A program made the translations under genes and the position numbers. A stretch of 64,000 bases of DNA. Source: Robertmurraya sp. FSL R5-0851 (lineage in GTDB: Bacteria > Bacillota > Bacilli > Bacillales > Cytobacillaceae). The notes below the pieces were generated by a model. The model saw nothing but the letters and a program-made list of their open reading frames with translations, had not been told where the DNA came from and did no database searches. Of this stretch, positions 1 through 64,000 are shown one piece after another (the first letter of the stretch is position 1; each line of letters begins with the position of its first letter). Where the stretch lies: the NCBI RefSeq assembly GCF_038002965.1, contig NZ_JBBOOE010000001.1, positions 2,647,001 to 2,711,000 of the forward strand, in the 5' to 3' direction.

Positions 1-839
1 ATTCATAATTTTGGCAATGGGCTGATTATCAAAACCCATAATCGCTAGCTCATTAGGAACAAGTATTCCAAGTTCCCTCGCACAAGTAATAATTCCTGCG
101 GCTACTTGATCACTAGTAACCAATAAAGCGGTAGGGGGAGAGTTCATTTCTTTTAACCGGTCGACGATTCCCTCCCCATCTTCGAAACGAAAGCTATCAT
201 AAAAAATATAATCCAGCACCAGTGGATGCCCGTGTTCCAGTAGGAAATTCTTATAAGCTGCCTCTCGCATTTCACTATTTCTGCCTGATTTTCTACCGAT
301 GCAATAACCGATTCGCTGATGCCCCTTTTGATGTAAATATTTTAAAGCAATCGAGAAGCTTTTATAATGATCAATATAAGTAGAAGACACGATTTTGTCT
401 TCTACTTCTTCACATAAAATAATTGGTCCATATGTTTTATACTCATTAATTACTTCCCAGTCACTAATCCTTGAACAAATGATTAAGGCATCAATTTGCT
501 TTTGCTTTAGCATATTTAATGCTTCTATTTCTCTTTTCAACTCATAGTTTGTTTGAAAGAGAACGAGCTTGTAATTATTCTTAACTGCTTCATTTGCGAT
601 TCCCTCCACTAAAAATCCAAATAAGGAGAATTCGAAAATGGAATAACCACTCCAATCAAATACGTCTTTCCTTTACTTAAGTGAACAGCATTAATATTAC
701 GTTGATAATTCACTTCCTCCATCGCTTGTTGCACAGCTGCCTTTTTCTCTTCACTCACATAGGGGTGTTCATTTAATACACGGGAGACAGTCGTAACAGA
801 AACTCCAGCCATTTTTGCTATTTCACGAATATTTGCCAT
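1..839 (-). pseudogene. LacI-family transcriptional regulator, frameshifted and cut by the window edge
   Basis: The N-terminus is a classic LacI helix-turn-helix (starts MANIREIAKMAGVSVTTVSR) followed by the start of the periplasmic-binding-protein-like sensor domain (IGVVIPFSNSPYLDF). The ATG at 839 follows an AGGGTGA ribosome site. The reading frame hits a stop at 609-611. Adding one A to the five-A run at 611-615 restores a normal LacI sensor domain (FLVEGIANEAVKNN...) that stays open to position 1, so the gene is one base short and its 3' end lies outside the window. The effector is unknown. A 14-bp palindrome just upstream suggests autoregulation. The indel may be a sequencing error or real inactivation. 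Confidence 0.85.
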
Positions 840-871
840 ACACTCACCCTTTAAAAAACTTTTTCTTGCTC

Positions 872-885
872 TGAAACGCGTTTCA
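872..885. promoter_or_regulatory. LacI-type palindromic operator
   Basis: TGAAACGCGTTTCA is a perfect 14-bp palindrome with the central CG typical of LacI/CcpA-family operators. It lies 33 bp upstream of the LacI-family start codon, so it is most simply its own operator. A CcpA cre site is the alternative reading. Confidence 0.6.
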
Positions 886-1004
886 CCATTTAAGCTAAAA
901 ATGTAATAAACAGGGAGAAATGGTTTTTCAATAAAATGGTATAACTTACTAGTAATCTTATCATCTTTTACCTTTTCTCCATACACAAAAAAGGGGGAAG
1001 TACA

Positions 1005-1160
1005 ATGTTAGGTCTAATTGCACTATGCTTCACCATTTATTTTTTCGCTTATTTAACGATTAAAGCAGCAGGAACTACCATTCGTGTAGTGCCGATTCGT
1101 ACATTCGATGATTATTTTATTGACTATAGCAGAACAAAGTTGGGGGATGGAGAAGAATGA
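1005..1160 (+). CDS. Small membrane protein, 51 aa, unknown
   Basis: The frame opens at an ATG after AAGGGGGAAG and encodes 51 residues. Residues 1-23 are hydrophobic (one predicted membrane segment), followed by a charged tail ending GDGEE. Its stop overlaps the start of the next gene in an ATGA junction, which supports translational coupling and a two-gene operon. No family is recognised. It could anchor the downstream soluble protein, but that is inference from the overlap only. Confidence 0.6.
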   Translation: MLGLIALCFTIYFFAYLTIKAAGTTIRVVPIRTFDDYFIDYSRTKLGDGEE

Positions 1161-1534
1161 GTGAATACAATAATAAATTATTTATATTTACACCCATGGA
1201 CGCTACATCTTTTTTTCCTAGCGGAACGATTTTTTCTTTTAAACAATACGACCGTCTCATTCATGCGAGTATTAAAGGGGAAAACGTAAAAAAAGGAGAA
1301 TTAGTCGGGTTAATTAATAAACAGGGTATCTTAGAATACTCCCTTAATTATCAACTGTTTGATCACCAAGTATATGGTGGCGTTGGTACACTAACACCAT
1401 GTGGAAAAATGGGAACTAGGCTTAAAGGAGTTTATTCTGTTACGAATGTAGAAGAGACTTTCGAGTGTAATTTCACACTAGAAAAAGTGTCACTTCAGAA
1501 TCAAATAGCTTGGAGAAAAAAGAAGTCATGTTAA
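1157..1534 (+). CDS. Hypothetical protein, 125 aa
   Basis: The start codon overlaps the stop of the preceding 51-aa gene by four bases. The product has no signal peptide or membrane segment. It looks like a small soluble, beta-rich protein (alternating hydrophobic pattern throughout, ends RKKKSC). A bidirectional terminator follows immediately. No family is recognised, and function should not be assumed. Confidence 0.6.
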   Translation: MSEYNNKLFIFTPMDATSFFPSGTIFSFKQYDRLIHASIKGENVKKGELVGLINKQGILEYSLNYQLFDHQVYGGVGTLTPCGKMGTRLKGVYSVTNVEETFECNFTLEKVSLQNQIAWRKKKSC

Positions 1535-1539
1535 AAAAA

Positions 1540-1571
1540 ACAAAGCTTAGGTCACTTCCCCTAAGCTTTGT
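1540..1571. terminator. Bidirectional intrinsic terminator
   Basis: ACAAAGCTTAGG and CCTAAGCTTTGT form a 12-bp perfect stem with an 8-nt loop, between the convergent 125-aa gene and the AspT-like transporter. An A-run on the left arm serves the minus-strand gene. Confidence 0.75.
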
Positions 1572-1581
1572 ACCTGTTAAT

Positions 1582-3180
1582 TTATAGAAAAAAAATAAGT
1601 AACTGTGAAATAATTGCGACAAAAATAAGTGCAAAAGGATATGCAGCAGCATAGGCAATCGATGCATCATCAGAATCAATTTGTTGATTCACCGCACCTA
1701 AACCAGGTGTACTAGTCATTCCCCCACATAATGCTCCGAGAGAATGGATAACACTCATCTTGAATATCTTTCTTGATAAAAAGAAGCCAACAATCATCGG
1801 AATGACTGTGATTAATGCCCCACCAAACACCAGACGGAACCCTTCTTCCTGAATTACCTCAACTAACCCCTGACCAGCGGTTGTTCCAGCTCCTGCTAAA
1901 AATAATACAAGACCAATATCACGGATTACCTGATTAGAAGGTTGGAAAAAACGAGCTCGTATCGGACCAATTTTTCCGAAATGACCAATAATCAAGGCGA
2001 TAAAAAGTGGTCCTCCTGCCACCCCTAGTGTAATCGTACCTAGACCTGGAAGATGAATAGGTATCATTCCTACCGCAATTCCAATTAATAATATTAAGCT
2101 TAGCGATAGAATATGGATATTCGTAACTACTAGTGACTTTCTAGTAAATAGCTTTCCCGCATCGTTTAGTCGGTCTTCACTACTTACCAATGTTAATATA
2201 TCTCCTCTTTCGAGCGGCCATCTTGCACTTTGATTGTACTCGAATCCTCCACGTTCAATTCTTGTAACCGTTACTCCGTATTTCCTTCTTAGCTCAAGTT
2301 CTTTTATGTTTTTCCCAATGATCTCTTCCGAATCAACCGTTACTTTACGAATCATTACGTGGTCATGGTTTTGTAAATTTGTTGAAACCTCTTTTCCTAT
2401 ATCTTCAATCATGCGATTTAAGTCTTCCCTTAAGCCAACTGCCACCAATCGATCACCATTCAAAATTACCGTATCATTCAATGCTATAATATTTCTATCT
2501 CCACGAATCACTCGACTGATGACAACAGAACCATATTGGTTAAATCGTAACTCTTTTAACGTTTTTTTATTGATATTTGGGTCCATGACCTCGATAGTTG
2601 TCACTTCAGGTGATTCTTCATTTCTAACAGGACCACTGTATTCATTCAGGTCCTTCTCCATATCCACTTTTAATACCTTAGGCAATAGCTGTACAAAAAG
2701 CACCACAGCTAATACGCCAAATGGATATGCAATCCCATAGCCAACCGAAGCGAGAGGATCATTTGTAGCATGTAAGGCAGCCGCAAGACCAGGAGTACTC
2801 GTCAATGCTCCAGTCATAATTCCTATACTAAGTGCTGGCGATAAATCAAACGCCTTCGCAACCACTACAGTTGTAATCGCTGCGACAAATACAATAATTA
2901 ACCCAATAAATCCAAAGATCATTCCACTAGATCTCATCATACGGAAAAAGCGCGGTCCAGCCTGTAAACCAATTGCGACAATAAATAAGCTTAATCCGAG
3001 ATTTTGAACCGTATGAGGAATATCATAACCCCAGTGACCAAAAAACATGGCCACAAGAAGAACACCTGAAGATCCCAGACTTAACCCTCTTATCTCCATT
3101 TGTCCGAGAACAGAGCCTAAGAATAAGATAACAAATAATAATAGCAGCGGTTCCTTTAATAACACCACAACCCAATCCAC
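1582..3180 (-). CDS. AspT/YidE-type exchanger with two TrkA-C domains
   Basis: The protein has two halves of membrane segments (about residues 5-170 and 350-530), each with a TSTPGL-containing motif, separated by two TrkA-C (RCK_C) domains at roughly 190-340. This is the architecture of the aspartate:alanine exchanger / YidE-YbjL family. The substrate is not predictable. I place the start at a GTG at 3180, seven bases after GGGGGA. The frame extends to an ATG at 3210, which has a weaker GGAG. It is transcribed alone and converges on the small unknown operon. Confidence 0.8.
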   Translation of the reverse strand: MDWVVVLLKEPLLLLFVILFLGSVLGQMEIRGLSLGSSGVLLVAMFFGHWGYDIPHTVQNLGLSLFIVAIGLQAGPRFFRMMRSSGMIFGFIGLIIVFVAAITTVVVAKAFDLSPALSIGIMTGALTSTPGLAAALHATNDPLASVGYGIAYPFGVLAVVLFVQLLPKVLKVDMEKDLNEYSGPVRNEESPEVTTIEVMDPNINKKTLKELRFNQYGSVVISRVIRGDRNIIALNDTVILNGDRLVAVGLREDLNRMIEDIGKEVSTNLQNHDHVMIRKVTVDSEEIIGKNIKELELRRKYGVTVTRIERGGFEYNQSARWPLERGDILTLVSSEDRLNDAGKLFTRKSLVVTNIHILSLSLILLIGIAVGMIPIHLPGLGTITLGVAGGPLFIALIIGHFGKIGPIRARFFQPSNQVIRDIGLVLFLAGAGTTAGQGLVEVIQEEGFRLVFGGALITVIPMIVGFFLSRKIFKMSVIHSLGALCGGMTSTPGLGAVNQQIDSDDASIAYAAAYPFALIFVAIISQLLIFFL

Positions 3181-3352
3181 AACACATTCCCCCATGAGTA
3201 ACAGCAACATTTTTCTCCATTATATTCTCTTCGAATTCAAAAAAAAGAACTTACTACATTAATTCACGAGATTGCCTTAATGAATACGCTTAAATTATTA
3301 AAGCAAACTAAGACTGTGTTGAAAAACACAATTCAATGTGGAGGGTGATACT

Positions 3353-3466
3353 TTGAATATGCTAATCCGCTCCTTTATGATGATAGTAAAAGTACTATAT
3401 AAGCTAGAAAAGCTTAGCTATGTGCTAATGACAATCTTTAGGATGCCTGCCTTTAGTAAAGCATAA
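3353..3466 (+). CDS. Possible 37-aa small protein
   Basis: A TTG start lies behind a very good ribosome site (GGAGGGTGATAC) and opens a 37-codon frame rich in Met, Leu, Ile, Val and Lys, ending AFSKA. It is followed at 3491 by an intrinsic terminator on the same strand. Nothing else occupies this 350-bp gap. No family is known; the strong ribosome site and terminator are the only support. Confidence 0.4.
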   Translation: MNMLIRSFMMIVKVLYKLEKLSYVLMTIFRMPAFSKA

Positions 3467-3490
3467 GCTGTATCTATTATCCCATTGAGA

Positions 3491-3519
3491 AAAAAGGTAA
3501 GCTCAACGCTTACCTTTTC
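3491..3519. terminator. Intrinsic terminator
   Basis: AAAAGGTAAGC and GCTTACCTTTT form an 11-bp stem with a 5-nt loop. It can end both the 37-aa frame and the convergent lipoprotein gene. Confidence 0.7.
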
Positions 3520-3567
3520 TATTACATTTCTACTTAAGTTTTTATGCGACAAAATATTGAATATATA

Positions 3568-4014
3568 TTATTCGCCAAGCTGTTGAATTTGATTAGAAAG
3601 CTCTGTTAACTCTTGTATAGTTGTAAATAATTCGGTATTTTCCAATAAAGCAGGGTCTAGTTCCCCATTTTCAATATTTGATAAAAATACATTTATCCCT
3701 TCTAATGCCTTGTCGTTTTGCTCCATAACCTGTTGATGGATATCCTCCGCGATACTTGGAGCTTCGAGTTTACTAAATGCTTCAATCTCTTGTTTCATCT
3801 CCAATAATCTTGTTTCTAAATCTTCTAAAGCTTGTGTATCGGAAATTGCTTGCTCGGCCATTGCTGGTACTTCGTTTGCAAACTCCGTCGCTTCATTTAC
3901 ATATTCTGTTGCTTGATTTACGTAGTCGAGTGTTCCATTCACTTCTTCCAAAAACGAACAACCGCTTAATCCAATCACCGCTGTTAACGCAACTGCCAAC
4001 CGCTTTAACCTCAT
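3568..4014 (-). CDS. yybP: YybP-like (DUF6376-type) lipoprotein under Mn riboswitch control
   Basis: The 148-aa product has a lipoprotein signal peptide with lipobox LSGC (Cys 19), then a mostly helical acidic domain. The repeated YVNEATEF-like segments resemble the small Bacillus lipoproteins grouped as DUF6376. The start follows CTGGAGGAGAAAAG. Directly upstream on the same strand is a textbook yybP-ykoY manganese riboswitch, the element named after B. subtilis yybP. That context, more than sequence recall, is why I suggest the symbol. Function is unknown; a role in manganese handling at the membrane is inference. Confidence 0.7.
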   Translation of the reverse strand: MRLKRLAVALTAVIGLSGCSFLEEVNGTLDYVNQATEYVNEATEFANEVPAMAEQAISDTQALEDLETRLLEMKQEIEAFSKLEAPSIAEDIHQQVMEQNDKALEGINVFLSNIENGELDPALLENTELFTTIQELTELSNQIQQLGE

Positions 4015-4052
4015 TCTTTTCTCCTCCAGTATTTTATTATTGAAAAATAAGA

Positions 4053-4081
4053 AGGATCACTACCAACATGGTAATGATCCT
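4053..4081 (-). terminator. Terminator hairpin between riboswitch and lipoprotein gene
   Basis: AGGATCATTACCA and TGGTAGTGATCCT pair on the minus strand and are followed by TCTTATTTTTC. It sits between the riboswitch and the gene, so it is the probable expression platform. Metal binding would have to prevent its formation, as in other ON-type yybP-ykoY elements. Confidence 0.6.
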
Positions 4082-4082
4082 A

Positions 4083-4205
4083 CAAAAAGGGGCAGACCTT
4101 TACCAAAACATTGGCAAAGGTCTCGCTAGCAACAAAAATTGCCCAACAAAGCCGGAGAATTTTATCTCGTAATGACGACTTTATTGTTATAGCTACTCCC
4201 CTTTG
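4083..4205 (-). ncRNA. yybP-ykoY manganese riboswitch
   Basis: The minus strand carries the family's conserved blocks in order: CAAAGGGGAGTAGC, CGTCATTACGAGATA, CCGGCTTTGTTGGGCAA, GCTAGCGAGACCTTTGCC, then a closing CCCCTTTTTG that pairs with the 5' CAAAGGGG. The GAGACCTTTGCC arm forms its own hairpin with GGTAAAGGTC. This family senses Mn2+ and controls Mn export or homeostasis genes. Here the downstream gene is a small lipoprotein. Confidence 0.92.
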
Positions 4206-4226
4206 ATATTAATTATCCTCATAATA

Positions 4227-4256
4227 ATCATACGTGTAAGCATGCAGAGAAGTCAA
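4227..4256 (-). promoter_or_regulatory. Sigma-A promoter for the riboswitch transcript
   Basis: On the minus strand TTGACT is followed after 18 bases by TATGAT, about 20 bases before the riboswitch starts. This gives the riboswitch and lipoprotein their own promoter, separate from the upstream oxidoreductase gene. Confidence 0.65.
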
Positions 4257-4276
4257 ATGATTTGAAGTTCCCATTC

Positions 4277-5335
4277 TTACTCGTTACCTAAAGATGTTTC
4301 CCATTTTGCAACTTCATCCTTTACAATCGGAGCCACTTCCTTGCCTAGTAATTCTATTGCCTTCATTACATTTTCATGAGGCATAGAGCCAACCGGTACG
4401 TGAAGCATAAATCGAGTAATCCCAACGTTCTTTCGTAAATGAATGATTTTATCTGCCACTGTTTTTGAATCTCCAACGTATAAAGCACCTTCAAAGCTAC
4501 GTGCCGCATCAAAGCTAGCACGACCATAATGCCCCCAACCGCGCTCCCGTCCAAGTACATTCATGACCTGTTGGGTTGATGGGAAAAACTTGTCTGCAGC
4601 AACTTCCGTTTCTTCAGCTATAAATCCATGCGAGTGAGAAGCTACCGTTAGTTTCGAAACATCATGACCGGCATGAGCAGCTGCTTTCTTATAGAGCTCA
4701 ACTAGTGGAGCAAATTGTACAGGTCTTCCTCCAATTATAGCTAATACGAGTGGAAGACCAAGAATTCCAGCACGGATGACCGATTCGGAATTCCCCCCAC
4801 TTCCAATCCAGACCGGAAGTGGATGTTGGACCGGACGTGGATACACTCCTTTTTGATGAATGGCCGGTCTATGTTTACCTGACCAAGAAACAATTTCAGA
4901 ATCCCTAATCTTTAGTAATAAATCCAACTTCTCTTCAAACAATTCGTCATAATCGGCTAAATCGTACCCGAATAATGGAAATGACTCAATAAATGACCCT
5001 CGTCCTGCCATAATTTCGGCTCGCCCATTTGAAATCGCATCTAGTGTTGCAAAATCTTGAAACACACGAACAGGATCAGCTGACGAAAGCACAGTAACCG
5101 CACTCGTCAGACGGATACGTTTTGTTTGCGAAGCAGCCGCAGCTAATAAGACTGCTGGAGAAGATGCAGCAAAATCTGCTCTATGATGCTCGCCTACCCC
5201 AAACACATCTAAACCGACTTGATCAGCTAGAACGATTTCTTCCACCACTTCGCGAATCCGTTGTGCATGACTAACTACCTTTCCTGTCTCAACATCCGGT
5301 GTTGTTTCTACAAATGTACTTACACCTATTTCCAA
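4277..5335 (-). CDS. LLM-class flavin-dependent oxidoreductase
   Basis: The 352-aa product is a bacterial-luciferase-like TIM barrel. It has VFGVGEHHRADFAASSPAV near residues 45-63, the LTSAVTVLSSADPVRVFQDFATLDAISNGR core near 75-105, and the GSGGNSESVIRAG loop. These features match the Atu2307-type subgroup of FMN-dependent monooxygenases annotated from sequence only. The start is a TTG eight bases after AGGAGG. It is probably a single-gene unit; the substrate is unknown. Confidence 0.85.
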   Translation of the reverse strand: MEIGVSTFVETTPDVETGKVVSHAQRIREVVEEIVLADQVGLDVFGVGEHHRADFAASSPAVLLAAAASQTKRIRLTSAVTVLSSADPVRVFQDFATLDAISNGRAEIMAGRGSFIESFPLFGYDLADYDELFEEKLDLLLKIRDSEIVSWSGKHRPAIHQKGVYPRPVQHPLPVWIGSGGNSESVIRAGILGLPLVLAIIGGRPVQFAPLVELYKKAAAHAGHDVSKLTVASHSHGFIAEETEVAADKFFPSTQQVMNVLGRERGWGHYGRASFDAARSFEGALYVGDSKTVADKIIHLRKNVGITRFMLHVPVGSMPHENVMKAIELLGKEVAPIVKDEVAKWETSLGNE

Positions 5336-5484
5336 TATGAATCCTCCTATACCATAAGTAGTTATGTATGTATACCTTAGACACTATGCGACTTGGATAT
5401 ATAACTTTATCATAATCATTCTAATCTAAAAATGCTACTTTCACCTCTATTCAAAAAAAACGGAAAAAATTCTCCACAAAAAAA

Positions 5485-5504
5485 GCATTTCTACATAGAA
5501 ACGC
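5485..5504 (-). terminator. Terminator of the GGDEF-EAL operon
   Basis: GCGTTTCTATGTAGAAATGC forms a hairpin on the minus strand directly followed by TTTTTTTG, 10 bases past the GGDEF-EAL stop. Confidence 0.8.
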
Positions 5505-5513
5505 TCCTCTTTT

Positions 5514-7856
5514 TTATTTTTTGGTGAGTTGCTTCTGTAAAAGCACCTCTGTATCTAGCCTGTTTAACGGAGGACTGAACAGATAACCTTGATATTCGTC
5601 ACATTCAATGGATCGTAAGAAGAGCTTTTGACTATCGTCTTCTACTCCCTCTGCAATCACCTTGTAATTTAATCCTTTAGCCATCAAAACAATCAATTTA
5701 ACTATGGCAACATTTTTCTCACTTGTATGAAGTGAAGAAATAAAGGATCGATCAATCTTCAAGTGGTCAATAGGATACTGGTTCAAGTATTGCAACGAGG
5801 AATAGCCTGTACCAAAATCGTCCATAGCAATATGGAAACCCATTTCCTTTAGTGATTGCAACTTAGAAAGTGTTTCTTCAATTGAACCCATTGCCACACT
5901 TTCAGTAATTTCTAGTTCAATATTCTCAGGATTTGCTTTTGTTTCAAATAAAGTCTCGGTTACTTTTTCAATAAAGTTGTTCTGTTGAAATTGAATGGCT
6001 GATATATTGACGGCGATTCGAATCGGTAAAATACCCTGTTCTCCCCATTTCACAGATTGCAAACAAGCTTCTTTCAATACCCATTCTCCTAGAGGAAGAA
6101 TAAGTCCCGTTTCCTCTGCCAGAGGAATAAACTCGCAAGGTGGAACCATGCCTTGATCAGGTCGAATCCAGCGCAACAACGCTTCTACCCCAACAATCTT
6201 ATTGTTTTCAAGAGAAACCTGAGGCTGGTAGTATAACTCTAGTTCATTTCGCTCAATCCCTTTTCGTAACGCGTTCTCCATTGTCACTTGAGGTTCTATG
6301 TCCATTTCGGCATGGTATATTTTATAGTGATTTTTTCCAGCTTCCTTCACTTTATACATGGCTGTGTCAGCCTTCATTAATAGAGACTCAAAGCTGTTGC
6401 CATGTTCCGGGAAAATTGACACCCCAATACTAGGTGTCACATATAGTTCTTCCCCTCTAATATCATAGGTTTTTCGAAGGACAGTAAGAATATTTTCTGC
6501 GATTTTCTCAATTTGTATTTCGTTTTTATTTTCGAGTAAAATTCCGTATTCGTCTCCACCAATACGGCAAACTAGCTCACTTGGTTTAAGACTCGAAGTT
6601 AATCGATCTCCTACCTCTTTTAACAATAAATCCCCATATGAATGTCCTAGACTGTCATTTATATGCTTAAAGCGGTCTAAATCTAGTAGCAAGAAGGCTA
6701 TTTTCTTTTTACTTCGTACATGATGGTTACTGATCGCTCTTGAAAGCCGCTTTTCAATAAATCTCCTATTGGGCAAACCCGTCACAACGTCATGATAAGC
6801 TAAATATTCCATCTGATTAATCGTTTCAACCAACCGGTCCGTTCTCTCTTTAACCTTTACCTCAAGTTGCTCATTTAAATCATTCAATTCAGAAACCAAT
6901 TTATCATTTTCTAACAAGGTAAAAAGTTGTCTTAAGACCACTAATAGAATCGTTAAAAACAGGCCTACGACCACAGGCGCAGTGTGATAAATTTGAGAGA
7001 TCACATACAAGGATAGCAACACCACCCCCGCATAAGGCAAACTGTGCCTAACAAAGAATCGATTCTCAATTTGTGAATCATTCTTATGTTTCACCTGAGA
7101 TGGTGTTTCATGATAGATACCAGCTAAAGCCAGGAAAAACAACGAAAGGATCCATAAAGGCTCTGAAATACTTCCTACCGTGTATAGATTTTTCACAGAT
7201 AAATAGGAGAATAAGGTATCTGCTAAGATTTGTACCAATAAACCTACTATTAATAAATATAAAGTCTTTTTATTAAAAACGGTATTTGAAGCAATTAAAA
7301 GACTGATGACTCCTCCTAAAACCCCAAGATCTAATATCGGATACATGAGTTCTACTAGATGAAATGGATTTCCCTTCATTTTTAATAACGGAGCGATAAT
7401 GAACACCCAATTAAATGTGGTTGCAACGGCCATGATGATCAACATATCAAAGGAAAATCGTATGGTAAGTAACTTACTTTTTACAACGTTCATCATGTAT
7501 AAAAGGGCAACAAAATAAAACCCATTCTGTCCAATCCAAAAGATTTTTGGTAGCAGAAGAGTATCTCCATGAACACCTAAGATAAACTCGTAAAACACCC
7601 AAATAAGAATCCCTATTATATAACTTAAGATTCCTAATCCTAAATATAACCAAAACTTTTTGGCCTTGCCGTCGTCATTTTTATATGTTGCAAAAAGCCA
7701 GCCAAAAGATGTTAAGCAGGCAATGGTTTGGAATGTAACTCCACCCCAGTCCAAAAAAGCTTGCTTATGCTGAAAGAAATAATTCCATAAGAAGTTTGAA
7801 ATGATAAAAAAAGCGATAAAAAGGTAAGCAAACTTTTTATTTTTCAGGGCGTACAT
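5514..7856 (-). CDS. Membrane-bound GGDEF-EAL protein (c-di-GMP turnover)
   Basis: The 780-aa protein begins with about nine hydrophobic segments (residues 10-315), then a short coiled coil (315-350), a GGDEF domain (about 352-515) and an EAL domain (about 527-770). The GGDEF signature is GGDEY (433-437). The RxxD inhibitory site is replaced by KPSE, so product inhibition is unlikely. The EAL domain keeps EALLR (558), the NIS, ELEITES and DDFGTGYSS motifs, K700 in HLKID and EGVE, so phosphodiesterase activity is expected. The start follows AAGGAGAAAATA. It is 12 bases downstream of an acyltransferase-like gene in the same operon. Confidence 0.9.
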   Translation of the reverse strand: MYALKNKKFAYLFIAFFIISNFLWNYFFQHKQAFLDWGGVTFQTIACLTSFGWLFATYKNDDGKAKKFWLYLGLGILSYIIGILIWVFYEFILGVHGDTLLLPKIFWIGQNGFYFVALLYMMNVVKSKLLTIRFSFDMLIIMAVATTFNWVFIIAPLLKMKGNPFHLVELMYPILDLGVLGGVISLLIASNTVFNKKTLYLLIVGLLVQILADTLFSYLSVKNLYTVGSISEPLWILSLFFLALAGIYHETPSQVKHKNDSQIENRFFVRHSLPYAGVVLLSLYVISQIYHTAPVVVGLFLTILLVVLRQLFTLLENDKLVSELNDLNEQLEVKVKERTDRLVETINQMEYLAYHDVVTGLPNRRFIEKRLSRAISNHHVRSKKKIAFLLLDLDRFKHINDSLGHSYGDLLLKEVGDRLTSSLKPSELVCRIGGDEYGILLENKNEIQIEKIAENILTVLRKTYDIRGEELYVTPSIGVSIFPEHGNSFESLLMKADTAMYKVKEAGKNHYKIYHAEMDIEPQVTMENALRKGIERNELELYYQPQVSLENNKIVGVEALLRWIRPDQGMVPPCEFIPLAEETGLILPLGEWVLKEACLQSVKWGEQGILPIRIAVNISAIQFQQNNFIEKVTETLFETKANPENIELEITESVAMGSIEETLSKLQSLKEMGFHIAMDDFGTGYSSLQYLNQYPIDHLKIDRSFISSLHTSEKNVAIVKLIVLMAKGLNYKVIAEGVEDDSQKLFLRSIECDEYQGYLFSPPLNRLDTEVLLQKQLTKK

Positions 7857-7868
7857 TATTTTCTCCTT

Positions 7869-8435
7869 TTATATATAAATCGGTTTCCTATCAAACCCTT
7901 GGGTGGAAGGAATAATCCATGGATATTTTTGTTTATTTGAATATACCTCTTTAGAGTGGATAATTGCAGGAATCACGTAATCACCTTTATAATACATTTG
8001 ATCCGCAACAGCTTCGATCGGTATTTTGTATACATTTCTTAATGCTCTATAGAATACTCTCTCCAAAAGAACCACGCAATAGTTCATTTGGTAGAATTCT
8101 GTGTAATGAACAAACAGAGATAATAATCTTTCGAGGTTTTTCCCTCTATATTTCTTTAAAATAGATACTTTATCTATTTCAATGACCTTCATGGGATTCG
8201 CTTCTAACATCTCGATCTCATGAAAGGGGAAAACTGTGTTAATGTAATTTTGCAACGTTGGGTAGTAGGATTTGAACTCAATCGTACCAATTTCTCTATT
8301 GGCTTGATCCAAAATAATAAATCGGTCTGTCTCATCGAAGGTCGGATCTAGCATATAACCCTTCTCGAGCCAGCATTCCATCCATATTTCATTAAATGTA
8401 TTAAGATCCGCCAATGTCTCAACTTTTATAAACAT
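7869..8435 (-). CDS. GNAT/autoinducer-synthase-like acyltransferase, 188 aa
   Basis: I place the start at the ATG at 8435 behind GTGGAGGATAAG; the frame reaches back to a GTG that lies inside this ribosome site. The product has an acidic strand-rich N-terminus, then EIDKVSILKKYRGKNLERLL (GNAT-like acyl-CoA/ACP binding turn) and a C-terminus with GDYVIPAIIHSKEV. This recalls the N-acyl amino acid synthase / LuxI-like branch of the GNAT superfamily rather than ordinary acetyltransferases, but the match is remote. It is the first gene of a two-gene operon with a membrane GGDEF-EAL protein, hinting at a small signal coupled to c-di-GMP; that is inference. Confidence 0.6.
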   Translation of the reverse strand: MFIKVETLADLNTFNEIWMECWLEKGYMLDPTFDETDRFIILDQANREIGTIEFKSYYPTLQNYINTVFPFHEIEMLEANPMKVIEIDKVSILKKYRGKNLERLLSLFVHYTEFYQMNYCVVLLERVFYRALRNVYKIPIEAVADQMYYKGDYVIPAIIHSKEVYSNKQKYPWIIPSTQGFDRKPIYI

Positions 8436-8529
8436 CTTATCCTCCACTAGTTCGATTGATCATCTTAGTTCAGATCTAGTTGTAATGCCATAAGAATTAC
8501 TTTTATCCTATATATATACTACAATAGTA

Positions 8530-8757
8530 TTATAAGGAAGTGGAAAAGTTGAGGTTATTAAATAAAAGCTCCCGACCTAATATCCCATTTCGACTAAACA
8601 TTTTATTAGTACATCTCGAAGCACGACTTTCATGTCTACTATCTATCATAAATTCAACAAAAAAAGCGCAGTTTCGTACCACTTCACCACGCTTATGATC
8701 TTTTGAATTACAGAATTCATCTACAAAATATACGACCCATAATCTTAATTTATCCAA
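8530..8757 (-). other. Possible 75-aa frame of unclear status
   Basis: A frame with a TTG start but no good ribosome site encodes Cys- and Arg-containing sequence ending in CTNKMFSRNGILGRELLFNN. The phrase looks like a conserved peptide rather than random coding, so this may be a gene remnant or dispersed repeat. No family can be named. The rest of 8436-8824 shows nothing else. Confidence 0.25.
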
Positions 8758-8824
8758 CTGGATCAGTTGAGAAGTATTTTAAGGTATTTTATTACTTTTT
8801 CCTTAAAATACTCTTTGTGATGAT

Positions 8825-8935
8825 CTACAATGATTTTTTCTTTTTCTTCTTCTTATCCTTTTTTTTCCTTCCCTTGTCATTTTCTTTACTTTCTTCTTTA
8901 TATTTTTTATTGAATCTTTCCATAAATAAAGACAT
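8825..8935 (-). CDS. Lysine-rich 36-aa peptide
   Basis: An ATG at 8935 follows AAAGGAGTGAGAAG, an excellent ribosome site, and opens a 36-codon frame: MSLFMERFNKKYKEESKEND and then a tail with 12 of 16 residues Lys or Arg. The basic tail is encoded by the T-rich tract on the plus strand. It resembles the C-terminal KKKKK of the collagen-like protein at 16566. A function as a basic spore or DNA-associated peptide is only a guess. Confidence 0.4.
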   Translation of the reverse strand: MSLFMERFNKKYKEESKENDKGRKKKDKKKKKKKSL

Positions 8936-9088
8936 CTTCTCACTCCTTTTTCAAACTTGTTCCCTAATATTTATATTATTAAAGGAGAAATTTGGTATAG
9001 GACAAATGTACATATTCATAAAAATACAACAGGATCATATCCACCATCCAAACCGAATGGAGTACTAAGTGTATATTGATTATGGAAT

Positions 9089-10606
9089 TCAATTCACACC
9101 TTTATCACACAAGTAAGCAATAGCCTCTAGATGATCTCCAATAATACGTAAGACAGCCTTTGGGTGCCCTAATTTTGAGAAGTGTTGATCCGGACGGATT
9201 CGATTTGGCTTCATTACATCAACAAAATGAACATTTTCTAATTTATACCCTTGAAGAATTCCTTTTACATGAGCTAAGTTTGGATTTATTAAAGAATCCC
9301 ACCCTATTCCATTTAGGCAGGATCTACTGATCGCATGTGGAACAGCTACTAACGAACCGACCCCTAATTCTTTGCAATTACATATCATATTTAATAGATA
9401 CTTGTAAAGATTAACCACGTAAAGTGGAAAGTAATCGATATTTAGATCATTAAGTGCAATATCCGCCCCGTTCGCTACACTTAATCCAAACTGTTGAAGG
9501 TCTCTAAAGTGTATTGGGAAATCAGCATCTATAAAAAGAAGAATATCTCCCTTTGCAAAAAGCGCTCCAATCGCTCTACCTACATCTATACCTAAGGCTT
9601 CCTCAAATACTAAGACCGTGGTCCCATACTGTTTGGCAATTTCTTCTGTCTTATCATTTGATCCATTTACAACCACAATAATTTCTAACGGCTCTGCCAG
9701 CCTAGCTTGACTAATAACAGCTCCGATTGTTGTTTCCTCATTTTGTGCGGGGATAACTATAGAAAGCTGCTTCCCTCCATATAAAGAAGAAGTTCTTCCG
9801 GACCCCATATGGATAGTAGCATAGTCCGATAATTTATTGGATTTTTTTATGTCCTCTACAATATCTCTTCTTCTACCACCATCATGATAGTTGCCTCTTT
9901 CCCCATGAATACGAAACCACTCAATCCAAGCCTCTAAGAACATATTTAGCTCTTTTATTTCAGTATCGGAAATAGGAATTGTGTAATGTGATTGTTCTGG
10001 GGTATAGTGGTTACCTATAAATTGAGATTCAATAGAAATGTGGCGACTTATATTAAAGTCATTTTCTAAAATTTTCAAATGTGCTACAACAAGATTTTCA
10101 AAGCAATCTGTTCCTAAAGATTTCTTTACTTTTTTTGTAAAGGCATGTGGCAATGAAAGAAGTGAGTCAATAAGAAAATGGTTAAATCCTAGGCTGTCAT
10201 TAAAAACTTGCCTACACAGAGTTAAGCAATCTGGCCATTGTTTTACTCTTTTTTGGAGAAATGAAGGCGATATATTATTTAGTACAACATCAGCCCGGGA
10301 ACTTATGATTGGTTCAAGAAATAACTCTATTTGCTCTGTTTGAATAGTTGAGTCGTTGCTATTAATGAAAAGAAAAATATCTCCGATAGCTTCGTTCAAT
10401 GCTGCAATATATCCTTCATTCTGCCCCGTTTCCTCTTTTACAATTACCTTACATTCTTTTGATTTTAAATAAGAAATTAACTCTTTATTCTCACTGTTTG
10501 ACAATATAACTATGACCTCAATTGGATTTAGAGACCAAACTTTTGTCACCAGGGCTGGATCAAAGTTATTAGAACCAATTAGGATGATTGTTACACTTTC
10601 TCCCAT
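9089..10606 (-). CDS. Glycosyltransferase family 2, two GT-A-like modules
   Basis: The C-terminal module (about 280-490 of 505 aa) is a full GT2: LSIVIPAQNEETTIGAVI, then VVVNGSNDKTEEIA, then the metal-binding FIDAD motif at about residue 360. The N-terminal 220 residues look like a degenerate second GT-A domain (VTIILIGSNNFDP, FLFINSNDS) without a clear DxD. I prefer the ATG at 10606 behind GGAGGAAG; the frame starts at 10654 with a weaker AGGGGATG. It is intracellular, donor sugar unknown. It belongs to the collagen-like/glycosyltransferase island, and a decayed homologue lies at 11200-11830. Confidence 0.85.
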   Translation of the reverse strand: MGESVTIILIGSNNFDPALVTKVWSLNPIEVIVILSNSENKELISYLKSKECKVIVKEETGQNEGYIAALNEAIGDIFLFINSNDSTIQTEQIELFLEPIISSRADVVLNNISPSFLQKRVKQWPDCLTLCRQVFNDSLGFNHFLIDSLLSLPHAFTKKVKKSLGTDCFENLVVAHLKILENDFNISRHISIESQFIGNHYTPEQSHYTIPISDTEIKELNMFLEAWIEWFRIHGERGNYHDGGRRRDIVEDIKKSNKLSDYATIHMGSGRTSSLYGGKQLSIVIPAQNEETTIGAVISQARLAEPLEIIVVVNGSNDKTEEIAKQYGTTVLVFEEALGIDVGRAIGALFAKGDILLFIDADFPIHFRDLQQFGLSVANGADIALNDLNIDYFPLYVVNLYKYLLNMICNCKELGVGSLVAVPHAISRSCLNGIGWDSLINPNLAHVKGILQGYKLENVHFVDVMKPNRIRPDQHFSKLGHPKAVLRIIGDHLEAIAYLCDKGVN

Positions 10607-10692
10607 GAGTTTCTTCCTCCATTTTTCAAAATTTTCTATTAAAAATCCTTTCATAATAATTCATCCCCTAACTTTATTGGGAGAAACACACT

Positions 10693-11190
10693 TTAAATTT
10701 TTTTAAGTGATATATTCTCATGGTCGCCAATATTCCCATGTTCAGCCGGAGTCTGTCCTTTTTTAGATAGAACAATAAAATTTATTGAATCTTCTTTTGA
10801 TGCAAGTGCCCCATTCGAACAGGTTGCATCTAGCCCAACTGGCTGCTTCATGACCAAAAGAGCAGCACCTAACTTTACCTCAACATCTGCTGTACCATCA
10901 GTTGAACTATTTAAAAAAAACAATAATTTTAAGGGAGTTCAGTTACAATGCATTCTGTATAGCCTGATGTAATGATTCCATACTGGTCCAATAGGTATAA
11001 TTATAGTTAAGCTTTACCAACATGGATAATCATCTACTCCAGCTACTTCATCGATTACTGATTGAAGCTTTTCAGTTCGTTCTGATATAAATATAATTGG
11101 AGTATATCGAGGGGTTTTTAAATGATCCGTACAGTAATTATGTGAATATATATCATTCTTTTTTGTTCTACATCCTTGAACCCCTACACG
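10693..11190 (-). pseudogene. Decayed coding region of unknown family
   Basis: The minus strand contains protein-like stretches in different frames interrupted by stops. TPIIFISERTEKLQSVIDEV lies near 11090, MESLHQAIQNAL near 10970, and NSSTDGTADVEVKLGAALLV up to SLKKI lies in 10693-10923. Shifts are needed near an eight-T run at 10914-10921 and near 11030. The last segment lacks a proper start. It is probably one former gene upstream of the intact GT2. I do not recognise the family. Confidence 0.45.
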
Positions 11191-11199
11191 AGGAACGTA

Positions 11200-11829
11200 T
11201 TAATGGACTATATATTTTACTGCCCTTAAATGATCTCCAATGATCCAACTTGTCTTCTTACCTTTAGTAACTAAATTACTATGAATATACCTTATTTTAT
11301 TGGTTGTTATCACATCAACTGTTGTTGCACAAATCCTAAGTCCCTCATTAATATATTATTTATCGCTTTTCTGCTTAGAGAAATGAGGAACTGCTAAAAT
11401 TGAATTCAAAGAGAGGACAGGTGGACGAAGATATTGATTTAGAGTAATTTTGCAAACAGTTGTAAAATGAGGACATTTTTTTTGTTTAGCCAAGAATGAT
11501 AGATCATTTAAGGCAACATTGTAACCATCTTTCATAGCATTGATAAGAGGTTATGGTTCATGAATTGTACCTTTATATCAGCGTCGAAAAATAATAAACA
11601 ATCGGCCGTTGCATATTTCGCACAAATGCCTCTACCCACATCATTCTCAAGAGTCTCATCATGAGAAATAATTTTGCATCCGTAAGTCTTGACAATTTCA
11701 CCTGTTCTATCTGATGTACCATTAAGAACAAGAATAATTTCTTTTGTGGACAATTTACTTGCTTCTTGCAATACCATATCAATTGTTTGTTCTTCTTCTT
11801 GAACAGGAATAACAATTGATCAATCCATA
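11200..11829 (-). pseudogene. GT2 glycosyltransferase pseudogene
   Basis: Reading downward from 11829, the minus strand encodes SIVIPVQEEEQTIDMVLQEA, EIILVLNGTSDRTGEIVKTY, LLFFDADIKVQF and, after a shift near 11535-11550, GYNVALNDLSFLAKQ, SILAVPHFSKQ and WIIGDHLRAVKYIVH. These align in order with the C-terminal module of the intact GT2 at 9089. It is broken by an in-frame TGA just before SIVIP, a one-base shift after NHNL, and a TAA after KQKSDK. It is therefore a dead paralogue. Confidence 0.8.
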
Positions 11830-11929
11830 CTAACACCTCCAACATTACTGGTTACCTCGTATTGGAACAATATAGTACCTCTACCTATATTATGCATATT
11901 ATTATGCATTGTTAAGATGTCTACATAAT

Positions 11930-12025
11930 CTTTTAGGTTTAGCAATTCTTTTAGGTTTAGCAATTCTTTTAGGTTTAGCAATTCTTTTAGGTTTAGCAAT
12001 TCTTTTAGGTTTAGCAATTCTTTTA
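11930..12025. repeat. 18-bp tandem repeat, five full units
   Basis: CTTTTAGGTTTAGCAATT is repeated five times without a mismatch from 11930 to 12019, with a six-base partial sixth unit. Being a multiple of three it keeps frame. On the minus strand it reads either NLKELL or RIAKPK repeats, at the 5' side of the GT2 pseudogene. Perfect copies imply recent slippage expansion. Confidence 0.9.
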
Positions 12026-12057
12026 TGTATAATCTATTAAGGTTTTTATAAAAAAAA

Positions 12058-12074
12058 GACACCCTAAAGGGTGC
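12058..12074 (-). terminator. Terminator of the short collagen-like gene
   Basis: On the minus strand GCACCCTTTAGGGTGTC is followed by TTTTTTTATAAA, 27 bases after the stop codon of the 61-aa collagen-like gene. Confidence 0.75.
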
Positions 12075-12100
12075 ATGAGAGATTACACAAGCTTTTTACT

Positions 12101-12286
12101 TTAGCGAGATTCTCCAGTTCTGATAGACACCACATGTCTTTTTTCCAATTGTCTTGTAGCATTCAAATCAAATTTAAAATTACTGGAAAAAGACTCTGTG
12201 AAACCACCCGTAGAACCAGTTCCGCCTGTCGATCCAGTGCCGCCTGTCGATCCAGTTCCACCAGTAGATCCAGTAGCAAAGAGCAT
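12101..12286 (-). CDS. 61-aa protein with collagen-like G-X-T repeats
   Basis: An ATG at 12286 with AAAGGAGGGACATGT upstream opens a 61-aa frame. After MLFAT come seven Gly-X-Thr triplets (GST/GGT alternating), then a 30-residue C-terminal part ending HVVSIRTGESR. Gly-X-Thr collagen-like runs in Bacillus exosporium proteins such as BclA are O-glycosylated on Thr. The very short length and the surrounding glycosyltransferases suggest a minimal glycosylated surface (probably spore) peptide; that is inference. The C-terminus shares the RTG motif with the protein at 16566. The DNA repeat could vary in length by slippage. Confidence 0.65.
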   Translation of the reverse strand: MLFATGSTGGTGSTGGTGSTGGTGSTGGFTESFSSNFKFDLNATRQLEKRHVVSIRTGESR

Positions 12287-12315
12287 ACATGTCCCTCCTT
12301 TCCATTTAATAGACT

Positions 12316-12361
12316 CTCGGCATTCGCCGAGTTAGATGGTACAAGGATTTTCTTGTACCAT
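12316..12361 (-). promoter_or_regulatory. Structured leader of the collagen-like gene, with possible 9-aa leader peptide
   Basis: On the minus strand AGGAGGAATC precedes ATGGTACAAGAAAATCCTTG..., a 9-codon frame (MVQENPCTI, 12332-12361). It is followed by hairpin CTCGGCgaatGCCGAG (12316-12331), then the ribosome site of the 61-aa gene. The peptide's own DNA is a perfect 10-bp inverted repeat (ATGGTACAAG/CTTGTACCAT, 12337-12361 approximately) that on the plus strand is followed by TTTTTATTT. A plain plus-strand terminator is therefore the alternative. Confidence 0.35.
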
Positions 12362-12524
12362 TTTTATTTGATTCCTCCTACTTTTAGTAGGGGGATGTTT
12401 CACGTTTTATAAGAAGAATTGGAAATTCCTCAGTGAAATTTTGTTGATTTTTTTGTCGAAAATACTTGACTTTTTGAAAACACCACAATAATCGCCGGCG
12501 AAGGGATTTATTTCCTTATAAACC

Positions 12525-14042
12525 GTGAATTGGGGTGTTGAGGTGAAGCCAACTGTCGTTAGTCATGAAGATTACCAAAACTTCGTTTTAGAACAATTAA
12601 GAAAGCATTACTCTGGTAACGTCCTTACTATTGTAAATAATGATTGGCCCATTATTTACAAGTTATGGATCACTGACCTTTCTCAGATTACCTCGTGGCT
12701 TCGGAGCTCTTATTCGAATAAAGGTCCGGAGCCTCGTGATCCGTCTTCTATGATGCGCTCTTACCTTTTGCTTCTTTTGGCTAAACCAACTCTCAGTATT
12801 ACTGAATGGGTTGATGAATTGTATCGAGTGCCTTTCTATGCCATCATGAGTGGCTTTGAACCGGGGAAAGTTCCTGGTATAGGGACTTTCTACGATTTTT
12901 TCCACCGTTTATGGGGAAGGGATAACGCTAATATAAAACCCAATATCAAACCGAAACGCCAAAAAAAGAAAAAGAAGAAACCCAAGAAAGGCGAAAAAGC
13001 GTCCCCATCAAGTCCAGGTATAGTTAGAAAGTTAATCGATCGTTTTTTTCGTTATGATGCTAAGAAAAAAGTGCTGCCAAGCGATCGATTATTTGAATTA
13101 TTTCAATCTCAATTTCTCCATGTATCAGCGAACCTAGGCTTACTCGGAGACTTGGACGCTCTAGGGGTTGTCGGAGACGGTACCCCGATTGAAACGGCTA
13201 GATTTCCAAGAAGCAAGCGTACTTGTGAATGCAGTGCCCAAGGACTAACGAATTGTAACCATCCTCGTCATTATTCCCAACCTGACATCGACTCAGGGTG
13301 GGACAGTTCACGGGAACGCTACTTCAACGGATACCATCTCTACATGTTATCCACTAGCGACAGTCGATACGACCTACCCTTGTATCCAAGACTTCAACCA
13401 GCTTCCCGGCATGATTCTGTCAGTCTTGTTGCCAGTTCTATTGAATTTTCGCAACGCACTACCTTGGGCACAATTGGTAAGATTCTCTTGGATGCTGCTC
13501 ATGATGCGGAACCTATTTATGAATTGCTAGATCATTATAATATCGAGCCTTTCATTGATCTGAATGTTCGAACCAAGAAAAATTTCAGCACTGAAAGCGA
13601 TATACAAATATCTCCCGAAGGGACACCAATTTGTTCTGCAGGGTTAAAAATGAAGCCCAATGGTTTTGATAAATCCAAAAACCGGCAGAAATGGAGATGT
13701 CCACTCGCATGCGGCACAAAAATTACTTGTGAGAATCCCTGTTCTAAAGCTAAATACGGTCGAACATTTCATACATTCCGGAAGGACAACCTTCGGTTGT
13801 TTACTAAGACTCCGAGAACGTCTGAAAAGTGGAAGCTAACTTATAAGCGTCGTACATCTGTAGAACGGTCGAACAAACGTGAAAAGGTTGATTATCATTT
13901 AGAATTAGGTCGTCATCGTTCCACGAAAATGTGGTACATTCGGACTTATGCCATTATGATGTGCCAACATATTGATGCTTGGTACGACGTTAAAAAAGAA
14001 AAGCTGAATCTCGAAAATGTCATTTTTAAAAAGTCTGCTTAA
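12525..14042 (+). CDS. DDE transposase of an IS4/IS5-like insertion sequence
   Basis: The 505-aa protein has an N-terminal helical domain, a lysine-rich linker (about 145-165), then a split DDE core. The Asp is in GVVGDGTPIE, the second Asp in ILLDAAHDAEP and the Glu in TSVERSNKREK. It also has a Cys-rich insert (TCECSAQGLTNCNHP). This matches IS4/IS1182-type enzymes, but I cannot assign the family. Terminal repeats could not be resolved, so element borders are not given. It sits inside the glycosylation island, between the two collagen-like genes. Confidence 0.8.
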   Translation: MNWGVEVKPTVVSHEDYQNFVLEQLRKHYSGNVLTIVNNDWPIIYKLWITDLSQITSWLRSSYSNKGPEPRDPSSMMRSYLLLLLAKPTLSITEWVDELYRVPFYAIMSGFEPGKVPGIGTFYDFFHRLWGRDNANIKPNIKPKRQKKKKKKPKKGEKASPSSPGIVRKLIDRFFRYDAKKKVLPSDRLFELFQSQFLHVSANLGLLGDLDALGVVGDGTPIETARFPRSKRTCECSAQGLTNCNHPRHYSQPDIDSGWDSSRERYFNGYHLYMLSTSDSRYDLPLYPRLQPASRHDSVSLVASSIEFSQRTTLGTIGKILLDAAHDAEPIYELLDHYNIEPFIDLNVRTKKNFSTESDIQISPEGTPICSAGLKMKPNGFDKSKNRQKWRCPLACGTKITCENPCSKAKYGRTFHTFRKDNLRLFTKTPRTSEKWKLTYKRRTSVERSNKREKVDYHLELGRHRSTKMWYIRTYAIMMCQHIDAWYDVKKEKLNLENVIFKKSA

Positions 14043-14302
14043 TCATTTTTAAAAATTTTATAAGCAAGGCTTATTTGGTATGCATTTTTTTGAAAAAGGA
14101 AATGAAAAAAAGGAATTTTCATCGAATCGAAGCTAATTTCCAGTTATTTTTTTACAAATCCCATAAAAATGACTTAGTTATTCCGAGAGTCTATTTTAAA
14201 TATGAGCATTATATTCAAAATTACTCGCCATGATTGGACAAGTAACGCAATGATAGATAAATGGTTTGATATGGAAAGGTCATTCACTTTATTTAGTATT
14301 CT

Positions 14303-16486
14303 TCAACTATGGACCTTACAATGGATAACACCATTGATAAACTTCTCAAATTGATCGATTACCTGCTCCATCTTAAAGTTCTCAGCTGTTTGGTATCCTG
14401 CTTCTACTAAACTATTTGTTTTTTGTTGATCATCAAGGAGTTCCATTATGGCCTCTGCAAGGTCATTAGGATCTCCAATATTGGTTAAAAGACAATTCCC
14501 CTTATGCTCTGCATACTCCATCACGCCAACATTACGTGTAGAAACTACCGCACAACCACATGTCATAGCTTCTAAAACCGGTAAGCCAAATGATTCGTAA
14601 TGAGAACCACAAATATAAATATCAGCTTTTCTATAAAGGTTACCCAATTGCTCTTGAGTTGGACTTACATAAACGGTACCTGCAAATTCTGATTCAGGAG
14701 TAAACTGGGTTACCCAAATTGGTTCAATATTGTAACCTTTCTCTTTTACAATTTTAATACTATCTATTATGTCTGGTATTCCTTTAAATGCCCACTGCTC
14801 TGGACCTACAAACATCACGATTGAACATTCATTTCTTGACTGGCCTTTTGGCCTCGGAAAAAAAATGTTCTCATTTAGAGCATAGGGGATTACATAAGGT
14901 TTTCTTCGAAATTTACGATCTATTTGCTTAGCAAGTTCCTTTGAAACAGCAATGATCGGAATGGGTACTGTCCAATGTGAAAGTATCTCTTCTTTCATAC
15001 TTTCTTCGAGGTTTTCAAATTCAAAAATATAGGTATCGCCTTGTTCAAAATGAATTACCGGAGCGATATTTAACTCATAGCAATCTATTAACTGTCTCCA
15101 ATAAGTAGTAATAATAATATCTGTATTAGGAATACATTCAACAAATGGAATATTTGCTGGAACTTGAATATAGTTGGCATCCAATTCCATCCACTGTGGT
15201 TCTGGATCATGACACACGATATTAACTATATGTCCCCTATTTACTAAGCAGTTAGAGTATTCTAGAACAGATTTAACTCCGCCACATAAATTTGAATGGT
15301 TCAGAATGAAAGTTATATTAAATTTTTCACTTCTTCTCTTTTTAAGGATGTGCGATGTTTCATCAACTTCTTTTGTTTTCTTGGACCATATTTCTGCTTT
15401 TTTTGCTAACTTCTTTTTTTCTAGTAAAGAATGAAGAATCTGATTATTCTCATTAATACTTGGATGTTCAGGAATAAATCTCGCTGCCTCATTATTATGG
15501 AAAATTGCAAGTTCTATATTGCCCAGTTCTTTATAACAGTTACATAACATTAGATGGGGTAACCAAGTCCAACATGCATGATTTAACCTTCCCCAGATAT
15601 TTTTTGATTTTTCAAGATTTGTGGCTAATTTATACCAAAAAACTGCCTGGACTGGTTGGTTCTTCTTTATGAAGTAATAACCTAATCTACAACAAACCTC
15701 TGCTCTAGGAGCTTCAAATTCAAAAGACCTTACCAATGATTGGAATTCTCTTCCTAAATCATCTATATAATGAAAACAATCTGCTAAACTAACGCATGCA
15801 GATATATTATCCTCAACCCATCCTTTATGAGAATCCAAGAACCGAGTATAATAACTTATTGCTTCGGTGTATTTTTGATGATCAAAAAGTTCGTTTGCGT
15901 AATAAAATAGGTCCCGAGGTGAAAATTCCTCCCCCCTATTTAATCGTATCTCATAGATTCTAAGATTTCTTTCAGAATCATGATGAATACTTGCATGAGT
16001 AACTGCTATATCACTGTTAAGAATATTGCCATTAACTTCTAAGTACTCATGTACTGGTCCAACCCACTGAAAATGATTTTGACGTTTGACTAGTCGATTT
16101 CTCCGCAAACTCGAAATGACATTCCCATCTTCATCTACTTGAAGGTTATAATTCATAGATACAGCATCCAGAGAATAATCAAAATTTTGTTTTAATAATT
16201 TGAACTTCTCTTGATCCTCCTCTAATAAAATATCATCTGCATCTAGCCAAAAAATATAGTCCATTTTAGCCTTGGAAAAGGCATAATTTCGTGCAGCTGC
16301 AAAATCATCAATCCATTCAAAGTCGTAAATTAGCTCTGTATATTTTTTTATTATGTGTTTAGTTTGGTCTGTAGATCCTGTGTCTACAATTATTATTTCA
16401 TCAACAAGGCCTTGAACTGAGTCCAGACATCTACCAATTGTGTCTTCTTCATTTTTTACAATTATACAAAGACTAATGGTAACCAC
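14303..16486 (-). CDS. Large multidomain glycosyltransferase (GT2-TPR-GT4)
   Basis: The 727-aa product begins with a SunS-type GT2 domain (ISLCIIVKNEEDTIGRCLDS, FWLDADD at 79-85). Helical TPR-like repeats follow (about 200-370), then a C-terminal GT4 domain (about 390-720) with FILNHSNLCGGVKSVLEYS, FVGPEQWAFKGIPDII and the ESFGLPVLEAMTCG donor-binding motif. Two catalytic folds in one chain suggest sequential addition of two sugars. The GTG start follows GGAAGGAGCTTTCAA. It lies 79 bases behind the collagen-like gene at 16566 on the same strand, so that protein is the obvious acceptor candidate (inference). It acts in the cytoplasm or mother cell. Confidence 0.87.
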   Translation of the reverse strand: MVTISLCIIVKNEEDTIGRCLDSVQGLVDEIIIVDTGSTDQTKHIIKKYTELIYDFEWIDDFAAARNYAFSKAKMDYIFWLDADDILLEEDQEKFKLLKQNFDYSLDAVSMNYNLQVDEDGNVISSLRRNRLVKRQNHFQWVGPVHEYLEVNGNILNSDIAVTHASIHHDSERNLRIYEIRLNRGEEFSPRDLFYYANELFDHQKYTEAISYYTRFLDSHKGWVEDNISACVSLADCFHYIDDLGREFQSLVRSFEFEAPRAEVCCRLGYYFIKKNQPVQAVFWYKLATNLEKSKNIWGRLNHACWTWLPHLMLCNCYKELGNIELAIFHNNEAARFIPEHPSINENNQILHSLLEKKKLAKKAEIWSKKTKEVDETSHILKKRRSEKFNITFILNHSNLCGGVKSVLEYSNCLVNRGHIVNIVCHDPEPQWMELDANYIQVPANIPFVECIPNTDIIITTYWRQLIDCYELNIAPVIHFEQGDTYIFEFENLEESMKEEILSHWTVPIPIIAVSKELAKQIDRKFRRKPYVIPYALNENIFFPRPKGQSRNECSIVMFVGPEQWAFKGIPDIIDSIKIVKEKGYNIEPIWVTQFTPESEFAGTVYVSPTQEQLGNLYRKADIYICGSHYESFGLPVLEAMTCGCAVVSTRNVGVMEYAEHKGNCLLTNIGDPNDLAEAIMELLDDQQKTNSLVEAGYQTAENFKMEQVIDQFEKFINGVIHCKVHS

Positions 16487-16565
16487 TTGAAAGCTCCTTC
16501 CATAGCCAATAAATACTAAAAGGCTTTATAAGAAATAACTTTTCTCCACAAACTTCTATTAATTC

Positions 16566-16910
16566 TCATTTTTTCTTCTTTTTGGAACCTGTTCTAATGT
16601 CTAAATGATGATTACCTTCTATTATGTCTGAAGGGCTTATTTCAAAATTCAAACTAGATGACGGATCTCCTGTGCCTCCTGTGCCTCCTGTGCCTCCTGT
16701 GCCTCCCCCAAAAGAAATATTCAGGTTCATTATGACCTTTTGTGAATTGTTTTGTTTATTTTTATTTTCATTTTTATTCTCACTTTTTTGTTTTTTTGTA
16801 GGTTTATGATTTTCTTTCCCATTTTCCTTTTTCAATTCCTCACATTTACATAGCACCGTGAGATATCCACACTTTTGGCAAATGATTTGTTTTGAATTCA
16901 CAATACTCAT
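16566..16910 (-). CDS. 114-aa protein with Cys motif and collagen-like GGT repeats
   Basis: An N-terminal Cys cluster (CQKCGYLTVLCKC, residues 11-23) could bind zinc or cross-link. A Lys/Asn/Glu-rich linker (26-60) follows, then four GGT triplets (about 70-83) and a C-terminal segment ending LDIRTGSKKKKK. The GGT run is a minimal Gly-X-Thr collagen-like tract, the kind glycosylated on Thr in exosporium proteins. The start follows GAGGAAGG. It is first in an apparent operon with the GT2-TPR-GT4 gene. A spore-surface glycoprotein is the best guess. No named family is recognised. Confidence 0.65.
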   Translation of the reverse strand: MSIVNSKQIICQKCGYLTVLCKCEELKKENGKENHKPTKKQKSENKNENKNKQNNSQKVIMNLNISFGGGTGGTGGTGGTGDPSSSLNFEISPSDIIEGNHHLDIRTGSKKKKK

Positions 16911-17060
16911 CCTTCCTCAATTGTCTTTCGCATTATATGCTCCTAGTTAGCATTTTGATTGTGCAAATTTGTTATTTATTGACTAGACATTTATTTCAAT
17001 TTGTATTGATTTAGGTAGTTGATATTTGTAAAAATGTTGAAAATTAGGTTGTTTTTCTAT

Positions 17061-17087
17061 ACACCCTTTTCTTTCCGACATACTCTA
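17061..17087 (+). promoter_or_regulatory. Possible sigma-E/sigma-K promoter before the sugar dehydrogenase gene
   Basis: CATACTCTA (17079-17087) matches the mother-cell sigma -10 consensus CATAnnnTA. An ACACC block begins at 17061, with 16 bases between the AC and CATA. It lies 65 bases before the start of the dehydrogenase gene and would place the island's sugar-nucleotide operon under sporulation control. Confidence 0.45.
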
Positions 17088-17151
17088 TACTACATGTCAT
17101 AACTAAAGAAGTTTCAATATTTTCAACATTGGAAGGAAGGAAAAAAACACA

Positions 17152-18414
17152 ATGACAGAAGTAAAAGAAAAAATAGTTGTAATCGGACTAGGATATGTGG
17201 GTCTTCCACTTGCAACACACTTTGCAAGCTGTGGATTTTCTGTATTAGGTCTTGACAATGACTCTAGCAAAATAGAGAGCATAAAAGAAAATAAAACGTA
17301 TATCCCAGATGTATCAGACCAATTATTAAAAGAACTCAATATTCAAGGTTTATTTAAATCCTCCCTACCTGAAAATTCCGTAGAAGAATTCAAAAAAGCC
17401 ACCTATATTATTGTAACCGTTCCAACACCATTAGGAGAAAACAGTGAACCAGATCTTGGATTTATTATTTCTGCTACAAAATTCATCAACGAAAACCTAC
17501 AGCAAGGACAAACGGTAATATTTGAAAGTTCCACTTACCCAGGAACTTTAGAAGAAATAGTTTTACCCATTTTAGAACAACCTCACAGAAAAGTAGGAGT
17601 AGATTTTTACTTAGGATATTCACCTGAGAGAATCGATCCAAGTAACAATAAATATACATTACAATCAATACCAAAAGTTGTAAGTGGCCAAACAGAGGAG
17701 TGTATTAAGAAGGTACTTTGGCTTTATAAACAAGCTTTTGATCATCCAGTACCAGTCAGTTCTCCAAAAGTAGCAGAAATGTGCAAATTGTTTGAGAATA
17801 TTCAACGTCTTGTAAATATCTCACTGGTAAATGAAGTGTACTTATTATGCAGGAAATTAAATATAGACTTCTATGAATCACTTCAAGCTGCTGCAACAAA
17901 ACCATTTGGCTTTACTCCATATTGGCCAGGACCTGGTATAGGAGGACATTGTATCCCTGTTGACCCACTATACTTCCAATGGAAGGTTAATCAATATGGA
18001 ATGAAAAGTCGTATGATTGAGGTTGCCCAGGATATTAATAATCAAATGCCCCATGAAGTAGTAACCCAAGTGAAAGAATCCCTTTCAAATGACAAGGGAA
18101 GAGTTCTTCTTATAGGTTTGGCCTACAAAAAGGATGTAAATGATTTACGCGAGTCACCATCACTAGAAATTTTTGAGCTTTTAGTAAATGAAGGATTGGA
18201 AGTTGAATACCATGACCCCTACTTTTCTAACTTTACTTTGAATCACAAAGAATATCATTCAATTGAATTATCAACCGATGAAATCCAAAAAGCAGATTCA
18301 GTTGTAATATTGACAGATCACAGCTCTATTGATTGGGGAAAAGTAAAAAAAGATGCAAAAACGATTGTGGATACAAGAGGAGTTTTACGTTCAATTATGG
18401 AGGAGGAAACCTGA
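17152..18414 (+). CDS. UDP-sugar 6-dehydrogenase (UDP-GlcNAc/UDP-ManNAc type)
   Basis: The 420-aa enzyme has a Rossmann motif [13 protein letters not shown] near residue 10, the central dehydrogenase domain, and catalytic Cys267 in [12 protein letters not shown]. That sequence is typical of WbpA/WecC-like UDP-N-acetylhexosamine dehydrogenases rather than UDP-glucose dehydrogenases. It oxidises C6 of a UDP-sugar to the uronic acid with two NAD+. The ATG follows GGAAGGAAGG. Its stop overlaps the next start by one base, so the epimerase gene is co-translated. Together they would make a modified uronic-acid donor for the island's glycosyltransferases. Confidence 0.85.
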
Positions 18415-19382
18415 TGAACCAAAAATCACTAAGATGTCTAATAACCGGAGGAGCAGGTTTTATTGGGTCGCACTTAGCTGAAGAACTAGTAAACCAAGGT
18501 CATAAGGTTACGATTCTAGATAATCTCTACAACGGTAAGCAATCCTATCATAATAAGTTGTTCAATAAAATTCCTTTTTTAAAAACAAGTGTAATTGACG
18601 AAGAAGTTATTGATGTGCTTGTGTCAAATCACGATGTCATTTTTCATCTTTCTGCTATTTTAGGTGTAAAAAGTACTATGGATAAAAGTGTTGAACTAAT
18701 GGAAACAAACATCGATGGAACAAGAAATATTTTGAGATCCGCACTAAAATATGATAGAAAAGTTGTGTTTGCTTCAACCTCAGAGGTATATGGCAAGGCA
18801 GCACCTCCTTTTGTTGAGGATGGGGATCGATTGTATGGTTCAACAGATAAACTTCGCTGGTGTTACGCAGTAAGTAAGACTCTAGAGGAAACTCTATGTC
18901 TTGGCTACGGTCTTAAGGGACTGCGAGTAACAGTAGTTCGATATTTTAATATTTATGGTCCACGAGCTAAAGAAGGTCCTTATGCAGGGGTTATTCCTCG
19001 GTTTATTAGTGCCGCGCTAAAAGGAGAACCAATCCCTGTATATGGGGACGGAACACAAACAAGATGCTTTACTTTTATAAGTGATGCAGTGGAGGCTACA
19101 ATTCGTGCTTTAGATGAAAAATGTAATAATGAAATTATCAACATTGGCTCTCAATCAGAGATCAACATCTTGGATCTAGCCAAACTTATCCGTAATTTAA
19201 CTTCTACAAGCTCCCCTATTGTCCATGTACCTTTTGAGGAAGTTTACCCATTAGGATTTGAGGAAATCCCAAATAGATTCCCAGATATTACAAAAATGTC
19301 ACAGCTACTAACTTTTACCCCAAAGGTATCATTCACGGAAGGTCTAAATGAAACGATCGATTGGTTTAAAAATAATGAGTAG
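18414..19382 (+). CDS. NAD-dependent nucleotide-sugar epimerase/dehydratase
   Basis: The start is the ATG at 18414 behind GGAGGAAACC, overlapping the previous stop as TGATG. The frame itself runs further upstream inside the dehydrogenase gene. The 322-aa product has the extended-SDR motifs: GGAGFIGSHLAEEL at the N-terminus, FASTSEVYG, and catalytic YAVSK. RYFNIYGPR and the C-terminal DGTQTRCFTFISDAV are typical of UDP-sugar 4-epimerases and decarboxylases. It probably works on the product of the adjacent dehydrogenase, as in WbpA-WbpP-like pairs. The exact reaction cannot be told from sequence. Confidence 0.85.
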   Translation: MNQKSLRCLITGGAGFIGSHLAEELVNQGHKVTILDNLYNGKQSYHNKLFNKIPFLKTSVIDEEVIDVLVSNHDVIFHLSAILGVKSTMDKSVELMETNIDGTRNILRSALKYDRKVVFASTSEVYGKAAPPFVEDGDRLYGSTDKLRWCYAVSKTLEETLCLGYGLKGLRVTVVRYFNIYGPRAKEGPYAGVIPRFISAALKGEPIPVYGDGTQTRCFTFISDAVEATIRALDEKCNNEIINIGSQSEINILDLAKLIRNLTSTSSPIVHVPFEEVYPLGFEEIPNRFPDITKMSQLLTFTPKVSFTEGLNETIDWFKNNE

Positions 19383-19440
19383 TTTTTTAGTTATTCTGAA
19401 TAAAATTTTTAAAAAGCTCAAAAAGGAGGTGAATAAACCG

Positions 19441-20316
19441 TTGATAAACCAATACCGACACATATCAATTAATTATGAACAATTGGATACTCTACAATTT
19501 TCTTCTAATGAACCGTTTGTATTAGCTATTGAATGGGAAGGAATCACTTACGAATTTCTAATTCGAATAAAAAGTAATTCTAATAAATTACTTGTCCTGG
19601 GCTCAGGAGCAATGAACTTTAACGAAAATCGGATTCCCCCTCCCTTTTTCCAAAGGCATTCTTGGATAAACCAACTAGAAGGATCAGTCATTTACTATAA
19701 TGATCCCACATTATATTTAGGGAACCAGCTGCTAGTAGGGTGGGGACAAGGTACAAAAGACCGATATTCCCTACATGATATTGCAAAGATAATAGAAAAG
19801 TTAATACGTCTAACACAAGTTCCAAGTAGTAATGTGTTATTTTATGGATCATCCGCTGGAGGATTTATGTCTCTTATACTTGCTGGACACATAAAAGAAT
19901 CAAAGGCTCTTGTAAACAGTCCTCAAACTTGCTTAACAAAGTGGCTTAAAACCCCAGTAAAACAAGTATTTGATTTATCGTATCCTGGGCTAACGATCGA
20001 TGAAATTATGCAACAATACCCTGATCGAATTAACGTCATGAGATTTTTTCAAAAGATTAAATATGTACCAGAAATTCACTATCTGCAGAACGCTTACTGT
20101 GAAATCGATATGAAGGATCATGTCATCCCATTTATTGAGTGGCTTCAATCAAACGGTGAAAAATGTGTGGTTAATAAGGTTAAATTTTATTTTTACTACA
20201 CTATCCAACCAGGGCCAGCAGTACACCCTGCACTGGGTGGTCATGGTGCGTTGGATATAAACTCTACAATCAAGTATATAAACAAGATACAGAACGAACA
20301 TGACTTTGAAAATTAG
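19441..20316 (+). CDS. Alpha/beta-hydrolase-fold protein of the glycosylation island
   Basis: I choose the TTG at 19441, nine bases after AAGGAGGTG; its paralogue starts in the same way (TTGATA). The 291-aa product has a nucleophile elbow FYGSSAGGFMSLILAG (Ser about residue 142), an Asp/His pair in EIDMKDHVIPF and a terminal GGHGA. These form a plausible Ser-Asp-His triad. The layout recalls the Asp2/XcbB group of surface-glycan accessory proteins, but the match is remote. It follows the epimerase gene with 58 bases between and is probably in the same operon. A sugar O-acyl esterase or transferase role is inference. Confidence 0.6.
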   Translation: MINQYRHISINYEQLDTLQFSSNEPFVLAIEWEGITYEFLIRIKSNSNKLLVLGSGAMNFNENRIPPPFFQRHSWINQLEGSVIYYNDPTLYLGNQLLVGWGQGTKDRYSLHDIAKIIEKLIRLTQVPSSNVLFYGSSAGGFMSLILAGHIKESKALVNSPQTCLTKWLKTPVKQVFDLSYPGLTIDEIMQQYPDRINVMRFFQKIKYVPEIHYLQNAYCEIDMKDHVIPFIEWLQSNGEKCVVNKVKFYFYYTIQPGPAVHPALGGHGALDINSTIKYINKIQNEHDFEN

Positions 20317-20354
20317 AACTTTTTAACAAAGAAACAAGAAGGATGTGGTGTAAA

Positions 20355-21223
20355 TTGATAGAAAGTTACCCTAAATTCACGGTCCATTTTCATCAATTAA
20401 GCTCTTTCTCAATACCTTCAGCTCAGCCATTTACTTTAACTGTTGTTTGGGAAGGAGTAGATTTTGATTTTTTAATTAATATTAAGCCAAAATCATCACA
20501 CCTCCTAATTATTGGTTCTGGTGCAGGGACAATGGCTAACGAAAAAAGAGTATCTACACCCTATTTTCAAAGACATTCCTGGATACATGATTTTGAAGAT
20601 TCCACGATATTTTATAATGACCCAACACTTTATTTCGATCCAAAACTATCGTTAGGTTGGGGACAAGGTAGTAAAGAACGATTTTATTTGAAGGAGATTG
20701 CCTCTATTTTAGAAGTACTCATCAAAAAATAAGCATACCTACAGAGAATATTATATTTTATGGTTCTTCTGGTGGAGGGTTTATGTCCTTAATTCTAGCA
20801 GGCTTTATAAAAAATACTATTGCCTTTGTTAATAGTCCTCAAACTTGTCTTTTAAAGTGGCTACCAGTACCTGTAAAACATGTTTTCAACCATTCTTATC
20901 CCAAAATGTCTGAAAAAGAAATTGTAGAAAAATTTCCTGAGAGGATTAACATTATACATTTCTATAAACATATTAATTATGTCCCCAAAATATACTATCT
21001 TCAAAATGCATACTGCGAGTTAGACGTCAATGATCACGTTATACCATTTATTAATGGCATACGAGAAATGGGATCTGACTGTACCGTTAACAAAGTAATT
21101 TTAGATTTTTATTATGATGTACAACCAGGTCCTTCTGTTTTACCATCTATAGGCGGACACGGAGCTGTCAGTAAACAAGAGACATTAAAATATATAAACA
21201 AAGTTAAATCAGAGTTTAATTAG
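20355..21223 (+). pseudogene. Second alpha/beta-hydrolase paralogue, frameshifted
   Basis: A TTG start after GGATGTGGTG opens a sequence closely similar along its length to the preceding gene (YFQRHSWIHDFEDSTIFYND, later FYGSSGGGFMSLILAGF and GGHGA). The frame breaks at an A-run (20724-20729): six As are present, and seven would give a continuous 290-aa protein. As read, it stops at 20732 and the nucleophile half is in another frame from about 20720. It may be inactivated, phase-variable or a sequencing error. The tandem pair indicates a local duplication. Confidence 0.8.
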
Positions 21224-21271
21224 TAGAGTATTTGGATTTCAAATCCTTCAAAAATTATTTCAAAAAAAAGA

Positions 21272-21345
21272 GACCTCTATTTGTAAGTAGTTCCGTTTTT
21301 GTGGAGAAACATTATAAATAGGCTATCAATTAGCATATCAATTAA
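21272..21345 (+). repeat. Dispersed repeat, copy A
   Basis: Contains TAAGTAGTTCCG and GTGGAGAAA in the spacing seen in copies B (22058-22165, inverted) and C (41580-41692). It is the least conserved copy. A and B flank the small monooxygenase-fold gene as inverted repeats. Confidence 0.5.
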
Positions 21346-21362
21346 CAAAGTAATTGGTATGC
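21333..21362 (+). terminator. Intrinsic terminator after the hydrolase pair
   Basis: GCATATCAATTA and TAATTGGTATGC form a stem followed by TTTTTTTTATT. It closes the dehydrogenase-epimerase-hydrolase transcription unit. The remaining sequence to 21530 is AT-rich with imperfect inverted repeats and no gene. Confidence 0.7.
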
Positions 21363-21533
21363 TTTTTTTTATTGGTATAATAGTGTTCTTGCTTTAGTTG
21401 TACGTAAATTAGCATAGTAAATAACATATCAAATAACAGAGCGACAACATTTATTGTCATCTTGTGAATTAGTGCGTTAATTCCATTGTTATTTGCTATG
21501 TCAATTCGAGGCTATTGAGAGAATAATCAACGA

Positions 21534-21561
21534 TTGACACCATTTTATGTTAAAATATAGT
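21534..21561 (+). promoter_or_regulatory. Sigma-A-like promoter for the monooxygenase-fold gene
   Basis: TTGACA and TATAGT are separated by 16 bases, about 70 bases before the ATG at 21632. Confidence 0.5.
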
Positions 21562-21631
21562 TAATTATTTTGAAAATTATTTACTTCAACTAACGAATCA
21601 GAATCGTTAAGTAACTGAGTTAGGAGAGGAA

Positions 21632-21955
21632 ATGATGTTTGTAAAGATTTATCAGTACCACATACAGAATGATAGAGTAGATGAGTACTTAGCTATTCAA
21701 GAAAAGGCATCCAAAATTTATGGGAAGTATATAGATTTTCATACTATGTATCTGAATAGCAAAAATGATGTTACAAAGTGGATAGAAATAACAAGATACA
21801 AAGATGAAGAAGAATTTAACAAAAGTATTCATTTTATAAACCAACATCAAGAAATTCAAGAATTATTTGAAGAATTCCAATCGCTTTTATTAAATGACAA
21901 GAGTGAGATAAGCGAAGAAGACTTTATTGAGAGACAAGAAAAACGTAATTTTTAG
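21632..21955 (+). CDS. Antibiotic biosynthesis monooxygenase (ABM)-fold small protein
   Basis: The 107-aa product begins FVKIYQYHIQNDRVDEYLAIQ and has the beta-alpha-beta-beta-alpha-beta pattern of dimeric ABM-like proteins, with a charged C-terminal helix. It starts with ATGATG after TTAGGAGAGGAA, so either Met may initiate. It has its own promoter and terminator and lies between inverted copies of a dispersed repeat. That could mark a small mobilised cassette. Catalysis cannot be inferred. Confidence 0.6.
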   Translation: MMFVKIYQYHIQNDRVDEYLAIQEKASKIYGKYIDFHTMYLNSKNDVTKWIEITRYKDEEEFNKSIHFINQHQEIQELFEEFQSLLLNDKSEISEEDFIERQEKRNF

Positions 21956-22017
21956 ATGCTATCTTCTTCAAGTAACGGGAGCTATAATTCTATAAAAGCA
22001 CTATACACATTAATATA

Positions 22018-22057
22018 AAAAAGGTTGAGGTTTCCTTAAAATCACCCCAACCTTTTT
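22018..22057 (+). terminator. Intrinsic terminator after the ABM-fold gene
   Basis: AAAAAGGTTGAGG pairs with CCCCAACCTTTTT around a 14-nt loop and is followed by T residues. Confidence 0.7.
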
Positions 22058-22165
22058 TGTGTGCTAATTATATTGTTATTTATGTTGCTAATACATATGT
22101 TATTTAACCTGTGATTTCTGATTTTCTCCACGTTATCGGAACTACTTACTCTATTTGAGGCCTCT
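22058..22165 (-). repeat. Dispersed repeat, copy B (inverted)
   Basis: Read on the minus strand it has GAGGCCTC, GTAAGTAGTTCCGATAA, CGTGGAGAAAATC and ends TAATTAGCACA. The last blocks match copy C at 41580-41692 nearly base for base. This suggests a ~110-bp dispersed element. Confidence 0.6.
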
Positions 22166-22230
22166 TCATATTTTAAATGCACACATCAACATGTTTGCAA
22201 CTTGTTGTCTATATAAGAAGTAGTTTATAT

Positions 22231-22911
22231 TTAAAAGAACTTAAGAAACGATTCTTTAACAAGCCCAAAATACTCACGAATATAATAGTTCACTTTCACA
22301 AAAAACGGCGAATCTCCACCAAGACCATAAGAAGTTAAATCATATTCCTTTGCTAAAAGCTTAGCTCGAAATAAGTGATAATCACTCGTAATGATAAGAA
22401 CCGTTGGCTTTTTCACACCAAGTTGAGTCATCATACCACTAGAAAACTTCAGATTTTCGTTCGTGTCAGTGGATAAACTTTCATAATACACTCTGTCCAC
22501 TTCTACACCATTCTTCACCAAAAATGTCCCCATCGCCTCTGCTTCAGTGATCGCCTCACCTGGACCTTGTCCACCCGATACAATGACCGGGATCTCGCGG
22601 TTTTCCAACAAAAACTCCAGCGCCACATCCAATCGACCTTGTAATGTTTTTGAGGGCTCCTCTCCTCGTAAACCAGCTCCAAGGATAATAACAAAATCTA
22701 TTTCTTCCTTATTATATTTTTCCTTTGAATAAGCCTCCTTTAAAATTAGCCCCTCCACGATAAAAAAGGAAATAAGAAATAGGAAATAACCAAAAACAAT
22801 TACATTTCGAGTAATAACCAATGGACGAGAAGATTGTTTATATTTTATTAACCACCTAATAATTACAACAGCTAAAATATTTCCTATGATAAAAAGCACA
22901 CCAAAGCTCAC
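22231..22911 (-). CDS. YdcF/ElyC-family (DUF218) membrane protein
   Basis: Two N-terminal membrane segments (about 3-21 and 31-55) precede a DUF218 domain. It has VIILGAGLRGEEPSKTLQGR, IVSGGQGPGEAITEAEAM, STDTNENLKFS and ITSDYHLFRAK, the ordered motifs of the SanA/ElyC/YdcF group. These are envelope-associated proteins whose biochemical role is still unclear. The GTG start is preceded by AGGAG with eight bases spacing. It appears to be a single-gene unit. Confidence 0.85.
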   Translation of the reverse strand: MSFGVLFIIGNILAVVIIRWLIKYKQSSRPLVITRNVIVFGYFLFLISFFIVEGLILKEAYSKEKYNKEEIDFVIILGAGLRGEEPSKTLQGRLDVALEFLLENREIPVIVSGGQGPGEAITEAEAMGTFLVKNGVEVDRVYYESLSTDTNENLKFSSGMMTQLGVKKPTVLIITSDYHLFRAKLLAKEYDLTSYGLGGDSPFFVKVNYYIREYFGLVKESFLKFF

Positions 22912-23019
22912 CTAATTAACTCCTAATCTAACTATAAATTTTTATAATAACTCATATTTCCAAACTCTTTTTTAGAAACATAACCTCGTAAAAAAGCAGT
23001 ATCATTTGTTCACTGCTAC

Positions 23020-24042
23020 TTATTCAAATGACTCTAAAACAATTTTCCCTATTGTTTTTCCTGACTCTAACATTCGATGAGCCTTGCGTAAGTTCTCAGC
23101 ATGTATCGGTGATAGAGTCTGCTTGTGGGTTGTTTTTAACATTCTTTCATCAATCAATTTACTTACTTTATTCAATATGTGATGCTGTGAGATCATATCC
23201 TCAGTTTCAAACATCGCTTTTGTAAACATAAATTCCCAAACAAAGGTGACGCTCTTACTTTTTAGAGTATTCAATTCAATGGGATACTTATTATCAACAA
23301 TGGAACAAATCTTCCCTTGGGGCTTAATAACCTCCCCCATTGCATTCCAATGCTGGTCTGTGTCGTTGGAGCATAAAATGTAATCAACATTTTTTATTTG
23401 CAAATTAACCAATTGATCTTTTAGTGATCCGTAATGGTTAACCACAAAATCAGCTCCACAATCCTTAACCCACATCACTGTTTCTTCTCGAGAGGCCGTA
23501 GCAACCACTTGTAATCCAGCCCACTTTGCTAATTGAATGGCAATGGACCCAACTCCACCAGCTCCACCTATAATGAGGATAGTTTTAGAACGATTTTCAT
23601 TTTTGTTTGTTGTATCAATTCCGAGGCGTTCAAACAGCGCTTCCCATGCAGTGATAGATGTTAAAGGCATAGCAGCTGCTTCAGCAAAATTAAGTGTTTG
23701 TGGCTTTTTCCCGACAATTCTTTCATCTACCAAATGATACTCGCTGTACGTACCTGGCCTATTCAAACTTCCCGAATAAAAAACCTCATCTCCAGGTTGA
23801 AACAATGTGCACTCCTCACCAACTTCAACCACCACTCCAGTTGCATCCCAACCAAGAATTTTCGGATCTGTTTCCTCCACGATCTTCGGTGAACGTACCT
23901 TTGTATCCACAGGATTAACCGATATTGCCTTTATTTCTACAAGGAGATCCCTCCCTCTAGCTGAAGGTTTTTTTATATTAATATCTATTAAGCTTTCTTC
24001 ATGATCGATTGGTAAGTATTTATATAAACCAACTGCTTTCAT
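23020..24042 (-). CDS. Zinc-type alcohol dehydrogenase-like / quinone oxidoreductase
   Basis: The 340-aa MDR-superfamily enzyme has a GroES-like N-terminal domain and a Rossmann domain with IIGGAGGVGSIAIQLAKW near residue 155. The catalytic and structural Cys clusters of true zinc alcohol dehydrogenases are absent. The SVNPVDTKVR motif fits the zinc-type alcohol dehydrogenase-like subgroup that reduces quinones or enals with NADPH. The ATG follows AGGAGGAGTAATAATTTA. It is probably monocistronic. Confidence 0.88.
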   Translation of the reverse strand: MKAVGLYKYLPIDHEESLIDINIKKPSARGRDLLVEIKAISVNPVDTKVRSPKIVEETDPKILGWDATGVVVEVGEECTLFQPGDEVFYSGSLNRPGTYSEYHLVDERIVGKKPQTLNFAEAAAMPLTSITAWEALFERLGIDTTNKNENRSKTILIIGGAGGVGSIAIQLAKWAGLQVVATASREETVMWVKDCGADFVVNHYGSLKDQLVNLQIKNVDYILCSNDTDQHWNAMGEVIKPQGKICSIVDNKYPIELNTLKSKSVTFVWEFMFTKAMFETEDMISQHHILNKVSKLIDERMLKTTHKQTLSPIHAENLRKAHRMLESGKTIGKIVLESFE

Positions 24043-24118
24043 TAAATTATTACTCCTCCTGTTTTTAGTTCTATATATTAATTCGATAAATGGTTCCTTT
24101 TTCCTCCCAAAAAGAAAA

Positions 24119-24139
24119 GAGCTGCTATAAAAGCAACTC
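24119..24139 (-). terminator. Terminator of the DUF3231 gene
   Basis: On the minus strand GAGTTGC and GCAGCTC pair (one G-U) around a short loop, followed by TTTTCTTTTT. Confidence 0.6.
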
Positions 24140-24142
24140 CTT

Positions 24143-25151
24143 CTATTTTACGTTCTTTAATTTATTTCTGTCTGGAGCACCAGGTGGTTGTTCAAGCCAT
24201 CCATAGTCAATGAGTAATTGCGCACCGTCTTCAGCTAATAAACCTATTTCTGTAATCATCTTTACATAACTTCCTGACAAATCTCGTCTTTGACACATCG
24301 ACAAAGCTTCCCCATAATACCCAATAGTTGCTGAAAGAAGTGAGGTAATGTGATACATCATAAGTTTTTCTGAAAAGGGAGCAACAGATGAATCTGTCAC
24401 TTCTTGTTCATATGATTTGGGCGCATGCAGGTTATCGTCTGTTAACATTTTAGATAATATATCCATATGCTTCTTACAAAGTTTTTCCGCTCGAGTCATA
24501 AATTGTTCAATTTCTTTTAGTTGTGTAACTTGCCTGAATCCCATTTCCAACACAACTTTTACTATGTTCTTATGCATATTAATATACGTTCCACTGATTT
24601 CAATCGAATTAATAGGACGACGATTTCCAAACCACCCGGTCAAAAAGCTTTGTTTCGTTACATAATCTACGGTGTGCTTGTTTGTCATGGTAGGAGGTTT
24701 ACTGATAATGCCCTTATTCAAAACCACTTCAGTGGCATGATCATACAATTCCGTAGTTTCAGCACTACACTGAATAAAATACTTCCTTACATCCTCTCTA
24801 ACGCATGTTCCGATTGCACCTGCATATCTGGTCAACCCATGTATGGACATCGTATGAATGTACACGATCATAAAAGTATCGGTGAATAAAGGTGGTGCGT
24901 CCACCAACACATCCTCATCTGTAAAACCTATTGGTATTGGAAGCTCTTCTTTAGTAAAAAACTCTTTTATCTTCTCGAGATGAGTTTCTGATAAGCTAAG
25001 GGCATAACGAAGCACTTTTTCAATGGCTTCATCTTTTACATGATAAATAAAATGGCGAAGAACACATGGACAAACTGTCACTGATATACTGCATCCACAA
25101 GCTACCGACCTCTGGAGCAGTTAATTTTACATTGTGATTAGTATGTTCCAT
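24143..25151 (-). pseudogene. DUF3231 protein gene with an N-terminal frameshift
   Basis: The long frame (24143-25081) encodes two copies of the four-helix DUF3231 module found in Bacillaceae, but lacks a proper start. Upstream in another frame an ATG at 25151, behind AAGGGAGAAATC, encodes MEHTNHNVKLTAPEVGSLWM and joins the long frame as SDSLSMC-VLRHFIYH if two bases are restored near 25061-25069 (ACAC instead of ACACAC). The intact protein would be about 335 aa. DUF3231 function is not established. It may be a sequencing or genuine dinucleotide deletion. Confidence 0.8.
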
Positions 25152-25210
25152 GATTTCTCCCTTCGTGACTCTCTTTCCCTGTATTGTAACCAAATCAGGA
25201 ATAATCATGT

Positions 25211-27139
25211 TTAACTTTCATGATTTATACTAAAGCCTTCCATATGTCTCTTTGATAATAGTTTATCTACCTTTCGATTTTCTTTTGTTTCAAAAATAAT
25301 ATCGAAATCATAATCTGGCGGATACAACTCATTTGCCTTAATATGAAGAGTTAAACGCTTATAGTTATAAGACTCCTTTTTTCCTTTTATTTGAACGATG
25401 TAGTTCCCTTTCTCGTCTGGGCCTTTGTATACTATACCAAACACATCCTCAGGAGACACAATGACATTATCACCTTGATTAAACTTTGGAACTGATGAGT
25501 TTGATATTTTCACTCCTTTTTCTCTCGATTGATACTTATTGATAATAATTTGCTTCTCGAGTTCTCTTTTTTCCTGTGGTGAGAAATGCGTTTCTGGATA
25601 CACCTTGTCTTCTTTATAGGTTATTTGATGAGCTCTTTCGATGATCTTCGGGTGAATCCCTAGTTTTAGCGCAATCGCAAACGCTTGGCTTTCTCCTCCC
25701 TTCCCTATAATCAGTCGATAGGTTGGGCGAAGGGTTTCTATATCAAACTCCATCGATCCGTTAATAAATCCTTTTTGATGATCCGCAAACTCTTTGATCT
25801 CACTATAATGTGTCGTTGCTAATAATGTTGTTCCCTTCTTGTAGAGTTGTTCTAGGATTGCTGTTGCTAGCCCCATTCCTTCAGCTGGATCAGTTCCTGA
25901 ACCTAACTCATCCAATAATACTAATGTACGATCATTGGCTTCTTTTAAAATGTCAATAATATTTACGATTCGTGAACTAAAGGTACTTAGGTTTTCTAAA
26001 ATACTCTGTCCATCCCCTATATCGACTAAGATATTTTGAAAAATACTCACTGAACTACCTTCTGCAACCGGTAGGTGTAAACCCGCTTGAGCCATTAGTG
26101 TCAAGAGTCCAACCGTTTTTATGACAACTGTTTTCCCACCCGTATTAGGACCTGTAATGACTAACGCATGTTCAGGTGACCCAAGCTTAAAGTTTAGTGG
26201 GACAACATTTTTACCTAATAAAGGATGTCTTGCTTCAATTAATTCAATATAGTGATTTTCGTTTATAGATACACTTCTCCCATCGATTGCTCGGCTAAAC
26301 TTTGCCTTTGCAAACAAAAAGTCATAGTGAACCATGGTTTCGACTGCCAAACGGATTTGCTGTTCTTTTTCTTCAACTAACCCGGTAAGATACATTAAAA
26401 TCTTTTGAGTTTCCGCTTCTTCATCCATCTTGGTCTTGGTAAGCTGGTCTTGGTAAGTGGTAATTTCTTCAGGTTCAATGAATAAAGTCGATCCTGAGGC
26501 AGAAGTATCTAGAACCGCCCCTTTTACTTTTTGACGATATTCCTTTTTCACTGGTATCACATATCTTCCATCTCTTTGACTAATAACACTTTCCTGCAAA
26601 TAGGTTTTTAGTTTGGATGATCGGACGATTTGTTGAAGTTTTTCTTTTAATCGCTCTTCTTGTATTGCTATTTGTTTTCTAATTTTGAGCAATTCCTTGC
26701 TAGCGTAATCGTCCACAACGCCGTTTCGTATACAGCGATTAATTTCCTCCGCCAATCCAGGCAAGTCATCGATGGAGTAAATATAGCTAGTGACTCGAGG
26801 AGCTAAATACTCCTTATCTTTCATAAAGCGTCTCATTTTTCCACAGCAATCTAAAAAGTCATGTAGCTTCATTAATATATCAGCACGAAGAGCAACCCCT
26901 TTATTGATACTACCCAGTAAGGTATCAATTCCTTCTAGTCCGTGAACAGGTACACTTGAACTCTTTTTCATGATCTCCGCTGCTTCAGTTACTTCATCGA
27001 TCCATGATTGGATTTGTTTTAAATGAAAGGAAGGTGTGAGTTGTAACACCTTTTCTTTTCCTTGACTGGTTAATGCATAATGAGCAATTTCTTCTTTTAT
27101 TACATCAAATTGCAATGTTTCAAACGTATGATTATTCAA
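25211..27139 (-). CDS. MutS2-family ATPase lacking the Smr domain
   Basis: The 642-aa protein has MutS core helices and a coiled-coil clamp. Its ABC ATPase domain has Walker A GPNTGGKT (330-337), the signature LSTFSSRI and Walker B LVLLDELGSGTDPAEG. MutS2 is about 785 aa with a C-terminal Smr nuclease domain; here the end (KLLSKRHMEGFSINHES) has none, so this is a Smr-less paralogue. True MutS2 acts in recombination control and ribosome rescue; this paralogue's role is unknown. The TTG start follows CTAGGAGGAAAAAAA. An IS inserted 27 bases upstream has displaced its native promoter. Confidence 0.88.
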   Translation of the reverse strand: MNNHTFETLQFDVIKEEIAHYALTSQGKEKVLQLTPSFHLKQIQSWIDEVTEAAEIMKKSSSVPVHGLEGIDTLLGSINKGVALRADILMKLHDFLDCCGKMRRFMKDKEYLAPRVTSYIYSIDDLPGLAEEINRCIRNGVVDDYASKELLKIRKQIAIQEERLKEKLQQIVRSSKLKTYLQESVISQRDGRYVIPVKKEYRQKVKGAVLDTSASGSTLFIEPEEITTYQDQLTKTKMDEEAETQKILMYLTGLVEEKEQQIRLAVETMVHYDFLFAKAKFSRAIDGRSVSINENHYIELIEARHPLLGKNVVPLNFKLGSPEHALVITGPNTGGKTVVIKTVGLLTLMAQAGLHLPVAEGSSVSIFQNILVDIGDGQSILENLSTFSSRIVNIIDILKEANDRTLVLLDELGSGTDPAEGMGLATAILEQLYKKGTTLLATTHYSEIKEFADHQKGFINGSMEFDIETLRPTYRLIIGKGGESQAFAIALKLGIHPKIIERAHQITYKEDKVYPETHFSPQEKRELEKQIIINKYQSREKGVKISNSSVPKFNQGDNVIVSPEDVFGIVYKGPDEKGNYIVQIKGKKESYNYKRLTLHIKANELYPPDYDFDIIFETKENRKVDKLLSKRHMEGFSINHES

Positions 27140-27305
27140 TTTTTTTCCTCCTAGTAGAGTAAGCGTATTGTCAAAACTTTTATAGTAAATAGGTTATTAA
27201 ATCCTATCTAAGAGGGCTTTATAAGCAAAAAAATTGCCACCCCCTGAATTCTAAGGATAATTGAGGTTACGACACTCTCAACAACCTAGAAAAGGAAGTG
27301 ACAAT

Positions 27306-28745
27306 TTGTACCCTCAAATTATAACCTATTTATTAACTTTTATAAACTATCAAGAACAACTCATTCGAACATTGCTTACTTTATTGATTGGTAAGAGTAT
27401 GTTTGATAAGCCTACTGAACAGCCCGTAAATAAACCATATCGAAAACTTCAAGTGGACGACCTTCCGGTCATTGAAGTTCTGGAACAGCTTGATTATCGA
27501 GTTCTTCTTAGTGAATATCTAGAGAAGAACGGGAAACCACTTAAACCTGTTCAAAGGCGTAAGAATGCAAAAGTTTCCGTACCTAAAGCCATGAACTGTC
27601 CAAAGTGTGGTGCTCCATCGGATTATCTTTATGCCAACAATGGAGATAAAGGTCAGTATCAATGCAAGGTGTGTACAGAACTTTTCAGTGAAAAGAACCG
27701 TTACTCTAAGGAGGCCATCCTGAAGTGTCCTCATTGTTCCAAGACTCTCGAGAAAATAAAAGAAAGAAAAGATTTTCACGTGTTTAAGTGCAAGAACAAT
27801 GACTGTTTTTATTATCAAAAGAAGCTCAATGGGATGACTTCAAAAGAAAAGAAAAGGTTCAAAAAGGACCCTCAAGCATTTAAATTGAGATACATTTTCC
27901 GTCAGTTTTATATCGATTTCCAGCCGTTATCCAAGGAATCACCAGAACTGCCGGCCGTGGACTTATCAAAGATTTATGCATCCCCACATACATTAGGATT
28001 GATCCTAACCTATCATGTAAACTATGGCCTTTCGGCCCGTAAAACAGCTGCGATTATGCAGGACGTACACGGAGTGATGATTTCACATCAGACTGTATTG
28101 AACTACGAAAATAGCGTAGCTTTATTACTTAAACCTTATGTGGATCACTATCCCTATGAACTTTCAGACCAATTCTGCGGTGATGAAACGTATATCAGAG
28201 TAAACGGTCGATGGCATTATTTATTTTTCTTTTTTGACGCCGTGAAAAAGATTATTCTTTCGTATCCGGTGTCGCCTAATCGAGACACAGCAACAGCCAT
28301 TCGAGCAATTGATGAGGTCTTAATCAAGATGAAAGAGATTCCAGAAAATCTGACCTTTGTGGTAGACGGGAATCCAATCTATCTTTTAGCCCAACATTTC
28401 TTCGCTCAACATGGGATTTCATTCGATGTGAAGCAGGTCATTGGATTAACCAATGAGGACCCTGTTTCGACCGAATATAGACCACTGAAACAAATAATTG
28501 AGAGACTTAACCGCACCTTTAAGGGCAATTATCGCTCCACTCATGGATTCGGCTCTGAACATGGTTCCATTTCATACGTCACCTTATTTACGGCCTACTT
28601 TAACTTTTTGCGTCCGCATGCCGCCTTAGAAGGAAAAGTGCCCGTAGTGAATCCAGAACTCAAGGGGCTTCCAACAATGCCAGCACGTTGGACAAAGCTC
28701 ATTGGATTAGCACAACAATGGATAGTAGAGCAAAGACAAGCCTAA
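27306..28745 (+). CDS. Transposase of the zinc-ribbon DDE element, copy 1
   Basis: The start is a TTG after GGAAGTGACAA, shared by all three copies; the frame runs further upstream without a start signal. The 479-aa protein has two zinc-ribbon motifs (CPKCGAPSDYLY...CKVC, then CPHCSKTL...CKNNDC, about 95-180), a helix-turn-helix-like region, and an IS240/rve-type catalytic core. The acidic residues are in FCGDETYIRV, FVVDGNPIYL and RPLKQIIERLNRTFKGNYR. Family assignment (IS6-like or another group) is uncertain. It is intact and possibly active. Confidence 0.88.
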   Translation: MYPQIITYLLTFINYQEQLIRTLLTLLIGKSMFDKPTEQPVNKPYRKLQVDDLPVIEVLEQLDYRVLLSEYLEKNGKPLKPVQRRKNAKVSVPKAMNCPKCGAPSDYLYANNGDKGQYQCKVCTELFSEKNRYSKEAILKCPHCSKTLEKIKERKDFHVFKCKNNDCFYYQKKLNGMTSKEKKRFKKDPQAFKLRYIFRQFYIDFQPLSKESPELPAVDLSKIYASPHTLGLILTYHVNYGLSARKTAAIMQDVHGVMISHQTVLNYENSVALLLKPYVDHYPYELSDQFCGDETYIRVNGRWHYLFFFFDAVKKIILSYPVSPNRDTATAIRAIDEVLIKMKEIPENLTFVVDGNPIYLLAQHFFAQHGISFDVKQVIGLTNEDPVSTEYRPLKQIIERLNRTFKGNYRSTHGFGSEHGSISYVTLFTAYFNFLRPHAALEGKVPVVNPELKGLPTMPARWTKLIGLAQQWIVEQRQA

Positions 28746-28778
28746 CTTTTTGTTTAGCTGAGCCCTTAAGCTAATTCA

Positions 28779-28928
28779 GCAATCGGCGGAGCGAACTCTT
28801 GACAAACCGAACTTGCCAATGGTTTAAAATGGAAACAACCAAGGGCTTATTTGGTATGCCTTCTTTTGTTCCCTTCGCCCTTGTTAAACAATCCTCAAAC
28901 CATTGGCGTGTTTGTCAAGAGCGATTGC
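28779..28928 (+). other. Conserved multi-stem structure 3' of the transposase, copy 1
   Basis: Nested arms are GCAATCG/CGATTGC, CTCTTGACAAAC/GTTTGTCAAGAG, GCCAATGGTTT/AAACCATTGGC and CAAGGGC/GCCCTTG, enclosing a 30-nt loop conserved in all copies (TTATTTGGTATGCC...). All four arms pair perfectly. The structure follows the transposase stop by 33 bases. In copy 3 the third stem has a different sequence that still pairs, so the structure is under selection. Whether it acts as RNA or DNA is unknown. Confidence 0.75.
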
Positions 28929-28999
28929 GGCGCATCTCCATCCAGTAAATAGGAGAGAAACTAACCCTTTAGGTAGTTTTCATAAATCTTTTGACACTA

Positions 29000-29011
29000 C
29001 CGATTCTACCG
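29000..29011. repeat. 12-bp direct repeat flanking copy 2 (left)
   Basis: CCGATTCTACCG lies between copies 1 and 2 and recurs at 30851-30862 immediately after copy 2. It is a probable target-site duplication; if CCG belongs to the element, the duplication is shorter (ATTCTA plus 1-3 bases). Confidence 0.6.
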
Positions 29012-29159
29012 TATTGTCAAAACTTTTATATTAAAAAAGTTAATAATCCTTGATATAAAGGGGTTTAAATGCAAAAAACTTGCCACCCCCATAGTTTTAG
29101 GATAAAAGTGAGGTTACGACACCGAACACTTAATCCCTAAAAGCTAGGAAGTGACAAGT

Positions 29160-30596
29160 TTGTACCCTCAATTATTAACTTATTTAATGGAATTTATCAA
29201 GTATCAAGATCAGGTAATTCGAACATTACTTACCCTGCTTATTGGGAAGGGCATGTTTGAAAAGCCTGAAGAAACTCCTGTAAATAAACCTTACCGTAAA
29301 CTTCAGGTGGATGATCTTCCGATCATCGAAGCGCTCCAGAAACATGATTATCGTATTCTTCTTACAGAATATCTGGAGAAGAACGGTAAGCATTTAAAAC
29401 CTGTTCAAAGGCGTTCTAATGTAAAGACAGCGGTGTCTACATCAATGAGTTGCCCAAAGTGCGGTGCTCCATCGGATTATCTCTATGCCAATAATGGAGG
29501 CAAAGGACAGTATCAATGTAAGGTGTGTACTTGTGTTTTTAACGAAAAGAGCCGCTATTTGAAAGAGGCTATTTTGAAGTGTCCTCATTGTTCTAAAACA
29601 CTTGAGAAAGTCAAGGCGCGAAAAGACTTTGACGTGTATAAGTGCAAGAATAATGACTGTTCCTATTACCAAAGAAAACTGAATGGTATGTCTTCAAAAG
29701 AGAAGAAACAGTTTAAAAAGGACCCTCAAGCCTTTAAGATTAGATACATTTACCGACAGTTTCGAATTGATTTTCAGCCATTGTCTAAGTCTACTCCACA
29801 GAAGCCAAAGGTAGATTTATCAAGGTTATATGTTTCGCCACATACATTAGGGCTCATTTTAACCTACCATGTTAACTATGGCCTTTCGGCCCGTAAAACA
29901 GCAGCACTGATGAAAGATGTTCACGGGGTATCTATATCGCATCAAAGCATTTTAAATTACGAGAATGCAGTAGCCCTTACACTTAAGCCTTACGTAGATT
30001 ACTACCCGTATGAACTTTCTGACCAGTTCTGCGGGGACGAAACCTATATCAGGGTGAACGGCCGTTGGCATTACTTGTTTTTCTTCTTTGATGCGGTGAA
30101 AAAGATTATTCTCTCTTACCCAGTGTCACCAAATCGGGATACAGCTACGGCGATCCGTGCGATTGATGATGTCTTAGTGAAGATGAAGGATATTCCTAAA
30201 GACCTTACGTTTGTGGTGGACGGCAATCCGATTTATCTTTTAGCTCAACACTTTTTTGCCCAACACGATATTCAGTTCGATATTAAGCAGGTTATCGGGC
30301 TTACCAATGAAGATCCTGTATCAACGGAGTATCGACCACTAAAGCAAGTAATTGAAAGACTCAATCGCACATTTAAGGGTAATTATCGCTCAACACACGG
30401 GTTCGGATCTGAACACGGCTCTGTTTCTTTCGTCACATTGTTTGTGGCTTACTTTAACTTTTTAAGGCCTCACTCTGCATTAGAAGGTAAGGTGCCCGTG
30501 CTTAATCCGGAGTTATCACAGCTCCCGAATATGCCAGCACGATGGTCTAAACTTATTGGTTTAGCACAAGAATGGATCATTGAGCAATCAGCCTAA
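29160..30596 (+). CDS. Transposase of the zinc-ribbon DDE element, copy 2
   Basis: A TTG start follows GGAAGTGACAAG. The 478-aa product is collinear with copies 1 and 3, with both zinc ribbons and the catalytic residues (FCGDETYIRV, FVVDGNPIYL, VIERLNRTFKGNYR). Substitutions are spread along the protein and the frame is intact, as expected for a diverged functional copy. Confidence 0.88.
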   Translation: MYPQLLTYLMEFIKYQDQVIRTLLTLLIGKGMFEKPEETPVNKPYRKLQVDDLPIIEALQKHDYRILLTEYLEKNGKHLKPVQRRSNVKTAVSTSMSCPKCGAPSDYLYANNGGKGQYQCKVCTCVFNEKSRYLKEAILKCPHCSKTLEKVKARKDFDVYKCKNNDCSYYQRKLNGMSSKEKKQFKKDPQAFKIRYIYRQFRIDFQPLSKSTPQKPKVDLSRLYVSPHTLGLILTYHVNYGLSARKTAALMKDVHGVSISHQSILNYENAVALTLKPYVDYYPYELSDQFCGDETYIRVNGRWHYLFFFFDAVKKIILSYPVSPNRDTATAIRAIDDVLVKMKDIPKDLTFVVDGNPIYLLAQHFFAQHDIQFDIKQVIGLTNEDPVSTEYRPLKQVIERLNRTFKGNYRSTHGFGSEHGSVSFVTLFVAYFNFLRPHSALEGKVPVLNPELSQLPNMPARWSKLIGLAQEWIIEQSA

Positions 30597-30629
30597 CTTT
30601 TTTGTTTAGCAGAGCCCTTGAGTAAATCA

Positions 30630-30779
30630 GCAATCGGCGAAGCGAACTCTTGACAAACCGAACTTGCCAATGGTTTAAAATGGAAAAAACCAAGGGCTAT
30701 TTGGCATGCCTTCTTTTTGTCCCCTTCGCCCTTGATAAGGGAATCTCAAACCATTGGCGTGTTTGTCAAGAGCGATTGC
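30630..30779 (+). other. Conserved multi-stem structure 3' of the transposase, copy 2
   Basis: The same nested arms as copy 1 (GCAATCG/CGATTGC, CTCTTGACAAAC/GTTTGTCAAGAG, GCCAATGGTTT/AAACCATTGGC, CAAGGGC/GCCCTTG). The spacers vary while the arms and apical motif (TATTTGGCATGCCTTC) are kept. Confidence 0.75.
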
Positions 30780-30966
30780 GGGTACTTCCAATACAAAAAA
30801 GAGAGAAAAACAAACCCTCAGGTTACTTTTTCATAGAAGTTTTGACACTACCGATTCTACCGATATTCTAGAGGTATGAAGGTAAATCCTCTATTTTACA
30901 CAAGAAAAATCCTCCCTCTATAAATGTTGATCTATCAACGGTTTACCCCGTTGGTGGGGTGTCAAA

Positions 30967-31291
30967 AAAATATTTTTCGACACGTTCCCTAACAATATTT
31001 TTATATTATGTTAATCTATCCCAACACATGGGTACGCTACGCGGTCACTACTGGATAATAGTGGTAAGTAGTGTTGGAGAATTATGTGATGCACAATGGA
31101 TCTCTGCGTAGCTTATGATGACGTACCCTCCCATGTCTCTGGGCATCAATGTGCCTACATTCCTTCGTTCGGTCTAGTCATAAGGCAGAGGCTAGCGAAG
31201 CTCCTATAGGGACTCAAGGTCGAATGGAAAAAATATTGCCAGCTTCTCCGTGTCATCCTGTTGTCTAGGTCTGTTAAGGGGATGTAGAACT
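30967..31291 (-). ncRNA. Candidate bridge-RNA region of the IS110-family element
   Basis: The long 3' non-coding region contains strong potential stems. CATGGGTACG...TACGC (31027-31042) pairs with GCGTA...CGTACCC...CATG (31106-31135), and CACTAC pairs with GTAGTG (31046-31073). CCAACAC/GTGTTGG (31021-31077) is an alternative. IS110-family recombinases use a bridge RNA from a non-coding end, and in the IS1111 group this lies 3' of the gene. Placing it here is inference from that rule plus the visible stems; loops specific for target and donor were not assigned. Confidence 0.5.
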
Positions 31292-32569
31292 TTACATAGC
31301 CTCTGCGAGACTAGGAATATCCTTCATCATTCGCTGAGCGTCAAACGCTTTGTGCTTTGTACATATTCCATGTAACACTTTTAATAGTTTTCCGCATAGT
31401 ACCACGATAGATTGCTTCTTGCGTAACGGATTATCCTTACGGCTTGTGTAATACTCATGTAGTTTTCTAAAGGCTTCATTATGGCGAATCATCGGCATCA
31501 TTACCCGGAAAAGGAGGGCGCGAAGCCTTCTTCTGCCTCTTTTGGAAATGCGTTTTTGTCCTTTATGCTGCCCAGAGGAATTTTCACGTAATGTTAGTCC
31601 CGCAAGTTTAATGATTTGGCGTGGATCTCTATAGTGTGAAAAGCTACCGATTTCAGCTAATAAATCGACAATTGTGATATCTCCAAGTGCTTGAACCGTT
31701 GAGAGCCATTCGTACTCTACGGATGTTTGTGTAAGTTCAACTAAGTGCTGTGTAATACTTTCAATATCTTGTTCCAACTGGTGGTAACGGCGAACGAGTG
31801 TGGCGATTTCAATACGGGCCATCTCACGTCCCTCTGTTACTCCTATGGAGTTAGCAGCGACTTCAATGAGACGCATTGCTTTCGGTCTCTGGGGGGATTT
31901 GAGTCCCTCAACCTGACGATAAAGAGTTAAAACTTCATCGGGTTGTTTCTGATGAAGATCACTTGGAAATGGGGTACATTCAAGTACAGCCATAGCCATT
32001 TTTCCGAATGACGGAAACACCTGGGTAAACTCAGGAAAATAGCGATCTAACCAGCGAATCATCATATTTTTGACAGCTCCAAGTTCCTCTGTCAACTTAC
32101 TTCTAAAGGTTGCGCCCACACGGAGTTCGGCTTCCATGTCTTTCAATATACGTGGATAACTGAAGCGTCCATCTTTTATAAGACGAGCGATTACTAGCGC
32201 ATCTTTACGATCATGTTTGGTTGGTAGATTGTCGTCTAACTCTTTTGATCGCTTGACGTGCATAGGGTTGGCCATAACTAGGGGGATGCCTCGTTCTTCT
32301 AGAAAATAGGCTAAATTGAGCCAGTAATGGCCAGTAGGTTCAATCCCGACGATAACTTCCGTTTTCTCTTGTTCTTTCATTTCACTTAGAACACATTGAT
32401 AGAAAAGCTCAAACCCATCTCGAGATTGAGAAACAGAGAATGACTTTCGGAGCACCCGTCCACGATCATCCACAAAGCATGCGTAATGTGTACGTTTGGC
32501 AATGTCGATTCCAACAACAAGTGTTTTTTCGGTGACTTGATTTATCTTCTGGTTTTGTTTAAAATTCAT
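31292..32569 (-). CDS. IS110-family recombinase (transposase)
   Basis: The start is the ATG at 32569 behind AAGGAGGACTCCAT. The 425-aa protein has the N-terminal RuvC-like DEDD domain (TLVVGIDIAKRTHYACF, then VIVGIEPTGHYW, then KHDRKDALVIARLI), a coiled-coil middle and a C-terminal Tnp domain. The latter has AGLTLRENSSGQHKGQKRIS with the candidate catalytic Ser and RGRRRLRALLFRV. All motifs are intact, so the element may be active. Confidence 0.93.
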   Translation of the reverse strand: MNFKQNQKINQVTEKTLVVGIDIAKRTHYACFVDDRGRVLRKSFSVSQSRDGFELFYQCVLSEMKEQEKTEVIVGIEPTGHYWLNLAYFLEERGIPLVMANPMHVKRSKELDDNLPTKHDRKDALVIARLIKDGRFSYPRILKDMEAELRVGATFRSKLTEELGAVKNMMIRWLDRYFPEFTQVFPSFGKMAMAVLECTPFPSDLHQKQPDEVLTLYRQVEGLKSPQRPKAMRLIEVAANSIGVTEGREMARIEIATLVRRYHQLEQDIESITQHLVELTQTSVEYEWLSTVQALGDITIVDLLAEIGSFSHYRDPRQIIKLAGLTLRENSSGQHKGQKRISKRGRRRLRALLFRVMMPMIRHNEAFRKLHEYYTSRKDNPLRKKQSIVVLCGKLLKVLHGICTKHKAFDAQRMMKDIPSLAEAM

Positions 32570-32691
32570 ATGGAGTCCTCCTTGGTTTACTAAGTTAGGG
32601 GTCATTTCGGTACACGATTTGACACCCCGTATCATACCAAGAGGGCTCTTTTTTGTTCAAGTCCCCGAAAATCCTTCTAACAGGAATGCTC

Positions 32692-33555
32692 CTATATTAA
32701 ATAAAATAAAAAACCAGATAATGTTGACATCAACATCACGGATCCGATAAAGGCTGCAACCAGCTTTTTTCGAAAAATACTATTCAGTAAGCTTATCTCT
32801 GGTAAGCTTGCACCTGCTGAACTAATCATTAACGCCATAACCGGGCCGAGTGCCATCCCCTTCAATATCATAACTTGCGAAATAGGAATCATGGTAGAAA
32901 GGCGTATATACAAAGGAATTCCAATGATCGCTGCAATTGGCACTAACCACCAGTCGTCTGTTCCCATGTAAGAGGTAATCCAATCAGTCGGTACAAACCC
33001 GTGAATCAACGCCCCTACTAAAGCACCAATTAGTAAGAATGGATAAACCGTCTTCATGAGCTGAAATGTTTCTAATAACGCTCCTTTCCAATCTAGATTT
33101 TTATTTGGATCTTTAAATCCAGTCATAATGACGTTTTTCACCTGAGTCTCAAAACCGAGTTTTTCAAGGGTGAATCCGATGGCAACTGATAGGATGCTTG
33201 TTAATAATGTGTAAACCATTGCTACCTTCCAACCGAGTGTGGCTGTCATTAACGTCAAAATGGTTGGATCTAGTACCGGAGATGCAAATAAAAAGATCAT
33301 GACCGTACCAAAGCGCACCTTTTTATTTAGTAAATTCACCACAACGGGAATGGTCGAACAAGAGCAAAAAGGAGTAACAAAGGCAAACACGAGGGTAATC
33401 AATGCGCTAACAAGCGGATGGCTGCGCTCCATCATATTCTCCATTTTTTTATAAGGGATATATCCTTGTAGAACGTTAATTAAAAAAGAAATTCCTACAA
33501 ATAAGACAGTTAATTCAAGCGCAAGACTAAAAAAACTCTTAACAAACTCTCCCAT
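32692..33555 (-). CDS. Permease (UPF0718/YcgR-like)
   Basis: The 287-aa integral membrane protein has about eight hydrophobic segments and the signature FVTPFCSCSTIPVVVNLL near residue 65, typical of UPF0718/YraQ permeases related to arsenical and thiol-compound exporters. I choose the ATG at 33555 behind GGTGGAGAGGC; the frame goes back to 33588. A MarR-type regulator with paired Cys residues lies 75 bases upstream on the same strand and probably controls it. The substrate is unknown. Confidence 0.8.
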   Translation of the reverse strand: MGEFVKSFFSLALELTVLFVGISFLINVLQGYIPYKKMENMMERSHPLVSALITLVFAFVTPFCSCSTIPVVVNLLNKKVRFGTVMIFLFASPVLDPTILTLMTATLGWKVAMVYTLLTSILSVAIGFTLEKLGFETQVKNVIMTGFKDPNKNLDWKGALLETFQLMKTVYPFLLIGALVGALIHGFVPTDWITSYMGTDDWWLVPIAAIIGIPLYIRLSTMIPISQVMILKGMALGPVMALMISSAGASLPEISLLNSIFRKKLVAAFIGSVMLMSTLSGFLFYLI

Positions 33556-33629
33556 GCCTCTCCACCTCATTTTATTTGTAAAATACAACTATATTCCGAT
33601 AAAAAATATAAGCAAGATCGATGTCCAGC

Positions 33630-34076
33630 TTATATGTATGGCTTACAACAGACTGAGGATTTAGACATCGCTTCATTTAATAACTTAATGGACCTGACTA
33701 CCGTGTCTTTTTCGAATTCATTCATCTGAGAAAAAACTTCTTGCAAATATTGGTTCATTTCCGTATCAATTGCGGTAGAAACAAACTTTCCTTCTGCCGT
33801 AAGAGATAACACATATACTCTTTTGTCTTCAGGCAGCTGTTGTTTTTTTATTAGCCCCATCTTTGTTAAGTTCTGTATTTGTCGACTAAATGTTGTCACA
33901 TCAATTCCTAGGGAGTCTGCAACTTGCTGTACACTCGGATTGTTTTGCTTGTCAATTTCGTGGATGATATGACTTTGAACAAGGGATATTTCCATTCCTC
34001 CTACTAAACAACAATTTTTATTTAACATTCCAAATCGTCTCGTTAACACCTGGAATAAATCACGTAAATTTTCCAT
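33630..34076 (-). CDS. MarR-family regulator with Cys-Cys pairs
   Basis: The 148-aa winged-helix protein has NPSVQQVADSLGIDVTTFSRQIQNL as recognition helix and KKQQLPEDKRVYVLSLT as wing. CC pairs occur near both ends (residues 22-23 and SSVCCKPYI), an unusual pattern that could sense a thiophilic metal(loid) or oxidant. The start is the ATG at 34076 behind AAGGAGAGGTGAAAATA. It is upstream of and co-directional with the YcgR-like permease. Confidence 0.82.
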   Translation of the reverse strand: MENLRDLFQVLTRRFGMLNKNCCLVGGMEISLVQSHIIHEIDKQNNPSVQQVADSLGIDVTTFSRQIQNLTKMGLIKKQQLPEDKRVYVLSLTAEGKFVSTAIDTEMNQYLQEVFSQMNEFEKDTVVRSIKLLNEAMSKSSVCCKPYI

Positions 34077-34254
34077 TATTTTCACCTCTCCTTATTTATA
34101 TCATATTAATTGCAAAATGCAAATATATTTTTTAAAAAAAGAACTCTTAATAAAGAAGTTCTCCATGCTCACTAATCCAACTCCAGTCCTTCTGTATGTC
34201 TTGACGTGTCACCCGGCGAATTGGAAATACTAAGGGTAGTAATATAGAAGGTAG

Positions 34255-34306
34255 TTGACATGCAACCAAAAGGTTTCGTATAATCACAAAAGGAAACCTT
34301 TTGGTT
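34255..34306 (+). promoter_or_regulatory. Promoter and paired operators of the AHSA1-ArsR operon
   Basis: TTGACA (34255-34260) and TATAAT (34279-34284) are perfect sigma-A boxes with an 18-base spacer. AACCAAAAGGTTTC (34264-34277) fills the spacer and its inverse GAAACCTTTTGGTT (34293-34306) lies just after -10. This is ideal placement for autorepression by the operon's ArsR-type regulator. Confidence 0.8.
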
Positions 34307-34334
34307 ACATATTATATTAAAAGGATGGGAAAAA

Positions 34335-34751
34335 ATGAAGGTTCAAGATATCCGAAAAACAACCGTGTTTCAAGCACCAATTAAAAAAGTATGGAATGCA
34401 GTAGCAACTGCCGAAGGAATTTCATCTTGGTTTATGCCAAATGACTTTCAACAAGAAGTTGGTAGTAACTTTACCATTCAGTCTCCGTTCGGTCCGAGTC
34501 CATGCAAAGTGTTAGAGCTAGAACCGCCACACCGCCTCGTATTTTCTTGGGGGACAGATGGATGGGTTGTAACATTTGAGTTAAAAGAGTTGGACGAGAA
34601 GACCGAGTTTACCCTTGTTCATAGTGGCTGGGGAGACACAGAGGAAGTTATTCCATTGGCAAATGAAACGCATCAAGTGATTCGCGATCGGATGAATGGC
34701 GGATGGGGACCTCTTGTTGATGTGAAGCTGCGCGGGGTTGTTGAAGCGTAA
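34335..34751 (+). CDS. SRPBCC / AHSA1-type protein
   Basis: The 138-aa START-like (SRPBCC, AHSA1) domain protein has KTTVFQAPIKKVWNAVATAEGI at the N-terminus, then WFMPNDFQ and the typical C-terminal helix with GGWGPLVDVKLRG. The start follows AAGGATGGGAAAAA. The stop overlaps the start of an ArsR-family gene by one base. Pairs of AHSA1-like and ArsR genes are common in Bacillus; the ligand is unknown. Confidence 0.87.
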   Translation: MKVQDIRKTTVFQAPIKKVWNAVATAEGISSWFMPNDFQQEVGSNFTIQSPFGPSPCKVLELEPPHRLVFSWGTDGWVVTFELKELDEKTEFTLVHSGWGDTEEVIPLANETHQVIRDRMNGGWGPLVDVKLRGVVEA

Positions 34752-35074
34752 TGTCCGCTGTCCAAAAACACGATGTGTTTCAGGCAATTGCTGACCCTAC
34801 AAGAAGAAAAATCTTAATGCTTCTCGCTAAGCAAGATTTATCGGTAACTGCGATCAGCGATCAATTTCCGATCACTCGAACAGCGGTATCTAAACATCTC
34901 CGAATATTATCTGAATCCAAGCTTGTGGGCATGACCAAAACAGGACGAGAAAAAATCTACAAGCTTCACCCAGAAACCTTTACAGAAATCAAAGACTGGT
35001 TAAGTTATTTCGATCAGTTCTGGGATAATAAGATCTCCATGCTTAAATTTCTTGTTGAAGAACAGGAACAATAG
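34751..35074 (+). CDS. ArsR-family repressor
   Basis: The 107-aa winged helix has QAIADPTRRKILMLLAKQDL, then ITRTAVSKHLRILSESKLV as the recognition region and GREKIYKLHP as wing. No metal-binding Cys motif is seen, so it is of the non-metal type usually paired with AHSA1 proteins. It is translationally coupled to the upstream gene (TAATG). It probably represses its own operon at the 14-bp inverted operators. Confidence 0.88.
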   Translation: MSAVQKHDVFQAIADPTRRKILMLLAKQDLSVTAISDQFPITRTAVSKHLRILSESKLVGMTKTGREKIYKLHPETFTEIKDWLSYFDQFWDNKISMLKFLVEEQEQ

Positions 35075-35078
35075 GTAA

Positions 35079-35104
35079 AAAGAGTACCATTGTCGGTACT
35101 CTTT
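35079..35104 (+). terminator. Terminator of the AHSA1-ArsR operon
   Basis: AAAGAGTACC and GGTACTCTTT pair around a 6-nt loop, followed by ATCTTTTTT. Confidence 0.75.
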
Positions 35105-35125
35105 ATCTTTTTTAAGAATCGTTTG

Positions 35126-35659
35126 TTATATCACTCTTTTACCGCTTTGGTCCAATTTTGTGATAAAATAATCAATCTCTTCCTTCGTTTTAAGTATAAT
35201 CACCTTTTTCCCCATCGTTTTATACGTTTTCAACCTTTCCTTCATCATCTCTTTCCTAGCAAAATAAGTGGATATAATAAATTTGATAAATTTCCAATCT
35301 AGCTTCTCCTTACAGCCGATCGTCATATCTGGTCTTGTATGACCGATGTTCGTTAGGAATCGCTTCACTACTCGGTAAAGACAAGTTCGTAAGGGGAGTT
35401 CTAGATAAATGACCGTATCACAGCTCAATTCTCTGATATGAATAGTTTTTGTGTAATTTCCATCAATGATCCATTTTTCCTTCTCCACAAGGTTATTTTG
35501 AGCCTCAAAAAATTCATCACTCGATGCTTCGATCCAACCTGGTTTCCAGAAGTAGGTATCAAGATGATGAACGGGAATATGTAACCTCTGACCAAGCTTC
35601 CTAGCAAACGTTGATTTCCCAACACCAGCCGATACTCCAATCACCATAACTCGATTCAT
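35126..35659 (-). CDS. P-loop kinase-like protein (DNA topology modulation/FlaR type)
   Basis: The 177-aa nucleotide kinase-like protein has Walker A GVSAGVGKST at the N-terminus, HHLDTYFWKPGW, the WIIDGNYTKTI segment and VIYLELPLRTCLYRVVKR. This set is typical of the adenylate-kinase-like proteins annotated as topology modulation proteins, whose real substrates are unknown. I choose the ATG at 35659 behind GTGAGGAGAAGA. Confidence 0.82.
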   Translation of the reverse strand: MNRVMVIGVSAGVGKSTFARKLGQRLHIPVHHLDTYFWKPGWIEASSDEFFEAQNNLVEKEKWIIDGNYTKTIHIRELSCDTVIYLELPLRTCLYRVVKRFLTNIGHTRPDMTIGCKEKLDWKFIKFIISTYFARKEMMKERLKTYKTMGKKVIILKTKEEIDYFITKLDQSGKRVI

Positions 35660-35795
35660 TCTTCTCCTCACCTTCTCACATGTCATATTTTTCTATTTTC
35701 TCACAACAAACCATTTTCCACTAATATAATCTTTTTTTCCAACATAAAAATGGAGAAAGAACACAAAAGTTCTTTCCCCTCTTCATATATACAAC

Positions 35796-36473
35796 CTACT
35801 CAATCCACTGAACGATATCCTTCAAGTCTTTCCTAATTTTTGGTCGAGGTTCCTTCTCTCTGTATCCAAACGCTACCATAACAGAAACAGCCAAATGTCC
35901 ATCCTCGAGTAAATTTTCCTCTTCCAAAATCTTCTGTACTTCATCAAAACTAAATCCTTCAATTGGACAAGAATCAATTCCAATTAGTGCCGCTGCTGTC
36001 ATCATATTTGCTAAAGCAATGTACGTTTGCTTTCCGGCCCAGTCCAGCATCGTTCGTTCATTTTCTAATAAGTTAAGATCGTCTTCTTGAAAGGTTTTAT
36101 ATCTTTCTAAAATTTTCCCCAAAAGCTCTTCAGGGAATTTTTTCACCTCTAACATTTGATGTTTAACATATTCCGAATCATACTTTGTATCTTTAATGGT
36201 TCTTGCCAAAATTACAACAAAATGACTAGCTGTTGGAAGCTGGCCTTGTGCTCCCCAAGCCACTTCCCTTAATTTTTCTCTTAGGGCAGCATTCTGAACA
36301 ACTACAAATTTCCATGGTTCATATCCAACAGAGCTAGGCGATAATCTCCCCGCTTCAAGTATGAATTGAAAATCCTCATCGCTAATTTTTTTGGATGCGT
36401 CGAAAGATTTAGTCGCATGTCTAAAACGAAAGGCCTCTAGAACTTCTTCTTTTTTCTTCGAATGATCTGTCAT
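35796..36473 (-). CDS. Nitroreductase-family NAD(P)H-dependent oxidoreductase
   Basis: The 225-aa FMN enzyme has FRHATKSFDASKKISDEDF, then LSPSSVGYEPWKFVV and the C-terminal AFGYREKEPRPKIRK that closes the FMN site. It is of the NfsB/YfkO group and forms dimers. The ATG at 36473 lies nine bases after GGAG; an in-frame GTG two codons earlier is too close to that site. It probably reduces nitro or quinone compounds. Confidence 0.88.
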   Translation of the reverse strand: MTDHSKKKEEVLEAFRFRHATKSFDASKKISDEDFQFILEAGRLSPSSVGYEPWKFVVVQNAALREKLREVAWGAQGQLPTASHFVVILARTIKDTKYDSEYVKHQMLEVKKFPEELLGKILERYKTFQEDDLNLLENERTMLDWAGKQTYIALANMMTAAALIGIDSCPIEGFSFDEVQKILEEENLLEDGHLAVSVMVAFGYREKEPRPKIRKDLKDIVQWIE

Positions 36474-36546
36474 ATGCACCGTCTCCTAATAGTTTGTGAT
36501 GTATTGATCATAGTATATTCCTTATGTGATGGGAAGTAAAATGCTC

Positions 36547-37280
36547 TTAATGGTTGATATAGTTTGGCTTATCTTGATTTTGAAGAGAGATATGTAATAC
36601 AAGATTCTCATTTATGGATGCGAAGAATACCTGATTTAATTTTACCTGCATTTTCGAGAGTTCCTCTCTTAACCATGCCTCATCTTTGTTTAAATGTTCA
36701 AGAGTGGTTGTATCTATTTTTCCCTCCATAATAACAGGTAAACTAATTTGATGGTCTACCTCAGTAAGATCTAAATCCTTTTTGACCACTGGCGCTTCAC
36801 CAGCATATTTAAATAATGAAAGTCGCCCATTTGCTTCAATGATTCCGAGTTGAACTATGGATAAGTCAAATACTTCTTTCTCCTAAGCATCTGTAAAATA
36901 TTATCGATGGAGTAATTAATTTTTCTTAAATTATTTACAATTAGCTCCCCATTTTCTATGACAATAGTAGGTTCAAAGGTAAGTGCCTTTCCTATTCTCC
37001 GATATTTAATTACGGTGGCTGTCACAATCCTTTGTAGGATCGCAAGTGCAATTACTGCTGCTGCAGTAGGGATTTGTTTTATTGTTGGGTCGGCAATATC
37101 CGCTCCGACTATAGCTCCAAGTGTTATGATGACTAAAAAATCAAATACAGGAAGTTCTCCGATTGATCTCTTCCCCATAAACAATGTGGCCATTAATAGG
37201 AGCGGTAAAATAGTAAAGATTCTACCGTAAACTAATAAAATGTCCTTTAGTACTTCCACATCCATCTCCCTCTCTTGCAT
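36547..37280 (-). pseudogene. DUF421/YetF-family membrane protein, frameshifted
   Basis: From the ATG at 37280 (AAAGGGGAGCTTT) the frame encodes three membrane segments and the DUF421 start (GKRSIGELPVFDFLVIITLG), then stops after LRRKKYLTYP. Restoring one G near 36875-36877 turns this into LRRKEVFDLSIVQLGIIEAN and continues through KYAGEAPVVKKDLDL to the usual C-terminal domain ending at 36547. That gives a normal ~245-aa YetF-like protein. As read, the gene is split by a one-base deletion, real or technical. Confidence 0.85.
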
Positions 37281-37337
37281 AAAGCTCCCCTTTAGCGTAA
37301 CCATTAAAGAACGCTACTATTTCAAATAAAAATGAAA

Positions 37338-37368
37338 AACCTGTCTCCATTTACTTTGGAAACAGGTT
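37338..37368 (-). terminator. Terminator of the NiaP-type gene
   Basis: On the minus strand AACCTGTTTCC and GGAGACAGGTT pair (one G-U) and are followed by TTTTCATTTTT. Confidence 0.75.
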
Positions 37369-37380
37369 CTCGCGTAAGAT

Positions 37381-38580
37381 TTATGTTAATTCAATTTGTT
37401 TTGTCTCTCTACCAAAGAACGCTAATACAACCACTCCCACAACGATACTAATACAGAATATCGTAAAAATAAAGCCGATAGAATAGCCTGCTGCAACTAG
37501 TGATCCAACCAATAATGGACCAAGGATACCACCCACACGACCGATCGAAGCGGCCATCCCAGAGCCTGTCCCACGAATCACAGCTGGATACTGTTCTGGG
37601 GTATATGCATATAATGCTCCCCATGCACCGAGGTTAAAGAACGATAATAGAATCCCCGCTGTCATTAAGATGGCAGTCGTCTCAGCATTACCGAACACTA
37701 GTGCCGAAGCTGCAGTTCCTAATAAATAGGTGACTAATACAAATTTGCGTCCTAGTTTTTCAATTAACCATGCCGCTGTATAGTAACCTGGAAGTTGAGC
37801 TAACGTCATGATAAGCACATATTCAAAGCTCTTAATCATGCTAAAACCCTTCATGACCATCACACTTGGTAACCATAAGAACATACCGTAATAAGAGAAT
37901 ACAACAGTAAACCAAACAACCCATAATACAAAGGTAGAACGTGAGTGATCTTTTGACCATACGTCTTGGATATTTTGAATCACCGTTCTTTTTTCTACCT
38001 TCTTTTTTGAAAATGCTGGTGAATCCGGTAAGTTTACTCGTAAATAAAGTGCGTAAAACGCTGGAATAGCACTAATAATCAAGGCAATTTTCCAACCATA
38101 GGATGGGATAATAAAGTACGAAATAAGTGCAGATAGAAGCCATCCAAATGCCCAAAAGCTCTCAAGGAGAACAACGACACGTCCACGATCTTTAGCTGGT
38201 ACACTTTCAGAAACAAGTGTTGAGGCAACAGGTAATTCTCCTCCCAACCCCATTCCTACAAAGAATCGCAAAACGAGAAAAGCTGCTAAAGTGGTAGTAA
38301 AGGCTGAAGCTCCGCTCGCTAATGAAAATAATAGTAGAGTAATAATAAAAATATTCTTTCTTCCAATTCGATCTGCCCAAATACCAAAAACGAGAGCACC
38401 AACAGCCATCCCTATCGAGTTCACACTTCCAATCCAACCCATTTGTTCAGGAGTTAATCCCCAATCAGCATTTAGAGCTGCAATGATAAAAGAAAGCATA
38501 CCAACATCCATCGCATCAAACATCCAACCAAGACCTGCGATGCTGAGTAATTTTTTTTGTGAAATTGCTTTATTTTCCAT
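37381..38580 (-). CDS. niaP: MFS transporter, NiaP (niacin permease) type
   Basis: The 399-aa protein has 12 membrane segments. Its N-terminus (LLSIAGLGWMFDAMDVGMLS) and loop FGIWADRIGRKNIF are characteristic of the YceI/NiaP niacin permease of Bacillus within the AAHS/sugar-porter-like MFS. GGELPVASTLVSESVPAKDRG follows TM4. The ATG start follows GAGGAGGGTTACATAG. It is monocistronic and divergent from a MerR regulator. I saw no obvious NiaR operator in the 243-bp gap. Substrate assignment rests on resemblance recalled from memory. Confidence 0.75.
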   Translation of the reverse strand: MENKAISQKKLLSIAGLGWMFDAMDVGMLSFIIAALNADWGLTPEQMGWIGSVNSIGMAVGALVFGIWADRIGRKNIFIITLLLFSLASGASAFTTTLAAFLVLRFFVGMGLGGELPVASTLVSESVPAKDRGRVVVLLESFWAFGWLLSALISYFIIPSYGWKIALIISAIPAFYALYLRVNLPDSPAFSKKKVEKRTVIQNIQDVWSKDHSRSTFVLWVVWFTVVFSYYGMFLWLPSVMVMKGFSMIKSFEYVLIMTLAQLPGYYTAAWLIEKLGRKFVLVTYLLGTAASALVFGNAETTAILMTAGILLSFFNLGAWGALYAYTPEQYPAVIRGTGSGMAASIGRVGGILGPLLVGSLVAAGYSIGFIFTIFCISIVVGVVVLAFFGRETKQIELT

Positions 38581-38823
38581 CTATGTAACCCTCCTCTTGT
38601 CTTGACATCTGTCATTACTAGATAACTATAGTCCTCGTAATAAAAAAAAACAAGTACATTTGATTACATATTGGATCATATTTTTATTATTTTTAACGAT
38701 ACTTACATTTCTATACGGTGAAGGTTTCAGGTATAGGGAGGCCAATTTCCCTTAATTTTTTTTCCCCTATTTACATTAACGCTACGTAAAGGTTTATATT
38801 GATTTTATCAGGAGGTGAAGCAT

Positions 38824-39579
38824 ATGGAATACACGGTTCAAAAACTCGGACAATTGGCTGGAATTAGTACGAGAACATTACGGTATTACGACCAAATCGG
38901 TCTTCTGCAACCAAGCAGGGTGAATTCTAATGGATATCGAATTTATGGGCAATCGGAGGTGAATCGCCTTCAGCAGATCCTATTTTATAAAGAGCTTGGA
39001 GTTAGCTTGGATATGATTAAAGAAATACTCTCCTCCTCTACGTTTGACGCAGAAACAGCGCTTAGAGAACATCGTTTAAAGCTAATTGAAAAGAAGCAAC
39101 AAATTGAAACGTTAATTTGTAATGTGGAAAAGACTATTGCAGAATCTGAAGGGAGAATGACCATGTCAAATAAAGAGAAGTTTGAAGGATTTAAACAGAA
39201 CTTACTTGCTGAAAATGAAAAGAAATACGGAAAAGAGATTCGTGAAAAGTATGGAAAAGAAACGGTAGAACAATCCAATGCCAAGTTAATGAACCTGTCT
39301 GAGGAGGACTATAAAAAGGTGACAACTTTAGAGCAACAAATAAGAGATGTTTTGGCTCAGGCTTTTACAAGTGGTGATCCCGCAGGTCCGCTTGCACAAC
39401 AAGCAGCCGAGCTTCATAAGGAATGGCTTTGCTATTTTTGGCCATCGTACAGTAAAGAAGCACATGCTGGTCTTGCCCAAATGTACGTCGATGATGAAAG
39501 ATTCACTGCCTACTACGATAAGGACCAACCTGGAACGACAGAGTTTTTACGTGATGCGATAGCCATTTATACAAAATAA
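38824..39579 (+). CDS. MerR-family regulator with TipAS domain
   Basis: The 251-aa protein has a MerR winged helix (YTVQKLGQLAGISTRTLRYY), a dimerisation coiled coil (about 75-115) and a C-terminal TipAS antibiotic-recognition domain. TipAS-type proteins bind thiopeptides or other drugs and activate their own promoter. The ATG at 38824 follows AGGAGGTGAAGCAT. An in-frame GTG three codons earlier is part of the ribosome site. It is divergent from the niaP-type gene. Confidence 0.9.
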   Translation: MEYTVQKLGQLAGISTRTLRYYDQIGLLQPSRVNSNGYRIYGQSEVNRLQQILFYKELGVSLDMIKEILSSSTFDAETALREHRLKLIEKKQQIETLICNVEKTIAESEGRMTMSNKEKFEGFKQNLLAENEKKYGKEIREKYGKETVEQSNAKLMNLSEEDYKKVTTLEQQIRDVLAQAFTSGDPAGPLAQQAAELHKEWLCYFWPSYSKEAHAGLAQMYVDDERFTAYYDKDQPGTTEFLRDAIAIYTK

Positions 39580-39580
39580 G

Positions 39581-39603
39581 AGGAGGAGCGACTTGCCCCT
39601 CCT
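39581..39603 (+). terminator. Terminator of the MerR gene
   Basis: AGGAGG pairs with CCTCCT with an inner GC stem, followed by TTTTTT. Confidence 0.7.
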
Positions 39604-39620
39604 TTTTTTACAGCATGGAC

Positions 39621-40133
39621 TTACCTTTCTATTAATAATTCAATCAACCAGCAATCACGAAACTCTCCTTCATGGAATTCATGCTTCGGAAGCAATTTTA
39701 CTTTTTCAAATCCACATTTTTCGTAACATCTTATTGCCCTTTTATTACTAGCCTGTGGGTCCATTATGATTCTTGCAGCGCTCTTTTGCGTTGCTAAGTA
39801 ATTAACCATTGTATGAATAAGAAGGGTTCCTATTCCTTTATTCCAGTAATCCGTTTCTCCAATAAATTGATCCATACCAAACGTCTTTACTTTCTCGTCT
39901 TCTACTGTATACGTTTGAATATATCCTATGGGCTTTTCTTCTAATGTAAAAATATATCGCGATAACCCTTCCTCTTCCAGAAAAAAAGTTTCCATTACTT
40001 TCTCTATTGTAAAAGGTTGATCTCTACCTTCGTAGTATTCTAGTACCGAAGGGTTTGAAAGCCATTTTGCTAAATGATTTGCATCTTCTTTCCTGAGCGA
40101 TCGAATCGTTAGTTCAGCGTTTTTAATCTCCAT
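39621..40133 (-). CDS. GNAT acetyltransferase, AAC(6')-like
   Basis: The 170-aa GNAT protein has LTIRSLRKEDANHLAKWLSNP, MDQFIGETDYWNKGIGTLLI (acetyl-CoA pyrophosphate loop) and DPQASNKRAIRCYEKCGFEKV, the layout of RimJ/RimL and aminoglycoside 6'-acetyltransferases. The last motif and the WNKGIGT loop favour AAC(6')-like. Drug acetylation is not proven. The ATG at 40133 follows GGGGAGGGGAAAAG. Confidence 0.8.
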   Translation of the reverse strand: MEIKNAELTIRSLRKEDANHLAKWLSNPSVLEYYEGRDQPFTIEKVMETFFLEEEGLSRYIFTLEEKPIGYIQTYTVEDEKVKTFGMDQFIGETDYWNKGIGTLLIHTMVNYLATQKSAARIIMDPQASNKRAIRCYEKCGFEKVKLLPKHEFHEGEFRDCWLIELLIER

Positions 40134-40173
40134 CTTTTCCCCTCCCCCTTTAATCCACATATTACCATAACAA

Positions 40174-40205
40174 AAAACCAAATCTGACTTAAAAGATTTG
40201 GTTTT
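40174..40205. terminator. Bidirectional terminator
   Basis: AAAACCAAATC and GATTTGGTTTT form an 11-bp stem between the 50-aa gene and the AAC(6')-like gene. T-runs lie on both sides. Confidence 0.75.
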
Positions 40206-40212
40206 TGTTTTC

Positions 40213-40365
40213 TTACTTATTCTTTTTTGAAACTTGAGCTGGCTTCGGCAAATCGCTTTCAGTTACTCCAGTTAATGTCGTACGATTCATTTTGCTTGTG
40301 TCTTTACCAGCACCAGGTAATGTATTTGCCATTGGTAATTGCTCTAGTTCTTTTCCACTTGGCAA
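40213..40365 (-). CDS. Small 50-aa protein, unknown
   Basis: A TTG at 40365 follows GAGGGAGGTGTTAAAC, an excellent ribosome site, and opens a 50-codon frame: PSGKELEQLPMANTLPGAGK and an end in QVSKKNK. The composition is low in hydrophobic residues and rich in Pro, Lys and Thr, like small spore-associated proteins, but I recognise no family. The frame extends upstream to 40581 without a signal. A terminator follows directly. Confidence 0.55.
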   Translation of the reverse strand: MPSGKELEQLPMANTLPGAGKDTSKMNRTTLTGVTESDLPKPAQVSKKNK

Positions 40366-40492
40366 GTTTAACACCTCCCTCGTCATTATTAACATGCTCC
40401 TATTCTCTTCGGATACACAGTAAATGGAAATAATATTATCTGAAATTATATTAAAATTTATGAAAAAAGAATTAGCAACTGTCAGGCTGATT

Positions 40493-41416
40493 TTAAAGGT
40501 CGTATCCAAACTCAATAATGGTATAGAACATGCGATATCCAAGGGATTGGTATAGTGAAATCGCCTTTCGATTGTCTCCAAACACTCCTAATGTTGCTTC
40601 CGTTTTCCCTTTTTCCTTTAAAAAAGTTAATGCTTCAGTAATCAATGCCTTTGCTATCCCCATTCGTCTCCAATTAGGTAAAACAAAGATATTTTCAGTC
40701 GCACTTCTCTTTTCTCCGAGTCCCCATGTCATAACACTACCCACTACGTTTTGTCCATCAAATGCAGTAAATGTAGCCCATTCTGCCCCAGACTTTGTCC
40801 ATTGAAGATGATTCAAGCTCCAACAAATCCCGTTCGGATCTCCAGCAGCCTCTGCACGCAAATAACTTTCCTGCTCTTCTTGAGATTCCATTTTCCAATT
40901 CATTACCCTAATATTTGCTGGTAGAGGATATGAAGGGATTGGTTCAGTTAAATCTCTTTTCATCACCAAATGATTTTCTTTCGCTATAAATCCTTTTGAT
41001 AAATAAAAATCCATCTCCTCAAAATCATCAGAAGATATCGTATGTCTAAGGGTAATTTTTTTATTAGGGTATTGGCTTCGAATCATTTTAGCTCTAATCA
41101 TAACTGCATCCATTAGCTCATTCACTGCCTCTTTTGGGACTGTTGTATTCTCATTTATCGCTAAGTCCATCTGTAGCTTAAATTCAAAGTCCAAAGATTT
41201 GTTCGGATCTTCGATTAAACCCCAAGACTGATCAGGTGCAATATGTGCGGAAGCGAAAACTTCTCCCTCTTCACTAACAGCACAGAAAATATTATCTGAA
41301 GTATAGTCCCCATTGTACCGATAAGCTAACATGGAAATAAAATCAAACTTGGCGATTTGATTGGCATCCTGTTCCTCAAAATTTCTAATTAAATAGGGCT
41401 TCTTCAATCTCTCCAT
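40493..41416 (-). CDS. GNAT-family acetyltransferase, tandem-domain
   Basis: The 307-aa protein carries two GNAT-like halves. The N-terminal one (about 8-160) is degenerate. The C-terminal one (about 165-305) has ENIFVLPNWRRMGIAKALITEAL, a clear acetyl-CoA loop, and DNRKAISLYQSLGYRM. The substrate is unknown. The start follows AAAGGATGTACAT. It reads towards the 50-aa gene, with about 130 bases between. Confidence 0.82.
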   Translation of the reverse strand: MERLKKPYLIRNFEEQDANQIAKFDFISMLAYRYNGDYTSDNIFCAVSEEGEVFASAHIAPDQSWGLIEDPNKSLDFEFKLQMDLAINENTTVPKEAVNELMDAVMIRAKMIRSQYPNKKITLRHTISSDDFEEMDFYLSKGFIAKENHLVMKRDLTEPIPSYPLPANIRVMNWKMESQEEQESYLRAEAAGDPNGICWSLNHLQWTKSGAEWATFTAFDGQNVVGSVMTWGLGEKRSATENIFVLPNWRRMGIAKALITEALTFLKEKGKTEATLGVFGDNRKAISLYQSLGYRMFYTIIEFGYDL

Positions 41417-41579
41417 ATGTACATCCTTTCATCCCCCATCTTTATTTAGAATTATTCTCCATAACTAGGATAATTCCTCTATTTGACAATCTAACACCAA
41501 GTGTCCACCCGAGACGGACAAATTTCCCACTTTTGTCCACGGAGGGTGTCTGTCACCACATTCTTCTATAAATAAAAAA

Positions 41580-41692
41580 GGGCCCTCTTTGAAATAAGTA
41601 GTTCAGATAATGTGGAGAAAATCTAAAATAACAATGAATTTTTGGTATTAAAAACAGCATAATTCGTTCTGTAATTAGCACAAGTTTTAACA
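41580..41692 (+). repeat. Dispersed repeat, copy C
   Basis: Contains AATAAGTAGTTCAGATAA, TGTGGAGAAAATC and TAATTAGCACA in the same order and spacing as copy B (22058-22165) and part of copy A (21272-21345). The rest of 41417-41579 shows only an imperfect inverted repeat (GTGTCCACC / GGAGGGTGTC) and no gene. Confidence 0.55.
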
Positions 41693-41694
41693 CA

Positions 41695-41724
41695 AAAAAC
41701 GCTTGGATTTACCAAGCGTTTTTT
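41695..41724. terminator. Intrinsic terminator of the lipoprotein gene
   Basis: AAAAAACGCTTGG and CCAAGCGTTTTTT form a 13-bp stem with a 4-nt loop. Symmetrical A and T runs make it bidirectional. Confidence 0.8.
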
Positions 41725-41753
41725 CATTGTTATTTCCTTATCTAAACTTCCTA

Positions 41754-42209
41754 TTATTGAATGACGATATTTCCTACATATTGGGCAGTTCCTTTATCAG
41801 TAGGTAGGTCTAAAACAATCATAAACTCGCCTTTATCTTTCGGTAAGTTGAAATAAGGACCTGCATTATCCATTTCTAAATCTATTTTGTTTTCATTTTG
41901 CCAAAGCGAAATTTTCACATTTTTCTCGTCAAAATATCCATCTTGAAGGGAAAACTGAACTTTCTGCCCAGAATTAAAGTGCATTTTATTTTGCTTTTTT
42001 GCTAATGAAAGAATATCCTTCGTTTCCTTGTTGTATTTTTCATCAAAAGTCCAATTTATGTTTGCTTCTGCTAATTTTTCTTCTTGAGTAATATCCTCTG
42101 GATTTGTAAGTGAAGCAGTAGGGGGAGAAAAATCATATTCTTCTCCAATACATCCTGTTAATGAAACAACAAAAAACAATCCAAAAAGAAAGATACAAAA
42201 TCTTTTCAA
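41754..42209 (-). CDS. Predicted lipoprotein, 151 aa
   Basis: The signal peptide FCIFLFGLFFVVSLTGC has a lipobox (LTGC, Cys 19), followed by a linker and a beta-rich domain (YFDEKNVKISLWQNENKIDL, GEFMIVLDLPTDKGTAQYVG). It is an exported membrane-anchored protein of unknown function. The TTG start follows GGAGGTGAAATTAT. IS copy 3 begins 27 bases upstream and replaces whatever promoter it had, so it may now be silent or driven from the IS. Confidence 0.75.
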   Translation of the reverse strand: MKRFCIFLFGLFFVVSLTGCIGEEYDFSPPTASLTNPEDITQEEKLAEANINWTFDEKYNKETKDILSLAKKQNKMHFNSGQKVQFSLQDGYFDEKNVKISLWQNENKIDLEMDNAGPYFNLPKDKGEFMIVLDLPTDKGTAQYVGNIVIQ

Positions 42210-42376
42210 ATAATTTCACCTCCATATATTTTTGCGTATTGTCAAAACTTTTATATTAAATAGGCTATAAAATACCTTGATAGAGGGCTTTTTGAGCAAA
42301 AAAATTGCCACCCCCTGAATTTTAGGAAATAGTGAGGTTACCACACCAAACACCAACCTAAAAAGGAAGTGACAAG

Positions 42377-43816
42377 TTGTACCCTCAAATTATAACCTAT
42401 TTATTAACTTTTATTAAGTACCAAGAACAAATCATTCGAACATTGCTTACCCTACTTATCGGAAAAAACATGTTTGAAAAACCAACAGAGCAACCTGTGA
42501 ATAAACCCTATCGAAAACTCCAGGTAGATGATCTTCCGATAATCGAACCACTGGAAAAACTTGATTACAAAACTCTTTTGAAGGAGTATTTCAACGAACA
42601 CGGTAAGTCACTAAAACCTGTTCAAAGGCGATCTAATTCCAAGACTGTTGTACCTAAATCAATGAATTGTCCTAAGTGTGGTGCTCCGTCGGACTATCTT
42701 TATGCCAATAACGGAGATAAAGGTCAATTTCAGTGTAAGGTGTGTTCGTGTCTTTTCAGTGATAAAAATCGTTTTTCAAAAGAGGCCATTTTAAAGTGTC
42801 CTCATTGTTCAAAATCACTCGATAAAATTAAGGATAGAAAAGACTTTTTCGTCTACAAATGCAAAAACAACAACTGTTCTTTTTACCAAAGAAACCTTAA
42901 AGCGATGTCCTCCAAAGAGAAGACACGATTTAAGAAAGATCCTCAAGCATTTAAAATAAGATATATCTTTCGGCAGTTTCATATTGATTTTCTACCTTTG
43001 GCCAAGCAAACGCCTGAACTACCAGCAGTAGATTTGTCTAGGATTTATGCTTCACCACATACATTAGGTTTGATATTAACCTACCATGTTAACTACGGCC
43101 TTTCGGCCCGTAGGACAGCTGCCATTATGCAGGATGTTCATGGTGTGGCTATTTCCCACCAAACGATATTGAACTACGAAAATAGCGTGGCTCTTATGCT
43201 TAAGCCATATGTGGATTACTATCCGTATGAGCTTTCCGACCAATTCTGTGGTGACGAAACTTATATTCGAGTCGGTGGACGCTGGCATTATTTATTTTTC
43301 TTTTTTGATGCGGTTAAAAAGATCATTCTTTCCTATCCGGTGTCTCCTAATCGAGATACAGCGTCAGCCATTCGTGCGATAGATGAAGTGTTAGTAAAGA
43401 TGAAGGAGATCCCGAAAGACCTAACTTTCGTAGTAGATGGAAATCCAATCTACCTACTAGCTCAACACTTTTTCGCACAACATGACATTTCGTTTGATGT
43501 GAAGCAAGTAATCGGGCTTACAAATGATGACCCAGTTTCAACTGAATATAGACCTTTAAAACAGGTAATCGAGAGACTGAATCGAACATTTAAAGGCAAT
43601 TATCGCTCCACTCATGGCTTTGGCTCGCAACAAGGGTCGGTTTCTTTTGTCACCTTATTTGTGGCTTACTTTAACTTTTTAAGGCCGCACGCCACCTTGG
43701 AAGGTAAGGTACCTGTCGTGAACCCAGAATTATCAGGGCTTCCGACAATGCCAGCACGTTGGACAAAACTGATTGAGTTAGCACAAAACTGGATTATCGA
43801 GCAGCAAACCGCCTAA
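42377..43816 (+). CDS. Transposase of the zinc-ribbon DDE element, copy 3
   Basis: A TTG start follows GGAAGTGACAAG. The 479-aa intact product has both zinc ribbons and the DDE motifs (FCGDETYIRV, FVVDGNPIYL, VIERLNRTFKGNYR), collinear with copies 1 and 2 but with scattered substitutions, so it arrived independently. Confidence 0.88.
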   Translation: MYPQIITYLLTFIKYQEQIIRTLLTLLIGKNMFEKPTEQPVNKPYRKLQVDDLPIIEPLEKLDYKTLLKEYFNEHGKSLKPVQRRSNSKTVVPKSMNCPKCGAPSDYLYANNGDKGQFQCKVCSCLFSDKNRFSKEAILKCPHCSKSLDKIKDRKDFFVYKCKNNNCSFYQRNLKAMSSKEKTRFKKDPQAFKIRYIFRQFHIDFLPLAKQTPELPAVDLSRIYASPHTLGLILTYHVNYGLSARRTAAIMQDVHGVAISHQTILNYENSVALMLKPYVDYYPYELSDQFCGDETYIRVGGRWHYLFFFFDAVKKIILSYPVSPNRDTASAIRAIDEVLVKMKEIPKDLTFVVDGNPIYLLAQHFFAQHDISFDVKQVIGLTNDDPVSTEYRPLKQVIERLNRTFKGNYRSTHGFGSQQGSVSFVTLFVAYFNFLRPHATLEGKVPVVNPELSGLPTMPARWTKLIELAQNWIIEQQTA

Positions 43817-43849
43817 CTTTTTGTTTAGCTGAGCCCCTTGGGCTATTCA

Positions 43850-44000
43850 GTAATCGGCGAAGCGAACTCTTGACAAACCGAATGGAGAAAAAGGTTAAAA
43901 TTGGTAATGGTCAAGGGTTATTTGTCATGCCTACTTTTGTTCCCATCGCCCTTGATACTTTTATCGCAACCTTTTTCGACTGTTTGTCAAGAGCGATTGC
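43850..44000 (+). other. Conserved multi-stem structure 3' of the transposase, copy 3 (compensated stem)
   Basis: The outer arms GTAATCG/CGATTGC and CTCTTGACAAAC/GTTTGTCAAGAG and the inner CAAGGG/CCCTTG are kept. The third stem, GCCAATGGTTT/AAACCATTGGC in copies 1 and 2, is here GAAAAAGGTT/AACCTTTTTC: both arms have changed together and still pair over 10 bp. The apical motif (TTATTTGTCATGCC) is conserved. Confidence 0.75.
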
Positions 44001-44069
44001 GGGGCCTCACGTCCCCCCAATGGAAGTGATCTAATACTTTACATAGTTTTCATAGAACTTTTGACACTA

Positions 44070-45482
44070 CCGTCGCCCATTTCTATATTTGAAATCGTTG
44101 GCTATGCTAGAGCTCATTGGGTCCCGATTATCATTTGTTCAAATAAAAATTTTATGAATATTCACCCTCAATGCCCTTCTCTAGAAGACTTGAATATAGA
44201 TAGAGAAGAAGATCCGTCACAAATCGACGAACGCTCAATGAAATTACTCTCAAAAATTAAATCAGAAGCTATAAAACTAGCAAAAATACCCCAACAAATT
44301 CATGAAGAGTCTTTTCATAAAGGTGAAGCTTACATGCTTGAAAGAATAGAGTCGAATGGTACACTATTTAGCTATTTTAGCTCTACCTTTTTTATGATTT
44401 ACTCCCTATTAGCACTCGGATACAAAAAAGATCATCACCTTATTAAAAATGCCATTGAGGGGATGAAATCTTTTCTCTTTGAAGAGAAAGACCTCTATTA
44501 TATTGAAAACTCACCATCTACGGTTTGGGATACTGCACTAATTAGCAGTGCCTTGCATATCGCAGGTGTAAAGGATTCGGATACAATGATAGCAAGCTCC
44601 ACTCAATATTTATTAAATCACCAACATACTACCTTTGGTGATTGGGTGATAAATTGTCCAGACACTCCACCGGGTGGTTGGGGTTTTTCTCCAATCAACA
44701 CGATGGTCCCAGATATAGATGATACGACCGCTGCCTTACGTGCCCTTGCGCCTTCCACTATTGCAAAAAAAACTCCTTCAACCGCTTGGAAAAAAGGAGT
44801 AAACTGGGTAATTTCCATGCAGAACAAGGACGGAGGGTGGGCTGCTTTTGAAAAAAATATCACAAACAAGTGGCTCTCTTTTATCCCTTTCCGATACCAG
44901 GATCGAGTTCTTTTTGACCCATCCACTGCTGATTTGACTGGTAGGACACTTCATTTTCTAGGAGAATACACGAATATTGATAGAAATTCGGCCACAATTA
45001 AAAAAGGAATACATTGGCTAAAGAAGCATCAACTTGAGGATGGCTCATGGTATGGTCGTTGGGGAATTTGCTATATTTATGGTACTTGGGCAGCCGTTAC
45101 CGGATTATTAGCTTGCGGAGTTAATCGGTCCGATCCTTCCATCGAACGAGCGATCAATTGGTTGAATTCCATTCAAAACAATAATGGCGGATGGGGTGAA
45201 TCATGCTCAAGTGACATGAAAATGAAATATACGCCGCTTTATGCTAGTACCCCTTCACAAACCGCTTGGGCTCTTGACGCACTGATACATTATTATGATA
45301 AACCAACAAAAGAAATAGAGCTTGGAATGGAATTTCTCTTATCATCATTTGAAAAAACAAATTGGACGATTGAGTATCCAACAGGGGCCGGTTTGCCTGG
45401 TGGTTTTTATATTCATTATCATAGTTATAACTACATTTGGCCTCTTGTTACAATTAGTAATTATCAACGAAAATATTTATAG
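44070..45482 (+). pseudogene. sqhC: Squalene-hopene (sporulenol) cyclase, 5'-truncated by an IS
   Basis: About 465 codons encode the C-terminal three quarters of a squalene-hopene cyclase. It has the catalytic DIDDTTA motif (in VPDIDDTTAALRAL) and QW repeats (QNKDGGWAAF, QLEDGSWYGRWG, QNNNGGWGES). Full-length family members are about 620-630 aa. The first ~160 residues are missing and the reading frame runs straight out of the IS copy 3 terminal repeat. No ribosome site is present. In B. subtilis, SqhC makes sporulenes in spores. The remnant is probably not functional. Confidence 0.88.
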
Positions 45483-45567
45483 AATTCAGTGAATAAGATC
45501 ATTTATGCATAACAAATTTTTTACTGTGGAAAATACCTCCTAGGTAGTCTTTCTAGGAGGTATTTGA

Positions 45568-47127
45568 ATGGACAATTTTATCAGGCATAAGTTACTCCAA
45601 AATCATAACGGAGCATATGAACTCATTCTTTACTTGGACGATACTTTAACTGAGTTTTCACAGGAACTTGGCACAAAGTCATCCATCCGCACTGATATTA
45701 TGAAGCAAGCAACTCTTTTAATAAAAAATCGTTATCCTTCGATCAGAATTACAGTTGTCAAGGTTGTGTTAGGTGGTTTCGTAATGAGCACCTTGCCAAT
45801 AGCAGCTGATCGCGCCTTTGCTAATACTTCTATTGAGCAGACAAATTCTAACTTCTTTTACTCCGTTTCTCCTGGTGATACATTGTGGGGATTAAGCAAA
45901 AAATTTGGGACCTCTGTGGATCTTATTAAAAGTGCGAATAAGCTATCCTCTGACACATTAACGATCGGACAAAAGCTTGTTATTCCAAAAGCGATCCATA
46001 CGGTCCAAGCTGGAGATACATTATATAGTTTATCGAAAAAATACAATATAACAGTTGATAGCATAAAAGAAGCCAATCAAATGTCATCCACAACACTATC
46101 CATAAATCAAAAACTAATTATTCCAGCTATTCTTGAAATAGCACAAACTCCTACTATTTCGGAAACCACAGCCAAACCTACCACTGTCACCCACACGGTT
46201 GTTGCTGGAGATACACTTTATAGCCTAGCTAAAAAATATCATACTACAGTGGATACACTAAAAAAGAATAATCAGCTATCAAGCGACGTATTAAGTTTGG
46301 GACAAGTATTAACGATTCCTTCAACACAATCGGAAGCTCCAACTTCAGGACCGATCTCATCTACCCCATCGCTCCCTGACACATATACAGTTGTAAGTGG
46401 GGATAATCTGTATTCTATCGCACTAAAGTTTGGATTAACAGTTGATGAACTAAGATCTCGTAACCAATTAGTTAGTGATGTATTACGAATTGGTCAAGTA
46501 TTACGGATTAGTGATAAAGCAACTTCCACTCCGATCAGCACAGTTAGCTTTACCACGCATAAAATTCAAGCTGGTGATTCGATTTGGAGTCTAAGTATAA
46601 AATACGGAATTCCACAGGCAGAACTTTTACAAGCGAATGGGTTAACCACCTCAAGTATGCTCTCGATTGGTCAAGAGTTGCGAATCCCCGTTCATAATAT
46701 ACCTGTAAAAGAGACCGTCAGTCCGAGTCATGGTGAGTTATTAAATTGGTGGACGGAAGCTCAATATGTATTTACAATTGGCAAAGTAGCAAAGGTAACA
46801 GATGTTGCTACAGGCAAATCATTTAATATAAAACGGACGATTGGCGCTAATCACGCAGATAGTGAGACGATTACAGTAACCGATTCAAATACCGCAAAAA
46901 ACATTTGGGGAGGCTATTCCTGGACTCCACGAGCTGTCATTGTTGAGGTAGACGGAAGAAAACTGGCCGCAAGTATGAGCTTTTACCCACATGAACGAGA
47001 ATACATTATGGACAACGGAATTACGGGTCACTTTGATGTGTACTTTTCAGGTAGTACAAGACATGTGGATGGCAAACCTGATTCTTCCCACCAAGTCCAA
47101 GTCGAAAAGGCTGCTGGAGTGAGATAA
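45568..47127 (+). CDS. Secreted protein with five LysM repeats
   Basis: The 519-aa protein has an unusually long N-terminal region with a membrane or signal segment at about 63-88, then five LysM domains (about 96-375). Each begins like HTVQAGDTLYSLSKKY and ends with IGQxLxIP. A C-terminal domain (about 390-515) follows with NIKRTIGANHADSETIT and HFDVYFSGSTRHVDG. LysM binds peptidoglycan, so it sits in the cell wall or spore cortex. The C-terminal domain lacks recognised hydrolase motifs. The start follows CTAGGAGGTATTTGA, with a terminator 9 bases after the stop. Confidence 0.85.
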   Translation: MDNFIRHKLLQNHNGAYELILYLDDTLTEFSQELGTKSSIRTDIMKQATLLIKNRYPSIRITVVKVVLGGFVMSTLPIAADRAFANTSIEQTNSNFFYSVSPGDTLWGLSKKFGTSVDLIKSANKLSSDTLTIGQKLVIPKAIHTVQAGDTLYSLSKKYNITVDSIKEANQMSSTTLSINQKLIIPAILEIAQTPTISETTAKPTTVTHTVVAGDTLYSLAKKYHTTVDTLKKNNQLSSDVLSLGQVLTIPSTQSEAPTSGPISSTPSLPDTYTVVSGDNLYSIALKFGLTVDELRSRNQLVSDVLRIGQVLRISDKATSTPISTVSFTTHKIQAGDSIWSLSIKYGIPQAELLQANGLTTSSMLSIGQELRIPVHNIPVKETVSPSHGELLNWWTEAQYVFTIGKVAKVTDVATGKSFNIKRTIGANHADSETITVTDSNTAKNIWGGYSWTPRAVIVEVDGRKLAASMSFYPHEREYIMDNGITGHFDVYFSGSTRHVDGKPDSSHQVQVEKAAGVR

Positions 47128-47135
47128 ATAAAGAA

Positions 47136-47162
47136 ACAAGGAGCTATTATTTAGCTCCTTGT
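47136..47162 (+). terminator. Terminator of the LysM gene
   Basis: ACAAGGAGCTA and TAGCTCCTTGT pair around a short loop, followed by TTTTT. It also faces the convergent cotX-like gene. Confidence 0.8.
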
Positions 47163-47175
47163 TTTTCTCTCATGA

Positions 47176-47676
47176 TTATAGGATGTCTAATCTAGCAACT
47201 AGAGCTAGTAGAACTTGTAGAAGCACTTGTACGTTAACAGCTAAATCTGTGTCAGTAGTCGTTACTTTTACGCCACGAGAGTTTTCGATATACGTTTGTT
47301 GACGATTGACTTGCTTATTGATTAATTTTTGCGTTAATTCTTGTGTTAATACTTCAGCTTGTTCGCTACTAGCGATTGAGATGCTAATCACTAGTTGAAT
47401 AGCAGCTTGAAGAGCTACTTGAAGATTGATGGCTGCTTGCGTGTCAGTAGTGATTACTTCCACATCACAAGAATCTTTAATTACGATTGACTCGTAGGAT
47501 GCTTGCACGCTTTTAGTTGTTTGATCAGCTTCCTGTGTTTCATCACCTGAGCAGAAATCCCAAGGATGTGCGCAATTAGGATCTAATGCATTAAATTTTT
47601 GAGGTGCGTCGTATGCGTAGCCGCCTCTATTGTCAGCAAGAACTGGGGCTTCGCCTTTCCATACTCTTGAACCCAT
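47176..47676 (-). CDS. cotX: CotX-family spore coat protein
   Basis: The 166-aa protein has an N-terminal segment with HPWDFCSGDE and two copies of the coat X repeat. Each has SCDVEVITTDTQAAINLQVALQ-like or GVKVTTTDTDLAVNVQVLLQ-like sequence (about 68-95 and 133-160), the Coat_X/CotX-CotV signature. It is an insoluble crust/outer coat protein in B. subtilis. The start follows TAAGGAGGAAATCAT. A CATATACCA box with AC 17 bases upstream resembles a sigma-K promoter, so late mother-cell expression is expected. Confidence 0.85.
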   Translation of the reverse strand: MGSRVWKGEAPVLADNRGGYAYDAPQKFNALDPNCAHPWDFCSGDETQEADQTTKSVQASYESIVIKDSCDVEVITTDTQAAINLQVALQAAIQLVISISIASSEQAEVLTQELTQKLINKQVNRQQTYIENSRGVKVTTTDTDLAVNVQVLLQVLLALVARLDIL

Positions 47677-47715
47677 ATATGATTTCCTCCTTAATGGTTT
47701 TAGTTATTACACTAT

Positions 47716-47743
47716 TGGTATATGTAAGTTTGACCCGGTCTGT
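47716..47743 (-). promoter_or_regulatory. Possible sigma-K promoter of cotX
   Basis: On the minus strand AC, 17 bases, CATATACCA. The last two bases of the -10 deviate from CATAnnnTA, so confidence is moderate. Confidence 0.4.
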
Positions 47744-47812
47744 CAGGGCAAAAGACTATATTTATAGAAAAATGGACTATAGACTAGTTATTTTTTTAGG
47801 TATTAAACTAGA

Positions 47813-47841
47813 AAAAGTGGTTGCTTGTCACAACCACTTTT
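47813..47841 (-). terminator. Terminator of the cotW-like gene
   Basis: AAAAGTGGTTG and CAACCACTTTT pair with a 7-nt loop just after the cotW-like stop, so cotW and cotX are separately transcribed. Confidence 0.75.
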
Positions 47842-47846
47842 ACCCT

Positions 47847-48041
47847 TTACTTTTTTGTAATATTCGTTAGAGACTCCACGTTTTGCTTAAGTCCTTCAAT
47901 TAAACTTTTTAATTCTGCTCTATCTTCATCTGAAAGCTGTGGCTTTGTATTAAGATTTATGCCATGTCTTTTTAACGTAGCATTAATTAATAAATCCATA
48001 CTTTGTTTGGAAATTTTTTCAAATTCTTCTTTATTACTCAT
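47847..48041 (-). CDS. cotW: CotW-like spore coat protein, 64 aa
   Basis: The central part (LLINATLKRHGINLNTKPQL followed by SDEDRAELKSLIEGLKQNVESL) resembles the N-terminal half of B. subtilis CotW (KHGV...SDEEKEMLLNLVKDLQ-like), and the gene is next to a CotX-type gene as in the cotVWXYZ cluster. It is shorter than CotW (about 105 aa), lacking the basic tail. The start follows TAGGAGGGATTAAG. A perfect CATAnnnTA promoter lies upstream. Confidence 0.7.
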   Translation of the reverse strand: MSNKEEFEKISKQSMDLLINATLKRHGINLNTKPQLSDEDRAELKSLIEGLKQNVESLTNITKK

Positions 48042-48066
48042 CTTAATCCCTCCTACCTTTTTAATA

Positions 48067-48094
48067 TAGGTTATGTCACGATACTTCTTGATGT
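48067..48094 (-). promoter_or_regulatory. Sigma-K promoter of the cotW-like gene
   Basis: On the minus strand AC, 17 bases, then CATAACCTA, matching the sigma-K consensus exactly. The -10 ends 25 bases before the start codon. Confidence 0.65.
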
Positions 48095-48132
48095 GTTAAG
48101 GGTATATGACCAATTTTCAATAAAAAATAAAA

Positions 48133-48155
48133 ACCATAGGAAATTATCCTATGGT
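48133..48155 (-). terminator. Terminator of the desKR operon
   Basis: ACCATAGG and CCTATGGT pair around a 7-nt loop, followed on the minus strand by TTTTATTTTTTATTG. Confidence 0.75.
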
Positions 48156-48181
48156 AGAGCAGGTGGGCATGTATAAGAGTT

Positions 48182-48781
48182 TTACTTAAACCAGCCCTTT
48201 TCTTTCGATTGTGTTATGGCTTCAATTCTGTTCGTAACCTCAAGTTTCTCCAAAATGGCTGATATGTAATTTCGAACCGTTCCTGTTTTAATGTTTAACT
48301 GCTCAGCGATTTCCTTCGTATTCCTTCCTTCCGCAACAAGCTCAAGAACCTCGCGCTCTCTTTCCGTTAGAGGATTTTCCTCAGTATAAAGATCATCCAT
48401 TAGTTCAGGTGCATAAATTCGCTTGCCTTCTACAATATTTCTAATTGAACTTGCCAATTCTTCACTTGGACTATCCTTTAAGAGATACCCTCTTACTCCC
48501 GCTTTTAGTGCTCGCTGGAAATAGCCTGAACGTGCAAAGGTAGTTAGAATAATTACTTTACAGTTTCCACCCTTTAGCTCTTCAGCCGCTTCAAGCCCTG
48601 TCTTTTCAGGCATTTCAATATCCATGATACATATATCAGGTTGTAATTGTTTCACAAGGGAAACCGCTTCGTTTCCATTATTCGCCTTGCCGATTACTTC
48701 CATATCATCCTCTAGACTTAATAGAGATCCTAAGGCTCCTAACAGCATACGCTGGTCCTCTGCTATAACGATTTTAATCAT
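48182..48781 (-). CDS. desR: DesR response regulator (NarL/LuxR type)
   Basis: The 199-aa regulator has a receiver domain (phospho-Asp in CIMDIEMPEKTGLEAAEEL) and a LuxR helix-turn-helix (LTEREREVLELVAEGRNTKE). It is strikingly close to B. subtilis DesR along its length (IAEDQRMLLGALGSLLSLED, SPSEELA, ending EAITQSKEKGWFK). DesR activates the membrane fatty-acid desaturase gene des in the cold. Its start overlaps the desK stop (ATGA). No desaturase gene is adjacent here. Confidence 0.93.
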   Translation of the reverse strand: MIKIVIAEDQRMLLGALGSLLSLEDDMEVIGKANNGNEAVSLVKQLQPDICIMDIEMPEKTGLEAAEELKGGNCKVIILTTFARSGYFQRALKAGVRGYLLKDSPSEELASSIRNIVEGKRIYAPELMDDLYTEENPLTEREREVLELVAEGRNTKEIAEQLNIKTGTVRNYISAILEKLEVTNRIEAITQSKEKGWFK

Positions 48782-49908
48782 ACTGAATTTTCCTCCTTTG
48801 CGACCTGTACAAGAGGCACCTTCATAATTAGCTTGGTTCCACCATCACCGATGATTTTGAGACTTCCATTAACAAAATCAAGACGTTCTCTCATCCCCAC
48901 TAATCCATGCCCAGATGATTCGCTTTGTTTTTGCCAAATACCAATTCCATCGTCTTGAACGATGATCGTTAGGTCTTTTGATGATTGTTTTATCGTCAGC
49001 TGAACGACATTCGCCTGACTATGCTTCACAACATTCGTTATTGCTTCCTTAATACACATACTTAAAATATTTTCAAGAAAAAGCGATATATTAGTAACTG
49101 TTTTTCCTTGGCTAAAGATAAACTCAATATCTGCCGCTTTCAATATTTGTCTAACGAGTACAATTTCTTCGTCGAGCCGAATCCCTCTCATTTGTGATAC
49201 TAATTGTCGCACCTCGTTTAATGCGGTTCTTGCCGTTTGCTGTACATCCTTTAACTCATCCTTGGCCTGTTCAGGATCCTTCGCGATCAATCTTCGAGCT
49301 AAGTCACTTTTTAAGCCAATGAGAGAAAGTTTTTGTCCCAATGTATCATGTAAATCTCGAGCAATCCGTTGCCTTTCCTCTTGTTTCACCAATTCGGCAA
49401 TCCGCTTGTTCGCATCCTCCAACTTTTCTTCAAGCACCTCTTGCTTCTTACGATTATATATATTAAAAGGTAATAAAATAACACTTATCCAGATGATAAT
49501 GACAAATGGTAGCTGTCTTATAAACTGAGGATCTTGTAAAACCACATTGTAATTGATTGCAAACGTGGTTGCGACAAGATGAATGACGTATAAAGTCATA
49601 AATGCAACACGTTTTTTAATATTACCGTTGTAATAAGCTATGTAAAAAGCAAAGTACACAAACGAAAAAAGAATAGCCATAGTAATAGAAATACTGATTA
49701 ATATCATCGTCCATAAGTAGACAGGCCATCGTTTTGATAAAAACGCAAATCGTAAGGTAATGAAAAATATAACAGTCAGTATGATTCCTGCAACAATTTC
49801 AGGAGTGGATGATGATTGAAAGATAAAATAAAAAGGGAGTATGCTGATAACGCTCCAAATATATGGCGATATTCCCCAATTTCTTTTTGATATTGGTTTT
49901 TTAAACAC
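48778..49908 (-). CDS. desK: DesK sensor histidine kinase
   Basis: The 376-aa kinase has four to five N-terminal membrane segments (about 12-150) that would sense bilayer thickness. A coiled coil with H-box RIARDLHDTLGQKLSLIGLK (HisKA_3) and an HATPase_c domain (ITNVVKHSQANVVQL, DDGIGIW, GHGLVGMRERL) follow. It pairs with the overlapping desR gene. In B. subtilis DesK phosphorylates DesR when membranes stiffen. The GTG start follows GAGGTTTGATTC. Confidence 0.92.
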   Translation of the reverse strand: MFKKPISKRNWGISPYIWSVISILPFYFIFQSSSTPEIVAGIILTVIFFITLRFAFLSKRWPVYLWTMILISISITMAILFSFVYFAFYIAYYNGNIKKRVAFMTLYVIHLVATTFAINYNVVLQDPQFIRQLPFVIIIWISVILLPFNIYNRKKQEVLEEKLEDANKRIAELVKQEERQRIARDLHDTLGQKLSLIGLKSDLARRLIAKDPEQAKDELKDVQQTARTALNEVRQLVSQMRGIRLDEEIVLVRQILKAADIEFIFSQGKTVTNISLFLENILSMCIKEAITNVVKHSQANVVQLTIKQSSKDLTIIVQDDGIGIWQKQSESSGHGLVGMRERLDFVNGSLKIIGDGGTKLIMKVPLVQVAKEENSV

Positions 49909-50014
49909 GAATCAAACCTCATTTTCTTACCAGCTTTTTCTATATAGTATCATATCTTTACGAAATGAAAAGAAGGTTGCCTATAATTAGCAACCTTTGT
50001 AAGCGAACTCTAGA

Positions 50015-50524
50015 TTATGTTGCGGCATTTGATGAGTTATTACGCTTTTGCATAGCGTTTACACCCATGATAACAGCTATTAATTCTGGTGAAGTTAACG
50101 TATTAGAGAGATTGTCTAATTCGTAAGCGGCAGATGAAAAGATGCCACTTACTTTTTTAAATGTCGCAATCACTGTTTCGTCTGACTCTCGTTTGATCAC
50201 ATAGTCCTTTGAAAACAATTCAGAGTCGATGAAAAACGTGTCCCGATCATATGCCTCATACAAATATTTTTTTGAGAAGAAAGCAAATTTCTCCTTTAAC
50301 TTTCCTAACTCAGTACCTTCTTGATCTAATATTCTCCAATGGATACTTAGCATCGGGAATTTTCCACTCACTAAAACTTCATGTTTTCCATTCAAAATAT
50401 CTACAGACGAAGAAAACATACTTTTAAGATCAATCTCTCCAATCTTTTCTTCCTCTTCCGTTAAAATATCTGTCTTCCCTGTAGAAAAGAATGAATCGGA
50501 AAAATACAGTTTCTTTTGGTTCAC
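50015..50524 (-). CDS. LURP-one/Tubby-C-like protein, 169 aa
   Basis: The sequence reads as a beta-barrel of the LURP-one-related/Tubby C-like clan: LYFSDSFFSTGKTDILTEEE, HEVLVSGKFPMLSIHWRILD, DYVIKRESDETVIATFKKV and a C-terminal hydrophobic helix with SPELIAVIMGVNAMQ. Such proteins are common in Bacillus (YxjI-like) and may bind membrane lipids; function is unproven. The start follows AGGGGGAGTTCTGGTGAACC-like sequence. It is monocistronic, between desK and a repeat-containing gap. Confidence 0.7.
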   Translation of the reverse strand: MNQKKLYFSDSFFSTGKTDILTEEEEKIGEIDLKSMFSSSVDILNGKHEVLVSGKFPMLSIHWRILDQEGTELGKLKEKFAFFSKKYLYEAYDRDTFFIDSELFSKDYVIKRESDETVIATFKKVSGIFSSAAYELDNLSNTLTSPELIAVIMGVNAMQKRNNSSNAAT

Positions 50525-50730
50525 CAGAACTCCCCCTTACTGCTTTTAACTTATCTTATATACGGGGCAATGTTTAAAAAGATTCAGATCATTAATATTA
50601 GCAATAGTAAAAACTGACCGGTTAGATGTGCGTTGTGATACGGAGATATTTCGGCAGGCAGGTCCGAGTCACCATCCTCCGCTCCAACTAAATGGGATAA
50701 AATTTAATTTAGTTCTCCTTACTAATACCT

Positions 50731-50935
50731 TGAATCTGAAGGCATTAAATCTAATTTTTGTTCCCTCATTCCACTAATTTCTGGAATCTGAAGGCACTAA
50801 ATCTAATTTTTTCCCTCATTCTACTAATTTTTGGAATCCGAAGGCACTAAATCTAATTTTTGTTCCCTCATTCTACTAATTTCTGGAATTCTAAGGTCCT
50901 AAACTTCAATTCAGCTCCCCCATTCCAACCTATCT
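50731..50935. repeat. Imperfect tandem repeat, four units of 50-52 bp
   Basis: Units starting at 50731, 50783, 50833 and 50885 share GAATCTGAAGGCACTAAAT, then CTAATTTTTGTTCCCTCATT and CTACTAATTTCTG. The middle two are nearly identical and the last is the most diverged. The array lies in a 500-bp gap without genes (50525-51022). Confidence 0.8.
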
Positions 50936-50963
50936 CCAAATATTGATATTAAAGAAAACAGAC

Positions 50964-50999
50964 AAAAGGTCCCAAGAGCTCATGCTCCCGAGACCTTTT
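50964..50999 (-). terminator. Terminator of the PfpI-DsbA operon
   Basis: AAAAGGTC and GACCTTTT with an inner GAGC/GCTC stem form a hairpin 23 bases after the PfpI stop, with a T-run on the minus strand. Confidence 0.8.
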
Positions 51000-51022
51000 A
51001 CTAAGTCTGTAATGAGTGGTGA

Positions 51023-51556
51023 CTATTTACTAGCTAAAACAGCTATAAATTCTCTCATATAGTCAGGTAAATCTGGTGGACGGCGACTAGAGATTATATG
51101 TCCATCCACGATAACTGGAACATCCACCCACTCAGCTCCCGCATTGATCATATCATCTTTAATTCCCGGAGTACTTGTTACCTTTCGGCCTGATAAGATT
51201 TTTGCAGAGATTAATACCCATCCTGCGTGACAGATTTGGCCAATCGGTTTTTCTGCCTGATCCATAGAACGAACCATGCTGAGAATCGATTCAAATCTTC
51301 TTAATAAATCCGGTGACCATCCACCTGGAACAAGAATGGCATCGTAATCGTCTGGGTTAATATCTGCAAAGGCCCGATCTGATTTAATAGGAACTCCATA
51401 TTTCCCGATATACGTTTCTCCAGCTTTTTCTCCTACAATATCAACGATGGCCCCTTCTTCACGAAGTCGCAAAACAGGATACCATAATTCTAAGTCCTCG
51501 AAGTCATTGCTAACCAACTGGATGATTTTTTTCCCTTCTAACTTCAATTTCCTCAC
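51023..51556 (-). CDS. PfpI/DJ-1 family protein
   Basis: The 177-aa class I glutamine-amidotransferase-like fold protein has nucleophile Cys in QICHAGWVLISAK and the upstream Glu region DFEDLELWYPVLRLREEGA. VPGGWSPDLLRR and GVPIKSDRAFADI match PfpI/YraA-like stress proteins (protease or deglycase by family). It begins 13 bases after the stop of a DsbA-type gene with AAGGAGTGAGGAA, so the two form a redox/stress operon. Confidence 0.88.
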   Translation of the reverse strand: MRKLKLEGKKIIQLVSNDFEDLELWYPVLRLREEGAIVDIVGEKAGETYIGKYGVPIKSDRAFADINPDDYDAILVPGGWSPDLLRRFESILSMVRSMDQAEKPIGQICHAGWVLISAKILSGRKVTSTPGIKDDMINAGAEWVDVPVIVDGHIISSRRPPDLPDYMREFIAVLASK

Positions 51557-51569
51557 TCCTTATATCCAT

Positions 51570-52289
51570 TTACTTCTCTGGAATCTCACAAGAATCATCT
51601 GTACAAACTCCCGCCTCATCTGAAGACAGATTTTGAAGCGGGCTAATAGCGTTCTCCTCTTCCCAAACCTTTTCTAACGCATTTTTAAATGTTTCCAAAG
51701 GCTGTGCTCCGGAAATACCATATTTATTATTCACAACAAAGAATGGTACGCCTGTTATTTTGTACTGCTGTGCCATCGTTTCATCGATACGAACATCATT
51801 CGCATAAAGAGTGTTATCGTCTAATACTTTCATTACTTCCACTCTTCCAATACCCACACTTTCAGCAATTTCTACTAATACGTCTTTTTTAGATAACTGT
51901 TTGTTCTCCGTAAAATAAGCATACAAAAGCTTTTCAGTCAGTTCCTTTTCTTTTCCTACCGTCTGAGCATACTTAGCTAAACGGTGAGCATCAAAGGTAT
52001 TACTTGGCATCATATCGTCAAAGCGAAATTGTAAGCCGACAGAAGCTGCTTGCTTCGCCATGTTTTCATTTGCTCGTTTCGCTTCTTCCACATTCATTCC
52101 ATATTTCTTAGCCAATGCCTCATGAATTTTCATAGTTGGATCTAACGGCGAGTTAGGATCCAATTCGAATGCTTTAAACTCTACCTCTACTTGGTCTTTA
52201 TGTTGAAATTGATTAATCGCTTCCTCTAATCTTCTTTTTCCAATATAACAAAATGGACAAACGAAATCTGACCATACTTCAATCTTCAT
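51570..52289 (-). CDS. DsbA-family (FrnE-like) thiol oxidoreductase
   Basis: I choose the ATG at 52289 behind GGTGGGGTTTCT. The 239-aa protein has a thioredoxin fold with active site CPFC near residue 11 (WSDFVCPFCYIGKRRLEEAI), a helical insertion and cis-Pro in ITGVPFFVVNNKYGISGAQ. An added tail has two Cys (CTDDSCEIPEK). There is no signal peptide, so it is cytoplasmic like FrnE. It is co-transcribed with the PfpI gene. Confidence 0.9.
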   Translation of the reverse strand: MKIEVWSDFVCPFCYIGKRRLEEAINQFQHKDQVEVEFKAFELDPNSPLDPTMKIHEALAKKYGMNVEEAKRANENMAKQAASVGLQFRFDDMMPSNTFDAHRLAKYAQTVGKEKELTEKLLYAYFTENKQLSKKDVLVEIAESVGIGRVEVMKVLDDNTLYANDVRIDETMAQQYKITGVPFFVVNNKYGISGAQPLETFKNALEKVWEEENAISPLQNLSSDEAGVCTDDSCEIPEK

Positions 52290-52425
52290 AGAAACCCCAC
52301 CTACAACATAATTTACTTGCATATGAACCATAGTTTGCAACAAGAAACCGTAATTAAACGCTCTTGTGATTCGTTAATTGTACCCCTCCCACATTTCGCT
52401 GTAAATCATTCTGCTCACATGAAAA

Positions 52426-52445
52426 AATCCCACCATAGTGGGATT
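52426..52445 (-). terminator. Terminator of the DUF1002 gene
   Basis: AATCCCAC and GTGGGATT pair around a 4-nt loop, followed on the minus strand by TTTTCATG, five bases beyond the stop codon. Confidence 0.75.
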
Positions 52446-52451
52446 CAAAAT

Positions 52452-53366
52452 TTATGAAAACAAGCTCTTCAAACTATCAATAAACGACTTAAAGAAATTA
52501 GCTATGGTGTCCAAAAACCCTTTATTTTCACTAATTGCATTCTCAATACGATTTTGGATATCCTTTGATAGATCTTCTAGCTGTGATTGAACATTATCAA
52601 AATTAATATTGAGATTACGCATTTTTTCAAAAAGGTCAATTAGTAGCTGGCGATCTTCTGCAGTTAATTGAACATTTAAGGTTTGGAGCTTCTCGTCAAT
52701 CAATTGCTCCAATTCTTCCTTTGTTGCTGGTTTTTGTTCGGCAATTTCTTTTTTTATTTCTGTTAGCAGCTCACTTACCTTATCTTCATCGAGCCCTTCT
52801 TTTTTTGCTAGATCTGTAGCTAGCGTTAGTTCTTCATTCGCTACTTCCGTACGTTCTTGATTCAACTCTGTCCCTTTACCCTCGTCGTATGCTTTATAAA
52901 TACCAACTAGAGCAGAGTGTCCACTTACCTTAACAGGTGATGCTACATCTACAATTGCGTCCTCAATTCCCGCAGTTAATAGAGCATTGGCATACATTTC
53001 ACTCGTTACTTCTGTAATGTTTTCTGGTGTAACTTGGTTAATAACCAGGCCTTCTCCTTTATCCTTACGTGTAATCTTTGCGGAGGAGTACATATTTGAG
53101 TTTTTATCTCCATCAATATAATAAACAAGGTCTTCCCCTGTTACAGTAATTTCTGTTACTTTACTAGTATCTTTTATCTCAAGCAGGTCTCTTACCTCTG
53201 CTTTCTGACTGTCGGACAAGGCTTCACCATATACAACAATCGGAAGACCAAATTTTTCATTAATACTTTCCTCATCATTTGAATCAGTTGAGGCATAAAC
53301 CATTTGATTTGAACTGACCACTACAAAAGCTAGGGCAACCATACAAATCCATTTTAACAGCTTCAT
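52452..53366 (-). CDS. DUF1002 secreted protein (YpuA-like)
   Basis: A Sec signal peptide (LLKWICMVALAFVVVSSNQM, cleavage near VYA-S) is followed by a DUF1002 domain (GLPIVVYGEALSDSQKAEVR, then NALLTAGIEDAIVDVASPV, GHSALVGIYKAYDE) and a C-terminal helical region. This matches B. subtilis YpuA, an exported protein of unknown role. I choose the ATG at 53366 behind TTAGGAGGAAATAAA; the frame extends to 53393. Confidence 0.87.
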   Translation of the reverse strand: MKLLKWICMVALAFVVVSSNQMVYASTDSNDEESINEKFGLPIVVYGEALSDSQKAEVRDLLEIKDTSKVTEITVTGEDLVYYIDGDKNSNMYSSAKITRKDKGEGLVINQVTPENITEVTSEMYANALLTAGIEDAIVDVASPVKVSGHSALVGIYKAYDEGKGTELNQERTEVANEELTLATDLAKKEGLDEDKVSELLTEIKKEIAEQKPATKEELEQLIDEKLQTLNVQLTAEDRQLLIDLFEKMRNLNINFDNVQSQLEDLSKDIQNRIENAISENKGFLDTIANFFKSFIDSLKSLFS

Positions 53367-53437
53367 TTTATTTCCTCCTAAGTGGGTAAGCATGTACTCT
53401 CTATCCTATGTTCTTGACTAATTAATATTTCATTAAA

Positions 53438-54010
53438 TTAAATCGTTTGAACAAATGAAAAGATAAATGAGTATACCAATTGGTAAGCCTCCGCAACGGT
53501 CATATCCTCACGAAAACCTGGAAGTGTATGTAGGGAAAAATTGATATTCCAAATGCCTTCTTGCGCGTCAAACATTAAGTCTACAGGTTCTTCAGGATCT
53601 TCTGAGTGTTCCGTAAAATAGTCTCTAAGCTTTGAGGAATACTTCTTTTGAATTTTTAGACCGAGCATCACATCGTATGTTTTAAATAAGTCGTCAACTT
53701 CAAAGGAAATCGCATCGATTCCAATTAACGTAAACCATTTCGATTCCATATAAAGAAACTCATTCATATGTTCCTTAAAATACGTAATCGGCTCATTTAA
53801 GAAGTTCGCATTTTCCTCTCCCAGAAATTCTTCTGTTTCCTTATTTGAGCGTTCCATATATGCATCGTGAAATCTAGATTTCCCATCAATTTTGACAACT
53901 TCCGTATCAGAGTTGGTTAGTCCATTGTTTATGACAAAATCGTATTCCTCTGGATACAATTCAACTTTGCTTTGATTTTTAATTAAATTCTGTAATGATT
54001 CTTTTAACAT
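53438..54010 (-). CDS. Hypothetical protein, 190 aa
   Basis: This is an acidic soluble protein with no signal or membrane segment, starting LKESLQNLIKNQSKVELYPE and ending in aromatic-rich helices (AYQLVYSFIFSFVQTI). The start follows TAGGAGGATTCTCTC. It looks like a conserved Bacillus branched-chain-like hypothetical, but I cannot assign a family. It lies 37 bases after exoA on the same strand and could be co-transcribed. Confidence 0.65.
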   Translation of the reverse strand: MLKESLQNLIKNQSKVELYPEEYDFVINNGLTNSDTEVVKIDGKSRFHDAYMERSNKETEEFLGEENANFLNEPITYFKEHMNEFLYMESKWFTLIGIDAISFEVDDLFKTYDVMLGLKIQKKYSSKLRDYFTEHSEDPEEPVDLMFDAQEGIWNINFSLHTLPGFREDMTVAEAYQLVYSFIFSFVQTI

Positions 54011-54047
54011 GAGAGAATCCTCCTAAAGTAATTGCTATATTCAGTTT

Positions 54048-54803
54048 TTACAAACTCACTTCAATACATACCGGGCAGTGGTCACTTCCCATGACATCGC
54101 AATGAATCTGTGAGTCTATTAAATTCGGAGCAATCCTATTTGATAAAATGAAATAATCAATACGCCATCCGATGTTCCTTTCTCGGACCTTACTCATATA
54201 TGACCACCAAGTATACGTATCTTTTTGTTCTGGATATAAATAGCGGAAGGAGTCCACAAAGCCAGAGCTTAGTAGGTTGGACATCTTACCTCTTTCTTCT
54301 ATCGTAAAACCAGAGTTTCCGATATTGCTCTTTGGATTTTTTAAATCAATCTCTTCATGGGCCACATTTAAATCCCCACAATAGATAACCGGTTTTTTCT
54401 TATCTAGATGAGTTAAGTAGTCAGATAATTCATCTTCCCATTGCAAACGGAGGGGCAATCTAGCTAAATCACGTTGTGAATTTGGTGTATACACATTTAC
54501 TACGTAGAAATTTTCATACTCAAGGGTAATAATTCGCCCTTCTGACTGCGATTCATGTTCACCCACACCATATGAAACAGAGAGTGGTTTATGTTTTGTG
54601 AAGATAGCTGTGCCTGAGTAACCTTTTTTTTCTGCATAATTCCAAAATTGATAATAACCGTCTAACTGTAAATCAATTTGACCTTCTTGCAGCTTCGTTT
54701 CTTGTAACGAAAAGAAATCTGCATTCATTTCATTAAAATAGTCTAAAAAGCCTTTTTTAACACAAGCTCTTAAACCATTCACATTCCAAGATATAAACTT
54801 CAT
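54048..54803 (-). CDS. exoA: Exodeoxyribonuclease III (ExoA)
   Basis: The 251-aa endonuclease/exonuclease/phosphatase-fold enzyme has all catalytic motifs: SWNVNGLRAC, FFSLQETKLQ (Glu), NVYTPNSQ, CGDLNVAHEEIDL, WRIDYFILS and MGSDHCPV (Asp-His). It is an AP endonuclease acting in base excision repair. The ATG follows AGGAGAAAAATAGATGAAG-type spacing. Length is normal for B. subtilis ExoA (252 aa). Confidence 0.95.
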   Translation of the reverse strand: MKFISWNVNGLRACVKKGFLDYFNEMNADFFSLQETKLQEGQIDLQLDGYYQFWNYAEKKGYSGTAIFTKHKPLSVSYGVGEHESQSEGRIITLEYENFYVVNVYTPNSQRDLARLPLRLQWEDELSDYLTHLDKKKPVIYCGDLNVAHEEIDLKNPKSNIGNSGFTIEERGKMSNLLSSGFVDSFRYLYPEQKDTYTWWSYMSKVRERNIGWRIDYFILSNRIAPNLIDSQIHCDVMGSDHCPVCIEVSL

Positions 54804-54873
54804 CTATTTTTCTCCTCTATTTAAATCTGAGGCTCATTTTACTATAATTTAAATCGTCTGTCCAAAATGAAAA

Positions 54874-54897
54874 AAGGATGCACGTTTCTGCATCCTT
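54874..54897 (-). terminator. Terminator of the patatin gene
   Basis: AAGGATGCA and TGCATCCTT pair around a 6-nt loop, followed by TTTTTTC on the minus strand, just after the patatin stop. Confidence 0.8.
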
Positions 54898-54901
54898 ATT
54901 T

Positions 54902-55816
54902 TTAGTTTTGTAAAAATCCCAGAATTTCCTGTTTTTTCTCTTTATATACTTGCCGACCTAATTCAATAAGCCAGTCAATTGTCTCTACTTGGTCAAAAGG
55001 AACTTCCTTACCTAAATCCGTATTTAATCGTAAGTAGTTATCTCCAAGTAAATGTTGACACTGATATGAGATGGATTCCGATGATAAATGGAGGGCAAGG
55101 TCCAAAAGCTTTGGTGTAAAGGTCATCGTATGTAACCGGAAAGGCATCCAATGCTTTATGCCCCATAAATGAGATTTTTTAGAATTAAAATTGATTTTTT
55201 GTTGACCAAGTCCAATTGACAATATTTTTATTTGTCCCATTTCTAATTCGTAATGGTTTATGGCTTCCGTAATACATACGAGTGACGGATTGTTGGCCCA
55301 GAGACCTCCATCAATGGTAATGACTTCATTATTAATATTGTTAGGTGGAAAGTAGATAGGAGCAGAACATGAGGATAATACAGCATCCCAAAGCTTAATA
55401 TGATCATTTTCGCCTTTCTCATGAACAGCATAATGCGAACGATGAACATATGGTTTCCCTTCCGTTACATTGACTGCAGGAATTAAAAGTGGAATTCCTA
55501 CTTCAGCAAGAGATTTCTCCTTGAATGCTTTTTGTATAAAGCGGCGTAGATCTCGATCACTATAAATACTGCGAAACAAGCCTATTCTTGCTTTCCGTTT
55601 GAAAATTCTTCTTCCATAGTGGCGGTACCCTTCGAGGAGTTCATCCATTTCCCTTTTTACAGCAATGGAAGCAGCTATGATTGAGCCTGTACTTGTACCC
55701 GCAACAAGGTCAATGGAATCTCGAATGCTCATTCCTATATCCTTTTCTAATTCCTGAAGAATAGCAACTGCAAATACCCCTCGAATTCCTCCACCATCAA
55801 TACATAACATCTTCAT
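54902..55816 (-). CDS. Patatin-like phospholipase
   Basis: The 304-aa protein has the oxyanion loop DGGGIRGVFAVAIL at the N-terminus, nucleophile elbow GTSTGSI (Ser about 46) and catalytic DGG (IDGGLWANNP). All residues for a Ser-Asp lipase dyad are present. The fold matches CapV, the CBASS effector, but no cyclase or other defence gene is nearby, so a housekeeping lipid hydrolase is more likely. The start follows AAAGGTGAAAAC. Confidence 0.88.
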   Translation of the reverse strand: MKMLCIDGGGIRGVFAVAILQELEKDIGMSIRDSIDLVAGTSTGSIIAASIAVKREMDELLEGYRHYGRRIFKRKARIGLFRSIYSDRDLRRFIQKAFKEKSLAEVGIPLLIPAVNVTEGKPYVHRSHYAVHEKGENDHIKLWDAVLSSCSAPIYFPPNNINNEVITIDGGLWANNPSLVCITEAINHYELEMGQIKILSIGLGQQKINFNSKKSHLWGIKHWMPFRLHTMTFTPKLLDLALHLSSESISYQCQHLLGDNYLRLNTDLGKEVPFDQVETIDWLIELGRQVYKEKKQEILGFLQN

Positions 55817-55897
55817 GTTTTCACCTTTCCTCCATTCTTCTTAACTTCCCCAAACAAAAAAAAAACAACCAATTACATGATTGTTTTTCATTAAATA

Positions 55898-56191
55898 TTA
55901 ATTTTTTTTAGTTGCTTCAAAAACAGACACAACAGGTGGAGCCGCAAGATAGGTTGAGCTTACCTTCCCCCAGTCTTTATAGTGCGGAGTTTCATTATGA
56001 AACTTAATCGCATCCATGTCTTTCCATTCCTCTAATACGACAAATGTATTAGTATCAGTGGTTAACTCATATAGTTCATAACGAATATTTCCCTCTTCCG
56101 CTTGCGAACCCTCAACCAACGGCTTAACCACTTCCAAAAATTCTTCACGTTTTTCTGACTTTATTTTTAAATGTGCATGAATAATATTCAT
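55898..56191 (-). CDS. YgiN-like antibiotic biosynthesis monooxygenase
   Basis: The 97-aa ABM-domain protein starts MNIIHAHLKIKSEKREEFLE, with NIRYELYELTTDTNTFVVLE and WKDMDAIKFHNETPHYKDW. These are hallmarks of putative quinol monooxygenases that act as dimers without cofactor. The ATG at 56191 follows AAAGGAGGCATTCTTG; the frame goes back to 56212 without support. Confidence 0.87.
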   Translation of the reverse strand: MNIIHAHLKIKSEKREEFLEVVKPLVEGSQAEEGNIRYELYELTTDTNTFVVLEEWKDMDAIKFHNETPHYKDWGKVSSTYLAAPPVVSVFEATKKN

Positions 56192-56270
56192 CAAGAATGC
56201 CTCCTTTTTCAACTTCTTTTATTTTAGCAAAATTTCGGTTAAATTGGGAATAATAGTTATGAGGTGATGC

Positions 56271-56705
56271 ATGATGAAAATAAAAACTCTAGTTATTGGT
56301 TTCGTATTTTTCCTTCTAGCTCCACTTGCTAGTTTTGCCGAGCAAAAACCAGTTGAGATTTTTGATATCGAAGAAGGAAAAGTCGTCCAGGAGAGTCCGG
56401 CAACTTCTGATATTCAAAAGGAAACAGAAAAGATCATTAAAAGTATTTCAGGCGTGTACACAAATCTTGATCCACTCCCCAAAAAAGGTGTAATGGTCAA
56501 GATACCTCTAGATCCACCCGTCACGGTTAAAAATGAATGGTTCAATGATTTTGTCAATGAGGCTGTTCTTATTTTCTCATATGAGGAGGAAGAGCCATAT
56601 ATCCTCATTTGGGATGATGAAAACCATCCTCACTTTTACACGATTAAAGCCTCAACAGAAAAGTTAATGAAGTTATTAAAGTTTCAACCCAAAGAAAAGG
56701 AATAG
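56271..56705 (+). CDS. Secreted hypothetical protein, 144 aa
   Basis: The N-terminal signal peptide (TLVIGFVFFLLAPLASFAEQ) has a likely cleavage after SFA. The mature part is acidic and ends in a Lys-rich helix. Two ATG codons in tandem follow GAGGTGATGC, and either may initiate. It faces dacC across a shared terminator. No family is recognised. Confidence 0.65.
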   Translation: MMKIKTLVIGFVFFLLAPLASFAEQKPVEIFDIEEGKVVQESPATSDIQKETEKIIKSISGVYTNLDPLPKKGVMVKIPLDPPVTVKNEWFNDFVNEAVLIFSYEEEEPYILIWDDENHPHFYTIKASTEKLMKLLKFQPKEKE

Positions 56706-56729
56706 AACCTAGGGCTCCTTCCCTAGGTT
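56706..56729. terminator. Bidirectional terminator
   Basis: AACCTAGGG and CCCTAGGTT form a 9-bp stem between the convergent secreted-protein gene and dacC. Confidence 0.75.
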
Positions 56730-56731
56730 CT

Positions 56732-58213
56732 TTATTGATTCGCTAATATTGCTATCATTCGGTCTTCTACTTTTTTTGCTTTTTCTTCATCCATCACATT
56801 ATTTATTAGAATAGAAAATATCATGTTGCCCTTTGATTTCGTTTTTACATAACCGGATATGGAGCTTACTGTCGTTAATGTTCCGGTTTTTGCCACAACA
56901 TTCCCTACTAAAGGTTCTTGATTCATCCGATACCGTAATGTTCCACCTACCAGTTTTTCCTTTGCTCCAGCTACTGGCAAGGCACCATAATAGCTTGGAA
57001 ACCAGCTCTTTGTTTGTATAGAGAACAACAGCTTCGTGAGTTCATTCGGTTGTACTAAATTCACATGAGAAATCCCTGAACCATCTCTTATCACTTGGTT
57101 GGTAAAGTCCATTCCATATGGGGTTAGCTTCTCATTCATAACAGCTAATCCTGCTTCAAAACTACCCGTTCCTTTTTTATACTTCCCCATTTCCTTCACC
57201 AATAGCTCACCGTGTCCATTATTGCTAAGCTTCATAAAAGGCACTAATAACTCTCTTAGTGAGATCGATTTGTGCTCGTCAATTAAACGCGCATTACTTG
57301 GTGTCACTCCTAGGCGGAATCCTTTATCCACTTGGATACCCACTTTTTTTAACTCCTCATCAAAAACATGTACAACATACTTACTAGCATCAAAAACCGC
57401 TATCCACTCACTTTCACTTGTAGCACCTTGAGGAATCTGACCAGAAATCGTGATCGTATTGGTAGAGTGATCTCTAGTGAACGTAAGATCCTCTTTACTA
57501 TCTTTTGCGCTTGTTATTGCTTCATTTACAACCTGAACATATGTATTTTCTGGCCTCATCGTAAAGCTTACTTTTTCTCCTACCTTTTTTGCAGGCTTTA
57601 CTTCTAGTGCTACTGTACCCGCATCATAATCCTGATCAGGCGATAAAGTTAATGCAGATATTTCTGCGCCATAATAGGCTTCTTCATCACTCCATGGCAT
57701 ATCAATGGAATAACGAATGTCATCATACCTTGTATCGTCTCCAAGGATCTGTCCACCAATACTTTTTATTCCGATCTCTTTGAGGCTTTGAGCAAAAGCT
57801 TGTAAATCAGATTGCTGTAGGGTAGGGTCCCCACCCCCCTGTATAATTACATCACCCTTTAGCACTCCTTTTTCAATCCTTCCATTTACAAAAAGTTTAG
57901 TAGAGAAGGTATAGTTTTCTCCCAGTACTTCTAAGGCACTAGCCGCTGTGATTAACTTTAAATTGGAAGCAGGCCGAAGTCTTGTTGATCCCAGATGATC
58001 ATATATTACTTCACCTGTTTGTTGGTTTCTAATACTAACACCTACTATCGCTCCGGTTAATAGTGGCTCTTCATTAATAAATGAATCCAATTGCTGACTA
58101 AGAACAGAGCCTTGAGTATTTGCTTTTACATGAGGAGCAGTAGCAGTGAGAGCAGGTAAAACCCCTGTAAATAGTAGACTTAAGACGATCACTTTAATTT
58201 TATTCTGGTACAA
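56732..58213 (-). CDS. dacC: D-Ala-D-Ala carboxypeptidase/endopeptidase, PBP4a type (S13)
   Basis: The 493-aa protein has a signal peptide (VIVLSLLFTGVLPALTATA), the S13 SxxK motif in RPASNLKLITAAS (about 83-95) and a long insert domain. SxN lies in RDGSGISHVN, and the KTG box is AKTGTL. Length equals B. subtilis DacC (491 aa). It trims peptidoglycan outside the membrane. The TTG start follows AAAGGAGCAGAGATA. Confidence 0.9.
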   Translation of the reverse strand: MYQNKIKVIVLSLLFTGVLPALTATAPHVKANTQGSVLSQQLDSFINEEPLLTGAIVGVSIRNQQTGEVIYDHLGSTRLRPASNLKLITAASALEVLGENYTFSTKLFVNGRIEKGVLKGDVIIQGGGDPTLQQSDLQAFAQSLKEIGIKSIGGQILGDDTRYDDIRYSIDMPWSDEEAYYGAEISALTLSPDQDYDAGTVALEVKPAKKVGEKVSFTMRPENTYVQVVNEAITSAKDSKEDLTFTRDHSTNTITISGQIPQGATSESEWIAVFDASKYVVHVFDEELKKVGIQVDKGFRLGVTPSNARLIDEHKSISLRELLVPFMKLSNNGHGELLVKEMGKYKKGTGSFEAGLAVMNEKLTPYGMDFTNQVIRDGSGISHVNLVQPNELTKLLFSIQTKSWFPSYYGALPVAGAKEKLVGGTLRYRMNQEPLVGNVVAKTGTLTTVSSISGYVKTKSKGNMIFSILINNVMDEEKAKKVEDRMIAILANQ

Positions 58214-58282
58214 TATCTCTGCTCCTTTATGAATCGTTTCAGTCCTACTAATATATGTTACAGAAATTCAATCTATGTAAAT

Positions 58283-59125
58283 CTACTCTATTTTTTTCAT
58301 TACCATACGCTCCCATAGCCTCCATGGAAAACAGCTTTTTATGAACAAAGTAAACTTTACCCCTTTCCCAATTGGGTACCTTAGCTTAGTCGAGGATTGT
58401 TGAGAGATTTCTGTAATGAGTTTAGCCACCTCTAATGGGTCGCCATATGAGGCTTCACCTTTTTCATGATGTAACGATAGTTTTTCCATATAAGAAAAGT
58501 AGGGTGAATGTGACTGCAGTGATTTATCTGTTATCTGCTTTCCAGACGACCAAATACTCGTCTGAAAAGAACCGGGTTCTACTAACACCACATCAATACC
58601 AAAAGGACCTACCTCGAGCCTTAAGCTCTCGCTCCAGCCCTCTAATGCATGCTTGCTAGCTACATAGGGTGATAACCCAGGAAAACCAACTCTTCCACTA
58701 ATGCTGCTAACATTAATAATTTTCCCGTTCCTCTGATCTCGCATATAAGGAAGACATAATTGTGTGACAGAAATTGCTCCGAACACATTCGTTTCAAACT
58801 GCTGTCGATACTCATTGATCGGTATCTCTTCAGAAAACCCAGCGCCAGCATAACCTGCATTATTGACCAACACATCTACTCGTCCAAGCTCTCTAAGTTT
58901 CTCTTTAAATACTAGTAAAGAATGATCATTTGTTACATCCAAAGAAAAGACCTCTACAAGTTTTGCAACCTTTGCTTCTCCTACCCTCTCTAGTAAAGCA
59001 AACCTTTTATCTACATTCCTCATTGTCGCAACTACATAATAATTCTGCTTAGCTAGCTCAATACTTGTTAGCATGCCAAAACCACTTGATGCACCTGTAA
59101 CAATGGCTATTTTTTTACCGATCAT
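58283..59125 (-). CDS. Short-chain dehydrogenase/reductase (YusZ-like)
   Basis: The 280-aa classical SDR has the NAD(P) motif VTGASSGFGM, NNAGYAG and the catalytic YVASK after NVSSISGRVGFPGLS. The C-terminal extension (LRYPIGKGVKFTLFIKSCFP) is typical of the YusZ/retinol-dehydrogenase-like group. The substrate is unknown. The start follows GGGGGACATTT. Confidence 0.88.
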   Translation of the reverse strand: MIGKKIAIVTGASSGFGMLTSIELAKQNYYVVATMRNVDKRFALLERVGEAKVAKLVEVFSLDVTNDHSLLVFKEKLRELGRVDVLVNNAGYAGAGFSEEIPINEYRQQFETNVFGAISVTQLCLPYMRDQRNGKIINVSSISGRVGFPGLSPYVASKHALEGWSESLRLEVGPFGIDVVLVEPGSFQTSIWSSGKQITDKSLQSHSPYFSYMEKLSLHHEKGEASYGDPLEVAKLITEISQQSSTKLRYPIGKGVKFTLFIKSCFPWRLWERMVMKKIE

Positions 59126-59295
59126 AAATGTCCCCCATTCCCTTTATATCGCTTATTTTAACAAAAAAAGCCAAGGACCCCTTCATAGGAACCTTGACCA
59201 TTTTTATCCTAAATATTTATAGAAAAAGAAAGATGACAACTTCCTCGAGTATAAGCCATATACTTTTCTAAGAGCATGCGAAAGTAGGTGGCGGT

Positions 59296-59832
59296 TTGTC
59301 TCACAATCAAAAGGACATATTTCTGTTTCAAAACCTTCAAGAAAATCACATGTCATTTGAAGATATATTTGAAAGAATAATTACGTTTATGCAGCTTCAC
59401 CCCAGTGGAAACTACCGACTAATGGTTGGAACAGACTCTCAGGTTCATCATAATCGTACCCTTTTTATTAGTGGAGTTGTTATTCAAAACATCGGTAAAG
59501 GTGCCTGGGCCTGTATTCGAAAGGTTGTAGAACCTAGGGAAATGAAACAGCTCCATGAGCGGATTTCCTATGAAACGACTCTTACCGAAAGAATTGTCTC
59601 CCTTTTTACCGAAGCGCATAAAAATCGTCTTATCGATATCGTTCTCCCCCATATATACCATGGTGCCTCATTTACAATGGAAGGACATATTGATATCGGT
59701 TCAGGACAGCGAAACAAAACCCGTGAATACGTAGAAGAAATGGTCACAAGAATCGAATCCATGGGTTTTGAACCTAAGATCAAACCTGACTCCTTTGTTG
59801 CCTCCAGCTACGCGAATCGTTATACAAAATAA
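59296..59832 (+). CDS. ykuK: YkuK-family (DUF458) RNase H-like protein
   Basis: The 178-aa product has LMVGTDSQVHHNRTLFISGV near residue 41, the first acidic residue of an RNase-H-like fold, and HIDIGSGQRNKTREYVEEM near 135, both characteristic of the DUF458/YkuK family. Its biochemical role is not established. A TTG start follows AGGTGGCGGT, a weak site. The upstream gap (59126-59295) contains a possible hairpin (CCAAGG...CCTTG, about 59171-59196). It converges on the helicase gene with 3 bases between. Confidence 0.82.
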   Translation: MSHNQKDIFLFQNLQENHMSFEDIFERIITFMQLHPSGNYRLMVGTDSQVHHNRTLFISGVVIQNIGKGAWACIRKVVEPREMKQLHERISYETTLTERIVSLFTEAHKNRLIDIVLPHIYHGASFTMEGHIDIGSGQRNKTREYVEEMVTRIESMGFEPKIKPDSFVASSYANRYTK

Positions 59833-59835
59833 TCA

Positions 59836-62391
59836 CTATGACCGTTTATAGCGTGCTGCATGGCATTGGTCACAAATTGGAAAATCATAATTCCAGGGCA
59901 AATGACGTCCACAACTACGGCATCTTTTTGCAAAAGAACCAACATCTGTTTGAAGCTTTTCATGGACCTCGTCACTCAACTCATCCCTTACTCTTTCCCA
60001 ATAAATTGCCTCCGTTCTCCGATCTAAGCGATATAAAAACAATAAATGTAATCCTAATTTCTTATACGATAACTCGAGGTCCTCCAAAGTTCGCTTTTTA
60101 ATAATTGGCTCTGGCAGGTCTTCGTTATTAATGATTGCAAAAATGGTCTCATACCATTGCTGAATTAAAGCTTGCTCCCTTGAAGCAAACGGAAGATGTA
60201 AAAATCCATATAAATCCTGTAAAGAAAGACGTGCTTCAATTTCAGTTCCCTTTACGATTTCGTAAAGCTCCCGCTCTTCAGCTAAGCTTGCCTTTTCCGT
60301 CCCCCTTGGATTTTTAAAGCGATCCCATAATTCAAAAAATGTACCAAGGTCACGATAATACGTTTGAAACCTTTCTAACACACCGCTTGTAGGTGCAATC
60401 GCAAAAGTATGAACAGGTTCATCTTCTTGTTCTAGTTTCCTTCTCATAAGCCGGATATCCTTAGTAAATGCCACTTTACCAACATCATAAATACCTTTTC
60501 TGCCTGCCCTCCCTGCAATTTGCTTAATTTCCTGTGAAGTTAAAAGCCTTCTTCTTGTGCCATCAAATTTCTCATTTTCTAAAAATACAATTCGACGTAT
60601 TGGTAAATTAAGACCCATCCCAATTGCATCCGTTGATACGATGACCTTTGACTTTCCTTCAATGAACTGTTGAATTTGTTTCTTTCTTGTCTCAGGAGGC
60701 ATGCTACCATAAATCACACTGACTGAATGACGATCATTTTGAAGTCTTGATGCCGTTTCTAACACTCTTCGTCGAGAAAAACAAATTAATGCATCTCCCT
60801 TTCGTACATGTTTGATGGAAAATTCATTACCCTCCACCTCAAGTGGGATGTCTCGTTTATATTCATGAATTTCCGTTTTTGATTCTCCTAGTAATTGCAA
60901 AATCATATTTTTTGAATTTCTGCTGCCTATGATATGAACTTCCCGAGCCCTTGCCTTCGTAATCGCCTTAAACCATGAAAATCCTCTATCCTTATCAGTA
61001 ATCATTTGAGCTTCATCAATGACAATACAATCATATCGATCTTTTTCATGGAACATTTCAACGGTTGAAGCAATGTGGCTTGCTCCTGGAGTCAATTTCT
61101 CTTCTTCTCCTGTTTTTAATGAACAAGGTATGCCTTCCGCATTTAATTTATCGTAAACCTCAAGTGCAAGAAGTCTAAGTGGTCCAAGGTAGAGTCCGCT
61201 TGTTGCTCTTTTCATTCTTTCAAGAGCATGATGTGTTTTACCTGTATTTGTTTCTCCTACATGGATGACATATTCAACATTTGGATCATAGATCACTCCA
61301 TATTCCCTACCAAATATATCGTCCATCATCCGTTCTTCTTCTTCAATCTTTCTTTGTCGTTCAGCCTCCTCTTCGGCTTTCCGTTTCTCTCTTTCTGCTT
61401 TTTGTTCTTCATATAATTTGCTATGAAAATCAAGATCATAAGGTGTATCCACTGCTTGTAACAAGTGATCAATATATTCATTTTCTAATTCAGAAACCAT
61501 TTTAGAAAATAGAGACTCAAGCTCTTCTTCCACAAGCTCCTTCATCTTTGATTTCGAAAGTGCTTGCCCGGTTAACTGGATATAATCATTTTTCGTTTCA
61601 TCATCAAGATTAGTCATTACTTTTGATGGAGCAAGAGATATAAGATTTTTCCAAACAAAGGCACTGTATAAGTCTCCGTAGGTTTCATATTCATAATAAA
61701 ACCTGCCATCATAATTTGTTTTCTGGATATCCCCTGTTAGCTCATCTAAAAAATAAGAAAGGGACTGTTCATGAAGCTCATCAAAGTTGCCTTCTATTTC
61801 AAGCTTCTCTTCAAGCGCATATGTATCGAGCCTTTTATATCTAGGCTTAGATTGAAGGTCTGCTTTCATTTGTAAACCAATTAAATATCTTATATACAAA
61901 TAAATACTTTGATAGCCGCTTAAAAATACATCCGAAGCCTTTTCCTTTATCGCTTCTAGAACTGATTCCTTTTTTATTAATTTCTGAGTCACTTCTTCTC
62001 TTTTTTGTACTTGCTCCATCGTATGATTGTACAAATCATCCCATTTTTCGTATTCCTGAGCGTACGTCTCCTCTAGCCAGTCTGTTACTTTAAATGGTTC
62101 ATAATCTCTGACCTCTGTTCGGAACAGGTGGTCAATCATTTTTCTAGCCATTCCCTCTGTTTCAATCCCACGGTCCTGTAAAAAATCTCTCTTATCTACT
62201 CGGGGAACCTGGTTAGACACTCTTGTAAGCCAAACATTTACCCATATTTGATCCAAATAATGACCTCTTGCACGTAAATACTCCTCAAAGGTAGGCCTCT
62301 CTTCCTGTTGCTCAAAAAATGACTCAATATCTTGATGGATCTTCATTTTTGTATGTACAATACTTTCATCATGTATTTTTTGTAATAGCAT
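59836..62391 (-). CDS. Suv3-like DEAD/DEAH-box helicase with C-terminal zinc ribbon
   Basis: The 851-aa protein has a long helical N-terminal region (1-360, charged coiled coil near 330-350). The SF2 helicase core follows: Walker A GETNTGKTHHALERM, Walker B VIDEAQM, motif III IIGSRNSKN and C-terminal motifs STDAIGMGLNLP and QIAGRAGRKG. The GETNTGKT and GPLRLLALE motifs are specific to the Suv3 family of RNA helicases. It ends in a zinc ribbon (CRSCGRHLPW...CDQC). The start follows GGAGGGTGAAAA. The RNA substrate is unknown. Confidence 0.88.
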   Translation of the reverse strand: MLLQKIHDESIVHTKMKIHQDIESFFEQQEERPTFEEYLRARGHYLDQIWVNVWLTRVSNQVPRVDKRDFLQDRGIETEGMARKMIDHLFRTEVRDYEPFKVTDWLEETYAQEYEKWDDLYNHTMEQVQKREEVTQKLIKKESVLEAIKEKASDVFLSGYQSIYLYIRYLIGLQMKADLQSKPRYKRLDTYALEEKLEIEGNFDELHEQSLSYFLDELTGDIQKTNYDGRFYYEYETYGDLYSAFVWKNLISLAPSKVMTNLDDETKNDYIQLTGQALSKSKMKELVEEELESLFSKMVSELENEYIDHLLQAVDTPYDLDFHSKLYEEQKAEREKRKAEEEAERQRKIEEEERMMDDIFGREYGVIYDPNVEYVIHVGETNTGKTHHALERMKRATSGLYLGPLRLLALEVYDKLNAEGIPCSLKTGEEEKLTPGASHIASTVEMFHEKDRYDCIVIDEAQMITDKDRGFSWFKAITKARAREVHIIGSRNSKNMILQLLGESKTEIHEYKRDIPLEVEGNEFSIKHVRKGDALICFSRRRVLETASRLQNDRHSVSVIYGSMPPETRKKQIQQFIEGKSKVIVSTDAIGMGLNLPIRRIVFLENEKFDGTRRRLLTSQEIKQIAGRAGRKGIYDVGKVAFTKDIRLMRRKLEQEDEPVHTFAIAPTSGVLERFQTYYRDLGTFFELWDRFKNPRGTEKASLAEERELYEIVKGTEIEARLSLQDLYGFLHLPFASREQALIQQWYETIFAIINNEDLPEPIIKKRTLEDLELSYKKLGLHLLFLYRLDRRTEAIYWERVRDELSDEVHEKLQTDVGSFAKRCRSCGRHLPWNYDFPICDQCHAARYKRS

Positions 62392-62483
62392 TTTTCACCC
62401 TCCAAATAACCGACTAATCAATTAACCATACCATTAATTCATATTGTTTTAAATCCTATGGCTTTTTATCCTGTTATTGACCT

Positions 62484-62512
62484 TTGCTTCCTTTCAAAAA
62501 AGATGCTATGAT
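62484..62512 (+). promoter_or_regulatory. Sigma-A-like promoter of the structured RNA
   Basis: TTGCTT and TATGAT are separated by 17 bases, with the structured region beginning seven bases downstream. Confidence 0.55.
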
Positions 62513-62517
62513 TATGT

Positions 62518-62605
62518 TGCTCCCTCCGAACATTCGCTTGTTGCGGGACACTTAACCATGTACGGACGGAGGGAGTTGGTGTCTGCTTTGCAGGCACCAT
62601 TTTTA
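62518..62605 (+). ncRNA. Candidate small structured RNA or leader upstream of ypbS
   Basis: The region folds as an outer 9-bp perfect stem CTCCCTCCG/CGGAGGGAG (62520-62528, 62567-62575) enclosing ACAT/ATGT and a small CGC/GCG hairpin. An intrinsic terminator GGTGTCTGCtttGCAGGCACC plus TTTTT (62578-62604) follows. With its own promoter it would give a ~90-nt RNA ending before ypbS. It is either a free sRNA or a terminator-controlled leader. I do not match it to a known riboswitch class. Confidence 0.55.
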
Positions 62606-62627
62606 ATAACAAAAGGGGCGAATTTCT

Positions 62628-62888
62628 GTGAGTGTACATAAAGCATTATCTGATCATGCGAAAAAATTAAACGCTATTTTAACCCATTACGCAAATCTTG
62701 ACCGGGAACGGGAATTCTACATAGAGGAAGCATTATCTCTTTTCGAAAGAGGCCTTCCCTTCACTACCGACAACATTAACTCTATTACAATTGAAATGAA
62801 CAAACTTTCTAAAAAAATTGAAAATCTTCCACCTCGAAAACTTGTAACCAAGGAAATGGTTGAAGAATATGCAAATAGACGAAAATAA
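62628..62888 (+). CDS. ypbS: YpbS-like protein (DUF2533)
   Basis: The 86-aa helical protein (SVHKALSDHAKKLNAILTHY, then RREFYIEEALSLFERGLPF-like sequence) matches the DUF2533/YpbS family of Bacillaceae, function unknown. The GTG start follows AAAAGGGGCGAATTTCT. It is preceded by a structured RNA with terminator, so its expression may depend on read-through, and followed by its own terminator. Confidence 0.82.
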   Translation: MSVHKALSDHAKKLNAILTHYANLDREREFYIEEALSLFERGLPFTTDNINSITIEMNKLSKKIENLPPRKLVTKEMVEEYANRRK

Positions 62889-62892
62889 GTGA

Positions 62893-62920
62893 AGCAGAAG
62901 GCCGTGACCTTCTGCTTTTT
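62893..62920 (+). terminator. Terminator of ypbS
   Basis: AGCAGAAGG and CCTTCTGCT pair around a 6-nt loop, followed by TTTTGTTTT. Confidence 0.8.
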
Positions 62921-63023
62921 GTTTTAAAAAATTGCACTTCTTTTGACGAATTAAAAGAAGTTTTGTCGCCGAGATAGGAATTCAATTTTTAAAGACGAAC
63001 ATTACTATAAAGGAGTTGAGAAT

Positions 63024-63554
63024 ATGAATACGAGTTCGGTTGCAAAACAATTAGGTGTTTCTTCAAGTACCGTAAAACGTTGGGTAAAACAATTAAAACT
63101 TAACTTAGAGAAAAATGAGATGGGTCATTTCACTTACCGGCAAGAAGACGTTGACCTTTTAATAACCTATAAAGAGCAACAAAACGAAGCTTTACTCGTT
63201 TACACTGAGATTTCAGCTGGTAAAGACTATTTACGAAGAGGCACTGTTCATACATCCATGGATGATGATGATTCGGTTCTTCTTAATCGTATTAAATGTC
63301 TAGAGTCCATTGTACAGTCAAAGGCGGACCAGGTCGTGGAATATCAGATACTCCAACATCGAAGAGAAATGGAAGAAATGCAAGCTACCCTCGAAAAACT
63401 TGAAGAAAGAATTCGTGAATTAGAAGCTCAGCAAGTATCTCCTTCAACCCTTGTTACTCCTTCTGAACAACCTATAAATATAAAACCCCGAAGAAAGAAA
63501 AAACACTGGATTCTACAAAGTCTTTTCCGTTCTTCCACCCAACACAGCTCTTAG
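63024..63554 (+). CDS. racA: RacA-like chromosome-anchoring protein
   Basis: The 176-aa protein has an N-terminal MerR-like helix-turn-helix (SSVAKQLGVSSSTVKRWVKQ) and a C-terminal coiled coil (about 92-142). It ends in a basic tail (KPRRKKKHWILQSLFR), the organisation of RacA, which anchors the origin region to the pole via DivIVA during sporulation. RacA of B. subtilis is 184 aa. The start follows AAAGGAGTTGAGAAT. Overall similarity is moderate, so another HTH coiled-coil protein is possible. Confidence 0.72.
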   Translation: MNTSSVAKQLGVSSSTVKRWVKQLKLNLEKNEMGHFTYRQEDVDLLITYKEQQNEALLVYTEISAGKDYLRRGTVHTSMDDDDSVLLNRIKCLESIVQSKADQVVEYQILQHRREMEEMQATLEKLEERIRELEAQQVSPSTLVTPSEQPINIKPRRKKKHWILQSLFRSSTQHSS

Positions 63555-63569
63555 CATCTAAGATGTGTT
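63541..63569 (+). terminator. Terminator overlapping the racA stop
   Basis: AACACAgcTCTTA and TAAGATGTGTT pair, followed by TTTTTTT. The stem includes the stop codon. Confidence 0.65.
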
Positions 63570-63775
63570 TTTTTTTGTGTTTTTAGAGAGACTAATTACA
63601 AAGAATACGAGGGTATAAAAATCAATTATTCAGCTCAGCAAACTTGATATTGTAGAAAAAATGAACGAATTGTGAAAAAACATATATTTTTTCGACAAAA
63701 TTCTTTCCTATTTAATAGTTTTCGTATAAAATTAATCTCGTTTGGATGAAGTGATATATAACTGGAGGTTACATA

Positions 63776-64000
63776 ATGGTTTTCAAGAAGAAAGACAAAT
63801 TTAATACTTTGTTAAGCAGCATTGCACAAAACCTTAAAGAAGGTGCAGATTATTTCGCTGATTACAAGTTAAAAAATGTGAGCGATCTAAAAATATTCTC
63901 CGAAACATTAAAGGATTATGAAACTAAAGGAGATACATATGTACACGAAGTAATAAAAGAATTAAATAACGCTTTTATTACTCCAATTGAGCGCGAAGAT
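63776..64000 (+). CDS. DUF47-family (PhoU-like) protein, 3' end outside the window
   Basis: The first 75 codons (MVFKKKDKFNTLLSSIAQNL, then EGADYFADYKLKNVSDLKIF and FITPIERED) match the DUF47/YkaA family of PhoU-like helical proteins. These usually precede and regulate a Pit phosphate transporter. The ATG follows TGGAGGTTACATA. The gene continues beyond 64000; its usual pit partner would be next. Confidence 0.85.
   Translation, partial: MVFKKKDKFNTLLSSIAQNLKEGADYFADYKLKNVSDLKIFSETLKDYETKGDTYVHEVIKELNNAFITPIERED

Follow-up and report, generated by a model that had tools for sequence, protein, structure and literature searches.

A covarying four-stem fold with promoter-like letters 3′ of the transposase gene in a DDE insertion sequence

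The insertion sequence and its target sites

The window, i.e., the whole stretch of DNA analysed here (64 kb), contains three copies of one insertion sequence, all on the + strand: copy 1 runs end to end from 27164 to 29001, with its transposase gene (tnp) at 27306-28745 including the stop codon, copy 2 from 29010 to 30852 and copy 3 from 42235 to 44071. Copy 2 has the 8-bp target duplication GATTCTAC on each side (29002-29009 and 30853-30860), and 8-bp duplications are also found around many of the fetched copies; copy 1 has no such duplication, nor has copy 3, the flanks of which are unequal. The transposases of the three copies match PF13610, the DDE_Tnp_IS240-type catalytic domain, with 36.8, 35.8 and 35.7 bits (cut-off 27), and with the NCBIfam IS6 model they reach 76.6, 75.1 and 76.2 bits, below the cut-off of 125. 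The host genome (5.3 Mb) holds 18 transposase matches, fragments included, and among the 80 relatives of the transposase kept of 134, the named loci nearest to the protein of the window are from Bacillus and related genera; Heyndrickxia sporothermodurans DSM 10599 alone contributes 23 of the 78 relatives listed. Judged by size, domains and 8-bp duplication against published descriptions, the closest group is the long zinc-ribbon clade of IS6 (ISTet2, ISHahy6, ISHco2), described as clade VIII by Harmer and Hall and as clade i by Varani et al. (PMC6807381, PMC7986276). This clade and the insertion sequence of the window have in common a DDE domain, a zinc ribbon with a further N-terminal domain and a length of about 1.7-1.8 kb, and ISTet2 and ISHahy6 are likewise described with an 8-bp duplication (PMC6807381, PMC7986276).

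Copies 1 and 2 stand in tandem with 8-bp spacers at 27164-30852. The pair type 1-GATTCTAC-type 2 recurs elsewhere in the genome (L002/L012), and its outer flanks repeat AGCTCTTG, as if the unit had moved; in genome G181, rows of tandem copies are placed about 1846 bp apart (tandem loci including L021). The left end carries an inverted repeat, AAATTGCCAC/GTGACAATTT, which pairs 27231-27240 with 27298-27307; its 5′ arm overlaps a promoter-like TTGCCA-16-GATAAT of tnp (27234-27261), and its 3′ arm spans the start codon, which would thus be hidden in read-through transcripts, as it is in IS10 and IS50. The arms of this repeat change in step among relatives, e.g., in L065, L138, L176 and L184, and a simple search, run without a control, gave a stem score of at least 8 in 43 of 78 distinct leaders. 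Elsewhere in the window, an ORF of 447 aa on the - strand (31292-32635) presumably codes for an IS110-type transposase, which it resembles in sequence, and positions 50720-50903 contain an 82-bp direct repeat in two copies that are 85% alike.

The choice of target was surveyed in 121 left flanks of at least 300 bp, tandem copies being excluded. Of the 121 flanks, 84 have a CAT beginning at position -26 and 24 have one at -27, and each of the positions -24, -25 and -28 to -31 accounts for 0-3 flanks; a C-run, complementary to the Shine-Dalgarno sequence, is located at -18 to -11 in 101/121 flanks, compared with 5-15 in shifted controls. In 89/121 flanks (controls, 5-16), a CAT located between -32 and -19 starts a leftward frame that has at least 60 codons or continues to the locus end, and some of the target CAT sites open short frames only. 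The element inserts at a distance of 23-24 bp from a CAT (108/121 flanks), in most cases a start codon, just outside the Shine-Dalgarno sequence and reading away from the gene. In the flanks of copies 1 (27137-27163) and 3 (42207-42234), CAA, corresponding to a TTG start, replaces CAT. The target rule also holds in 10/12 flanks of relatives that lack the four-stem fold described below, which leaves guidance of target choice by the loop segment X′ of that fold unsupported. In the part of the literature searched, insertion near Shine-Dalgarno or ribosome-binding sites was not found for insertion sequences of this kind; a target choice so narrow, at a fixed distance from a start-codon-like CAT, is interesting in its own right.

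The four-stem fold, its covariation and its strand

In copy 1, four nested stems occupy positions 28779-28928 of the + strand, 3′ of tnp: stem 1 is formed by 28779-28785/28922-28928, stem 2 by 28796-28807/28910-28921, stem 3 by 28815-28825/28897-28907 and stem 4 by 28840-28846/28877-28883, and the match to the structure model (28771-28944) scores 203.9 bits. Copy 2 has the identical layout at 30630-30779 (+ strand, 192.3 bits) and copy 3 has an equal architecture at 43850-44000 (+ strand, 137.5 bits), in which stem 3 is altered in both arms; the coordinates at which the first-pass annotation had placed this architecture in the three copies are exact. Against dinucleotide shuffles, RNA folding gives z values of -3.70, -3.88 and -3.76 for copies 1, 2 and 3, respectively, and copy 1 folded as DNA gives -4.32; the DNA minimum-energy fold of copy 1 keeps stems 1-3, with stem 4 absent. 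As DNA, the - strand is as stable as the + strand (-31.9 and -31.4 kcal/mol), so that folding energy does not choose the strand. A known RNA family was rejected for the folded segment, since the search of the whole window against Rfam returned no match at the gathering threshold (five weak matches at E ≤ 10 stayed below this threshold). A scan of copy 1 found neither promoters with 16-18 spacing nor terminators. A coding role for the loop (ATG-CC..) was rejected too, because copies 1 and 2 differ in the length of the T-run and hence in frame.

A covariance model, R1, was built from 22 sequences (alignment A2) and searched against 66 hand-picked sources, most of them chosen since the motif had already been seen there, and 57 were matched. 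The nine sources without a match were L155, L165, L174, L176, L177, L183, L194, L195 and L196, so that not every member of the family needs the fold. It was found beside transposases with identity down to 46%. Alignment A4 comprises 59 matches with E ≤ 1e-12 from 55 sources, 58 of them distinct, and omits L125 (E 2e-5) and L027 (163.8 bits; off the source list). In A4, which was fitted to the model and is hence biased toward it, and in which cells represent sequences and not events, pairing is kept in 97.7% of 2124 cells and 27 of the 37 pairs show changes on both sides; the cells with both-side changes number 241, compared with 53.2 in shuffles (sd 5.6, 0/500 as high) and 19-44 in slid controls, and the covariation score is 0.369, compared with 0.100 in shuffles and at most 0.065 in slid controls. 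On each of five measures, the observed value was reached by 0/500 shuffles. From a structure-free MAFFT alignment of 41 sequences (A1), in which stems 3 and 4 are misaligned, RNAalifold recovered only stems 1 and 2 and the mini-hairpin between them, with 21 pairs, 11 of which have compensated changes.

The proposal that the compensated change in copy 3 reflects selection on structure is strongly supported by these results, the covariation in the larger homologue alignment being clear. Indeed, all 11 pairs of stem 3 have both-side changes, with 96.2% of the cells paired; the stem swapped in copy 3 is found also at L079, L080, L082, L150 and L152, and further variants of it at L091, L108, L144, L154, L162 and L164, which together show that the swap is not a recombination patch. 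The other three stems had seemed nearly invariant among the copies of the window; this does not extend to the wider family, where both-side changes affect 6/7 pairs of stem 1, 4/12 of stem 2 and 6/7 of stem 4.

Within the host genome, the structure model gave 29 matches: 17 were full-length on the transposase strand and 12 were partial matches on the opposite strand, due to the same palindromes. Sixteen of the 17 full-length matches lie 3′ of transposase matches. The remaining one, L215 (G000:C1:4358896-4359072), is a 3′ remnant that begins inside stem 3 and keeps the right end, with no transposase match nearby; it adjoins a leftward CAT and a CCCTCC run. Under stricter filters, a match to the structure model was obtained in 16 of 193 genomes of the family. 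A blastn search of plasmids returned one record only, with a 36-bp stretch beside a transposase remnant, and no sequence match to the folded element was found in phages.

The mismatches that the stems tolerate are informative on the strand. Non-Watson-Crick cells of the + strand in A4 are G-T in 40 cases and A-C in 9 (at 19 and 7 of the 37 pairs), and stems 1-2 of A1 contain 11 G-T and 2 A-C. Since G-T exceeds A-C, selection acts on one folded + strand, either RNA or single-stranded DNA; the choice initially offered, between an RNA and a DNA hairpin used in transposition, is therefore narrowed to a single + strand. The same bias bears on mutational homogenisation. Template-switch correction of imperfect palindromes alters both arms together, and could thus give joint changes without any selection; however, such correction is strand-blind and would treat G-T and A-C alike, as would a cruciform, so that the bias speaks against both. 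As the internal loops, moreover, remain unpaired and majority letters make up 0.81 of the structure columns against 0.54 of the 14 columns immediately 3′, homogenisation is a highly improbable source of the pattern.

Promoter-like letters and a repeat in the apical loop

The duplex of stem 2 contains a -35-like TTGACA on the + strand at 28799-28804 (copy 3: 43870-43875), in which TTGA is present in 58/58 sequences and C in 57/58, while the sixth base is A in 49 and C in 9; the hexamer reads TTGACA in 48, TTGACC in 9 and TTGAAA in one. A -10-like TAAAAT on the same strand (28825-28830; copy 3: 43896-43901) has its first base in the pair that ends stem 3 and its other bases in the internal loop. 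It conforms to TAnAnT (T1 56/58, A2 57/58, A4 57/58 and T6 57/58), with positions 3 and 5 varying, as in TATAAT (L136), TATACT (L162) and TACACT (L154). The -35 and -10 letters are thus fixed, whereas the neighbouring pairs vary with compensation, and the loop strand facing the -10 is not conserved, as expected for a built-in bubble. The layout of the fold is that of an open promoter, with the -35 in stem 2, the -10 in the internal loop and stem 4 beyond. Measured linearly, the -35/-10 spacing in the 58 sequences is 20 in 39, 19 in 16, 18 in 2 and 16 in 1, whereas counting along the 3′ arm gives 15 in 42, 16 in 11, 17 in 2 and 18 in 3; the linear value of 19-20 in 55/58 is too long with respect to the usual 16-18, and the 15-18 along the 3′ arm supports a folded promoter.

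These letters may also be read as an ordinary outward double-stranded promoter at the right end, the inverted repeats serving a DNA-binding protein, e.g., the transposase. The letters do point outward, and the linear spacing is normal in L118 (16) and L125 (TTGACT-17-TACAAT), yet nearly all the other elements have the long spacing; similarly, L174/L183 carry a linear consensus promoter, TTGACA-16-TATAAT, near the right end without such a hairpin, which together with L125 argues against a need for the fold, but a protein site would keep fixed letters, and here the variable positions change in pairs and with a strand bias. The retention of TTGACA in stem 2, when it is lost from some terminal repeats, also tells against this explanation, which is considered improbable. 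On the same grounds, stem 2 was rejected as a copy of the terminal repeat.

L176 and L177, which are 84% alike and 45% identical to the protein of the window, are without the four stems; each has instead a long hairpin (z -5.56 and -8.32), whose duplex takes in TTGACA and the spacer and whose open end carries TTATGCT. Some of the differences between the two hairpins are compensated, in a comparison of two elements only. The order of duplex -35, spacer, -10 bubble and downstream duplex is thus seen with two topologies.

Between stems 1 and 2, positions 28786-28792 of the + strand form a GC-GNA-GC mini-hairpin, which is GCGNAGC in 52/58 sequences (with all four N) and GTGNAAC in 3, while 2 have GNNA loops (GGTA, GTTA) and one is an exception. 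DNA mini-hairpins with a GNA or GNNA loop and two or more G-C pairs are described as extraordinarily stable (PMC4686876), a property that favours DNA without proving it.

The apical loop had been regarded as a conserved binding site. This holds for its 5′ half (TATTTGGTATGCC-like, 28848-28860, + strand), while the 3′ half varies together with the bases past the transposase stop. The latter segment, X (28740-28754, + strand), lies around and beyond the stop codon (28743-28745) and is followed by GAGCCC at 28760-28765; X′ (28858-28870, + strand), in the 3′ half of the loop, is a co-varying direct repeat of X. The longest word shared by X and X′ has a mean length of 7.96 within elements, compared with 6.22 (sd 0.16) when partners are swapped, with 0/20,000 permutations as high, in a test on 51 unique pairs from 53 parsed rows that left kinship uncontrolled, kept the mis-parsed L020 and L128 as low scores and set aside the 6/59 rows without GAGCC. 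Shared bases number 14 in L164, 12 in L148 and in L107, 11 in L091 and 9 in L065, and elements with an X of their own and a matching X′ include L065/L148/L134, L144, L154, L164, L107 and L197. In L118, X and X′ do not match, and the X of L134 fits the X′ of its close relatives L065/L148 (10) better than its own (7). Differences between X and X′ are divided 8 to 8 between the sense and antisense copy strand, several rows being mis-parsed, and so favour neither. A search for anti-X elsewhere in the element gave best values of 10-12/16 letters, none outstanding (6/21 elements, without a chance level). Pairing of X′ with the 5′ internal loop in a pseudoknot, inspected by eye, was inconsistent and was rejected.

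To our knowledge, DDE transposases have so far been thought to recognise DNA by protein alone. That a DDE transposase of the IS6 kind should use a nucleic-acid guide, with the loop X′ or its RNA copy base-pairing with X of the same element, appears rather unlikely; through such a loop the donor copy would be recognised or supplied with a primer.

Possible roles of the folded strand and related systems

Covariation and G-T bias suit RNA no less than DNA, and the segment adjoins tnp on its 3′ side and shares its strand, with X′ presented in a loop as in a guide. That the transposase transcript yields a structured RNA from its 3′ end is thus possible, if somewhat doubtful; this RNA would bind the transposase, use X′ as a guide, mimic an open promoter in the manner of 6S RNA or regulate the tnp message. 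It leaves the fixed -35 and -10 letters unexplained, however, no adjoining terminator was found in the scan of copy 1 and the segment belongs to no Rfam family. 6S RNA itself has an open-promoter shape; the fold of the window differs from it in having no Rfam match, and its exact -35 and -10 letters suggest recognition as DNA.

The reading tentatively preferred is that the folded + strand is a promoter or single-strand origin of the sso/Frpo type, through which the segment may help the element to copy itself. From the fold, its strand, the fixed letters with their positions and the X/X′ match, all directly observed, we infer the following course. The + strand would become single-stranded, for instance when displaced in replicative transposition, and fold into the four stems; stem 2 would supply a double-stranded -35 (TTGAC), stem 3 the spacer, the internal loop a pre-melted -10 (TAnAnT) and stem 4 the downstream duplex. 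Host RNA polymerase would bind the fold and copy the 3′ arm toward the loop; the short RNA copied over X′ could then re-anneal at X, just outside the hairpin, and prime the second strand through tnp to the left end. With the segment so close to the 3′ end of the + strand, a single priming event could copy the entire displaced strand. A role as single-stranded DNA would explain the strand bias and the location, the promoter letters with their spacing and their positions in the fold, and the mini-hairpin, and the X/X′ match fits a moved primer. We know of no single-stranded intermediate for IS6-type elements.

Single-strand origins offer the nearest likeness. ssoA, of about 160 nt, is described as folding in the single-stranded state, with priming by RNA polymerase (PMC5703833), and sso1 of ICEBs1 is reported to have been cloned into the sso-deficient plasmid pHP13 in B. 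subtilis (PMC4595007). Like the sso of rolling-circle plasmids and of ICEBs1, the fold of the window is an imperfect one-strand hairpin of about 150 nt with promoter-like letters; it differs in having no plasmid sequence match save the transposase remnant, in its placement in a DDE insertion sequence and in the X/X′ repeat. Frpo of the F plasmid is reported to fold into a structure recognised by RNA polymerase (PMC11541004), and Frpo/ssi resemble the fold of the window in having the -35 in a duplex and the -10 within a folded single strand; unlike them, the fold lies outside a conjugative leading region, and whatever is copied from the + strand would run antisense to tnp. With the IS110 bridge RNA and the IS1111 seekRNA the fold has in common a structured segment adjoining the transposase gene and a loop that matches DNA of the element. 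The guide-RNA elements of IS110/IS1111 are, however, described as having DEDD recombinases (PMC11187229), whereas the insertion sequence of the window has a DDE/IS240-type domain, and its X lies some 250 bp inward from the right end instead of at a terminus.

In the accessible parts of the accounts of the ISTet2 clade, neither a folded 3′ element nor a ribosome-binding-site target is mentioned, unlike what is found in the window (PMC6807381, PMC7986276), and for the longer IS6 elements the reviewers, in the part of their text available, report having found no experimental data (PMC6807381). A literature search, based on listings and covering few subscription journals, returned no report of a conserved folded promoter, a single-strand origin or a guide-like loop in any DDE insertion sequence. 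If the fold acts as DNA, it shows a way in which a replicative transposon can see to the copying of its displaced strand, for which general host functions usually serve; if it acts as RNA, the most familiar class of transposases joins the RNA-assisted mobile elements.
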